This document shows positions 1 to 46,617 of a DNA stretch of 46,617 nucleotides, in pieces. Position numbers and translations under genes: made by a program. Each line of letters begins with the position of its first letter. Position 1 is the first letter of the stretch. Origin of the DNA: Syntrophobacteraceae bacterium (GTDB taxonomy: Bacteria > Desulfobacterota > Syntrophobacteria > Syntrophobacterales > Syntrophobacteraceae); NCBI GenBank assembly GCA_031292195.1, contig JARLHP010000027.1, forward strand, positions 1 to 46,617, written 5' to 3'. Under the pieces are notes generated by a model that worked only from the letters and a program-made list of their open reading frames with translations, made no database searches and was not told the origin of the DNA.

Positions 1-1
1 C

Positions 2-112
2 ATGAACGATCTGGAGACCATCCGAGAAGCCGGGTTCAATGGACATGGGGCAGAAGCAGTATTGAACCAAGCACCACAAAGTCCGCTGATTCGAAGGCGC
101 CTTTACACTTAG
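2..112 (+). CDS. possible 3' end of an unidentified gene entering from the left
   Basis: A plus-strand frame is open from the left edge to a TAG at 110-112. It reads MNDLETIREAGF... and ends in SPLIRRRLYT. The ATG at position 2 may be an internal Met of a longer gene, so the start is unknown. The frame converges on the Fic gene and overlaps its stop by four bases, which is a common arrangement for adjacent genes. I do not recognise the sequence and 36 residues are too few to assign. It could also be non-coding. Confidence 0.2.
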   Translation: MNDLETIREAGFNGHGAEAVLNQAPQSPLIRRRLYT

Positions 113-1617
113 CTCCTGTCGAACCCTGCCCGGACGGCATCTTCCATGCCGGCCAGCTCGGCATCAGTCAGGAAGCTGAAATGTGATTCACGCTTTCTGG
201 TTGAAAGGCGGTCGTTGTTCTGCAAGCAAAATTGGATGAAGAGATCGATCAGGCGGTCAGGCATGTCCACGATCTGCTGAATAGCCTGCTTGGTGTTGTC
301 GTAGCTCGCAAGAAAGTCCAGCTCTTCCATCAACTCGTGCTCGATGGTGAGCTTCACAAAATCGTACAACGCCTCGGCTTGGGCCGTCATATCGATGTAG
401 CGGTACCATCGGAAGGTCTCTCCTGCAACGCTCATCCGGCCGAAATCGTCCAGATCATATTCGACCAGCCGCATCAGGGGGATCGAGAACGCCTCCAAGG
501 ATTGATCGTAAAGCGCCGGGTTTTTCAGCATGGCGGCGGAGACCGGGAACATGAGGCCTTTGGGCACCGCGCCCCTCAGGAACAGGATATTGTGGATGAG
601 AAACCGGTGAATGCGACCGTTTCCATCCTCGAAGGGATGCATGAAGACAAATCCGTAGGAGATCGCGGCGGTATGGATAATGGCCGGGACCGCACCTTCT
701 TTCATCATCCGGTGTGAAGCGAACAGGCCCTCCATGAGCTCGGAAAGATCATCAGGTTTCGGGCAAACATAATGAACGAGCTGCTTCTGGTAGGAAATTG
801 TCTGCCCGACGTAATTCTGGTTCGTCCGGTAATCAGTATCCAGGAAACGGGGATCGACGATGCGGTTCTGCACGTCGATCAAAAGAGGCTTTTCACAAAA
901 GTCCCTATGCTCCGCCATCTCCAGCAAGCCGATGAATTTTTCGGTGCGGGAGGCACTTGGCTTAATGTGCTCGATCTCGAATGAGGACTTGGTCTCCTTG
1001 TGGTAAAGATAGCTCAAGGCGCGCCTGAGCAGCTCCGGTGGATAGGCGGCGGCGATCTCTTCGCAGCGCCGGCGCAGATCGATTCCTTCCATGGCGGTCA
1101 GCTTATCGGTGCGCCGGATGAGAGGACAGAAGGACCGCCCGCCAAGCAGATTGTCGATGACCCGCTGGCGCTGTACTCGCCGGCCCGGCACCGTGGTGTA
1201 ATAACGATCCGCCTCCAGAAGCTCGATGTAATTGCCCACGGTCAGATCGCGCAGGGGGAGCTTAATCCCGATCAAGAATTCATACAGGAACCAGATTTTG
1301 CGGGTGTATTTCCCCATAGGTTTCGAGGTGATCCAGGCAGTGATCTCGTCTTCCGCGACCGCCTCGAAAAGAGCGGACAGGATGCCCAGGTTGACACCGT
1401 CATACTTGAGGGCGAATTCCAGATGATCGCCCGTGCTGTCTCCAGGCCAATATGACTGGGGGTAAACGGATTCGACCTGGCCGTCCTGAATGTTCGAGCG
1501 CAGCACCCCTGTCCGGCTGACCGAGGACATGTGCCAGTTCGGCAAAACGCACAGCCGGTACTTCTCGACCAGGAACGCATATCCTGCTAACTGACTCTGT
1601 GTCGCTTCCGAGGTCAT
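109..1617 (-). CDS. Fic family protein (probable AMP transferase)
   Basis: The 502-residue protein carries the Fic core motif HPFEDGNGRIHR, which fits HPFx(D/E)GNGRxxR. Its His is the catalytic base and the DGNGR part is the phosphate-binding anion hole. Fic enzymes usually transfer AMP from ATP to a Ser, Thr or Tyr of a target protein. The long N-terminal part and the helical C-terminal extension ending in SFLTDAELAGMEDAVRAGFDRS fit the large stand-alone Fic proteins rather than small toxin forms. I did not find a clear inhibitory (S/T)xxxE(G/N) motif. The frame can also start at a TTG at 1629, but the ATG at 1617 has GAGGA just upstream and is preferred. No antitoxin gene is adjacent. A promoter and a possible operator lie directly upstream. 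The target and role are unknown. Confidence 0.85.
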   Translation of the reverse strand: MTSEATQSQLAGYAFLVEKYRLCVLPNWHMSSVSRTGVLRSNIQDGQVESVYPQSYWPGDSTGDHLEFALKYDGVNLGILSALFEAVAEDEITAWITSKPMGKYTRKIWFLYEFLIGIKLPLRDLTVGNYIELLEADRYYTTVPGRRVQRQRVIDNLLGGRSFCPLIRRTDKLTAMEGIDLRRRCEEIAAAYPPELLRRALSYLYHKETKSSFEIEHIKPSASRTEKFIGLLEMAEHRDFCEKPLLIDVQNRIVDPRFLDTDYRTNQNYVGQTISYQKQLVHYVCPKPDDLSELMEGLFASHRMMKEGAVPAIIHTAAISYGFVFMHPFEDGNGRIHRFLIHNILFLRGAVPKGLMFPVSAAMLKNPALYDQSLEAFSIPLMRLVEYDLDDFGRMSVAGETFRWYRYIDMTAQAEALYDFVKLTIEHELMEELDFLASYDNTKQAIQQIVDMPDRLIDLFIQFCLQNNDRLSTRKRESHFSFLTDAELAGMEDAVRAGFDRS

Positions 1618-1635
1618 CTCATTCCTCAAAAAATC

Positions 1636-1708
1636 GTTACAAATCCCCCAAAACTGTTACCAATCATGTTTAATTTCAAAATATAGTTATTTTAGCTGCT
1701 GATTTAAA
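1636..1708 (-). promoter_or_regulatory. candidate promoter and direct-repeat operator for the Fic gene
   Basis: On the minus strand a TTTAAA (1703-1708) and a TATATT (1680-1685) are 17 bp apart, a good match to a housekeeping sigma promoter. Between the expected transcription start and the Fic start codon, two GTTAC half-sites (plus strand 1636-1640 and 1656-1660) lie in direct orientation 20 bp apart, close to two helical turns. That placement could suit a repressor. The region is much richer in A+T than its surroundings. This is inference from sequence pattern alone. Confidence 0.35.
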
Positions 1709-1790
1709 GAAAATTGTTGCGAAGGACAGTGGATGGAGCGAATCAGGCTGGATTCTTGAAAAACGTTTTCGGTCGTTTACAAATAAACGA

Positions 1791-1984
1791 TTAAAACACT
1801 TTCAAGTCTTTAATCTCTTCCACCTCTTCTCCTGTATTCATTTTACAGGCCTGCTCGACCAGTTCCACGCTGGTCTTAATTCACAAAAAATGACATCGCC
1901 CAGGCCGGCGCGCCGACAAATCACCGTTTGGGCGGTCCCGAACGAGACACTTTCCTGCCCCGCAAAACCGCCGATAATCCAAAG
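1791..1984 (-). pseudogene. possible gene remnant with one frameshift
   Basis: The 1618-2182 gap (565 bp) holds no intact gene. On the minus strand, one frame from 1984 reads LWIIGGFAGQES... to GDVIFCEL. A one-base shift near 1878 would join it to KTSVELVEQACK...EEIKDLKVF, which ends at a TAA at 1791-1793. The second half has the acidic, heptad-like look of a true protein C-terminus. I cannot name the family. It may be the decayed end of a lost gene, or chance. The rest of the gap (1985-2182) shows nothing I can assign. Confidence 0.25.
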
Positions 1985-2182
1985 TCACGATACCGCAACA
2001 GGAGCCGTCGTTACCGTCCTCCAATTTAGAACAAACTGTCCTGTTTTCTGCAAAAAGCGCACGGTTTCAGGACCTGGCGACTCGGCCCTTTGTCCGACAC
2101 CTTTGTCGGCGGCAAACCCTGGAACTTCTTCGTTTTGCTTTTTCTAACTCGCGGCCGGCTTCCCCCGCTCAATGAATTTGCT

Positions 2183-3292
2183 CTAAGGCCTCTCCACCTC
2201 TATGATCGTAACCTCGGGGCGGGCAAGCACGCGCACCGGAGGCCCCCACGACCCCGAACCTCTGCTGACGTAGAGCACCGACCCCTTTGAGAGATGATAG
2301 GGACCGTTTTGGAGGGGATAGCTCAGTTCGACCATATACCGGAAGGGAAAAAGTTGACCGTAGTGAGTGTGCCCGGAGAGTTGCAGGTCGAAAAGGCCGA
2401 GGCTTCCGCCGGCCGGATGAGGCCGGTGTTTGAGAAGAAGGGTGAACAGTTCATTTTGGGCACTCTCCAGAATTTTGGCCTCATCGCCGTTAGAATCAGC
2501 CGCCGGGTCGTCCACCCCGACGATATTCAAGATATCGCCGACCCTCCTGGCCTCACCTCTCAACACCGTGAATCCCCAAGCCCGTAACGCCTCGATAGAC
2601 TTCTCCAGACCGGCGTAAACCTCATGGTTGCCCGTTACGGCAAACTTGCCCAGCCTGGTCCTTATTCTCGAAAACAGCGCAGCCACAGCCTCACTACTCT
2701 CCAGTTTTCCGTCGATAAGATCTCCGGTGCCAACCAGTATATCGGGCCTTTCCGCTTCAATTCCGCGAAGAATCCGCTCCATGCGTTTGGGGCCGGCCGT
2801 CAGCCCCAGGTGCACGTCGGAAATCTGCGCTATCCGCAGCCGGTCGATCCCCGCCGGGAGTTTGGAGGATTTGAGGACCAGCCTTTCAACGCGAACGGAC
2901 CGCGCCTCGAAATATCCATAAACGTTTATGCCCGCCGCCGCGGCCAGAACGCAGATCGGCGCCGCGGGGCCGGCAAAAACCGGCAGGGAAAAACCTCCCA
3001 CAAAATTGGCCACTCGCAACAGGGCCCCGGCCGTATCAACCAGCAGAACCCCCCAGAAACAATAGAAAATGAATCCCAGCCAGACGTATCCGGCCCTGGC
3101 GCAGGCCCGAGCGGCCCGCAGGCTGCCGGAACGCTCCAACATTCGGGACCCCACGGGAGCAAAAATCATGAGGGCCATGAACAGGATCGCCGCAACGCGC
3201 TCCGACGGACCCAGAAGGATTACGACCCGCGAGTAAACAAAAGCGTGCATCAGCGAATAAATAGCGAAAAAAACAATCAGGAATCCGGCCAT
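2183..3292 (-). CDS. membrane-anchored metallophosphoesterase (YaeI/YkuE type)
   Basis: The 369-residue protein has about four hydrophobic segments in its first 145 residues and then a calcineurin-like phosphoesterase domain. The metal-binding motifs are all present: QISDVHLG (DxH), GTGDLIDG (GDxxD), VTGNHEVY (GNHE) and LSGHTHYGQ (GHTH). Relatives hydrolyse phosphodiesters or lipid-linked phosphates such as UDP-diacylglucosamine at the inner face of the membrane, but the substrate here is not evident. An upstream in-frame start exists. However, the ATG at 3292 overlaps the stop of the upstream ATPase as TAATG, so the two are probably translated in a coupled way. The pairing with a pilus ATPase may only reflect operon packing. 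Confidence 0.8.
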   Translation of the reverse strand: MAGFLIVFFAIYSLMHAFVYSRVVILLGPSERVAAILFMALMIFAPVGSRMLERSGSLRAARACARAGYVWLGFIFYCFWGVLLVDTAGALLRVANFVGGFSLPVFAGPAAPICVLAAAAGINVYGYFEARSVRVERLVLKSSKLPAGIDRLRIAQISDVHLGLTAGPKRMERILRGIEAERPDILVGTGDLIDGKLESSEAVAALFSRIRTRLGKFAVTGNHEVYAGLEKSIEALRAWGFTVLRGEARRVGDILNIVGVDDPAADSNGDEAKILESAQNELFTLLLKHRPHPAGGSLGLFDLQLSGHTHYGQLFPFRYMVELSYPLQNGPYHLSKGSVLYVSRGSGSWGPPVRVLARPEVTIIEVERP

Positions 3293-5091
3293 TACGATAC
3301 ATCCACCGGGCCGACCACCCGGAAGACCTCCTCGATCGATGTCGTGCCCGAGCACACTTTGAGCGCTCCGGCGATATTAAGAGGCGTCATCCCCTCTCTT
3401 ATCGCCTGTTCCCTGAGTTTTGAGAGTTCGCAATCAGACCTTATAAGGCTGCGAACGGCGGGGCTGAGCACCAGCATCTCGTAGATCCCCACTCTTCCCA
3501 GATAGCCGGTTTCCCTGCATTCCAGGCATCCGACGCGCCGGTTGACGATACCGGTGCGTTTCATTTTGAAGGGGGCGATCAACGACTGCCACAGATCTTC
3601 GTCAACGACCCCCTCGTTTCTACAGTGCGGGCACAGGGTCCGCACCAGTCTCTGGGCGACCACTCCCAGCAGTGTGGCCCGCAGCAGGTAATGGGGCACC
3701 CCGATGTCCAGCAGCCTGACCACAGCCGACGGGGCATCGTTGGTGTGCAGCGTGGAGAAGACCAGGTGACCGGTCAGGGCAGCCTGAACGGCCATCTCCG
3801 CAGTCTCCAGGTCACGGATCTCGCCAACCATTATGATGTCGGGGTCCTGTCTCAAGAAAGTCTTGAGACCGGTGGCGAAATCAAGTCCAATCGCGCTGTG
3901 GACCTGCATCTGGTTAAACTTTGGCTCGACCATCTCGATGGGGTCCTCGACCGTGCAAACGTTAACTTCGGGTCTGGCCAGGTATTTCAGTGTGGAGTAA
4001 AGCGTGGTGGTCTTTCCCGAACCGGTCGGTCCCGTAAGCAGGATAATTCCGTGAGGAGCGTTTATCAGTTTTTGCCATTGCCCCATTTCCTGCTCTGAAA
4101 ATCCCAATTCCTCGAAGCTCCTGACGGTGACTTCAGGATCGAAAATACGCATGACCAGCTTTTCGCCAAATACCGAAGGCATGGTTGAAAGACGCAGCTC
4201 AATCTCCCCGGAAGGTCCTTTTGTCTTGATCCTGCCGTCCTGCGGACGCCTTTTCTCCGCCAGGTCCATCCGGCCGAGCACCTTCAGCCGGCTGACTACA
4301 GCGCTCATCACCACCGTGGGCAACTGGTAGACGGGGTGGAGGACTCCGTCGATTCGAAAACGCACGTCGCTGTTGTCTCGGCGCGGCTCAAGATGAATAT
4401 CGCTCGCCCGCTGCTCGAACGCATATTGCAGCAGCCAGTCGACGATATTGACCACGTAGCGATCGTTTGCGTCCAGTTTGCCGGCACGGCCAAGCTCCAG
4501 CATCTGCTCCAGATTCATCCCGGTGGCCCGAGAAGACCCGTCCGCCTTCCCAAACGCTCTTCTGACCGACTCGGTGAGCGCATAGAATTCAATCAGGTAC
4601 CGGTTGATGTCGTTGGGGTTGGCCAGAACCCTGCTGACTTTTTTCCGCAGGATACGGCCCAGTTCCTCTTCCCACTCGAAATTGAACGGATCGGCAGTGG
4701 CGATTACCACCCTGTCTTCCATCACTTCCACGGGCAATATTTTATAGCGTGAGGCGTAGGCATACGTGACCAGTGTGGTTATGGCCCTGACATCGACTTT
4801 CAGCGGATCGATCCTCAAATACTCGAGCCCGCATTTCCTGGCCAGCCAGGCGACCAGAAACTCCATGACAACGGGTTCATGAGGCGGGGTGGTCCGGCAC
4901 AAACCGGCATCCGCCAGTACGGCCAGGGGGTGCTTGGCTGAACCGCTCTCCACCGATCTCGACCTCCCGAGAACTTTTCTCGCATCCGCCTCGGCAATTA
5001 CGCCGTCTAAAACCAGATTGCGCAGAAGACTCCTCAGGCTCAATTCCAGGGGCCCGTTGTCGTTCTGCCCCACTTTCGGTTCTGTACTCAC
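3292..5091 (-). CDS. type IV pilus assembly / type II secretion ATPase (PilB/GspE family)
   Basis: This is a hexameric ATPase that powers pilus extension or pseudopilus assembly at the cytoplasmic side of the inner membrane. The N-terminal part (about residues 1-180) matches the GspE/PilB N-domain. The core has Walker A GPTGSGKTT (Lys near residue 360), an Asp box with VEDPIE, Walker B DIIMVGEIRD and the His box STLHTNDAPSAVVRLLDIG. Next come CPHCR and CLECRETGYLGR, the tetracysteine zinc site typical of PilB and GspE. A TTG at 5142 would give 616 residues. I prefer the GTG at 5091, because GGGGAG sits five bases upstream, giving 599 residues. No other pilus genes lie in the window, so pilus and secretion roles cannot be separated. 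Confidence 0.9.
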   Translation of the reverse strand: MSTEPKVGQNDNGPLELSLRSLLRNLVLDGVIAEADARKVLGRSRSVESGSAKHPLAVLADAGLCRTTPPHEPVVMEFLVAWLARKCGLEYLRIDPLKVDVRAITTLVTYAYASRYKILPVEVMEDRVVIATADPFNFEWEEELGRILRKKVSRVLANPNDINRYLIEFYALTESVRRAFGKADGSSRATGMNLEQMLELGRAGKLDANDRYVVNIVDWLLQYAFEQRASDIHLEPRRDNSDVRFRIDGVLHPVYQLPTVVMSAVVSRLKVLGRMDLAEKRRPQDGRIKTKGPSGEIELRLSTMPSVFGEKLVMRIFDPEVTVRSFEELGFSEQEMGQWQKLINAPHGIILLTGPTGSGKTTTLYSTLKYLARPEVNVCTVEDPIEMVEPKFNQMQVHSAIGLDFATGLKTFLRQDPDIIMVGEIRDLETAEMAVQAALTGHLVFSTLHTNDAPSAVVRLLDIGVPHYLLRATLLGVVAQRLVRTLCPHCRNEGVVDEDLWQSLIAPFKMKRTGIVNRRVGCLECRETGYLGRVGIYEMLVLSPAVRSLIRSDCELSKLREQAIREGMTPLNIAGALKVCSGTTSIEEVFRVVGPVDVS

Positions 5092-5590
5092 AACATCTCC
5101 CCGTTTGGACGCTTTATCATTGCCAAACACTGATCCGTTCAATTCTTTGCAATGCCGAATGAAAAGAATTAACAGTTTGCGCCAAGTTGTGGAAGTGAAA
5201 TCGAAAAAGGCTGTGAGGAGGGAGCGATGAGCGGGGAGCGGGGAGGGATTTTAGATTTGCCGGGAACGCAAACCGATTTCAGCCCTGTTGGGACCAGGGA
5301 TCAAAAACGACGTTTCAAGATTTGACTGCAGGCCCGCTCGTTGTTGCGGAGAGAAAGACCCGATGGTGACCATCGGGAAGGCCCGTGGCGTGAGGGTGGC
5401 GGGGAACGAAGCGCAATGGGGGAGAATGCCCACTCTTACCCCTGTATGAAATACCAGATGAAAAGAATTGACAGTCTGAGCAACGAGCCGTGCCGGACCG
5501 GGGCAGCCCGGACACATGGTGTCCGGGGCCCATAGCGCCGGGAGGGTCGGCAGGGTCTGATGCGAAGTTGCGTTCAAGACGCGTCAAACA
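5092..5590. other. repeat-rich intergenic region upstream of the pilus ATPase
   Basis: No convincing gene is present. The region holds a 31-bp imperfect direct repeat (5151-5181 and 5450-5480, 25 of 31 identical) centred on ATGAAAAGAATT. A purine-rich GAGCGGGGAGCGGGGAG run (5215-5247) looks like half of the hairpin family seen elsewhere in the window. A perfect 9-bp hairpin, CCCGGACAC-atg-GTGTCCGGG, lies at 5507-5527. Open frames across it have no motif and are probably chance frames in G+C-rich DNA. The direct repeat suggests a duplicated or decayed mobile segment. Confidence 0.5.
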
Positions 5591-5673
5591 GATGGGTTTC
5601 ACTGCGTTTCACCCATCCTACAGCGGCTCTCGACGGGCTGGCGTAGGATGGGTGGAGCGAAGCGCAACCCATC
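5591..5673. repeat. 83-bp inverted repeat (palindromic dispersed element)
   Basis: Two 31-bp arms (5591-5621 and 5643-5673) are inverted copies of one another with 26 of 31 positions matching, separated by 21 bp. The outer sequence is GATGGGTT...ACCCATCCTAC and the inner copy GTAGGATGGGTGGAGCGAAG. Elements with GTAGGATGGGT...AACCCATC arms are widespread in proteobacterial intergenic DNA. This one would fold into a long cruciform or RNA hairpin. It carries no coding capacity and is probably a miniature mobile element or REP-like repeat. Confidence 0.75.
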
Positions 5674-5709
5674 AGGCAAATGTTGAATGCAACCTGGTAT
5701 GAAACCACG

Positions 5710-5760
5710 AAAAGTCCGTCCGGGCCTGGCAATCCCGGCCGCGGCGGAACGCCGCCCGCC
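5710..5760 (-). repeat. divergent copy of the 49-bp gene-end element
   Basis: Read on the minus strand, this stretch begins directly after the stop codon of the 5761-6192 gene. It matches the element at 24314-24362 and 34571-34619 in its key parts: a GGCGG...CCGCC hairpin, then GGCCGGGATTGCCA, then CGGACTTTT. The hairpin sequence differs from the other two copies but still pairs, which suggests that the fold is conserved. Confidence 0.55.
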
Positions 5761-6192
5761 CTAATTGACAAACCCGAAGTTCTCTATGAGAGTCTCATAA
5801 AGACCGCTGCCCAAAAAACTCTTCAGTTTCAGGCTCTGCCGCCGCCTGGATTCGTATTCGAGCCAAAACTGGTCAAATTCGTCATGCGATGCGCCCAAGC
5901 CCGATAACATCTCTTTGAATTGGCCCTGCCACGTATAGTAATCTTCCAGCATCGCACAACCGGAGGCATCCAATACAAGCAGAAACATGGCATCCGAAGC
6001 CGACAGGCCGCTTTCCTCACTAGGGACCGCCACATAGACCTCTATTTCTTCTCCGTACCTTCCAATCCGGCACCTGTAACGGTCGACCGCTTCATCGCGA
6101 CCGCCGCTCCGCGCAGCTTCCGCCTGCATCTTCATCAATTGCATCGAAATTCCCTGACCGTCCATAAACGTTTCGATCGAACCTCTCTGCAT
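5761..6192 (-). CDS. hypothetical protein, 143 residues
   Basis: I do not recognise this family. The protein begins MQRGSIETFMDGQGISM and is acidic, predicted soluble and without a signal peptide. It has an alternating segment (about residues 40-80: RYRCRIGRYGEEIEVYVAVP, then SDAMFLLVLDASG) that could form a beta sheet, and a helical C-terminus ending in LYETLIENFGFVN. The ATG at 6192 is preferred over a GTG at 6213 because GGAGGAG lies just upstream. The strong ribosome-binding site and sensible composition support a real gene. It is the last gene downstream of the tol-pal block but lies 178 bp from the Omp85 gene, so it may have its own promoter. A decayed 49-bp element follows its stop. 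Confidence 0.6.
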   Translation of the reverse strand: MQRGSIETFMDGQGISMQLMKMQAEAARSGGRDEAVDRYRCRIGRYGEEIEVYVAVPSEESGLSASDAMFLLVLDASGCAMLEDYYTWQGQFKEMLSGLGASHDEFDQFWLEYESRRRQSLKLKSFLGSGLYETLIENFGFVN

Positions 6193-6369
6193 ATTTTCTC
6201 CTCCCCAAGACACTCCGGGATAAAAAAACTTTCCGGCCGAGTCAATACAACTGTAGCCAATATCATTTGTCGGTATATTGATACAATGGCATCAAGGAAA
6301 CTTATATGGGGTAAACGGAGTAATTACTGATATACGGAGTGTATTTTGATGGTGGGGACAAGTATGCTC

Positions 6370-8217
6370 TTAAAAGGGTTGCCCGATGCTGAAATAAAAC
6401 TGATAAGGAGCGAAACTGACGTGTTCGGGCGCATTGAGCTCATAGCCCACATCGAAGCGCAGCGGCCCGACGATCGTTAAATATCGCACTCCGACGCCTA
6501 CCGTGTAACGCGTTTCGCTCAACGAAAAACTGCCTATTTCCGGGGCAATGTTTCCAAAATCTGAAAAGAACGCGCCTTCCAGGGGCATCCTTATTGGAAA
6601 TCTATATTCCAGGCTTCCTTCAAGCAGTTCCATTCCCCCGATCGGGTTTCCATCGGGGGCAAGCGGACCAAGCTTCTGGTAGGGATAGCCCCTGACGTCG
6701 TCGGCGCCCCCGCAGAAAAATCTTTTAAAAATCGGCACATCCGAGCTCCCCTCCAGGGGCTCGATTGCGCCGTATTTAAGCTTTCCGGCAAGAGTACCGT
6801 ACTTCGACAGGGGAACGTATCCCCTTGCGTCCAGACTGAACTTGAAATAATCCACCTGGGAACCCAGCAGGGAACTGGCCCATTCGGCGTATTGTAAAAC
6901 TCGCCAGCCCCGGCTCGGATTGAGAATCGAATCCACCCGGTCCCAGGTGGTTCCGCTCACCAGCGAGGACACAAAATAGGCCTGATGCACCTGGTCGGTG
7001 GAACTGGGCGGGATGACGACATTGCTCAGATAATTGGCCTCGAAATTATACCCCCAGTAGGAGGAGAGCCCACTGAACCATTTATACTGGTAGCGCGGCT
7101 GCAGGTAGGTTTTAAGATTTTCAAACGATACCTCGCTCTCCCGCATCACCCCTCCGTCGACTACCAGCGACCCGGTACTGTCCAGGAAGTAGGGCTGTGT
7201 GAATTGAGCTTCCAGCAACTGCACAATGGAGCTGGCCTTGAGGTTTATCTGAAGACGTCTGCCGTCGCCAAGAAAATTCCTGATTTCATACTGCCCCAGC
7301 CCCCGAAACTGATCCTGCGTGCCGTAGCCCACTCCCAGACGCAAGGTCTTCTTTTTGGCTTCTTTTACCAGGACCCTGATCGGCAGCGCCGTGGTTTTCT
7401 TATCGAGGTCTTCGACCGAGATATCGATAAACTGGAACAAGTCCAGGGCAAACAGACGCTGTCTTGCCGCTTCGATCTTGGAGCCGTCAAAGCGCTCTCC
7501 GGGGTAAAACCGGAGTTCCCTCACAACTACATGCTTTGCAACCGATTCATTTCCTTCCACCCGAATCGGTCCGAAGGTGCAGACCGGCCCGACCCGGATC
7601 CCCACCGTCACTTTTCCACGGTTGGTGGCCTTGTTAAGAATCGCCCGCATGGCCAGCTTGGCCTTGGGATACCCACGGGCGGCCAGAAACATTCCGGCAA
7701 ACTTTTCTATGTCCTTGTATTTGGGCGTTGTAAATCTCTTGTCAACCTTGATGGGAATAAGCTTGAGCAATTCTGTCCGCCACTTCCCGGGACACGGACC
7801 GTCGATTTTCAAAACCAGCCCGCCGACCAACATAGGCGGCCCTTCCCGCAGGCGGATAACGATTTTCACGTTGTTGCCGCCCACCCGCACCACCTCATGG
7901 GATAATAGGCGCATATGATAGAACCCCTGGCTGACGTAGAATTCAGGAATTCTTTTCAGATCCTCGGAGAAGACCTTCCGGTCGAAGGGCGCCTTAAAAA
8001 ACCAGCGGAATTTCATTTCTTTTGTGGAAAGGATTTTTTTCAGGGCGGAGGACGCAATACTCTTATTACCCCTGAAAGAAATTTTGAGGACCTGGAGGGA
8101 CTTCGTCTTGCCCCCGTGCACCTGTGACGGATCGCTTTCGGCGGCAACGACGCAGCCGCACCAAAGCAAAGGGACGAGCAACAAGACAAGTGCGGTGGCT
8201 CGAAACTTGTATTCCAA
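6370..8217 (-). CDS. Omp85 family outer-membrane assembly factor (TamA/BamA-like)
   Basis: The protein has a signal peptide (about residues 1-26, hydrophobic core ALVLLLVPLLWCG), a run of POTRA-type domains (about 45-330) and a C-terminal 16-strand-type barrel. The barrel carries the L6-loop motif VRGYPYQ (Arg near residue 509) and ends in FYFSIGQPF with a terminal Phe, the usual barrel signature. At 615 residues it is shorter than BamA (about 800) and close to TamA. Such proteins insert or export outer-membrane proteins. It starts with TTG, preceded by AGGA six bases upstream, and no other start fits. It follows cpoB by 27 bp, so it probably belongs to the tol-pal operon. The exact type (TamA or a lineage-specific Omp85) cannot be settled here. 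Confidence 0.82.
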   Translation of the reverse strand: MEYKFRATALVLLLVPLLWCGCVVAAESDPSQVHGGKTKSLQVLKISFRGNKSIASSALKKILSTKEMKFRWFFKAPFDRKVFSEDLKRIPEFYVSQGFYHMRLLSHEVVRVGGNNVKIVIRLREGPPMLVGGLVLKIDGPCPGKWRTELLKLIPIKVDKRFTTPKYKDIEKFAGMFLAARGYPKAKLAMRAILNKATNRGKVTVGIRVGPVCTFGPIRVEGNESVAKHVVVRELRFYPGERFDGSKIEAARQRLFALDLFQFIDISVEDLDKKTTALPIRVLVKEAKKKTLRLGVGYGTQDQFRGLGQYEIRNFLGDGRRLQINLKASSIVQLLEAQFTQPYFLDSTGSLVVDGGVMRESEVSFENLKTYLQPRYQYKWFSGLSSYWGYNFEANYLSNVVIPPSSTDQVHQAYFVSSLVSGTTWDRVDSILNPSRGWRVLQYAEWASSLLGSQVDYFKFSLDARGYVPLSKYGTLAGKLKYGAIEPLEGSSDVPIFKRFFCGGADDVRGYPYQKLGPLAPDGNPIGGMELLEGSLEYRFPIRMPLEGAFFSDFGNIAPEIGSFSLSETRYTVGVGVRYLTIVGPLRFDVGYELNAPEHVSFAPYQFYFSIGQPF

Positions 8218-8244
8218 TACTATTCCTGGCCGAAAACGCTTGGT

Positions 8245-9135
8245 CTACATCTTGTTCAATTTCTTTTCAGCCGTCCGGGCCTGCGCCGTGCCGGGATAGT
8301 CTGTTACAAGCCGGGTGTAGATGATGCGAGCCATGGTGTTTTCACCTATCCCCTGCCACCCCATGCCCTCCCGCAGAAGGGCGCTGGCGGTCTTTCCCCC
8401 CTTGGGATACTTGTCCACCACGGCCTGGAAAGCCTTGATAGCGTCTTCATAGTGCCGTTGGCCGAAGCAGCACTCCCCTATATTGTACAGGGCGTTTTCT
8501 CCCAGGCCCGACCGGGGATACCGGGTCAAAAACGCTTCAAATACTTTCTTTGCGGCTTCGTAATTTCTTTGCTGCAGCAACTGCACGCCCCTGTCGAATT
8601 CCACCTGCTCGGCGCTTCTGCCCGCAACGGCGCCGGGACGAGCGCGGCTGACCGGCGGGGGGGAAACCGCGGCGCCGGGCGGAACCCTCTCGGCAGGAGG
8701 AGCGGAAGGAGGCGGTATGACCCGGGGCGGCTGCGCGGGTGGCGGTGATGCATAAACAGGAGGGGCTCCAGGCATAACGACGGTCCCGGAAGGAGGCATG
8801 GCGGCGGGCGGCTGCGGCGCCGGCTGGGGCTGGGCGGCGGAAGCCATGTTCTGCTGGAGTTCGTCGACCTTATGTTGCACTTGATCGATCCTGCCGTTCA
8901 AACTCCTCATCTGGGCCTGTAAATCCTGCATCTGCGAGTACAGATCGCCGCTTCTGCGCGAAGACCCCTCTTCATCTTGCACGCGCTTTTCAACGGCCGC
9001 CTGGCGCTGGTTCAAAATGGCCAGATTCTCCTGAAGGGTCGACGTCTCGGAAGTCGAGGCGCAGCCCGCAAGCAGTCCCGCAAAGACCACCACCACGCAA
9101 TACCACAGCACCCTCTCTTTGATCGGACCCTTCAT
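8245..9135 (-). CDS. cpoB: Tol-Pal system protein CpoB/YbgF
   Basis: The 296-residue periplasmic protein coordinates peptidoglycan synthesis with outer-membrane constriction in Tol-Pal systems. It opens with a lipoprotein-type signal ending in LLAGCAS, so unlike the soluble E. coli form it is probably lipidated. A coiled coil follows (about residues 35-95, with QAAVEKRVQDEE and DQVQHKVDELQQNM), then a long Pro/Ala-rich linker. The C-terminal TPR region (about 175-296) contains DRGVQLLQQRNYEAAKKVF, NALYNIGECCFGQRHYEDA and a final LVTDYPGTAQARTAEKKL. GGAGG precedes the ATG. It sits between pal and the Omp85 gene, the standard place. Confidence 0.9.
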   Translation of the reverse strand: MKGPIKERVLWYCVVVVFAGLLAGCASTSETSTLQENLAILNQRQAAVEKRVQDEEGSSRRSGDLYSQMQDLQAQMRSLNGRIDQVQHKVDELQQNMASAAQPQPAPQPPAAMPPSGTVVMPGAPPVYASPPPAQPPRVIPPPSAPPAERVPPGAAVSPPPVSRARPGAVAGRSAEQVEFDRGVQLLQQRNYEAAKKVFEAFLTRYPRSGLGENALYNIGECCFGQRHYEDAIKAFQAVVDKYPKGGKTASALLREGMGWQGIGENTMARIIYTRLVTDYPGTAQARTAEKKLNKM

Positions 9136-9156
9136 AATTTTTTTCCTCCGAATACA

Positions 9157-9211
9157 GGAAGCAGGGAGCCGGAGGGAAACAGACGCTTCCTGCCCCCCGC
9201 TCCCTGCTTCC
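9157..9211 (-). repeat. hairpin element of the GGGGAGC/GGAAGC family
   Basis: Between the pal stop and the cpoB start lies a palindrome with perfect 13-bp arms, GGAAGCAGGGAGC (9157-9169) and GCTCCCTGCTTCC (9199-9211). The loop is built from similar units. In RNA it would form a stable stem inside the pal-cpoB transcript. It shares unit structure with the hairpins at 16890-16960 and 18691-18779. It could temper transcription or protect the upstream message; the role is unproven. Confidence 0.65.
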
Positions 9212-9224
9212 CGCTTCTTGCTGC

Positions 9225-9797
9225 TTAGTATTTCAAGGCGAAGTGGTCCCGCCTGTTCTTTGCCCAGGCGGCCTCATCATGCCCGGTGGACACAGGTCGC
9301 TCCTTGCCGTAACTGACAGTCTTCAGCTGAAAATTCCCGCCGCCCGCGGTCGTGATATACTGTTTGGAGGCATCCGCGCGTCTTTCTCCCAGCGCCAGGT
9401 TGTACTCCTCGGTGCCACGCTCGTCACAATTGCCCTCGATAGTGACCGAAACTGCGGAGTATCTTTTCAGGAAGTCGATCTTTTGATCGAGGATCCTTTT
9501 TGCAGGATCGGATAGCGTATAACCGTTGAAGTCAAAATAGACGTCCTGATTTTCGAAAGCCGCGGCCCTGTCCTCAAACTCTCTTTTTTGGGCTTCAGAA
9601 GTGATCCCAAGCCGCTTCCACTTGTCACCGCTTACCCCACCCATTTCACCCGAAGAGGGTCCACCCATGCCGGCCCCATTCTCGGGCCCGTATCCGGGTG
9701 GTGGGGGCGGAACAGTCTTTTTCGCGCACCCGCACGCGGTCAGCATTACGATAGCAAAGATCATCAACAACGGATAAATGCTTCTTTTCCTTTTCAT
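9225..9797 (-). CDS. pal: peptidoglycan-associated lipoprotein Pal
   Basis: Pal is an outer-membrane lipoprotein that binds peptidoglycan and TolB. The 190-residue protein has a lipoprotein signal (MLTACGCAKK; lipobox LTAC) and a Pro/Gly-rich tether. Its OmpA-like domain (about residues 85-190) starts with VYFDFNGYTLSDPAKRIL and contains the peptidoglycan-binding segment IEGNCDERGTEEYNLALGER, with the Asp and Arg that contact diaminopimelate. It ends RRDHFALKY. AGGAGG is positioned well before the ATG. The order tolB-pal-cpoB is standard, with 24 bp to tolB. Confidence 0.97.
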   Translation of the reverse strand: MKRKRSIYPLLMIFAIVMLTACGCAKKTVPPPPPGYGPENGAGMGGPSSGEMGGVSGDKWKRLGITSEAQKREFEDRAAAFENQDVYFDFNGYTLSDPAKRILDQKIDFLKRYSAVSVTIEGNCDERGTEEYNLALGERRADASKQYITTAGGGNFQLKTVSYGKERPVSTGHDEAAWAKNRRDHFALKY

Positions 9798-9821
9798 CCT
9801 TTTTCCTCCTGGCGATTCTTC

Positions 9822-11144
9822 TCATTTACCGTTCACGCGAGGCGACCAGTCCGGCAGTCCCTGCGCCCCACCCGGACTGCGCATCAACTGCCAGTCCCTC
9901 GTGCCGTTGGCATCCATTATCCGTATGGCGTAACCGGAACTGTAGACAATCATTCGACCGTCTGGCGACCAGCGCGGGGCCTCATTTCTGCCTCCGTGAG
10001 TCACCGCGTGGGCGTCGCCGCCGTCCGGGCGAATGACGTAAATATCGAAACCGCCTCCACCCTGGGCGCAATAGGCGATCCAGTCACCCTTGGGCGACCA
10101 GGCTGGAGACGTATTATACTTTCCGCTGTAGGTAAGCCGTTTTTTTTGGCCGCTCGACAGATCGTAGATGTAAATCTGCGGCCCTCCGGCTTCATTGGAA
10201 ACATAGGCCAGCTTCCGGCCGTCGGGCGACCAGTTTGGCGACACGCTGATCGAAGAACCAAAGCCCACATTCAATTTTCTCTCTATCCCGCCCGACGAAT
10301 TGACCAGGTAGAGATCCTGGCTTCCGCCCTTGCTCAAGGCCACGGCCAGTTCATTGCCCCCCGGCCTCCACGCGGGTGTGATGTTCATTCCCGGGTATCC
10401 GCAGATCAGGTGCGTGGCGCCGCTGGCCACGTTTATCACATAAATTTTCGGACTGCCGTCCCGGTAGCTCACGTAGGCAATGCGGCTGCCGTCCGGGCTC
10501 CAGACCGGCGAGAGATCGATACTGTTGTCATGGGTCAGTTGAACGGGATTGTATCCGTCGAAATCGCAGACAAAAATCTCCTTGCCCCCCCCTACCCGCT
10601 GGACAAAGGCTACCTTGGTGTTGAACACTCCCGCCTGACCCGTTACCATCTGCAGGATATCGTTGGCAAAGGCATGCACCATCTGGCGCCAGGCCCCGGC
10701 ATCGCCGCCGTAGCTTTTGGGAGTTCCCACCAGCTTTCCGGCGGTGGCGTCGAACAGCCGGCCGTCCAGCCTGACCGAGCCCCCCTGGACCTGGTAGGAG
10801 GCGCGCGCCAGGAAGTTGGCCCCCACCTGCTTCCAACTCTGAAAATTGATCTGGGAAGCCTCCAACCCCATCCTCTGCCCGTCTTCGGGAAACCCTTTGG
10901 GATCGAGGCATCGGAAGACCCCCGAGATATTGAGATCGTTATTGAGTAAGTCCGCCATCTGGTGGGAAAGCTGCTGATCCGACGACATGGACTTGAAATC
11001 GGGAACGGCGATGGGAATTTTCTGGAAATTGGCGTTGTTAATATCCAGGTAAATTGTCTGGGCAAAAGCCCCCCGCAATCCCGCCGCCCCCAAAAGGAGC
11101 AGACAACAACCGACCAATAACAAACTGCGTTTAGCTGCAAACAT
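9822..11144 (-). CDS. tolB: Tol-Pal system beta-propeller protein TolB
   Basis: TolB is the periplasmic protein that links TolA to Pal. It has a signal peptide (LLLVGCCLLLLGAAGLRGAFA), an N-terminal TolB_N domain (IYLDINNANFQKIPIAVPDF) and a six-bladed propeller. The propeller shows repeated WSPDG motifs: WSPDGSRIAYVSYRDGSP, WSPDGRKLAYVSNEAGG, WSPKGDWIAYCAQGG and WSPDGRMIVYSSG. The mature N-terminus begins near QTIYLD. A GTG at 11156 is possible, but the ATG at 11144 has better ribosome-binding spacing (GAGGTGG), giving 440 residues. It lies between tolA and pal. Confidence 0.96.
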   Translation of the reverse strand: MFAAKRSLLLVGCCLLLLGAAGLRGAFAQTIYLDINNANFQKIPIAVPDFKSMSSDQQLSHQMADLLNNDLNISGVFRCLDPKGFPEDGQRMGLEASQINFQSWKQVGANFLARASYQVQGGSVRLDGRLFDATAGKLVGTPKSYGGDAGAWRQMVHAFANDILQMVTGQAGVFNTKVAFVQRVGGGKEIFVCDFDGYNPVQLTHDNSIDLSPVWSPDGSRIAYVSYRDGSPKIYVINVASGATHLICGYPGMNITPAWRPGGNELAVALSKGGSQDLYLVNSSGGIERKLNVGFGSSISVSPNWSPDGRKLAYVSNEAGGPQIYIYDLSSGQKKRLTYSGKYNTSPAWSPKGDWIAYCAQGGGGFDIYVIRPDGGDAHAVTHGGRNEAPRWSPDGRMIVYSSGYAIRIMDANGTRDWQLMRSPGGAQGLPDWSPRVNGK

Positions 11145-11207
11145 AGCGCATACCACCTCTTCAAGGCCCCTTCGAAAACCCGCCGAAACACAACCGTTTT
11201 TTTGCTG

Positions 11208-12185
11208 TCAGGACACCTTCCCGGGCTTGAACGTCAGGATGAAATTGGGGGGGTTCCCCTGGGCAGCCGCTTCAGGAACAGGCGGAAGCGGAGCGGCCAT
11301 GTTCACCGCCCGCACCGCGGCCGCATCGAAAAGCTCATTTCCGGACCTTTTCATAACCACCACTCTTACCACTTCCCCCGACCGCCTGATCTGAACTTCC
11401 AGCACGGCCATCAACCCATTGATGCCCTGGTCGTTTGCCAGTCGCCACTGGCTCTGGATCTTCTCCTTGACCTGCTGACCATACAACCCGAGCACCTGGG
11501 TGATAGCAGCGCTGCCGTTGGGGCTGCCGAACGCGCTGCCCGCGCCGGCCCCCTGGCGGCCTCCGCGCGCGCGCCCGTTCGTAGACCCGCCAGGCGCCTC
11601 GCCACCCTCTTCTTCCGTGTCCTCATCCGAGCTCTGAGCGCCGGAGGAGGCCACCTGCTCCGAGCGCCGCGCGGCCGAGCGAGCCTCCAAGGCCTTCTCG
11701 CGGGCGCTCAGCCGTGCTACCGGCGGACTGAAGTGCGGCTTGGTCTTCGGCCTGGCCACCAGCTTCTCCAGGTTCCGGTCGATGGATTCCACGCCCCGGG
11801 TCCTCTCCGGCGGGACAACCACGTCCTTAGGTTGGAGCTGCTTTATGCGGGGCGGTTCGAAGTGTGTCTTCGCTTCACTCACCGCCAGGCGCCTGACGGG
11901 AACGACAGGCTCACTCCTTCGGTGCCCCGCGGCAGCGTGGTGCGCTCGTCTTGCCACCGACTTTCCGCTCGCCCCCGGTACCCCTTTGGGCTCGGCCGTA
12001 CCCGCCCCGATATCTTTTACCGACACCAGGTCCACCGAGCAGTAAGGGACCGCTAAGGGTTTGTGAGGAACCAGCAACGCCCAGAAAAGGGCGCTGCCGA
12101 AAATCAGCACATGAACCAGGACCGCCGTTCCAATCCCGGTCGCCAAGTCTTTTTTGGGAATTACCCTGTCAAAAGGTTCCATCAT
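11208..12185 (-). CDS. tolA: TolA/TonB-type envelope-spanning protein
   Basis: The 325-residue protein has one N-terminal membrane segment (about residues 16-38) containing VLVHVLIFG. The His matches the TolA/TonB transmembrane His that engages TolQ-TolR. A long charged and Pro-rich periplasmic region follows, then a TonB-like C-terminal domain (about 225-325: SQWRLANDQGINGLMAVLEV, VVVMKRSGNELFDAAAVRAV and PLPPVPEA). Such proteins couple the inner-membrane proton motive force to TolB-Pal. Position between tolR and tolB supports TolA rather than TonB, although the C-terminal domain is of the TonB-C family. GGGGAG precedes the first ATG. Confidence 0.9.
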   Translation of the reverse strand: MMEPFDRVIPKKDLATGIGTAVLVHVLIFGSALFWALLVPHKPLAVPYCSVDLVSVKDIGAGTAEPKGVPGASGKSVARRAHHAAAGHRRSEPVVPVRRLAVSEAKTHFEPPRIKQLQPKDVVVPPERTRGVESIDRNLEKLVARPKTKPHFSPPVARLSAREKALEARSAARRSEQVASSGAQSSDEDTEEEGGEAPGGSTNGRARGGRQGAGAGSAFGSPNGSAAITQVLGLYGQQVKEKIQSQWRLANDQGINGLMAVLEVQIRRSGEVVRVVVMKRSGNELFDAAAVRAVNMAAPLPPVPEAAAQGNPPNFILTFKPGKVS

Positions 12186-12233
12186 GAGATAGCACTCCCC
12201 ATCACCCGTATAGCCGGCGGGTGCGAAGGGACA

Positions 12234-12683
12234 TCAGATCCTTTTTTTGACCTTTTTTCCACCACTGCCGCCAGAGCTCTTCTCGGGCTCGGTCACCATG
12301 CCTATCTTGGTAATTCCGGCCTGCCTGATCAGTCCCATGACCTGCATCACATATCCGTACGGTATGGAATCGTCAGCCCGCAGAAAAACACCTTCCTGAT
12401 CCGCCCTGTTCTGATTGATGGCGGCCAGCTTCGACGGAAACTCGCCAAATTCGACCTGCTGCTCATTGATGAAAATTTTGTGGTCGCCGGTAATGGATAC
12501 GACCAAACGCTCGCTTTTGGTTGGAATGGCCGGCGCGGAAGTCTCGGGCAGCTTCACATCCACCCCGTGAGTCATCATCGGCGCCGTCACCATAAAGATG
12601 ATAAGCAGAACAAGCATTACGTCCACAAGCGGCGTAACGTTTATATCGGAAACCATGCCATTCGAATTGGAGTTTGACTGCAT
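12234..12683 (-). CDS. tolR: TolR/ExbD biopolymer transport protein
   Basis: The 149-residue protein has a single N-terminal membrane helix in the typical context SDINVTPLVDVMLVLLIIF. The Asp of this helix is the proton-carrying residue in the ExbD/TolR family. A short periplasmic domain contains VDVKLPET and a C-terminal part ending in a basic KKVKKRI tail. It works with TolQ to energise TolA. It lies 14 bp after tolQ and 48 bp before tolA. Confidence 0.95.
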   Translation of the reverse strand: MQSNSNSNGMVSDINVTPLVDVMLVLLIIFMVTAPMMTHGVDVKLPETSAPAIPTKSERLVVSITGDHKIFINEQQVEFGEFPSKLAAINQNRADQEGVFLRADDSIPYGYVMQVMGLIRQAGITKIGMVTEPEKSSGGSGGKKVKKRI

Positions 12684-12697
12684 CGGGGTCTATCCTC

Positions 12698-13510
12698 TTA
12701 ATCGACCGTAAACCTCTGTTCGGAAGCCTGGTTCTGCGCAGCCTCCTCCTGTCTTCCCTTCCGCATCAGGTCCCTTTTGAGCATATTGAGGTAATCGGCC
12801 GCAAAATGGCTCATCTCGCTTTCGATCCCCCTCACCTTGGTAGCGAAATGGTTGTAGCCCACAACTGCCGGGATGGCCGCCAGAAGGCCGATGGCGGTGG
12901 CAATCAGCGCCTCGGAAATGCCCGGCGCCACTACCGCCAGGTTCGCCGCCCCCCTCACACCGATTTGTTGAAAACTGGTCATGATGCCCCAGACCGTTCC
13001 AAACAGCCCGATAAAGGGCGCGGTGCTGCCCGTGGTGGCCAGCAGCGGCAAAAAGCGCTCCAGCCTTTGCCGCTCCGCGGCCATGCCGCCCTGGATGGCC
13101 CGCTCGACGTTTTCCAGCAGGACTTCCGGGTTGGACGAGAGTTCCTGCACGTTCCGGGAGTCCAGGGATTTGCCCACCCGGCTAAGTTCGGCGTAGCCCA
13201 CGCGGAAAATCTCCGCCAGGTGGCTGTCCGAGAGCCTTTCGCTGTCACGGTAGAGCGCGGAGTAGTTTTTGCGCTGCCGGAAAAGGGACATGAACTGGCC
13301 CGATTCCCGGTTTGCGCGCCGGATCAGGCGATATTTCAGCACTATAACGCTCCAGCACGCCACCGATAGCCCGATAAGAACCGACAGGACCCCTTTTACC
13401 ATCGGCCCCGCATTGATGATCATATCGACAACGCTGTCTCCCGACTGTGCACAAGGCGCTTGAAGGGCGGATTGCGCATAGGCGGTGGCTGTCAAAAAAT
13501 GCGTAAACAT
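12698..13510 (-). CDS. tolQ: TolQ/ExbB/MotA proton channel protein
   Basis: The 270-residue inner-membrane protein has three hydrophobic segments: GPMVKGVLSVLIGLSVACWS near residue 40, FLPLLATTGSTAPFIGLFGT near 160 and ISEALIATAIGLLAAIPAVV near 200. The family motifs TTGSTAPFIGLFGTVWGI and EALIATAIGLLAAIPAV are complete. It forms the proton channel with TolR. The start is the ATG at 13510, which shares its A with the TGA stop of the sirtuin gene (TGATG), rather than the TTG one codon earlier. Translation of the two is therefore probably coupled. Confidence 0.96.
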   Translation of the reverse strand: MFTHFLTATAYAQSALQAPCAQSGDSVVDMIINAGPMVKGVLSVLIGLSVACWSVIVLKYRLIRRANRESGQFMSLFRQRKNYSALYRDSERLSDSHLAEIFRVGYAELSRVGKSLDSRNVQELSSNPEVLLENVERAIQGGMAAERQRLERFLPLLATTGSTAPFIGLFGTVWGIMTSFQQIGVRGAANLAVVAPGISEALIATAIGLLAAIPAVVGYNHFATKVRGIESEMSHFAADYLNMLKRDLMRKGRQEEAAQNQASEQRFTVD

Positions 13511-14265
13511 CAATTTTTACCCTCGGTCTGCATGGATTTGACAATTTTCATAATATTCCTGAAAGCCGCCCCGGCCGGCGCCATGATGTGCATCTCCGTC
13601 ACCGAGCGCGGCAACTCGGAGGCTTCCGGGTTGATTTCAACGATGCGGGCCCCCCTCCTCCTGGCAATCAGCGGAAGATCGGAAGCCGGGGCCACGCTGG
13701 CCGAAGTACCCACCACCACCATCAGATCGCACCGCGAGGCGCCATCGAAAGCCCGCGAGTAAGCCTCATCGGGAATGCCCTCACCAAAGAGCACCACGTC
13801 GGGCCGGATCGGTCCCCCGCAAGTACACCGGGGGGGCAGTTCCACCAGCGAGACCTCGCGGCGATGAAAAGACTTCAAGCAATCGTTGCAGTGCATCGTG
13901 CGGAAACTCCCGTGAAATTCCACGACGTTATTGGCGCCGCCCTTCTGGTGCAGACTGTCCACGTTCTGGGTGATCACCATCTTTAAAACGCCCAGCTTTT
14001 CCAGTTCCCCCAGGGCGTAATGAGCGTCGTTGGGACCGACGCTCTCCACCATGGCGTCCATCTCCTTAAGCAAATTCCATACCTTTGCGGGATCGGCCTG
14101 AAATGAATCAATATGCCCGTATTCGAGCGGATCATACCTCGCCCACACCCCCTCATCACTTCTGAAATCGGGTATTCCGCTCTCCACCGATATTCCGGCC
14201 CCGGTGAGGGCCACCGCATACCGGCTCCCCAGAAGCAGCTCCGCAAATTTATGATATTTATCCAT
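13510..14265 (-). CDS. cobB: NAD-dependent protein deacylase of the sirtuin family
   Basis: Sirtuins remove acetyl or other acyl groups from lysines using NAD. The 251-residue protein has the NAD-binding GAGISVESGIPDFRS motif, TQNVDSLHQ, the catalytic His in VVEFHGS (His 118) and a zinc site with CNDC and CTC. It also has the later nucleotide-binding motifs GTSASVAPAS and IVEINPEAS. Length and motifs are those of a bacterial CobB. It is directly upstream of tolQ with a TGATG overlap, an unusual partner for the Tol-Pal operon. The gene symbol is given by family; the acyl preference is unknown. Confidence 0.93.
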   Translation of the reverse strand: MDKYHKFAELLLGSRYAVALTGAGISVESGIPDFRSDEGVWARYDPLEYGHIDSFQADPAKVWNLLKEMDAMVESVGPNDAHYALGELEKLGVLKMVITQNVDSLHQKGGANNVVEFHGSFRTMHCNDCLKSFHRREVSLVELPPRCTCGGPIRPDVVLFGEGIPDEAYSRAFDGASRCDLMVVVGTSASVAPASDLPLIARRRGARIVEINPEASELPRSVTEMHIMAPAGAAFRNIMKIVKSMQTEGKN

Positions 14266-14393
14266 ATTGCACCAAAATAATTCGCTTTTTCGGACTCACA
14301 CGGCGCGTTATGGTAGTTCTCCACAAAATGCATGTCAAGAACTTAAGCCACCTCCACCGCGCTCCCTCATCTTCCCCGCTCCCCGCTTCCTTC

Positions 14394-15494
14394 TCACCGG
14401 TGAATCTTCAGCTTCTGGCCGATCCGCACCTTCTTTCCGGCGATATGATTCCACTGGCAAAGTTGCGCTCTTGTGGCATTGTAATGGCGGGCGATCGAAT
14501 CGAGCGTCTCACCCCGCAAAACCTGGTGCACCACCACGGCTGGTTTGTATGCGGACTTCCATGCGGCCACCCCCTTTTCGAACTGCTTCGCCCGGCCTTG
14601 GGGAACGCGCACCGCTAAATCCCCCGCGGGGATCACATCGGAGATCAGTTCGGTATTGAGCATCTTGATATCCCGGTAGGTGACCCCGGCCGACTGGGCT
14701 GCCACAATTATGGGCATCGGACCGGGAAGACTGACCTGGACACTGTCGAAAAGCAGCGGCGGATAACCCGATCCTTTCGGAAGGTAATAACCGTATTTTT
14801 CGGGGTTTTCCATCACTTCTTTTATGGCCAGTATTCTAAATACGTAGCGCTCCGTTTCCAGGGGCAGCACGAGATCGTAATAGCTGCTGCTCTTATCGAG
14901 CTTCATGGCCGCCGCCAGCCGATTTTCTCCGCAATTGTAGGCGGCCGCGGCCAGCGTCCAGCTGTGAAATATGTCGTGGAGGTGCTTTAAGTATTGGAAT
15001 GCCGCGGTGGCCGATTTTTCGAAATCGTAGCGATCATCCAGCGCCGAGTTGCACTGCATCCCAAACCGGCCGGCAGTCTCGGTCATAAACTGCCACGGAC
15101 CGCAGGCCCCGACCCGCGAAACCGCATGCGGCGTAAGATCGCTTTCAGCCACCGCCACATATTTCAGATCGCCGGGCAACCCCATGCGCGCCAGCAGCGC
15201 CTCGACCCACGGAAAATAGCGCTCTTTTCTTTTCAGCCACAGATATACCTGCGCATGACTCTGCGTCACCAGAGTAAACTCCCGGTCGAACCTTTCGAAA
15301 ACGTCTGAAGAGCTAAGAGGCGCCGCTTCACCGCAAAAGTCGGCTTCACCCGGCAGCATGAAACAGGGCACGAAATTGGAGGGAGCGGGCGGCGCGCTGG
15401 TGACCGGTTCCCGCCCCCCGCCCACATAGAAACCAAACATCAGCCAAAAAGCCAGAATAAGGATCCCGACCCTGCATTTTCTTTCCAGCCGCAT
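14394..15494 (-). CDS. membrane-bound lytic transglycosylase (MltD-like) with LysM
   Basis: The 366-residue enzyme cleaves peptidoglycan glycan strands. It has an N-terminal hydrophobic segment (GILILAFWLMFGFYVGG), a GH23-type transglycosylase domain (about residues 100-245) and a C-terminal LysM domain (about 320-366: VLRGETLDSIARHYN ending QKLKIHR). The catalytic Glu is in VAVAESDLTPHAVS (Glu 117). GACGPWQFM, AAAAYNCGENRL and YVFRILAIKEV are the other family motifs. It lacks a clear lipobox, unlike E. coli MltD. The ATG at 15494 has a GGGGG run upstream and is preferred over a GTG at 15512. It lies 128 bp upstream of the sirtuin gene on the same strand, so it may belong to the same transcript. 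Confidence 0.88.
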   Translation of the reverse strand: MRLERKCRVGILILAFWLMFGFYVGGGREPVTSAPPAPSNFVPCFMLPGEADFCGEAAPLSSSDVFERFDREFTLVTQSHAQVYLWLKRKERYFPWVEALLARMGLPGDLKYVAVAESDLTPHAVSRVGACGPWQFMTETAGRFGMQCNSALDDRYDFEKSATAAFQYLKHLHDIFHSWTLAAAAYNCGENRLAAAMKLDKSSSYYDLVLPLETERYVFRILAIKEVMENPEKYGYYLPKGSGYPPLLFDSVQVSLPGPMPIIVAAQSAGVTYRDIKMLNTELISDVIPAGDLAVRVPQGRAKQFEKGVAAWKSAYKPAVVVHQVLRGETLDSIARHYNATRAQLCQWNHIAGKKVRIGQKLKIHR

Positions 15495-15664
15495 CGCAAA
15501 GCCCCCGCCCACATATCGTTAAAATGCCGCCATATCGTCACTATTACGAAGACCCGCCTTCGCCCCGCCCCCCAAAATCGGGCAACAACGGTGGTGAATT
15601 GACAAAAATTCTGTATTATCTGTGTCCTAAATTCCACATAATTCGCTTCAAAATTAGGAAAACA

Positions 15665-16882
15665 GTGAATATGGACATCATAGTGGTTGGCGTTTTTGCC
15701 GCCGTCTATTTCGCCATGATGCTGGGAGGCATTCCCTGGTCGGCGCTCGACCGCACAGGCGTAGCGCTCCCGGGGGCCATAGCGCTTGTGGCCGCGCACA
15801 GGATCAGCCCCGAGTCCGCATGGCAAGCGGTGGACGTGCCCACCATCTCTTTTCTGTTCGGCCTGATGGTCGTGTCCGCACAGCTTCGCCTCAGTGGTTT
15901 CTACACCCGAATCGGACGGAGGCTGGCCCAAATGCGGGTCTCCCCCCAGATGCTGCTGGCCATCCTGATAGCAGTGGTGGGGCTCCTGTCGGCGGTGCTT
16001 GCCAACGACATCGTGTGCCTGGCCTTGGCCCCCGTATTGATCGGCGGGTGCGCGCAAAGAGGACTGGACCCGGCGCCCTATCTACTGGGGCTGGCGTGCG
16101 CGGCCAATGTCGGCTCGGCGGCCACCCTCATCGGCAACCCCCAGAACATGCTGATCGGGCAAACGCTTCACCTCTCATTTGCGCGCTACCTCTTCATTGC
16201 CTCGCCGCCGGTGCTGGCCGGACTGATCGTCGTGTGGCTCCTAATTCGCCGCCGGACGGCGGGTCGATGGGCAGGCCCGGTTTCGGCCGCAAGTCCAAAC
16301 GAGACTCACTTCCATACCTGGCAGGTCTGCAAGGGGCTGGGAGTGGTGGGGCTCCTGGTGCTGGCCTTCCTCCTGACCTCCTGGCCGCGGGACGTATTGG
16401 CGCTTTGCGCCGCGGGAATACTTCTCAGCAGCAGACGCATGGCTTCTCACGATGTTCTGGGCCTGGTCGACTGGGACATACTGGTTTTGTTCATCGGGCT
16501 CTTTATTGTCAACCACGTTTTCCAGACTTCAGGCATGCTGGCCGGCGCGGTGGCCGTCCTCGAGTCCGCCGGCGTTCATTTCCAGACTCTTCCCTGGCTG
16601 TTCGGCCTCACGGTTTTACTCTCGAACCTGGTGTCCAACGTACCGGCAGTCATGCTGCTGCTAAAAGTCGCCCCCGGCGCGGCAACGGGGCCGACCCTGG
16701 CTCTGGCGAGCACCTTCGCGGGCAACCTCCTGCTGGTCGGCAGCATAGCCAATATCATCGTTATCGAGCAGGCGGCCAGGCTCGATGTTCGCATATCCTG
16801 GAGAAAACACGCCTCCGTGGGCGTGCCCGCCACCCTGCTGACGCTCGCGCTGACAGCCTTGTGGCTATGGGCTCCGGGATAA
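15665..16882 (+). CDS. SLC13/ArsB-NhaD superfamily anion or ion transporter
   Basis: The 405-residue integral membrane protein has ten or more hydrophobic segments. Key motifs are LSAVLANDIVCLALAPVLI and NVGSAATLIGNPQNMLIG, the substrate and cation loop seen in ArsB, CitM and SLC13 relatives. The C-terminal half repeats the pattern with LFGLTVLLSNLVSNVPAVML. Both half-repeats carry the conserved Asn residues expected of this fold. The substrate cannot be inferred: arsenite, dicarboxylates and sodium-proton exchange are all possible. No neighbouring gene specifies it. I prefer the GTG at 15665 (AGGA five bases upstream) or the ATG at 15671. Upstream starts would add a non-membrane leader. Confidence 0.8.
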   Translation: MNMDIIVVGVFAAVYFAMMLGGIPWSALDRTGVALPGAIALVAAHRISPESAWQAVDVPTISFLFGLMVVSAQLRLSGFYTRIGRRLAQMRVSPQMLLAILIAVVGLLSAVLANDIVCLALAPVLIGGCAQRGLDPAPYLLGLACAANVGSAATLIGNPQNMLIGQTLHLSFARYLFIASPPVLAGLIVVWLLIRRRTAGRWAGPVSAASPNETHFHTWQVCKGLGVVGLLVLAFLLTSWPRDVLALCAAGILLSSRRMASHDVLGLVDWDILVLFIGLFIVNHVFQTSGMLAGAVAVLESAGVHFQTLPWLFGLTVLLSNLVSNVPAVMLLLKVAPGAATGPTLALASTFAGNLLLVGSIANIIVIEQAARLDVRISWRKHASVGVPATLLTLALTALWLWAPG

Positions 16883-16889
16883 AGAAGGA

Positions 16890-16960
16890 GCGAGGAGCGG
16901 GGAGCGGGGAGCGGGCAAAAACTTTCTTTTTATTCCCGCTCCCCGCTCCTTGCTCCTCGC
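16890..16960. repeat. long hairpin between convergent genes (possible bidirectional terminator)
   Basis: Two 26-bp arms (16890-16915 and 16935-16960) are complementary except for two positions, and those can form G-U pairs in RNA. The arms are built of repeated GGGGAGC units and the loop is an A/T-rich 19 bases. The hairpin fills the gap between the transporter stop and the greA stop, where a shared terminator would be expected. T-rich tails are short on both sides. It belongs to the same family as 9157-9211 and 18691-18779. Confidence 0.7.
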
Positions 16961-16972
16961 TTCTGCAACGTA

Positions 16973-17443
16973 TCACGGCGTGATTTCCAGAATTTCCATG
17001 TTCCGCACGCCCTTTGGGGCCTGAACCTTGACTTCATCTCCTTCTTCCCGGCCGATCAGCGCCTTTCCGATCGGAGAGGTAACCGATATGGTTCCCTCCG
17101 TGACGTCGGCCTCGTAGGGTCCCACCAGCCGGTATGAGCTGACCACGCCGGTTTCGAGGTCCTCCAGGACCACCTTGCAGCCGAAAATCACTTTCCCGTC
17201 GACCTCCTGGGGCAAATCGACGATTTCCGAATTCTGCAGCCTTTCGGTCGTCTCCTGGATCTTTCCCTCGATGATGCCCTGTTTTTCCTTGGCGGCATCA
17301 TACTCGGCGTTTTCAGAAAGGTCCCCGTGGCCACGGGCTTCCTCTATCGCCTTTATGACCGTGGGGCGCTCTTCTTTTTGCAAGCGTTGCAGTTCAATTT
17401 TAAGCTTTTCATACCCGACCTTGGTTATGGGGACTCTTGCCAT
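16973..17443 (-). CDS. greA: transcription elongation factor GreA
   Basis: GreA rescues backtracked RNA polymerase by stimulating transcript cleavage. The 156-residue protein starts MARVPITKVGYEKLKIELQR. It has the N-terminal antiparallel coiled coil with the acidic tip DLSENAEYDAAKEKQG, whose Asp and Glu direct the cleavage Mg ion. The C-terminal FKBP-like domain includes SPIGKALIGREEGDEV. The ATG has a perfect AAAGGAG five bases upstream, so the longer upstream open frame is not used. It converges with the transporter gene and diverges from pyrB. Confidence 0.97.
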   Translation of the reverse strand: MARVPITKVGYEKLKIELQRLQKEERPTVIKAIEEARGHGDLSENAEYDAAKEKQGIIEGKIQETTERLQNSEIVDLPQEVDGKVIFGCKVVLEDLETGVVSSYRLVGPYEADVTEGTISVTSPIGKALIGREEGDEVKVQAPKGVRNMEILEITP

Positions 17444-17650
17444 TCCCACTCCTTTCAAGATAAAAAAATACGCCGTCGCGTTTCCGGGCGCCTTCAAGGC
17501 GTCAACGGAAGCGGGACTGCGCCACATGATCAAACTTTGAGATCCTATTTTAATACAAAAATCGCAAAAAAACTCCATCAAAAAGCGCCCGGAATTTTCT
17601 CACATTTCCACCCCATGTCAATTTTAAATTACCCTCCGCGCACCGCCTCA

Positions 17651-17659
17651 TGCTACACT
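17651..17659 (+). promoter_or_regulatory. candidate extended -10 promoter for pyrB
   Basis: TGCTACACT fits an extended -10 element (TGnTAnnnT) about 110 bp upstream of the pyrB ATG. No clear -35 hexamer lies 17 bp further upstream. The leader between them holds a small TTGACT-ccaa-AGTCAA palindrome and G+C-rich inverted segments. I saw no recognisable PyrR box. Weak evidence. Confidence 0.25.
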
Positions 17660-17770
17660 AGCGTGTTAGCGCGCGGGTGTTTCACACGACCGGCCCCGTG
17701 CGCCGCGCCTTCCCAGGGCAGCTTGACTCCAAAGTCAAAATAAATCCGGCAGACCTCGTGAGGGACTTTT

Positions 17771-18688
17771 ATGCACTTTAACCGGAAAGACCTTCTGGGA
17801 ATTCAGGAACTCGACGTCTCGGAGATCGAGTTTATTCTCGACCTGTCCCGTTCTTTCAAGGAAATCAACGAAAGAACCATCAAAAAGGTGCCGACCTTGA
17901 GAGGCAAAACGGTCATTCACCTCTTTTACGAACCGAGCACCAGGACCAGGACTTCTTTCGACGTGGCCGCCAAACGGCTCAGCGCCGACACCTTCTCCGT
18001 CACGGCCTCGACCAGTTCGATAGTAAAGGGGGAGACCGCCCTCGACACCCTGAAAAACCTGGAGGCCATGAAGCCCGACGTGTTCGTCATTCGCCATTCC
18101 GCCTCCGGGGCGCCCTGGCAGCTGGCCGCCCGGACTTCCGCCTCGGTCATAAACGCCGGGGACGGCATGCACGAACACCCGTCCCAAGCTCTGCTCGACA
18201 TGCTCACCATCCTGGATAACAAGAAGAGCCTGCGCGGCCTGAACGTTCTCATTGTCGGAGACATATTTCACAGCCGGGTGGCGCGTTCCAACATCTGGGG
18301 CCTTAAGAAGATGGGGGCCACTGTGGTGGTGTGCGGCCCGGCCACCCTCATTCCCCCCAATATCGATGCGATGGGCGCGGAAGTTTCCCACTGCCTGGAC
18401 CAATGCATCCCCGAGGCTGACGTCATCATGGTTTTGCGCCTTCAAAAAGAAAGGCAGCAGCAGATGCTTCTGCCCTCCCTGCGGGAATATTCGACCTGGT
18501 ACGGCATAAACGGTGAGAGATTGAAAAACGCCAAAAAAGACGTTTTGATCATGCATCCCGGCCCGATCAACCGGGGAGTGGAAATAAGCTCTGAAGTCGC
18601 AGACGGCCCCTGCTCGGTCATCCTGGACCAGGTGACTAACGGGGTGGCCGTCAGGATGGCCCTGCTCTACCTGCTGGGGCAAAGATAA
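17771..18688 (+). CDS. pyrB: aspartate carbamoyltransferase catalytic subunit
   Basis: PyrB condenses carbamoyl phosphate and aspartate in de novo pyrimidine synthesis. The 305-residue length is typical. The carbamoyl-phosphate site [11 protein letters not shown], the later [28 protein letters not shown] and the C-terminal [11 protein letters not shown] are all present. GAGGG precedes the ATG. No pyrI regulatory subunit is seen. Together with pyrC downstream, it supplies two consecutive steps. The pair is separated by a hairpin with a T-run at 18691-18779. Confidence 0.97.
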
Positions 18689-18690
18689 AA

Positions 18691-18779
18691 CGAGGAAGCG
18701 GGGAGCAGGAAGCAAGAAGCGGGAAGAGGGCGGGAACTCAACTTTATTCCTGCTCCCCGCTCCCTGCTCCTCGCTTTTT
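18691..18779 (+). terminator. terminator-like hairpin between pyrB and pyrC
   Basis: AGCGGGGAGCAGG (18697-18709) pairs perfectly over 13 bp with CCTGCTCCCCGCT (18749-18761). The outer CGAGGA/TCCTCG adds six pairs across a 6-base bulge. Five Ts (18775-18779) follow the stem, the form of an intrinsic terminator on the plus strand. It lies between two genes of one pathway, 20 bp before the pyrC ATG, so partial termination would lower pyrC relative to pyrB. The stem belongs to the GGGGAGC repeat family. Confidence 0.6.
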
Positions 18780-18798
18780 CTTTCATCACGGAGTGATA

Positions 18799-20112
18799 AT
18801 GAAACCGAACGAAAAGCCGGCCAACCTGATTTTGCGAAACGGCAGGGTGATCGATCCGGCGCAGGGGCTCGACGCTGTGGCAACCGTTGTCATCGAGAAC
18901 GGCAAAGTTGTCGAGGTCGGCCCAAACATCGAAATCGGCGCCCAAAGGCGCGGGGAATTCGAGCAAATCGATGCGGGCGGCAAATGGGTGGTCCCCGGCC
19001 TGATCGACATGCACGTTCATCTGCGCGAGCCGGGAGAAGAATACAAGGAGACCATCGCCTCAGGCACACGGGCCGCGGTTGCGGGAGGATTCACCGCTGT
19101 GGCCTGCATGCCCAATACGCGCCCGGTAAACGACTGCGCGGCGGTAACTCAGTTCATTCTAAAGAAGGCCGCCGAGGAGGGGGCCTGCCGAGTGTTTCCG
19201 GTGGGCGCTATCAGCAAGGGGCTTGAGGGCCGAAATCTGTGCGAACTGGGAGAGCTTCGCGCCTCGGGGGTGGTGGCGGTATCCGACGACGGCAGGCCGG
19301 TGGAGAGCAGCATGCTCATGCGCCGGGCCCTCGAGTACGCCAAGACCTTCGGCCTGCTGGTCATAAGCCACTGCGAAGACCTCGGCCTTTCCTCCGGGGG
19401 TCTTATGAACGAGGGGCGGGTATCCACAAGGCTGGGGCTTAGAGGCATACCCCGGGCTGCCGAAGAAGTCATGGCCGCCCGCGATATTCTTCTGGCCGAA
19501 CTTACCGGCGCCCGGCTGCATCTGGCTCACATCAGCTCAGCCGGCTCGGTCGCTCTGATTCGCGAGGCCAAAAAGCGGGGCCTTCAGGTCACAGCCGAAA
19601 CCGCCCCGCACTATTTCACCCTGGACGAAGAACTGCTTTCCACTTTCAACCCGGTCTACAAGGTCAATCCGCCGGTGCGCACCCGGGAAGACATGGAGGC
19701 GATAAAGGCCGGACTGGCCGACGGAACTCTGGACGCCATCGCTTCGGATCATGCCCCTCACAGCGCGGTTGAAAAAGACCTGGAATTCGAGTACGCGGCA
19801 AACGGCATGATCGGCCTGGAATCATCCCTGCCCCTGATTCTTCGCCTGGTAAGACAATCCATTCTCTCCCCTTTGGACGCCATTGCCAAGGTGTCCCAAA
19901 ACCCGGCGCGGATACTTTCCATTCCTTTCGGAACGCTGGCCAAAGGGGCTGCCGCTGATTTGACGGTGATCGATCCCGAAGCAACCTATACCATCGATGC
20001 GCGTAAATTCGAATCCAAGAGCAGGAATTGCCCCTTCGACGGCATGGAAGCGCAGGGCCGGGCGGTTATGACCTTTATTGACGGCAGGGTGGTCTTCACC
20101 GCCCCCGATTGA
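18799..20112 (+). CDS. pyrC: dihydroorotase
   Basis: The enzyme closes N-carbamoyl-aspartate to dihydroorotate. The 437-residue protein is a class I dihydroorotase by length and motifs. It has the zinc-binding HVHLREPG near residue 75, CMPNTRPVND, SHCEDLGLSSGG, LHLAHISSA, TAETAPHYF and the catalytic region IASDHAPH. The C-terminus has the amidohydrolase sandwich (GAAADLTVIDPEATYTIDA). The ATG at 18799 has GGAG five bases upstream; the GTG at 18793 overlaps that site and is rejected. It follows pyrB and precedes the sigma-54 regulator by 18 bp. Confidence 0.96.
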   Translation: MKPNEKPANLILRNGRVIDPAQGLDAVATVVIENGKVVEVGPNIEIGAQRRGEFEQIDAGGKWVVPGLIDMHVHLREPGEEYKETIASGTRAAVAGGFTAVACMPNTRPVNDCAAVTQFILKKAAEEGACRVFPVGAISKGLEGRNLCELGELRASGVVAVSDDGRPVESSMLMRRALEYAKTFGLLVISHCEDLGLSSGGLMNEGRVSTRLGLRGIPRAAEEVMAARDILLAELTGARLHLAHISSAGSVALIREAKKRGLQVTAETAPHYFTLDEELLSTFNPVYKVNPPVRTREDMEAIKAGLADGTLDAIASDHAPHSAVEKDLEFEYAANGMIGLESSLPLILRLVRQSILSPLDAIAKVSQNPARILSIPFGTLAKGAAADLTVIDPEATYTIDARKFESKSRNCPFDGMEAQGRAVMTFIDGRVVFTAPD

Positions 20113-20130
20113 GATTTTTGGGCGCATGTC

Positions 20131-21540
20131 ATGCTGCAAAACAGCGAGCCTTACAAAATTTTAGTGGTTGACGATGACAGTGGCATGAGGGAGCTCTTAG
20201 AGCTCCTGCTGCTAAAGCACGGCTACCACGTCCGGTGCGCCGAAAGCGGGTCGAGCGCCATCGAGGCCATCCGGAACGATTCTCCCGACCTGGTCGTGAC
20301 CGATATCAGGATGCAGCCGGTTAACGGTCTGGAGGTGCTGAAGAAGTGTAAAACCATCTCGCCGCGAACCATCGTCATAATGATATCGGCCTACGCCAGC
20401 ACCGAACTGGCCGTGGAGGCCATGAACGAGGGCGCCTACGATTACTTTCCAAAGCCGTTCAATAACGATGAACTCCTGTCGGTAATTTCCATCGCTCTGC
20501 ACAACCGGGGCAATGAACAACCGGTGAGCGATTCCCGGGAAGGCCCGCTTTATTTCGGCGGCATGATCGGCGAAAGCGCTCCCATGCTCAAGGTCTATGA
20601 AACCGTGCAGCGCGTGGCGAATATCGGCAGCAACGTGGTCATCACGGGAGAAAGCGGGACGGGCAAGGAACTGGTAGCCAGGGCGATCCATCGCCAGAGC
20701 GCCCGACGCGACCAGCCCCTGGTGATCGTAAACTGCGGCGGGGTTCCGGAAAACCTGGTGGAAAGCGAACTTTTCGGCTACCGCAAGGGGGCCTTCACCG
20801 GCGCCGCCGCGGACCGCAAGGGTCTTGTGGAGGCCGCCCGCGGCGGCACCCTGTTTCTCGACGAGATAGGCGAACTCACTCCCATTCTGCAGGTCAAACT
20901 GCTCAGGCTGGTCCAGGATAAGACCATTAAAATGATCGGCGGCACCGAGGAAATCCCGGTGGACGTCCGCATCATCTCCGCCACCAACCGCGACCTCGAA
21001 CACATGGTGATGGAAAAGACTTTTCGAGAAGACCTCTATTACCGCCTGAACGTACTCCATATACGCGTGCCGCCCCTCAGGCATCGCCGGGGGGACATCC
21101 CGCTTCTCGCCCGCTATTTTCTGGCCAAGTTCACCAAAGACTTCGGAAAAGATATCCATAAAGTCTCCTCCTATGCCATGGACATATTGTGTAACTATGA
21201 GTTTCCGGGAAATGTGAGGGAACTCGAACACATCATCGAGCGCGGCGTGGCCATGGAATCCTCGCGGATCATCCTGCCCGACTCCCTGACCCTCTCCCTG
21301 CACAGGCGAAAGCAACAGGAACGGACCACCCTTCCGGAAATCTGCGAAATTCCGGCGAAAAACTTCGAACTGGACAAACATATCGCCGAAATTGAAAGTC
21401 GCCTGCTCCAGCAGGCCCTCAACCAGACGGGCGGCATAAAACTCAAGGCCGCAAAGCTGCTCGGAATTTCTTTCCGCTCCTTCCGATACCGGCTGCTAAA
21501 ATACGAGCTTGCCACCGAAGACGAATTGAAGGAGGGTTGA
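20131..21540 (+). CDS. sigma-54-dependent response regulator (NtrC family)
   Basis: The 469-residue protein has three parts. A receiver domain has the phosphoacceptor Asp 58 in [12 protein letters not shown]. An AAA+ activator domain has Walker A GESGTGKE, the sigma-54-contact loop GAFTGA and Walker [11 protein letters not shown] Fis-type helix-turn-helix at the C-terminus reads [20 protein letters not shown]. It resembles PilR/AtoC-like regulators; no partner histidine kinase is adjacent and the targets are unknown. It starts 18 bp after pyrC, so it may be cotranscribed with the pyrimidine genes, and the propeller gene follows 95 bp later. I found no clear GG-N10-GC sigma-54 promoter next to it. 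Confidence 0.93.
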
Positions 21541-21635
21541 ACCGGCCGTCCCGCCCTCTCCTTGACAACTCACCGAACCGCCTTACTTTCCAGAACACTT
21601 TAGTTCCAAGGTTTCCTTACACAAGGTGGACCTGG

Positions 21636-22589
21636 ATGAAAAAATCCTGGCAACTCCTCACTCTATTGATTCCGGGTTTTGTGCTGCTCCTGCTGGCAAC
21701 ACCATCCGCACCATTTAGCCCGCATGGCTCCCGGACCGCAAAACCGGCCGGCCAATCTTTCAAAGTGGGCGCCGACCCCTACGGTATCGCCTTCGACGGA
21801 ACGAACATCTGGGTAACCAACAATGGCGGCGATACTGTCACCAGGCTCCAGGCCGCCAACGGCTCTTTGCCGGGAACGTGCGCGGTCGGCTCCCGGCCGC
21901 TCGGGCTGGCCTTCGACGGGCAAAATATCTGGGTGGTAAACCACGCGGGCAATACCGTGACGAAGCTAAGGGCGAGCGACGGGTCCCTGGTCGGAACCTA
22001 CAGGGTGGGCGCCGGGCCGATCGGTATCCTGTTCGACGGCAAATACATCTGGGTGGCAAACGAGAAGGACTACAGTGTCACCAAACTCAGGGCCGGCGAC
22101 GGGGCCCCGGTCGGGACCTATTCCGCCGGGCCTCAGCCGCTCGGTTTGGCTTTCGACGGCAAAAACATCTGGGTTACCAATGGTCAGGCCAATGTCGTTA
22201 CCAAACTGAGGGCAAGAGACGGTTCCCTGGTTGGGAGGTATCCCACGGGCCCCGTCCCCTGGAACCTTGTCTTCGACGGGACAAACCTCTGGGTGGTCAA
22301 TACCGGCGGCAATTCCGTCACAAAGCTAAGGGCGAGCGACGGGTCTTTGGTCGGCACGTATGCCGTCGGCTATCAACCCTGGTCGATTGCCTTCGACGGC
22401 AAAAACATCTGGGTATCAAACAGCGGCGACAGTACGGTGACAAAGCTGGAAGCAAGCGGCGCGGTGTTCGCCGGCGCCTATGGAGTGGCTGGAGGCGCGG
22501 AGGCTTTGGTCATCGCGAAGAAAGACCTCTGGGTTACAAACATAGGACGGGATACCGTCACAAAGCTCCCCCTTTCATCGCTGAAATGA
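21636..22589 (+). CDS. exported seven-bladed beta-propeller protein (YncE/NHL-like)
   Basis: The 317-residue protein has a signal peptide (KSWQLLTLLIPGFVLLLLA) and then seven nearly identical 40-residue repeats (residues 42-317). The consensus is YxVGxxPxGIAFDGxNIWV, then TNxGxxTVTKLRASDGSLVG; the last copy is cut to 36 residues. Seven copies match a closed seven-bladed propeller. Proteins of this type act in the periplasm or outside the cell as binding scaffolds or lactonase-like enzymes, but no catalytic residues can be inferred. AAGGTGGA precedes the ATG at 21636. The longer frame from 21537 would overlap the regulator stop, lacks a signal sequence at its start and is rejected. Confidence 0.8.
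   Translation: MKKSWQLLTLLIPGFVLLLLATPSAPFSPHGSRTAKPAGQSFKVGADPYGIAFDGTNIWVTNNGGDTVTRLQAANGSLPGTCAVGSRPLGLAFDGQNIWVVNHAGNTVTKLRASDGSLVGTYRVGAGPIGILFDGKYIWVANEKDYSVTKLRAGDGAPVGTYSAGPQPLGLAFDGKNIWVTNGQANVVTKLRARDGSLVGRYPTGPVPWNLVFDGTNLWVVNTGGNSVTKLRASDGSLVGTYAVGYQPWSIAFDGKNIWVSNSGDSTVTKLEASGAVFAGAYGVAGGAEALVIAKKDLWVTNIGRDTVTKLPLSSLK
21759..22586 (+). repeat. seven tandem 120-bp coding repeats
   Basis: The DNA encoding the propeller blades is six 120-bp units and a final 108-bp unit, with boundaries at 21759, 21879, 21999, 22119, 22239, 22359 and 22479. Stretches such as AAGCTAAGGGCGAGCGACGG recur in units 2 and 5, which suggests recent duplication or gene conversion rather than ancient divergence only. 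Confidence 0.8.
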
Positions 22590-22649
22590 CCGGAGGCGAA
22601 CCGGTTCATCTCGCCCGGTCCTGTTCCAGAGGCTTCCTCCCCGCTCTTG

Positions 22650-23315
22650 TCACCCTTTCATGAACTGCCGTATAAAGGCCGCCACCTCGGCTTTTCCCCG
22701 GTAGACACCGTAGTGGCCTTCGCACAGGATATCCGCCCCGATGGACAGAAGCATTTCGAGGCTTTTTTCATAGTCACCGCGGTTGGAAAGAAAACCCGGA
22801 TCGAGCGGGCCGTGAACGTCGTGGGCAAACACAACCCGCAGTCCATCGGACTCCGTGAGATAGACGACCGATCCCGGTGAGTGCCCCGGGGCGTGGAAAA
22901 CTTCGATTTTCCTGCCGCCAAGAAGTATTTCGCCTTGGGGCCCGGCAAGTTTTCTGTCCACCCCGAATGGCGCCAGCGCCGCCCCGTACCAGTCTGCCGC
23001 CGTCACCCGGTTGTCGCCGGTTTCAAGGTAGACCGCATCCAGTTCATGGGCCACGATTTCGAGCCCCAACCGCTTTTTAAGATCGGCTGCCCCGCCGGTG
23101 TGATCGTAATGGCAGTGGGTGATCAGCAGGTAGTTTATCCGCTCCGGCTCGACCCCGCATTTCCTGATATTGGCAAGGAGCCTCTCGGTTCCCCGACCCG
23201 CTCCGGCATCGACCAGCGCGGCTTGCTCCCCGAATTTGACCAGGTATATGGCCGCGTCGTCGGGCGCGCTGAGATTGCCGCCGCCAACCTCGAATATCTC
23301 GCTGGTGATTTTCAT
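22650..23315 (-). CDS. MBL-fold metallo-hydrolase (glyoxalase II-like)
   Basis: The 221-residue protein has the metallo-beta-lactamase metal motif THCHYDHTGG (HxHxDH), an Asp in LVDAGAG, a later His in FHAPGHSPGSVVY, FAHDVHGP and the terminal CEGHYGVYRG. These residues fit the dinuclear zinc site of glyoxalase II-type hydrolases. The substrate is unknown. AGGAGG lies nine bases before the ATG at 23315, so the longer open frame to 23423 is not needed. It follows the HIT gene by 38 bp and probably shares its transcript. Confidence 0.88.
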   Translation of the reverse strand: MKITSEIFEVGGGNLSAPDDAAIYLVKFGEQAALVDAGAGRGTERLLANIRKCGVEPERINYLLITHCHYDHTGGAADLKKRLGLEIVAHELDAVYLETGDNRVTAADWYGAALAPFGVDRKLAGPQGEILLGGRKIEVFHAPGHSPGSVVYLTESDGLRVVFAHDVHGPLDPGFLSNRGDYEKSLEMLLSIGADILCEGHYGVYRGKAEVAAFIRQFMKG

Positions 23316-23353
23316 GATGGAGCTACCTCCTTGCCTTGGAAGGTCGGTTGCAC

Positions 23354-23761
23354 TCACAGTGCGGCTCTTATCCGGGCCAGTATCTCGGCCAAAGAGCCCG
23401 GCGGACCATATTTGCCCGGCCACATGTGCAGGTTGTCATCGGAGAAGCGCGGTATGAGGTGGAAATGAACGTGGTGAACGATCTGCCCGGCCGAACGGTA
23501 ATTGTTCTGGAGTAAATTCAACCCCGTGGCCTTCGTGGCGGTGAACACGGCCTTTGCGATTTTTTGGGAGGCGGCCACACAGGCCTGGAGGTCTTCTTCA
23601 TCCATATCGAAAAGAGTGGCGAAGTGCTTTCTGGGAAGCACAAGCGTGTGGCCGCGGCTTATTGGACTGATATCCAGAAAGCTGATCACGCGCTCGTCTT
23701 CGTAGACTTTTTCGCAGGGACTCGCTCCCCTGATTATTTGACAAAATATACACTCAGCCAT
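23354..23761 (-). CDS. HIT family nucleotide-binding protein
   Basis: The 135-residue protein has the histidine triad HVHFHLIPR, in which the middle His forms the nucleotidyl intermediate, and the N-terminal CIFCQIIRG seen in HinT relatives. Such enzymes hydrolyse AMP-lysine or other nucleoside phosphoramidates. The C-terminal tail (WPGKYGPPGSLAEILARIRA) fits bacterial HIT hydrolases. The ATG at 23761 has GGGAGG seven bases upstream; an in-frame TTG two codons earlier is rejected. It is the first gene of a likely two-gene unit with the MBL hydrolase. Confidence 0.93.
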   Translation of the reverse strand: MAECIFCQIIRGASPCEKVYEDERVISFLDISPISRGHTLVLPRKHFATLFDMDEEDLQACVAASQKIAKAVFTATKATGLNLLQNNYRSAGQIVHHVHFHLIPRFSDDNLHMWPGKYGPPGSLAEILARIRAAL

Positions 23762-23918
23762 GGTCAAGCCTCCCTGGTCGATCCGTAAGATGCAAAGGGT
23801 AAGGTAACAGGGAAATTTTTTCTGTAAAGATAAAACAGCGGCGGGCCTCTCTTATGCTTATCTTACTTAAACAAAAATCGAGAGGTTACAGCCCACCGGG
23901 AGAGGAGGGACAACAGAA

Positions 23919-24068
23919 ATGGAAGAATGGACAAGCTGCGAGTTAGGCGAGATTTTCCTGGAAGGCAGCGTCACATGCCTGGATGAATATGGCCTCTGCC
24001 TGCGATGTTCAGGGGGGATATGGGAGCCGGTCGATTCCGAACCCGCGCCGGACGCAGGTCAAGATTAG
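23919..24068 (+). CDS. small Cys-rich protein, 49 residues
   Basis: This short ORF reads MEEWTSCELGEIFLEGSV and ends in PAPDAGQD. It has four cysteines (7, 20, 27, 30) in the order C-x12-C-x6-C-x2-C and is acidic with no signal peptide. The spacing could hold one zinc ion. GGAGG is at a reasonable distance before the ATG, and the intergenic spacing from the divergent HIT gene (157 bp) leaves room for promoters. I do not recognise the family. Its size makes a chance ORF possible, but the ribosome-binding site and the Cys pattern favour a real gene. Confidence 0.5.
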   Translation: MEEWTSCELGEIFLEGSVTCLDEYGLCLRCSGGIWEPVDSEPAPDAGQD

Positions 24069-24313
24069 ACCGGAGCCAGGGCTCAGGTGGCATTAACGCT
24101 TGCGCATCAAACATCTCCAGGCCCCGGGCGGGTTCGGATGATTGGAATCAAAATGGCTGGACACAAGCGAGAGGCTCCGACAGTTGTGGAGGACCGTGGC
24201 CCCCGCAGTCCTCGTCACCATTTCCGGCGATCCACAACTCGGCGCTTTCCAGATTGGCGGCTATCTTTTGGGCTCTCTGAGAAAATCGGCCGGTATGAAA
24301 GCGGCAATCCGCG

Positions 24314-24362
24314 AAAAGTCCGTGGTTTGGGCTTGGCAATCCCGGCTGGCGGTCCCACCGCC
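24314..24362 (-). repeat. 49-bp gene-end element next to panE
   Basis: Read on the minus strand, this begins one base after the PanE-like gene stop. It has 48 of 49 bases identical to the element in the 3' end of thiE (34571-34619). It carries a GGCGGTGGGACCGCC hairpin, then GCCGGGATTGCCAAGCCC and CGGACTTTT. It ends in a short T-run, so it could act as a weak terminator. The rest of the 24069-24313 gap shows nothing I can assign. Confidence 0.7.
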
Positions 24363-24363
24363 T

Positions 24364-25299
24364 TCAGCGCAGGTAGTCGTGTTCCATGGCCCTTACGAGA
24401 TTAGTCATGGTTACATAGTACGGCGTGGGTATTCCCGCTTGCCTTCCGTACTCCACCACTTTCCCCCCCAGAAAGTCGATTTCCGTTTGCGTCCTGTTGG
24501 CAATATCCACACACATGGAATCCTTGTGCACGCCCACTTTCTCCAGGTAAGCCATGGCCTGCGTCAAATAGTTCTCGCCAAGATCGTATCCCCTGGCTTT
24601 GGCCACGGCCAGGATTTCAGCGAAGCACCCTTCCGCTATTTCCCGCGTGGCCGCAAGCTCCAGGGCTTCCCGGATCGTTTTGTTGGTGACCGCGCAAATC
24701 GAGGCCATGGTGCATTTCAGGATCATTTTCTTCCAGACCTGCAGCTTGATGTCCTCGACGAATTGCGTATCGAGGCCCCCTTTGGAGAAAAGCTCCGCTG
24801 CCCGCAGGCCCATTTCGCGATTCTCGGGCGCCAAAGCCCCCAGGTGGTTGGGACGGTTGAAGAAGTTCACATGTGCGGCGCAGGCCCCTTTCAGGGATGC
24901 GCCGAAGTTGAGCGACATCCGAAACGCCCTCTGCGCCCCGAAGAGCCCGGCAATCACGTCTTCTGTGCCCAGGCCGTTGTGGGCGCTGACGATCCCGGTT
25001 TGCGGCCCGGCCACTTCCCGCAGGGAGTCAAGAACCGGCAAGAGGTGAAATGTCTTGGTGCAAATGAAAATGAAATCCGGATTCAGTTCCTTTATCTGCG
25101 ACACGTTATCGAACAGGTTTTTGACCTGCACATGACAGTCGAATTCTCCGGTAATCGTGATGCCGTTTTTGCGAATTTCGTCCCTCTGCTCGGCTCTTCT
25201 GACCACGAGCATCGTTTCCGGGTCACGGGCCAGCAGGGACGCAGCCACAACGGCCCCCGTCGCCCCAATCCCGATAACTGCAACCGCAGGCTCTTTCAT
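24364..25299 (-). CDS. ketopantoate reductase family protein (ApbA/PanE-like)
   Basis: The 311-residue protein has an N-terminal Rossmann fold with VAVIGIGATGAVVAASL (GxGxxG variant) and a ketopantoate reductase C-terminal domain (KMILKCTMASICAVTNKTIR and TEIDFLGGKVVEYGRQAGI). That arrangement fits 2-dehydropantoate 2-reductase, the pantothenate-pathway enzyme, which uses NADPH. Members of this family also act on other 2-oxoacids, so the substrate is not certain. The conserved Lys is in VWKKMILKC and the Glu in TEIDFLGG. A 49-bp repeat element follows the stop. Confidence 0.85.
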   Translation of the reverse strand: MKEPAVAVIGIGATGAVVAASLLARDPETMLVVRRAEQRDEIRKNGITITGEFDCHVQVKNLFDNVSQIKELNPDFIFICTKTFHLLPVLDSLREVAGPQTGIVSAHNGLGTEDVIAGLFGAQRAFRMSLNFGASLKGACAAHVNFFNRPNHLGALAPENREMGLRAAELFSKGGLDTQFVEDIKLQVWKKMILKCTMASICAVTNKTIREALELAATREIAEGCFAEILAVAKARGYDLGENYLTQAMAYLEKVGVHKDSMCVDIANRTQTEIDFLGGKVVEYGRQAGIPTPYYVTMTNLVRAMEHDYLR

Positions 25300-25347
25300 A
25301 ACTCACACCGCCTCTCTTTTTAGTCCGGTCCCTTGCATCAGTTGGAA

Positions 25348-25538
25348 TCAAAGCCCCCACGACTCCAGCACGCCGGCCGGTTCATGGTTGCACAGCGCCC
25401 GCGGCGTGTCGCCGCTGACCGCTTGCCAAGCCCCGATCTGCCCGAATGGCTGCGCCGGCGGGCAGATCGGCCGGGGGCGGGTACCACCGCCTGGCTGCCG
25501 GCCATCAACTCGCGGGCGGTTTTACCTGTTTCCTTCAT
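25348..25538 (-). pseudogene. possible remnant of a 2-oxoacid oxidoreductase gene
   Basis: The gap 25300-25840 (541 bp) has no intact gene. On the minus strand an ATG at 25538 with GGAG upstream reads MKETGKTARELMAGSQAVV, which resembles the start of 2-oxoacid:ferredoxin oxidoreductase alpha chains. The frame then loses similarity. A second frame ends WQAVSGDTPRALCNHEPAGV, then LESWGL and a TGA at 25348-25350, with the look of a genuine C-terminus. I infer a decayed gene with internal deletion and frameshift, but the match is short and unverified. Confidence 0.25.
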
Positions 25539-25763
25539 TGGTTCGTTCTCCAACAGTCGCGGTAGAAAATTTCGAGCAATTAATGATTATGCTGGATGTT
25601 GACCCAATAGTCACATGGTATCAGAGGCAGTGAGAGTTCGGCAAGTACGAGTGTGGCGGTGGCTCCGCTTATGCCTGTCGCCGGCGGACGACATGAGGGC
25701 TGTCTGCTCTCATGCCGTGCCGCGCGGATCATAGGGGTTGCGTTTTCCGGCGAAAATGAATAC

Positions 25764-25789
25764 GGATCAAACCACGGGTGGTTTGATCC
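25764..25789. terminator. perfect hairpin downstream of the 25841 chemoreceptor gene
   Basis: GGATCAAACCA (25764-25774) and TGGTTTGATCC (25779-25789) form a perfect 11-bp stem with a CGGG loop. The stem starts 52 bp past the end of the chemoreceptor gene at 25841, a likely place for transcript termination. The T-run after the stem is poor, so intrinsic termination is uncertain. It could alternatively be an operator or an mRNA-end protecting hairpin. Confidence 0.45.
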
Positions 25790-25840
25790 TGGCGCCCCGC
25801 TTGGGCAGGCCGGACCGCACGAGCGGCGGCGGGAGCCGCC

Positions 25841-27757
25841 TCACACCGTCCAGCGGTACCCGATGCGCACGCCGCCCCAGTGTTGTCCCCGCACCAGGAT
25901 GGGAGCGCTGACGTCCTGCATCAGAACGTATGCCCCCCCGCCCATGTCGCGCACATAGGATTGCAGTAAAACCGTCCCGGTGTTGACCGCCCCCGAAAGT
26001 CCAACACGATCGTTGAATATGCGGCGATTTCGGCAATTGGCGTTGTTCCATGCCGGATCGTTGGGACGTTGCGGCTTGGAGTAGTTTTCGTTGTGGGTAG
26101 GCAAATAACCGTTACGGTCGACCGGCACACAAAACACAGCCCCCGGCAACACCGTAACGACTTTATCGATGATGGGCGGCAAAACTTCGTCGCACAAGGA
26201 AAGGCATCGGGTGGTAAACTGCGCCGGGTCGCTGCCCGGCACCGGGACGTAGTTGGTGTCGAATAACGCGTCCAGGGTGATTCGCCGAGTCGACAAGGCC
26301 CCTTCAAAGGCCGCCGATACCAGGACCGACGCTTCTTTTACCAACTGTATGTAGGGAAGATCGATACCCTCGGGGCTGGACAGAATTTTATCCATTTCGC
26401 TCGCCGGCGGTGGCCTGAAGCTCAAGTGATCGGAGTCGGCGACTGTGGCTTCAACTGTTGCCAGACCACAAAGGGTTAACCACAATCGGGTCCCGCGGGC
26501 GGGCAGTGCTTTGCCTTCTATCCGGCATTTGCCTGCCCCCAGTTCCCAGGCCTTTACCACTTGCCCGGCGTGATCGAAGAGCTTTACGGGAATATTGGGA
26601 CGGGAGGTATGCAGCAACACCGGGTAGGGAACCGGCAGCACGGCCGACCCGCGTGCGCTCCCGCTAGAGACCACCAGTTGGTTGATCCCTCTCAGTTTTT
26701 CTCCCATCTCACGCAGACTGCCAACCCCCGAAGAGATATTCGATGCCGAATCATTGGACATCCGGTTGGCGGTCTGGCACAGCTCGGCAATATCCGTAGC
26801 GGCTTCAGCCGCCAGTTTGGCTGCATCGGACATGCTCTCCGCCGACCGTCGGATTTCAGCCGCCACCACCGATTGTTCTTCCACCGCCGAGGCTGTTGAC
26901 TCCGTGGTTTCCTGCATCGTGGTAATGTTTTCGGCTATCGACTGTGTCACGGTCACCAGTTGCCCAAAGGTCTGGCCGAGGCCTATCAGATTCTTGCGGA
27001 TCTCTTCCGTGGCTTTTGTGGTCTGGTTGGCCAACAGTTTGACCTCGTTGGCCACCACGGCGAAGCCCCTGCCCTTTTCGCCCACCCGGGCCGCCTCGAT
27101 GGTGGCGTTCAGCGCCAAGACGTTGGTCTGGCTGGCAATATTGCTCACCACCTGTACTATTTTGCTCGACTCATCCACGGCCTTGCGCATGACGTCGACT
27201 ACCTGTACCGCATTATCGACCTTTGAAGAGATGCTGCCGGCGGCACTGGCGGCGTTTGCCATCTGGGCCGCTATCAGATGGACCGCGGCCCCCATTTCTT
27301 CAATGGAGGAGGCTACGGTGGTTGTCAGTGTTTGCACTCTGCCGGCGGCCTCGGCCCCCTTATTGGAGTTGACCAGGACCTCGCTGACGGTCCTGGCGGT
27401 ATCCAGGACGGAGCCTTCGACTCCGCTCATACCATCGATCACCGCGTGGACAACACACTGGGTTTCACCGTCAATGGCCGAAGAAACAGCTCCCACCTGG
27501 CGCTGCGACCAAAATTCCAGCGCCCCCCGCAGTTGGGCGAGGCGCCCGTCAACTGTTTTTTGTCCGGCGGCAACGAAACCACCGGTAACCCGCCTGCTCC
27601 CGGTGATTACGACGGCTTCAATCAGGCAGAAGGCCAAAAACGCCGCCAGACGGTAGCCTGCACTCCATGCCAAGCCCGCCACCAAAATACTCAGTACAGC
27701 AGCCCCAAGACCCACAACAACCAATACCGCGGCGGAAAAGTAATTGTTCGCCTTCAT
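25841..27757 (-). CDS. methyl-accepting chemotaxis protein with C-terminal sensory region
   Basis: The 638-residue protein has two hydrophobic segments at its start (about residues 5-50) and no periplasmic sensor. A chemoreceptor signalling region follows, with the hairpin tip [20 protein letters not shown] (about 213-235). Beyond this lies a PilZ-like segment (about 384-450: [13 protein letters not shown] and [14 protein letters not shown]). A C-terminal domain (about 500-638) reads [35 protein letters not shown] and [20 protein letters not shown]. That last domain recurs at the C-terminus of cytosolic MCPs, mostly in Alphaproteobacteria, and is thought to sense an intracellular signal. The order (signalling first, sensing last) is unusual. 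GGAGG lies before the ATG at 27757, so the longer frame is rejected. Confidence 0.85.
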
Positions 27758-27905
27758 TTTTCCTCCACCAAGCCGAAGAGGACAAAGCCCTCGCATTCGG
27801 ATAGAGGCATGGCTCATCTTTGGATCCTTCTCATCTGCGCAAATACGTCGCAGCCAGCCCAAAGCGGCCATGCCCGGGAAAATACTTTCCCGTAAGTCGC
27901 CCTCG

Positions 27906-28892
27906 CTAAACTCTAAACCGGCCCACCAGCGACCGGAGTTGTTCAGAAAGCTTGGAGAGTTCCAGGGCGCTTGCCTGAACATGCCCGCCGTCACTGCTTA
28001 TCTGGGTAATGGTGTCGTTAACCAGGGCGATGTCGGTAGCTATCGATTGTGACACCGTGGCGGTCTGGGCTATGCGTTCGTTGGAATCCTTAACGCTCGA
28101 TGAGGCTTCGGCGATGTTGGACGCTACGTCTTTAGTTACTGCGGCCTGCTCTTCGATAGCCACCGCGATGGTGGATACGATTTCACTCACCTGGTTTATC
28201 ACCTGTGCGATCTGCTCGATATCGTCGATAGCCCCGCCGGTGGATGCCTGAATGGAGGCGATCTTCCCCTTGATGTCTTCGGTGGCCGTAGCGGTCTGTT
28301 GGGCCAGCTCCTTTATCTCATTGGCCACCACGGCGAAGCCTTTACCCGCCGCACCAGCCCGGGCGGCTTCGATGGTCGCGTTCAAAGCCAGCAGGTTGGT
28401 CTGTGCCGAAATACTGGTGATGGTCTCCGTAACCTGACCGATTTCCTGCGCCGCTCTGCCCAGTTCCTTCATCATGCTGGTTATCGCACGGGCCTGCTCG
28501 GTCGCATCGCTGCTGATCGATCTGGCTTTCTCGGAGTTGGAAGCGATCTCTCCAATTGTGGCGCTCAGTTCTTCCGTAGCCCCCGCCACCGAGGTCAGGT
28601 TGCTTGTGGCCTGCTCCATGCTGTCCGAAACCGAATTGGTGTTGATGCTGGATTCTTCGGCTGCCGCCGCCACGGTTCTGGCTCTCTGCGATATCTCTTT
28701 TGTTCCCGAAGCCATTTGCCCCGAAATGGCGGAGAGTTCAGTGGAGGAGGCGGCCAGCATTTGCACTCCATTGTTACTATCGACCACCATACCGTGCATT
28801 TGTCCCCGCATTTCGTTTAGCGCCGTCGCAAGATCTCCGATCTCATCCCTTTGTGAAACCTGCAGGGTCTGAGTCATATCCCCTGCCGCCAT
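27906..28892 (-). pseudogene. C-terminal signalling half of a broken chemoreceptor
   Basis: This half holds the end of a HAMP domain and a full MCP signalling domain: [19 protein letters not shown], the hairpin tip [20 protein letters not shown] and a C-terminal [18 protein letters not shown]. It begins at an internal Met and is cut off from its sensor by a TAG at 28932-28934. The reading frame is the same as the upstream half, so suppression of the TAG would restore a full protein, though with a short out-of-frame linker. On its own it could be made only if a start exists in the interrupted linker; I see no ribosome-binding site there. The gene is likely inactive unless the change is a sequence error. 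Confidence 0.8.
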
Positions 28893-28931
28893 CGTTTTGG
28901 CAAAAACGACCCCTAGCCTTGCTAGGGTTGA

Positions 28932-29480
28932 CTATGCTGCGAGTGACAAGGAACGAAAAAGTGATTGCAAGGCGATGATTCCCACTGCGATCAGCAACGA
29001 TCGCAAATTTGAGTAGACTGAAGCGGCATTTTCATCTATTTGCCGCAACTTTTTTGCCCGAAGCTCGTTCATGGCGGTTAAGACCTCCATGCACATCCGT
29101 TTATAAGCTTGATTGGTGTACACGTCGATGGCCTTGGATTCATTACCTGCCATGGAAAGCTCTATGGCCTTATTATCCGCTTTTTTTACGCTGGCAATTG
29201 CCTCGTCAAACCTCGCCATCAATTCACGACCTTCAGGTGTTTTTGTCAACATCCTCAGGGTATTCAAATTGTTTTCATAAGCTACCATTATTTGAGCCAG
29301 ACTATCCTTGATTTCATTTTTTTGTGCAATATCCTTGTGCAGAAGGATAGCTGCTACGGTGCCCATGGCATCACGCACGTTGTCGTTAACACTAGCTGTT
29401 AGAGATTCCTTATTAGATTCTTCCGCTGTATCAATTCTAAGTTGGTTGATTGAATATATTCCCCAAAGCGCAAAAGCCAT
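28932..29480 (-). pseudogene. N-terminal sensor half of a broken chemoreceptor
   Basis: The half encodes a 4HB-type ligand-binding region (GIYSINQLRIDTAEESNKES through YTNQAYKRMCMEVLTAMNEL) and the second membrane helix LRSLLIAVGIIA. It then runs into LQSLFRSLSLAA and a TAG. Restoring one base after GIIA gives [15 protein letters not shown], the normal helix and HAMP start. Restoring two bases later rejoins the downstream half. The first membrane helix is also shortened: upstream of 29480 there is an in-frame TGA at 29493-29495. The gene has therefore lost its true N-terminus as well as its linker. Confidence 0.8.
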
Positions 29481-29485
29481 TATTA

Positions 29486-29580
29486 GATGACGTCATCGCG
29501 CATACGACGACCTTATCCCCATCGAGCCTGACAGGACTCCCGGTTACACCCACCGTCTTTGCCTTAGCGATGACGTCATC
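29486..29580. repeat. direct repeats of a 12-bp palindrome at the broken chemoreceptor 5' end
   Basis: The perfect palindrome GATGACGTCATC occurs at 29486-29497 and again at 29569-29580, start to start 83 bp apart. The first copy lies 6 bp from the truncated chemoreceptor start. The interval (29498-29568) has no recognised gene. The arrangement may be a scar of an insertion or deletion that removed the gene start, or a pair of protein-binding sites. Confidence 0.5.
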
Positions 29581-29665
29581 TCCGACGAGAGACTTCAACA
29601 CAACTTATCGGCAACCATTACGAGAAGCTTCAATAAAAAAGGGGACAGCCGGGTATCGTGAGCGT

Positions 29666-29754
29666 CAGCGGATCCACGAAGCACACGAAGGAGCACGAAG
29701 CAACAGCCCAAGTTCCGATCTTTCTTAGTGCTCCTTAGTGTGCTTAGTGGATAG
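29666..29754. repeat. 89-bp inverted-repeat element, copy 1
   Basis: The element has 29-bp arms (29672-29700 and 29724-29752) that match with three differences (ATCCACGAAGCACACGAAGG, then AGCACGAAG) around a core CAACAGCCCAAGTTCCGATC. A second copy at 40940-41028 has the same length and differs at four positions. Copy 1 overlaps the 3' end of the hybrid kinase gene: the kinase's last residues (STKHTKEH) and its stop codon come from this element. Confidence 0.75.
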
Positions 29755-32628
29755 AATTTCTTTTTTTACCGCCATTCCCAGTTTTTCCAACGAATAGGGC
29801 TTTTTGAGATACCCGCCGGCTCCCAGCTCCTGGGCTTTCTGTACCCGTCCTGTTTCAGCGAAACCGCTTACGATGATCGCTTTCTGACCAGGATGGATTT
29901 GGAGTATTTTGATGTAGGTATCCAGTCCGTCCATGCCGGGCGCCATGATCATATCCAAAACAATCAGGTCGACCGCCTGTGTTTTGAGGTACTCCACTGC
30001 CGCCTCTCCGCCGGACGCGCTCCGCACGCGGTAGTTGAGCTTTGTCAGCATGCGATCCGCCAACTCACGCTGAGCTTCCACATCATCGACCACCAGGATG
30101 GTCTGGCCATTGCCCATGTATTCGAGAACGGAGGAGGAAACCTGATTTTCCGCGACTTGCTTTCGCGTAATCGGAAAATAAAGGCTGAAGATAGTCCCTT
30201 TGCCCTCCTCGGTCTCGACGTTGATGTAGCCGCGGTGGTCTTTCACCGTACCCCAGACCACGGAGAGTCCCAGCCCCGTTCCGCTTTTCCCCATAACCTT
30301 TCTGGTATAAAAGGGTTCGAAGATGTGCTTCAGATCGGTAGGGGCTATCCCGTCACCCGTGTCCGAAACCGACAGCACAACATAGTCTCCTTCCCGGACC
30401 TCGTCGTATCCCGTGACCGGCCGGTCCAGATAGCGGTTCTCGGTTTTCACGGTCAAAACGCCCCCCCGGGGCATGGCTTCAGCAACATTGGAAACAAGGT
30501 TCATGAGCGTCTGGCCCAGGTGAACGTGGGAGCCTTCAATATTGAAGAGTTCCGGATCGAGACAGGTCTCCACCTTCACACCGGGATGGCTGGACAGAAG
30601 CCTTTCAAACACCAGTGTCTTTTGATAGTCTTCAACGACCCGGTTCAGATTGTATACCTCGACAACAGGGACGCCCCGCCTTGCCAGGGTCAACAAGTCC
30701 TGAACAATCGCGGCGGCTCTTTCGCCCGCCTGTTTGATATGCAAGGCATGAGATCTGGCCGGATTGGATGCCTCTATTTTATCGAAAAGCAGCTCCGAAT
30801 AACCGATCAGGATTCCCAAAACATTGTTGAGATCATGGGCCACCCCCCCCGCCAACATGCCCAGAGCCTCCATTTTCTCTGCCCGAAACAAACGCTCCTG
30901 GAGCATTGTTTCATTCGTTAAATCCTTGATTACTCCCTGATAACCGATTATGGCGCCGTCCTGGTCTTTTTTGGGAACCGCGGTGATGAGAGCATTGATG
31001 ATACTGCCATCCTTTTTTCGCAGGTTCACTCTATAGTCCTGGCTGAACCCCTTTTCCTTTATGATTGCGACGTGATTTTGCCTGTCCTGCCCGTTCTCAT
31101 AAAAATTTGCTATTCTAGTGGTGCGCAGTTCCTCTCCGTCCTGGTAGCCAAAGAGAACCACGGCGGCCTCGTTAAAATCTATCCATCGACCGTCCGTGGA
31201 AGTGATGAAGACGCAATCTCTCGATGTTTCAAAAAAGGTCTTATACTTTTCCCTGATTTTTTCCGCTTCTTCTTCCGCCCGCTTTCGTTCGGTGATGTCG
31301 CGGTTGGCGCCCCAATAACCAGCCACCTCCCCTTGAGCATCGAACAAAGGGGCCCCGGTGCATTCCAGAAAGACCTGATGTCCATTGCGGTGGAGGTGCT
31401 TGCAGGCGATACGAAAAAATGTCTCCTTCCTGTCGAAGTAACCTCTCATCTCTTGCACGATCCGCTCTTTTTCTTCCGGATCAAAGAACTCCCAGTGGAG
31501 TTTCCCGATTACTTCCGCGAGCTCATAACCCAGGATGCTTCTTACGGCCTGACTGGAATAGACGTACCGCCCCCTGCGGTCCACCTCCCATATCCACTCT
31601 TGGGAGTTCTCGCCCACCTGCTGAAACCGTTCTTCGCTCCTGCGCAGGACCTCGGCCGATTTCATGGTATGATAGGCCAGGCTGATGGGTATTATGAGTA
31701 AAAGCAGGACAACGACCGTCAAAATCACGCCAATCGACTCATAGATCGCAATCCTTCCCTGCGGAGCCAGGATCACGATCGACCACCCTTCCCGGTCGAC
31801 CTCCCGGCGCGAAGCCAGATACCATTTACCCTCCAGACGCACTTCCATCCCGTCGGTGACTTCCCTTGGCAGGAGAACTTCGAAGGGTCCGTTACCAAAC
31901 TGCCTGGAACCAATCAACTTATTGCGCTCACCGGGCTGCAGGGGCCAGAGGCTCTTTAAGAGCATCCCCGCTTTGCCGGAAAGAAAAATGATGCCCTGGG
32001 GACTGACGAAAAAACAATAGGACTGATGGCGAAATTGCGTTTGAAGTTGGTCGAGATCGGTCTTCATCACCATAACGCCCACAGGGGTGTTGGCAGGGCC
32101 GGTAACAGGACAACTGGCAAAAAGCCCTCTCTGCAGCGATGTAACCCCGAGGGCGAAATAATGCCCGCCATGGCCTCTTAGCGCCTCTGTGAAATAAGGG
32201 CGGAACTGGTAGCCTTTGCCGACGAAGCTGTCCGCTTCCCTGCGGTTGGAAGAGGCAACAGCGCGCCCGGTCTTATCCAGCAGATATGTCACGGAAGCAC
32301 TCAGAGCCTCGTTGTACCTGTCAAGAGTCGAGTTGGCGCGCTCAATATTTTCCTTCGTGGGGGCAGTCAGCGCCGGAGCGATCCAAGGCGAGAGGGAAAG
32401 CGATTTGACCACCCCTTCCATCTTTTTGACTTCATAGGTCAGGCGAGCGGCCAGGAGCATGGTTGTGGCATGGCTCTCCTTGATAATCTCGCGGCGGGCC
32501 TTGGCGCCCAGGTAGTCCGCCACACCCCATCCGGCAACGATGGTGAACGAGGAGATAATCAAACACCCCATCAGCCATCGCCGTCCCGGAAAGCTCATCC
32601 CTTGGAGTTTAAAGCGCATCGTCTTCAT
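29725..32628 (-). CDS. hybrid sensor histidine kinase (Cache-PAS-PAS-HisKA-HATPase-REC)
   Basis: The 967-residue protein has a membrane helix at about residues 15-40, a periplasmic Cache-like sensor (about 41-295; TYEVKKMEGVVKSLSLSPWI) and a second helix (about 297-320). Two PAS domains follow (about 335-455 and 460-575), then a kinase core with phosphoacceptor His 598 in GGVAHDLNNVLG, an ATPase with SDTGDGIAPTDLKHIFEPF and GTGLGLSVVWG, and a C-terminal receiver with Asp 892 in LIVLDMIMAPGMDG. It resembles two-component hybrids with unknown stimulus. No cognate regulator gene adjoins it. GAGG lies before the ATG at 32628. The last residues and stop come from an 89-bp repeat. Confidence 0.9.
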   Translation of the reverse strand: MKTMRFKLQGMSFPGRRWLMGCLIISSFTIVAGWGVADYLGAKARREIIKESHATTMLLAARLTYEVKKMEGVVKSLSLSPWIAPALTAPTKENIERANSTLDRYNEALSASVTYLLDKTGRAVASSNRREADSFVGKGYQFRPYFTEALRGHGGHYFALGVTSLQRGLFASCPVTGPANTPVGVMVMKTDLDQLQTQFRHQSYCFFVSPQGIIFLSGKAGMLLKSLWPLQPGERNKLIGSRQFGNGPFEVLLPREVTDGMEVRLEGKWYLASRREVDREGWSIVILAPQGRIAIYESIGVILTVVVLLLLIIPISLAYHTMKSAEVLRRSEERFQQVGENSQEWIWEVDRRGRYVYSSQAVRSILGYELAEVIGKLHWEFFDPEEKERIVQEMRGYFDRKETFFRIACKHLHRNGHQVFLECTGAPLFDAQGEVAGYWGANRDITERKRAEEEAEKIREKYKTFFETSRDCVFITSTDGRWIDFNEAAVVLFGYQDGEELRTTRIANFYENGQDRQNHVAIIKEKGFSQDYRVNLRKKDGSIINALITAVPKKDQDGAIIGYQGVIKDLTNETMLQERLFRAEKMEALGMLAGGVAHDLNNVLGILIGYSELLFDKIEASNPARSHALHIKQAGERAAAIVQDLLTLARRGVPVVEVYNLNRVVEDYQKTLVFERLLSSHPGVKVETCLDPELFNIEGSHVHLGQTLMNLVSNVAEAMPRGGVLTVKTENRYLDRPVTGYDEVREGDYVVLSVSDTGDGIAPTDLKHIFEPFYTRKVMGKSGTGLGLSVVWGTVKDHRGYINVETEEGKGTIFSLYFPITRKQVAENQVSSSVLEYMGNGQTILVVDDVEAQRELADRMLTKLNYRVRSASGGEAAVEYLKTQAVDLIVLDMIMAPGMDGLDTYIKILQIHPGQKAIIVSGFAETGRVQKAQELGAGGYLKKPYSLEKLGMAVKKEILSTKHTKEH

Positions 32629-32792
32629 GAGCCACCTCGTCGTGGTCCGCGCAAATTTCTTTTCTTTAAAAAAGCGAACAAGACTATCTCTCCGCAAAAA
32701 TTTTGTCACACCTGTCGGAAAATGTGTGCAGCTTTTTAGCGCATTTGAAGGGTGAAATCGACCCCCTCGCCACCACCACGGGGCAAGGAAGA

Positions 32793-32872
32793 CGATAGAG
32801 CGGGCGCCCAACGACCCGGGGCCTGCGCTCAGTCGCCGTTGGGCTTCGCTCTTGCCCCCCGCGCAACTATCG
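32793..32872. other. structured intergenic palindrome upstream of the first hybrid kinase
   Basis: Within the gap 32629-33119 (491 bp), CGATAG (32793-32798) pairs with CTATCG (32867-32872). An inner GCCCAACG (32806-32813) pairs with CGTTGGGC (32837-32844), and a further GAC/GTC pair extends the stem across a 2-base bulge. The fold is possible on either strand. It may be a miniature element or part of a 5' leader of the kinase gene. The other parts of the gap hold no gene or RNA that I recognise, and I saw no TPP riboswitch before thiM. Confidence 0.4.
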
Positions 32873-33119
32873 CCCTGCAAAATGTAAAGTTATAACAGCA
32901 AACTACGTGCCACCCAAAGGTTATTATCGAGGTTTATACTTCCCATGGATTCTACGACGGAGCGCACCCCACTTGCGCAGGCCGGGATGATGCTGCATAA
33001 TTGGTTCGCATCCGATAACCCGCGTCGTGCCTGTGCCCCCGGGCCGATGCCTTGAAATCGACTTTTGCAAAAATCCGGGCGGCAACCACTCAGGCCCCCG
33101 CTTTTCAATGGAGTGAGCC

Positions 33120-33923
33120 GTGAAAATGGTGGAAGAGATTTGCAGCAGTGTGGAACAAATCAGGAATATTCATCCCCTGGTTCACAACATCACCAATTAC
33201 GTTGTCATGAATTTTACCGCAAATGTGCTCCTGGCCCTCGGCGCCTCCCCGGTGATGGCCCACGCCGAGGAAGAAGTCGAGGAGATGGTCGGGCTGGCCA
33301 ACGCGCTTGTCCTAAATATTGGGACACTGTCCCAACCCTGGATCGATTCCATGGCGAGGGCCGCCCGTGCCGCCCGGAACCGCTCTATTCCGGTGGTGCT
33401 CGATCCGGTGGGAGCGGGAGCCACCAGATTCAGGACCGAGACTGCCCGGCGCCTTCTGGGCGAAACGCCGCCCGCCGTGCTGCGCGGCAATGGTTCCGAG
33501 ATTATGGCGCTGGCCGGCTCGAAGGGGACCACCAAAGGCGTTGATTCCGTCGCCGGGTCGCAGGACGCCAGGCAGGCCGCCATGGATCTGGCCAAAAGCT
33601 ACGGCATGGTAGTGGCCGTCACGGGCGCGGAGGATTTTGTGACCGACGGGTCGAGGAGAGCGCTGATTGCAAACGGACATGGACTCTTGAGCAGGGTTAC
33701 GGGAACCGGCTGCGCGGTCAGCGCCGTCACCGGCGCCTTCTGCGGGGTCCAAAAGGACCCCTTTACAGCCGCCCTCGGTGCGCTGGTCACCTTCGGGATT
33801 GCAGGAGAGATTGCCGCCCGGGAAGCCCCGGGGCCCGGAAGTTTTCAAATAAGGCTTCTCGATGCGCTCGACGCCGTTGACTCCCCGGCCATAAGAGAGC
33901 TCGCCCGGGTGAGCCTGTCATGA
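33120..33923 (+). CDS. thiM: hydroxyethylthiazole kinase
   Basis: ThiM phosphorylates the thiazole alcohol in thiamine salvage. The 267-residue protein has [44 protein letters not shown], the ribokinase-like anion-hole [18 protein letters not shown] (catalytic Cys) and [10 protein letters not shown]. These match the family at its usual length. It starts at a GTG with GGAG six bases upstream, since the ATG two codons later is too far from that site. It overlaps thiE by ATGA, so the pair is translationally coupled. Confidence 0.95.
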
Positions 33924-34621
33924 AAGAGGGCCAATCGATAATTGATCTGAGGCTCTACCTTGTGACGGACAAGGGCCTGTCACGGGGCCGTCCCATGGAG
34001 GAAATAGTCCGCCAAAGCGTCGCGGCGGGTGTGACCGCTGTGCAGCTCCGCGAAAAGGATGCCCCCACCAGGGAGTTTTTGGAGCAGGCCTTTGCGCTGA
34101 GGCGGGCGACCTCGCAACTCTTCGTTCCGCTCATAATCAACGACCGGGTGGATGTGGCGCTGGCCTGCCGCGCCGATGGAGTCCATCTGGGTCAGTCGGA
34201 CATGCCCTGCGCTCTTGCCCGCGGGCTGGTCGGACAAGAGATGATCATCGGGGTCTCCGCGAGCACCCTGGAGGAGGCACTGGAGGCCGAAGCCGACGGG
34301 GCGGACTACCTGGGCGTGGGGCCCCTGTTTGCCACCTCCACCAAGGCCGATGCCCTGCCGGCCACGGGCCTCGACCTTTTGCGGACTATTCGCCGCGCCG
34401 TTCGCATCCCCCTGGTGGGGATCGGCGGCATAAATCACCAAAATGGCGGCGAAGTCATTCGCGCCGGGGCCGATGGAGTGGCGGTGGTATCGGCCATAGT
34501 CGCCGGCGCCGATCCCGGCGCGGCGGCACGGGCGCTGAGAGCCAAAGTCGACGAGGCGCTGGAGGCGGCGGGCGGTGGGACCGCCGGCCGGGATTGCCAA
34601 GCCCAAACCACGGACTTTTAG
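33920..34621 (+). CDS. thiE: thiamine-phosphate synthase
   Basis: ThiE joins the pyrimidine and thiazole phosphates to make thiamine phosphate. The 233-residue protein is a TIM barrel with [80 protein letters not shown] and [14 protein letters not shown], which include the pyrophosphate and Mg-binding positions of the family. ThiE proteins usually end near residue 215. The last residues here ([16 protein letters not shown]) come from a 49-bp repeat element (34571-34619), so they are probably a neutral tail. Confidence 0.96.
34571..34619 (+). repeat. 49-bp gene-end element inside the thiE 3' end
   Basis: This is the gene-sense copy of the element whose reverse complement lies at 24314-24362, with 48 of 49 positions identical. 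It reads through a GGCGGTGGGACCGCC hairpin, GGCCGGGATTGCCAAGCCC and CGGACTTTT, and the next bases complete the thiE TAG stop. Compared with the other copies, which start just after a stop codon, this one has replaced the original end of the coding sequence. Confidence 0.75.
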
Positions 34622-34742
34622 CGTTCCTGCTCCTTTTTAGAGATCCGCATATAATGAAACCGCAATCTGGAAAAAACTCTCTAAAAATAGTAGACTATCA
34701 CCTTTACGTGATACTATCGACCAATCCAACCCGGGCCGTTAA

Positions 34743-35597
34743 ATGACGCTGATATCCAAGATCCATACCTACGGCAGGCTGATAAAGTTCAGCCATACCA
34801 TTTTTGCCCTTCCATTCGCCCTGGCGGCCCTGCTGCTTGCAAAAGTCAATCACCCGGTGAGTTTTGGAACCGTGGTCCTGATAATCGTGGCCATGGCTTC
34901 GGCCAGGTCCGCGGCCATGGGATTCAACCGCCTGGCCGATCATCGCTATGACCGGTTGAACCCGCGCACGGCAAACCGTCCGCATGTCACCGGGCAGGTT
35001 GACCTCTTCTCGGTGCTGCTTTTCATTTTGTTTTCCGCTCTTGTCTTCCTGGGCGCCGCAGCGTTGCTCGGCCACCTCTGCTTTGTATTGTCCCTCCCGC
35101 TCCTGGCGATTCTCCTTTTCTACTCGTTTACAAAAAGGTTCACCACCCTGTGCCACCTGGCCCTCGGCTTCGCCATCGGCCTGGCGCCCGCCGCGGTCTG
35201 GATCGCGGTCACCGGCGGCTTTAGCTGGAAAATTCTGCTGCTCTCCCTTGCCCTCATGACCTATATCGCCGGCTTCGATATCCTCTATGCCTGCCAGGAC
35301 ATCGATTTTGACAGGCAACAGAACCTTTTTTCCCTGCCCGCCTGCTGGGGAGCACCCAGGGCGCTTTTCTTTTCCACCGCGCTCCACGTTTTAACGCTCC
35401 TCTTTCTACTGCTGCTCTATTTCGCATTCCATCTCGGCTGGATTTACCTGCTTTTCCTCTTTGTGATAAGCATCCTGATATTCACCGAGCATAAACTCGT
35501 GAGGCCGGACTGCCTCGATAGAGTGAATATTGCCTTTTTCCACGTAAACAGCGCCATCTCCGTCCTGCTCTTCCTGGGGATCCTGGCGGGAAGATGA
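34743..35597 (+). CDS. UbiA family prenyltransferase (4-hydroxybenzoate type, possibly MqnP)
   Basis: The 284-residue membrane protein has about eight hydrophobic helices and the two Asp-rich catalytic motifs of the family: NRLADHRYDRLNPRTANRP (first) and YACQDIDFDRQQ (second). UbiA enzymes transfer a polyprenyl chain onto an aromatic acid during ubiquinone or menaquinone synthesis. The next gene, five bases downstream, encodes a UbiD decarboxylase, the expected next step. In bacteria with the futalosine menaquinone route, such pairs are called MqnP and MqnL. Whether that route or a ubiquinone route is used cannot be told from this window. Confidence 0.9.
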   Translation: MTLISKIHTYGRLIKFSHTIFALPFALAALLLAKVNHPVSFGTVVLIIVAMASARSAAMGFNRLADHRYDRLNPRTANRPHVTGQVDLFSVLLFILFSALVFLGAAALLGHLCFVLSLPLLAILLFYSFTKRFTTLCHLALGFAIGLAPAAVWIAVTGGFSWKILLLSLALMTYIAGFDILYACQDIDFDRQQNLFSLPACWGAPRALFFSTALHVLTLLFLLLLYFAFHLGWIYLLFLFVISILIFTEHKLVRPDCLDRVNIAFFHVNSAISVLLFLGILAGR

Positions 35598-35601
35598 TAG
35601 T

Positions 35602-37452
35602 GTGACCAAAATGAAAACCGCGTTCCAAAATCTGGGTGAATTCGTATCCGAACTGGAAAAAGCTGGAGAACTGCTCCGAATAAGCGCTCCGGTTTCCTGC
35701 CGGCTGGAGATCTCGCGCATCACCGACCTTGCGTCCAAGGCCCCCGGGGGCGGCAAAGCGCTTCTTTTCGAACGGGTCGGCGAATCGCCCTTTCCTGTCC
35801 TGACCAACGCCTTTGGATCCGAACGTCGTATCTGCATGGCCCTGGGGACCCAATCCCTGGACGATCTGGCCCGAAGGATCGAGCGTTTCGTGCGCCTTGG
35901 ACCGCCCAAGTCGCTCCGAGACCTGGCGGACATTATTCCCATGGGGCTCGATCTCCTCAGGTCCCTTCCCCGCAAGACCGCCACGGCCCCTTGCCAGGAA
36001 GTCGTCCTCAGGGGAGAGCAAATCGATCTTTCCAGGCTGCCCGTCCTCAAGTGCTGGCCGCAGGACGGGGGCCCCTTCGTTACGCTTCCGGTGGTGTTCA
36101 CCCGCAGTCTCGAAACGGGCAGGCGCAACGCCGGCATGTACCGCCTCCAGGTTTTCGACCGCAATACGACCGGAATGCACTGGCACATACACAAGGACGG
36201 ATCGCACTATTTCCAGGAATACCGGAAGGCGGGCAAACGCATGCCGGTGGCCGTGGCCATCGGGACCGACCCGGCGGTGACCTGGGCCGCCACAGCCCCT
36301 CTTCCGCAGGGAATGGACGAAATGATGCTGGCGGGCTTCATCCGTAGAAGCCCTGTCAAAATGACCCGCTGCGTCTCCATTGACCTGGAGGTTCCGGCCG
36401 AAGCCGAGTTCGTGCTGGAAGGCTATGTGGACCCCGAGGAACTGCGCACGGAGGGTCCCTTTGGAGACCACACCGGCTATTACTCCCTGGTCGGAGAATA
36501 CCCCGTCTTTCACCTGACGGCCCTCACCCATCGCCAAAACCCGGTTTATTCGGCCACCCTGGTGGGACGGCCACCGATGGAAGACTGCTGGCTCGCCAAG
36601 GCCACCGAACGTGCATTCCTGCCGCTGATTCGCGCCGTTCACCCCGAGGTGCGCGATTTCTGGATGCCCTGGGAGGGGGTCTTCCACAACCTGGTGGTAA
36701 TGGCTTTGGACAAGGAATACCCCGGCCATGCCCGAAGGCTCATGAGCGCGGTCTGGAGCCAGGGGCAGATGAGCTTCACCAAGGCCGTGGTGCTCCTTGA
36801 CGGCCATGTCGGCCTGAAGAATCCGCGCCGGGTGTTCGAGACGATTCTCGAATCCGTGGATCTGGAAAGCGATCTCTTTATGACCGAAGGCATTCTCGAT
36901 GTCCTGGACCACAGCGCCCCCGACCCGCTTTTCGGAAGCAAGATAGGAATCGACGCCACCCGCAGGCATCCCGGCGAAAGAGAAAGACCCGTCGCAAAAC
37001 CCCTTCCCGTCCCGCCCGAAGACGTCATACAAAAGCACCTGGGAGAGGTATCCGCCCTGCTCTCCGCTTGCCATCGCCCCCCCTTCGAAACTCGAAACCG
37101 GCTGCTGCTCCTAAGTTTTGCCAAAGACGGCAAGACCCCCGGCCGGACGCTCTCCCCCGAGCTTCTAGAAAACCCGGCGCTCGTGCCTTTTTCCATCTTC
37201 GTGCTGCTGGACTCCGCGATAGATCTGCGCGATTACTCGCTCGTTCTCTGGAAAGTGTCCAATAACGTGGACCCGGCACGAGACATCGTAAAGCAGGACG
37301 GGCGACTGGTGATCGACGCCACCGCCAAGGGCGCCGAAGACGGCCACACCCGCCCCTGGCCCGACGACATCGAAATGGACCCCGAAGTGGTGCGCAGGGT
37401 CGAAATACGTGCTCGCGAACTGGGAATCGAGGAGTTTTTGGCCCGGGGCTGA
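35602..37452 (+). CDS. UbiD family decarboxylase
   Basis: UbiD proteins use prenylated flavin mononucleotide to remove a carboxylate from a prenylated aromatic ring. The 616-residue protein is larger than E. coli UbiD (about 497). Visible family regions are MYRLQVFDRNTTGMHWHIHK, the FGDHTGYYSLV motif with its catalytic Glu nearby (DPEELRTEGPFGDH) and HPEVRDFWMPWEGVFHNLVV. It starts at a GTG with GGAAG eight bases upstream. It lies five bases after UbiA, so they are almost certainly one operon. The prFMN synthase (UbiX) is not in the window. Confidence 0.9.
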   Translation: MTKMKTAFQNLGEFVSELEKAGELLRISAPVSCRLEISRITDLASKAPGGGKALLFERVGESPFPVLTNAFGSERRICMALGTQSLDDLARRIERFVRLGPPKSLRDLADIIPMGLDLLRSLPRKTATAPCQEVVLRGEQIDLSRLPVLKCWPQDGGPFVTLPVVFTRSLETGRRNAGMYRLQVFDRNTTGMHWHIHKDGSHYFQEYRKAGKRMPVAVAIGTDPAVTWAATAPLPQGMDEMMLAGFIRRSPVKMTRCVSIDLEVPAEAEFVLEGYVDPEELRTEGPFGDHTGYYSLVGEYPVFHLTALTHRQNPVYSATLVGRPPMEDCWLAKATERAFLPLIRAVHPEVRDFWMPWEGVFHNLVVMALDKEYPGHARRLMSAVWSQGQMSFTKAVVLLDGHVGLKNPRRVFETILESVDLESDLFMTEGILDVLDHSAPDPLFGSKIGIDATRRHPGERERPVAKPLPVPPEDVIQKHLGEVSALLSACHRPPFETRNRLLLLSFAKDGKTPGRTLSPELLENPALVPFSIFVLLDSAIDLRDYSLVLWKVSNNVDPARDIVKQDGRLVIDATAKGAEDGHTRPWPDDIEMDPEVVRRVEIRARELGIEEFLARG

Positions 37453-37482
37453 AACAAGAGATCAAAAGAGCGGGGGGAACCC

Positions 37483-37516
37483 TTTTGACCGGCCGCCGTC
37501 TCCCGGCCGGTCAAAA
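37483..37516. other. perfect 13-bp palindrome after the UbiD gene
   Basis: TTTTGACCGGCCG (37483-37495) and CGGCCGGTCAAAA (37504-37516) are perfect complements around an 8-base loop. The T-run is on the left and the A-run on the right, the reverse of an intrinsic terminator on either strand. It lies 31 bp past the UbiD stop and 92 bp before the second kinase start. An operator for a dimeric regulator is an alternative to a transcript-end hairpin. Confidence 0.5.
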
Positions 37517-37607
37517 TAAAGATTCTCCTCTGTGCCTCCGTGCCTCTGTGGTTGATTTTAATTTTTTCGCAGTTCACCGCCAACGCGCTCCGAAAGGGTG
37601 GATAGCC

Positions 37608-40600
37608 ATGCACAAGGTTCCGCGATGGCTTACGGCCATGTTTGTACTGGCGCTAATGGGTCTAGCGACTGGAGGAGCGTGGTTCTACCGCGCTCAGGAG
37701 CGCTCCGTCCGGGCACGGGTGGAAGCGAACCTGGAGGCCGTCGCAAAACTCAAGGTTGAAGAAATTGCCCAGTGGCGCTTGGAACGACTGGCCGATGCTA
37801 CCGAGCTCATGAAAAGCCCGTTCCTGTCCAAAGCGGTAACTCAGTGGCTGGCCAATCCGCAGGCCGGGGCCGGCGATGTGATTTTGGAACGCTTCCGCTC
37901 GCACCCCGGGTATTCCGATATCCTTTTAGTCGACGCCAATGGACAGGTACGGCTGAGTCTTTCCGGTCGATCCGGAACCCTTGACGGGGAAGCCGCGCAC
38001 TGTGTGACCACCGCGTTCCGTGAAGGGCGCCCCGTCCTCACCGACCTGTCTGTCAGCTCCGCCCAACCCTTGCCCCACATGGAAGCCGTCACACCGATTT
38101 TTGCCGCTCAATCTGAAAGGTCCCACCCCGTCGCGGCAATACTGCTCCAGAGCACCGCCAAAGACTCTCTTTATGAGATCACCGGGAACTGGCCCGTCCC
38201 GACCACGAGCGCCGAAAGCCTGCTCGTTCGCCGCGATGGCGATAGTGTGCTATTTCTCAACGACCTGCGCTATCGGCCTCATACGGCGCTAAAACTTCAC
38301 ATTCCCCTGAACCGTGCGGATGTGCCGGCGGTCATGGCCGTAAAGGGAAAGGAAGGGGTGGTAGAGGGCAGGGATTACCGTGGCGTCGAAGTGCTCTCGG
38401 TCCTGGAAGCCATCCCGTACTCACCCTGGTTCCTGGTGGCAAAGATGGACAAGGCCGAAGTCCTGGCGGACTGGCGTTCGCGCTCCCTTCTCATCCTGGC
38501 CCTGACCCTGGGGCTGGCTATGGGGACTCTGGCCGCCGGGGGAATGGTCTACCAACGCTTCGCCAAGGAGCACTACAGATCGCTTTTTCGCTCCGAAGCG
38601 GCCCGGCGGGAAAGTGAAGCAAAGTACAGGACAACACTCATGAGCATCGGCGATGCGGTGATTGTCACCGACATCGAAGGAGGGGTGCGGGTCTTGAACC
38701 CGGTGGCCGAGACCCTCACCGGGTGGCGCCAGGAGGAGGCTTGCGGAAAACCGTTCGCCGAAGTCTTCCCGATTCTGAACGAACAGACACGGCAACCGGC
38801 TAAAGACCCCGTGGCCAGCGTTCTAAGGGATGGGGCCATTGTGGGATTGGCCAACCATACCGTGCTGATTTCCCGCGACGGCAGGGAATTCGCCATTGCC
38901 GACAGCGCCGCCCCCATTCTCGATGAGACCGGCAAGGTAAACGGCGTGGTTGTCGTGTTCCGCGATCAGACCAGCGAGCGCCGGGCGGAAAAGGAGCTTC
39001 AGCGCAGCAACGAGAACTACAGGCTGCTGGTTAGAAACATTCCGGGGGTGGTTTTCAGAGGATATGGAGATGGCGGCGCGGAATTTTTTGACGATAAAAT
39101 TCGCTTCCTCACCGGATATCCGGTTGAGGACTTCGCCTCCCGTAAATTGAAATGGACTCGCCTGATCCACCCCGAAGATCTGAGCCATGCCGAAGAATCT
39201 TTTCTGCGGGCCCTGCGTGAAGGGCGGGAATGCATTCGGGAATACCGCCTGAAACGCTCGGATGGCGAATATGTCTGGCTCCAGGAAAGGACCCAGATCA
39301 TCTGCCAGGAAGATGGGCGCCTTGACTACGTCAGCGGCATCATGTTCGACATCACGGAGCGCAAGCTGACGGAGAGGTCGCTGGAAGACACTGAGACCAA
39401 AATACGCGGTATCCTGGACAACATCGGAATTGGCGTGGCACTGCTCAGTCCCGGGATGGAAGTTCTCGAGATGAACCGGCAGATGCACCAATGGTTTCCA
39501 GCCGTGGAGCCGGCCAAACACCCGATCTGCTACCGCGCCTTCAACGATCCCCCGGGTGAAGCGGTGTGCCACAACTGCCCCGCCTGCAAGACGCTCCGGG
39601 ACGGCCTGCCTCACGAAGAAACCACTCAAATCGTGCGCGACGGCCGGGTGCGCAATTACCGGATCGTCTCCTCTCCGATTCCCGGCCCCTCGGGCAAGAT
39701 CACCGCGGTGATCGAGATGGTCGACGACATCACCGAGAAACTCTCCCTGGAGGCCCAGTTCCGGCAGGCCCAAAGGATGGAGGCCGTTGGCCGGTTGGCC
39801 GGCGGTGTGGCTCACGATTTCAACAACATGCTGGGGATTATCCTGGGTTACACGGAAATGGCTTTGAGCAAATTGAGTCCGGACAACCCCCTCTTTGCCA
39901 ATCTGCAGGAAATCATGAAAGCCGCCCAGAGGTCCGCCGACCTTACCCGGCAACTGCTGGCCTTCGCCCGCAAGCAAACCGTGGCCCCCAGGGTGCTCGA
40001 CCTCAACGAGACCGTGGAAGGGATGCTCAAAATCCTGCGGCGCTTGATCGGCGAAAATATCGATCTCACCTGGCTGCCGGGAAAAAACCTGTGGCCGGTC
40101 AAGATGGACCCCTCCCAAATCGACCAGGTCCTGGCCAATCTGTGCGTCAATGCCAGGGACGCCATCACGGACAACGGCATGGTCACAATCGAAACCAAAA
40201 ATGTTTTTTTCGACCACATCTCCCCCGTGGAGCCTGTCGGGTTTGTTCCAGGCGAATATTTGCTGCTGGCCGTAAGTGATGATGGTTGCGGCATGGACAG
40301 GGGAACTCTGGACAAGATATTCGAGCCTTTTTTTACCACCAAGGACGTAGGGAAAGGAACAGGGCTGGGGTTGTCGACGGTTTATGGCATCGTAAAACAG
40401 AATAACGGTTTTATAAACGTGTACAGCGAGCCGGGCCAGGGGACGACTTTCAAGATCTACCTGCCGCGACATGAGGGCCGGACCGTTGAACCTCTCGCGA
40501 CAAGTGGTGCGGAGGTCCCCACCGGGCATGGCGAAACGATACTGCTGGTCGAAGACGAATCGGCCATTCTCGATATGGCCGCTGACATGCTGCAAGGCCT

Positions 40601-40898
40601 GGGATATAATGTGCTGGCTCTCTCCACGCCGGGTGAGGCCATAAACTTTGCCGTAGAGCACGCCGACAAGATCGGGTTGCTCATCACCGATGTGGTCATG
40701 CCCGAGATGAGTGGCCTGGATCTGGCTCGAAACATCCGCTCTTTGCAGCCCGGCTTGAAGGTTTTGTTCGTCTCCGGCTACACCTACGATGTGATCGCCC
40801 ACCATGGTGTGCTGGAAAGTGGCATCAGGTTTCTCCAGAAGCCCTTCTCCACCAGGGACCTGGCCGTGAAGGTCAGGGAGGCCATCGAGGGTGTATGA
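37608..40898 (+). CDS. hybrid sensor histidine kinase with three PAS domains
   Basis: The 1096-residue protein has a first membrane helix (about residues 8-28), a periplasmic sensor (about 30-290) and a second helix (about 291-315). Three PAS-type domains span about 335-710. The kinase core has His 736 in GGVAHDFNNMLG and an ATPase with VSDDGCGMDRGTLDKIFEPF and GTGLGLSTVYGIV. A receiver domain has Asp 1028 in LLITDVVMPEMSG. The third PAS domain has a Cys cluster (Cys 641, 654, 657, 660; CHNCPAC), which could bind metal or sense redox state. AAGGGTGG precedes the ATG at 37608, so the longer frame from 37485 is rejected. The stimulus and partner are unknown. An 89-bp repeat follows the stop. 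Confidence 0.9.
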   Translation: MHKVPRWLTAMFVLALMGLATGGAWFYRAQERSVRARVEANLEAVAKLKVEEIAQWRLERLADATELMKSPFLSKAVTQWLANPQAGAGDVILERFRSHPGYSDILLVDANGQVRLSLSGRSGTLDGEAAHCVTTAFREGRPVLTDLSVSSAQPLPHMEAVTPIFAAQSERSHPVAAILLQSTAKDSLYEITGNWPVPTTSAESLLVRRDGDSVLFLNDLRYRPHTALKLHIPLNRADVPAVMAVKGKEGVVEGRDYRGVEVLSVLEAIPYSPWFLVAKMDKAEVLADWRSRSLLILALTLGLAMGTLAAGGMVYQRFAKEHYRSLFRSEAARRESEAKYRTTLMSIGDAVIVTDIEGGVRVLNPVAETLTGWRQEEACGKPFAEVFPILNEQTRQPAKDPVASVLRDGAIVGLANHTVLISRDGREFAIADSAAPILDETGKVNGVVVVFRDQTSERRAEKELQRSNENYRLLVRNIPGVVFRGYGDGGAEFFDDKIRFLTGYPVEDFASRKLKWTRLIHPEDLSHAEESFLRALREGRECIREYRLKRSDGEYVWLQERTQIICQEDGRLDYVSGIMFDITERKLTERSLEDTETKIRGILDNIGIGVALLSPGMEVLEMNRQMHQWFPAVEPAKHPICYRAFNDPPGEAVCHNCPACKTLRDGLPHEETTQIVRDGRVRNYRIVSSPIPGPSGKITAVIEMVDDITEKLSLEAQFRQAQRMEAVGRLAGGVAHDFNNMLGIILGYTEMALSKLSPDNPLFANLQEIMKAAQRSADLTRQLLAFARKQTVAPRVLDLNETVEGMLKILRRLIGENIDLTWLPGKNLWPVKMDPSQIDQVLANLCVNARDAITDNGMVTIETKNVFFDHISPVEPVGFVPGEYLLLAVSDDGCGMDRGTLDKIFEPFFTTKDVGKGTGLGLSTVYGIVKQNNGFINVYSEPGQGTTFKIYLPRHEGRTVEPLATSGAEVPTGHGETILLVEDESAILDMAADMLQGLGYNVLALSTPGEAINFAVEHADKIGLLITDVVMPEMSGLDLARNIRSLQPGLKVLFVSGYTYDVIAHHGVLESGIRFLQKPFSTRDLAVKVREAIEGV

Positions 40899-40939
40899 TA
40901 GCCCGGCGGCCTTCGCCCGGGCACCCAATCCCGGGGCGG

Positions 40940-41028
40940 CAGCGGATCCACGAAGCACACGAAGGAGCACGAAGCAACAGCCCAAGTTCTGATCTTCCTG
41001 AGTGCTCCTTAGTGTGCTTGGTGGATAG
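40940..41028. repeat. 89-bp inverted-repeat element, copy 2
   Basis: This copy begins 41 bp after the second hybrid kinase gene. It is the same length as the copy at 29666-29754 and has 85 of 89 bases identical. It has the same arms (ATCCACGAAGCACACGAAGG...) and the same core. Both copies lie at or just beyond the 3' end of a hybrid histidine kinase gene. The element has no coding capacity. Confidence 0.75.
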
Positions 41029-41196
41029 CTCTTTTTATCTCTTTCCGCTTCTATTGCCGCTCTTATAGCCGCTTGTCGTCGCCGCTTCAGGATGCCGTTT
41101 TGCAACGGGAGCAAGGCCGAAAATCGGTCAATCCCGCTGCCGGTTCCAGCCGGGGCGAACTTCCCCCCGGGCGCTCGCCGACCGGGTCGATTTGGA

Positions 41197-41225
41197 TTGA
41201 AATATGGCCCGGGAAATGCTATGTA
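41197..41225 (+). promoter_or_regulatory. candidate promoter for gyrB
   Basis: TTGAAA (41197-41202) and TATGTA (41220-41225) are 17 bp apart. The second is preceded by TGC, giving an extended -10 (TGnTATGTA). The site lies about 77 bp before the gyrB ATG in an otherwise A/T-rich stretch. This is the best promoter-like pair in the gap. No supercoiling-sensitive or operator motif is evident. Confidence 0.4.
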
Positions 41226-41253
41226 TATATACTTTTCCGTGCAGTTCCAATAA

Positions 41254-43751
<2,498 letters not shown>

Positions 43752-43752
<1 letters not shown>

Positions 43753-43970
43753 TGTCCACAATGGAAAGGAGCTATTGTCATGGGCTGGATCGCGTCAATA
43801 AACGCTTAGGGGATTTGGAGCAGCGGGTGTCCCGCCTCGAAGGGACCATTGAAGGCACGATGCGGGCCTATGAAGCCAATCTGGCGCGAATGTTCGCTGA
43901 ATTTCAGCGAAACATCGAACGCGATCTTTTCCCCAGGCTGCTCGAGGATAGAGGCAAGTCAGCCGCGTAA
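43752..43970 (+). CDS. small coiled-coil protein between gyrB and gyrA
   Basis: The 72-residue ORF starts on the A of the gyrB stop (TGATG). It encodes a predicted helical protein with heptad-spaced hydrophobics ([20 protein letters not shown]) and a charged C-terminus ([13 protein letters not shown]). I do not recognise a family. An AAGGAG lies a few codons inside it and ahead of a separate 9-codon ORF (MGWIASINA), so translation of the 72-residue frame is not certain. Its presence in a gyrase operon is unusual and it could modulate gyrase or be neutral. Confidence 0.45.
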
Positions 43971-43987
43971 TCTCGCACTTTTGGGGA

Positions 43988-46450
43988 ATGAACAGGAATA
44001 TGGACCTTAAAGCCATAAAAACCATAAATATTGCCGACGAAATAAAGCTTTCCTATCTCGATTATGCCATGAGCGTCATAATCGGGCGGGCCATCCCCGA
44101 TGTGCGTGACGGCCTGAAACCCGTGCACCGGCGCATCCTATTTTCGATGCACGAGGTCAATAACGACTACAACAAGCCTTACAAGAAATCGGCGCGCATC
44201 GTCGGCGACGTCATGGGTAAGTATCACCCGCACGGGGACTCGGCCATCTACGACGCCACCGTCCGCATGGCCCAGGACTTTTCCATGCTGCACCCGCTGG
44301 TCGACGGCCAGGGCAACTTCGGCTCCGTGGACGGCGATCCTCCGGCCGCCATGCGTTATACCGAAATCCGCATGTCCAAACTCGGCATGGAGTTCATGCG
44401 GGACATCGAGAAGGAAACGGTCCTCTTTCAGCCAAACTACGACAATACGCTGCTCGAGCCGACCGTTTTGCCCACCCGCGTGCCCAACCTGCTCTTGAAC
44501 GGCTCCTCCGGCATAGCGGTGGGAATGGCCACAAACATCCCCCCACACAACCTGCGCGAGCTTTGCTCCGGCCTGCTCGCTCTGCTCGATGATCCCGAGA
44601 TCACCATCAAGGGCCTCATGAGCCACATCCAAGGGCCGGACTTTCCGACCGCCGGTTACCTCTGCGGCTGCGATGGAATCAAGGAAGCCTATGAAACGGG
44701 CAAGGGCGTCATCAAGATTCGCGGGCGGGTCGAAGTCGAAGAATCGGGCAGAAAGCAGCACCTGATCGTCACCGAACTCCCCTACCAGGTCAACAAGGCC
44801 AGGCTGCTCGAACGGATCGCCGAACTGGTCAAGGCCAAAAGAATCGAGGGAATCCAGGACATTCGCGACGAGTCCGACCGCCATGGCATGCGGGTAGTGC
44901 TCACCCTTCGCCAGGGCGACGATCCCAAGGTGGTGGAAAATCTGCTCTACAAAAACACCTCCATTGAGACCACATTCGGAATCATCATGCTCGCGGTGGT
45001 GGATAACAGACCCGAGGTCATGAACCTCAAGGACATCCTCCAGCATTTTCTCAATTTTCGCCGCGAAGTGGTGGTTAAGCGCACCCGCTTCGAACTCAAA
45101 CAGGCCGAAAAACGGGCCCATATCTTGGAAGGCTTGAAGAAGGCCCTCGACAATCTCGACGCGGTGATCGCCCTCATCAGATCCGCCACGAATCCGCCCG
45201 AAGCCAGGCGCGGCCTGATCGAACGTTTCGACTTCAGCGAAATCCAGGCCCAGGAAATCCTGAACATGAGACTCCAGCGCCTCACGGGTCTCGAGCGGGA
45301 AAAAATCATCCAGGACTACATCGAAATCATGAAGGAAATCGAGCGGCTAAAGAGCATTCTGTCCTCAGCCGCCCTGGTCGACCAGGTGGTGCGGGACGAA
45401 ATCGGTGAATTGATCAACGAATTCGCCGAACAGCGCAAAACCCAGATCGTTCCGGACGCCGGGGACATTTGCCTCGAAGACCTCATCGCCATCGAGGATA
45501 TGGTGGTCACGATGTCTCGGAACGGCTATCTCAAACGGACCCCCCTGACGGTCTATCGCAACCAGAACCGGGGCGGCAAAGGCCGCACCGGCATGAGCAC
45601 CCGCGAAGAAGACGTGGTGACCAGCCTATTTACGGCCCTCACCCACGACCACCTGCTGGTATTTACCAACCGGGGCCAGGTCTTCCGCCTCAAAGTCTAT
45701 GAAATACCCGAAGTGGGGCCTACAGCTCTGGGGAAAGCCGCCGTAAACCTTCTTCCCCTCCAGCAGGGCGAAAAGATCCAGACCATCTTGCCGGTGCGTG
45801 AGTTCTCACCGGGACACTTCGCCGTAATGGCCACCAGGAACGGGATCATCAAGAAAACCGATCTGTCCGCCTATGAAAACCCCAGGTCGAGCGGCATCAG
45901 GGCCATCAACCTGGACGAAAACGACGAGCTTATTACGGTTGTGATCACCGACGGGCAGCAGGATATTTTCCTCATGAGCCGCGAGGGCAAATGCATCCGG
46001 ATCCGGGAAGATGAGTTCCGCCCCCTGGGACGCGTCAGCCGCGGCATCCGCGGAATGAACATCAAGGACGGCGGACTGGTCGGAATGGACGTGATCGACC
46101 CCCACAAATGCATCCTGGTGGTTACGGAAAAAGGCTTCGGCAAGCGCACCGCGGAGGAAGACTACCGCTGCCAGGGCCGAGGCGGACAGGGTGTTCTCAA
46201 TATCAGGGTTATGGATCGAAACGGCAGCGTGATCGGCTTCCGCCAGGTGGCCGAAGAAAACGGAATAATGCTCATCACCGACAAGGGCCGCCTCATAAGA
46301 ATGCCCGTGGCGCAAATCAGCAAAATCGGCAGGGTGACCCAGGGAGTGAAACTCATCGGCCTGGACGAAGGCGAAAAAGTCGTGGATCTTACCGTTCTCG
46401 ACGAATCCGAGAGCCCCAAAGACGACATAAGAGAGGAAGAAGAGAATTGA
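43988..46450 (+). CDS. gyrA: DNA gyrase subunit A
   Basis: GyrA cuts and rejoins DNA in the gyrase complex. The 820-residue protein has the catalytic Tyr 124 in [13 protein letters not shown], the quinolone-determining region [20 protein letters not shown] with Ser 85 and Asp 89 (E. coli Ser 83 and Asp 87), and the C-terminal wrapping domain with the GyrA box [10 protein letters not shown]. The residues where resistance mutations usually occur are the sensitive type. It follows gyrB after a short ORF and is probably in the same operon. The stop overlaps the start of the gpsA-like frame. Confidence 0.97.
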
Positions 46451-46617
46451 TCGCAGATATCGGAGCGGTCGGAGTAATCGGGGCCGGGAGCTGGGGCACG
46501 ACCATCGCCCACACGCTCGCCTCAAACGGCGTGAAAGTTAATCTCTGGGTCTTTGAACAAGACCTGTGCGAAACCATACGCAGGACCAGGGAAAACACCA
46601 TATACCTTCCGGGCTTC
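46447..46617 (+). CDS. gpsA: glycerol-3-phosphate dehydrogenase, 5' part only
   Basis: The frame starts at TTG 46447, overlapping the gyrA TGA, and reads to the window end without a stop. It has the Rossmann motif [20 protein letters not shown] and ends near NTIYLPGF, which matches the start of NAD(P)-dependent GpsA, the enzyme that makes sn-glycerol-3-phosphate for phospholipids. Only 57 codons are present. The TTG start is the only plausible one given the overlap. A gyrA-gpsA pairing suggests one transcript. Confidence 0.85.

Follow-up and report, generated by a model that had tools for sequence, protein, structure and literature searches.

A broken chemoreceptor gene with a possible replacement scar and a perfect inverted repeat behind a conserved sigma-28-like promoter

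The described systems closest to the locus studied here are 5'-truncated chemoreceptor pseudogenes, short-patch double illegitimate recombination (SPDIR), bacterial miniature inverted-repeat elements, and fold-back mutations. We compared them with a chemoreceptor gene in a 46,617-nucleotide stretch of DNA (the window) from a Syntrophobacteraceae bacterium (assembly GCA_031292195.1, contig JARLHP010000027.1). Like 5'-truncated, out-of-frame chemoreceptor pseudogenes, the window gene has kept its promoter and lost its start and first membrane helix, and it shares with them an out-of-frame HAMP domain and a signalling half that is still readable. It differs from them in that the lost part was exchanged for a short unrelated stretch with a terminal inverted repeat. 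In SPDIR, a short resident stretch is swapped for short ectopic DNA; this short-for-short exchange resembles the scar in the window, although no donor was found for the latter. Miniature inverted-repeat elements are short units with perfect terminal inverted repeats, as is a 97-bp unit at the break (15/15 identical positions). In contrast to such elements, the 97-bp unit is single-copy, has no recognisable target duplication, and contains an arm that reads as coding. Fold-back or template-switch mutations at palindromes and quasipalindromes are described as occurring in E. coli (PMC7202029). They place a short perfect inverted copy beside a palindrome, as is seen for the copy at 29486 at the break. 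In the window, however, the repeat coincides with a larger replacement, and a fold-back is a proposed mechanism.

We give roughly even chances to a reading in which a replacement rearrangement scarred this chemoreceptor gene, now a pseudogene, with capture of a CheA fragment and a fold-back among its steps. If true, it would be a small, datable case of the death of a receptor gene, with the promoter kept, the start swapped for a scrap of a chemotaxis gene, and an inverted repeat at the joint. If this reading is right, a conspicuous pair of palindromes near a promoter can also be a coding sequence and its repair copy. Beyond the chemoreceptor locus, the scar matters little.

The chemoreceptor gene is on the minus strand and is readable in separate pieces. 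The truncated N-terminal piece (28932–29480) encodes a 4HB sensory domain with the first transmembrane helix cut (the match to Pfam 4HB_MCP_1 begins only at position 52 of the 181 in the profile). The C-terminal piece (27906–28892) encodes the remainder of HAMP, entering that profile at position 20, and the signalling domain. The TM2/HAMP stretch (28893–28990) is open in a frame differing from that of both neighbours, and the outer frame contains a TAG. When the N-terminal piece was compared with 11 genomes of the genus, its own included, a single good match was found in genome G010 (46%, E = 1.3e-42), along with a weak one in G003. The G010 MCP is 555 aa long, has no stops, contains 4HB, HAMP and signalling domains, and matches 4HB_MCP_1 from profile position 2. 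Its residues 29–555 match the window at 71% with one TAG inside; the C-terminal piece is 87% identical to it. An earlier note on this DNA had claimed that the N terminus of the chemoreceptor is lost and had proposed alignment with an intact orthologue. This alignment bore out the claim: similarity starts at 29477, corresponding to G010 residue 29, and the start of the chemoreceptor is lost. The window gene does not combine an entire 4HB domain, HAMP and the signalling domain in a single frame, as an intact MCP would.

The two halves of the gene differ from G010 to different degrees. Differences at codon positions 1, 2 and 3 amounted to 8.0, 5.5 and 45.3% in the C-terminal half (327 codons) and to 36, 28 and 57% in the N-terminal half (177 codons); for the neighbouring thiM gene, the values were 15, 14 and 49%. 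This pattern points to strong purifying selection on the signalling half until recently, and therefore the damage to the chemoreceptor looks recent. The gene has further lesions at TM2/HAMP, and in the scenario that we favour it is now a pseudogene, the protein sequence of its signalling half being still highly conserved.

The junction, the frame changes or both could alternatively be errors of the metagenome assembly, which comprises 5,506,744 bases in 311 contigs and is 94.89% complete. The number of contigs and the clustering of the lesions in one gene would fit this explanation, and frame changes are a common assembly fault. We consider it quite unlikely, since gene order is conserved on both flanks over the contig, a 15-bp repeat is short for joining by an assembler, and nothing else in the assembly could have supplied the replacing DNA.

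The order thiM-MCP1-MCP2 is common to the window, G010 and G009, which also share thiE, ubiD and panE as further neighbours (assigned by Pfam or similarity). G009 carries three tandem copies of MCP2 (L131, 1380–7628) versus one copy in the window and in G010. The G009 MCP1 (L131, 7658–9397) has kept the promoter and the signalling half and has a different sensory domain, which represents a domain exchange at this locus. Between thiM and MCP1, the window harbours a hybrid histidine kinase gene (29725–32880; dCache, PAS, HisKA, HATPase and receiver domains). In the corresponding stretches of G009 and G010, no counterpart was matched at E 1e-10, and the window alone has a kinase at this place.

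By pattern search, we detected a sigma-28-like promoter of the chemoreceptor, ATTGAAGCTT-N12-GCCGATAA, at 29605–29634 on the minus strand. In 26 genomes of the family, the pattern ATTGAAGCTT-N12-GCCGAT was found at five sites: one each in the genome under study (G000), G009 and G010, and two in G011. In the first three genomes the spacer is always N12 and the site is located immediately upstream of the orthologous MCP. The putative promoter is conserved in these three genomes, in which the chemoreceptor locus was seen. Alignment of the promoter flank with the region upstream of the G010 gene was reached by none of 2,000 shuffles. The E. coli sigma-28 consensus is given as TAAAGTTT-n11-GCCGATAA (PMC2859248). 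Compared with it, the window promoter, TGAAGCTT-N12-GCCGATAA, has a perfect -10 element, 6 of 8 positions in the -35 element, and a spacer longer by one base.

Between this promoter and the break, 129 bp (29478–29606, minus strand) stand in place of 220 bp in G010, which consist of 136 bp of leader after the GCCGAT box and 28 codons. No similarity between 29485–29604 and the G010 upstream region was detected (390 of 2,000 shuffles scored equally well or better). The 20 to 25 bases directly behind the -10 box are a stretch too short to class, their matches to G010 and G009 being equalled by 18 to 19% of shuffles. A query of 361 bp around the site revealed no second copy of the replaced stretch in 59 genomes; it matched only a separate neighbouring hairpin repeat. 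An orthologue with the same N terminus and upstream region, which the earlier note had named as evidence against its reading, was sought; the two comparable loci, in G010 and G009, have the promoter in common with the window, but differ from it between the promoter and the break. This comparison indicates that unrelated DNA, with a palindrome as its distal end, has replaced the leader and the first 28 codons behind the conserved promoter, and to this extent the scar suggested in the earlier note stands. In the scenario that we favour, this part is observed directly: the promoter is still there, and 129 bp of unrelated DNA occupy the place of the lost leader and codons.

The palindrome GATGACGTCATC occurs in two exact copies, one at the break (29486–29497) and one nearer the promoter (29569–29580), with the 83 bp from start to start reported earlier. 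The first copy adjoins the break as claimed: position 29486 is 6 to 9 bp away from it, because the first ATG in the MCP frame is at 29480 and similarity to the orthologue begins at 29477. In 100 dinucleotide shuffles, there were 0 matches. With up to two mismatches allowed, the window contains six matches (1.56 expected), a number reached by one of 100 shuffles. Because of the perfect palindromy of the 12-mer, both a direct and an inverted reading of the repeat are possible. In the inverted sense, identity extends to 15 of 15 positions (AGATGACGTCATCGC at 29485–29499 and GCGATGACGTCATCT at 29567–29581, with 67 nt between), while in the direct sense it ends at 12. Among the 15 perfect 12-mer palindromes of the window, GATGACGTCATC alone recurs. 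A 12-mer is repeated within 200 bp at four places in the window, and three places contain a 15-bp inverted repeat that is perfect and encloses a loop of at most 200; thus, the repeat by itself is not extraordinary.

The two arms delimit a unit of 97 bp (29485–29581) with the perfect 15-bp inverted repeat at both ends. DNA folding gave z values of -5.8 and -5.4 for the whole unit and of -0.5 and -0.3 for its 67-nt interior, showing that the predicted folding is due to the arms alone. As RNA, the inverted repeat would form a hairpin a few bases ahead of the first remaining ATG. Rfam yielded no riboswitch or structured-RNA match in the window at the gathering score. A riboswitch or structured-RNA leader was also considered and rejected: at E ≤ 5, the region 29300–29800 gave six weak matches, all of them in the separate hairpin repeat at 29670–29762. 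We find it barely credible that the locus was rebuilt and not broken. In that case, a flagellar promoter would have acquired a fragment of the chemotaxis kinase gene, the 15-bp hairpin would act as a control element in the leader, and an internal start would yield the conserved signalling half as a soluble receptor of its own. In the favoured reading, the inverted repeat would be without function.

Regulator-binding sites had been offered in the earlier note as a further explanation of the palindromes. As an operator pair for a dimeric regulator, 83 bp apart and just behind the promoter, they could serve looping repression; they are perfect 12-bp dyads about eight helical turns apart, and the -10 box precedes the start of one of them by about 25 bp. 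The genome does not bear this out, and we regard an operator pair as very improbable. Exact GATGACGTCATC is found four times in G000 (a control pattern, 0 times): the pair and one site each on contigs C144 and C299. Judged by reading, both additional sites are inside long open frames and not upstream of genes; the two genes presumably resemble CoA ligases. This search was for exact matches. Moreover, the pair is absent at the orthologous promoters of G009 and G010, the downstream gene is broken, and the literature matches for the 12-mer, among those listed, are eukaryotic or viral by title.

A search for pairs with 58 to 88 bp between the copies, covering 84,980 species by one genome each, yielded two stretches. 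In the first, the pair belongs to a translation-factor-like ORF with a partly duplicated 3' end, the second copy being located behind the stop; in the second, it is inside a repeat-protein ORF. Both pairs read D-D-V-I, which also argues against operators. Viral contigs contained no such pair. Further pairs in the genome, which the earlier note had suggested looking for, did not turn up: neither a further copy of the 15-bp arms nor another pair was found in the 94.9%-complete assembly, and the two pairs elsewhere are located in or at coding repeats. There is no family of such exact-match palindrome pairs in the collections searched.

The 97-bp unit could instead be a miniature mobile element, or what is left of an insertion sequence (its two ends) after an internal deletion, with an adjacent deletion following the insertion. 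On each side, the unit terminates precisely in the perfect 15-bp inverted repeat, with one arm at the break, and the unit is alien to both orthologous loci (G009 and G010). Since the bases from the -10 box to 29582 are too few to be classed as native or not, the repeat could mark the precise limits of the insert. Against these points, the unit is single-copy in G000, where the two arms are the only occurrences of the 15-mer within one mismatch. In 26 genomes of the family, 11 had a match to the 15-mer, and the pair was seen in none but the own genome (as two adjoining sites). A 121-bp query of G000 and 54 further genomes of the class revealed, among the matches listed, no second copy of the interior and nothing above chance length besides itself (best other match, 21 bp, E = 0.014). 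Phages and plasmids contained no similar stretch beyond matches of 24 to 25 bp at E 4. No target duplication was recognisable at the unit, although an adjacent deletion could have removed one. In addition, a coding-like reading resembling a receiver domain passes through one arm. A mobile element thus appears unlikely, and the part of the earlier note that invoked an inserted or removed element was not supported: in the genome, neither the arms nor the interior have another copy, and the coding-like reading crosses an arm.

This reading spans 33 codons (29503–29601, minus strand) that resemble positions 82–114 of a CheA receiver-domain profile (VLKSLVGDDVIAKAKTVGVTGSPVRLDGDKVVV) and are probably a decayed coding fragment. 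The minus-strand translation of the replaced stretch is VVLKSLVGDDVIAKAKTVGVTGSPVRLDGDKVVV. When this peptide was searched against 55 genomes of the class, 11 of them, its own included, gave matches at E 1 or better (best other, 0.005). A control with the reversed peptide gave 2 of 55 genomes (best E, 0.47). The best non-self matches (E 0.005 to 0.15), four of 12, correspond to the receiver-domain end of CheA ORFs. The CheA source ORF of the own genome has 1065 aa and contains Hpt, H-kinase_dim, HATPase_c, CheW and Response_reg domains.

The main CheA receiver profile was built from eight of nine receiver domains. When the 1175 six-frame stretches of the window were scanned with it, the fragment ranked directly behind three genuine receiver proteins, with E = 1.7e-4; the next match had E = 2.2. 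None of 5,000 shuffled peptides reached its score with this profile, nor did any of 3,000 dinucleotide-shuffled DNAs with any of three profiles. Among 395 newly drawn genomes of the phylum, 13, the own genome included, matched the fragment at E ≤ 0.05, and 10 of the 11 loci fetched from this search matched the CheA receiver profile. These E-values are flattered, because the receiver family was found by searching with the fragment, and once a peptide resembles a widespread family, repeated matches to that family are not independent. A less selected profile, from four homologues picked by their similarity to CheA and without regard to the fragment, gave E = 0.009 for the fragment, or 0.14 when only the portion within the 97-bp unit was scored. 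Pfam returned nothing for the fragment up to E 10, a search of PDB only a ribosomal protein (E 0.3), and no plasmid sequence matched the peptide up to E 10. By reading, the conserved Thr/Ser and Lys positions of receivers are changed in the fragment (LTS to LKS and IKLD to VRLD), which is to be expected in a decayed piece, but equally in a chance match. The receiver-like frame had the best coding score of the six, which was equalled by 179 of 2,000 shuffles (9%). One of the 11 loci (L093, E = 0.007) was not CheA and prompted DciA as a candidate source. This was rejected: a profile of 30 DciA sequences gave the fragment 0.7 bits, and 147 of 3,000 shuffles were as good in a best-frame test.

We consider an origin of the replaced stretch from a CheA receiver somewhat better supported than its opposite. 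The alternative that the stretch is rearranged noncoding filler, in which chance produced the receiver resemblance as well as the second palindrome copy, draws on the shortness of the peptide, the selected family, the modest E-values, and the four places in the window with 12-bp repeats within 200 bp. It seems improbable, given that 0 of 3,000 DNA shuffles matched the fragment and that only receiver proteins outscore it in the window.

With moderate support from the matches above, we propose that the incoming DNA is a fragment of a CheA-type receiver domain; no donor was found in this assembly. If the stretch is receiver-derived, the palindrome copy at 29569–29580 would be ordinary coding sequence, the plain codons for Asp-Asp-Val-Ile with similarity on both sides, and therefore the break copy alone would need explanation. 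A fold-back template switch would leave, at a junction, an inverted copy that matches a palindromic arm close by without mismatch. More tentatively, we propose that the copy at the break, which is an inverted copy of the other arm, was made in this way when the broken end was joined. The 15-bp repeat would then be inverted and perfect because fold-back copying made the break copy.

Other repeats were noticed in the course of the analysis. Further 15-bp inverted repeats without mismatch, along with a GGAGCGGGGAGC repeat, are located at positions 16893–16950 and 18697–18761 of the window. In a Williamsia sterculiae record (L016, 900–1200), the 3' end of a translation-factor-like gene is partly duplicated. 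A dispersed hairpin repeat with 32-bp arms is present at 29672–29752 and 40936–41028; it has 13 matches in the own genome, itself included, and four short matches in one other genome of the family (G018). Both window copies are located at the 3' ends of hybrid histidine kinase genes, and the last codons of the kinase gene at 29725–32880 (STKHTKEH) are inside one of them.
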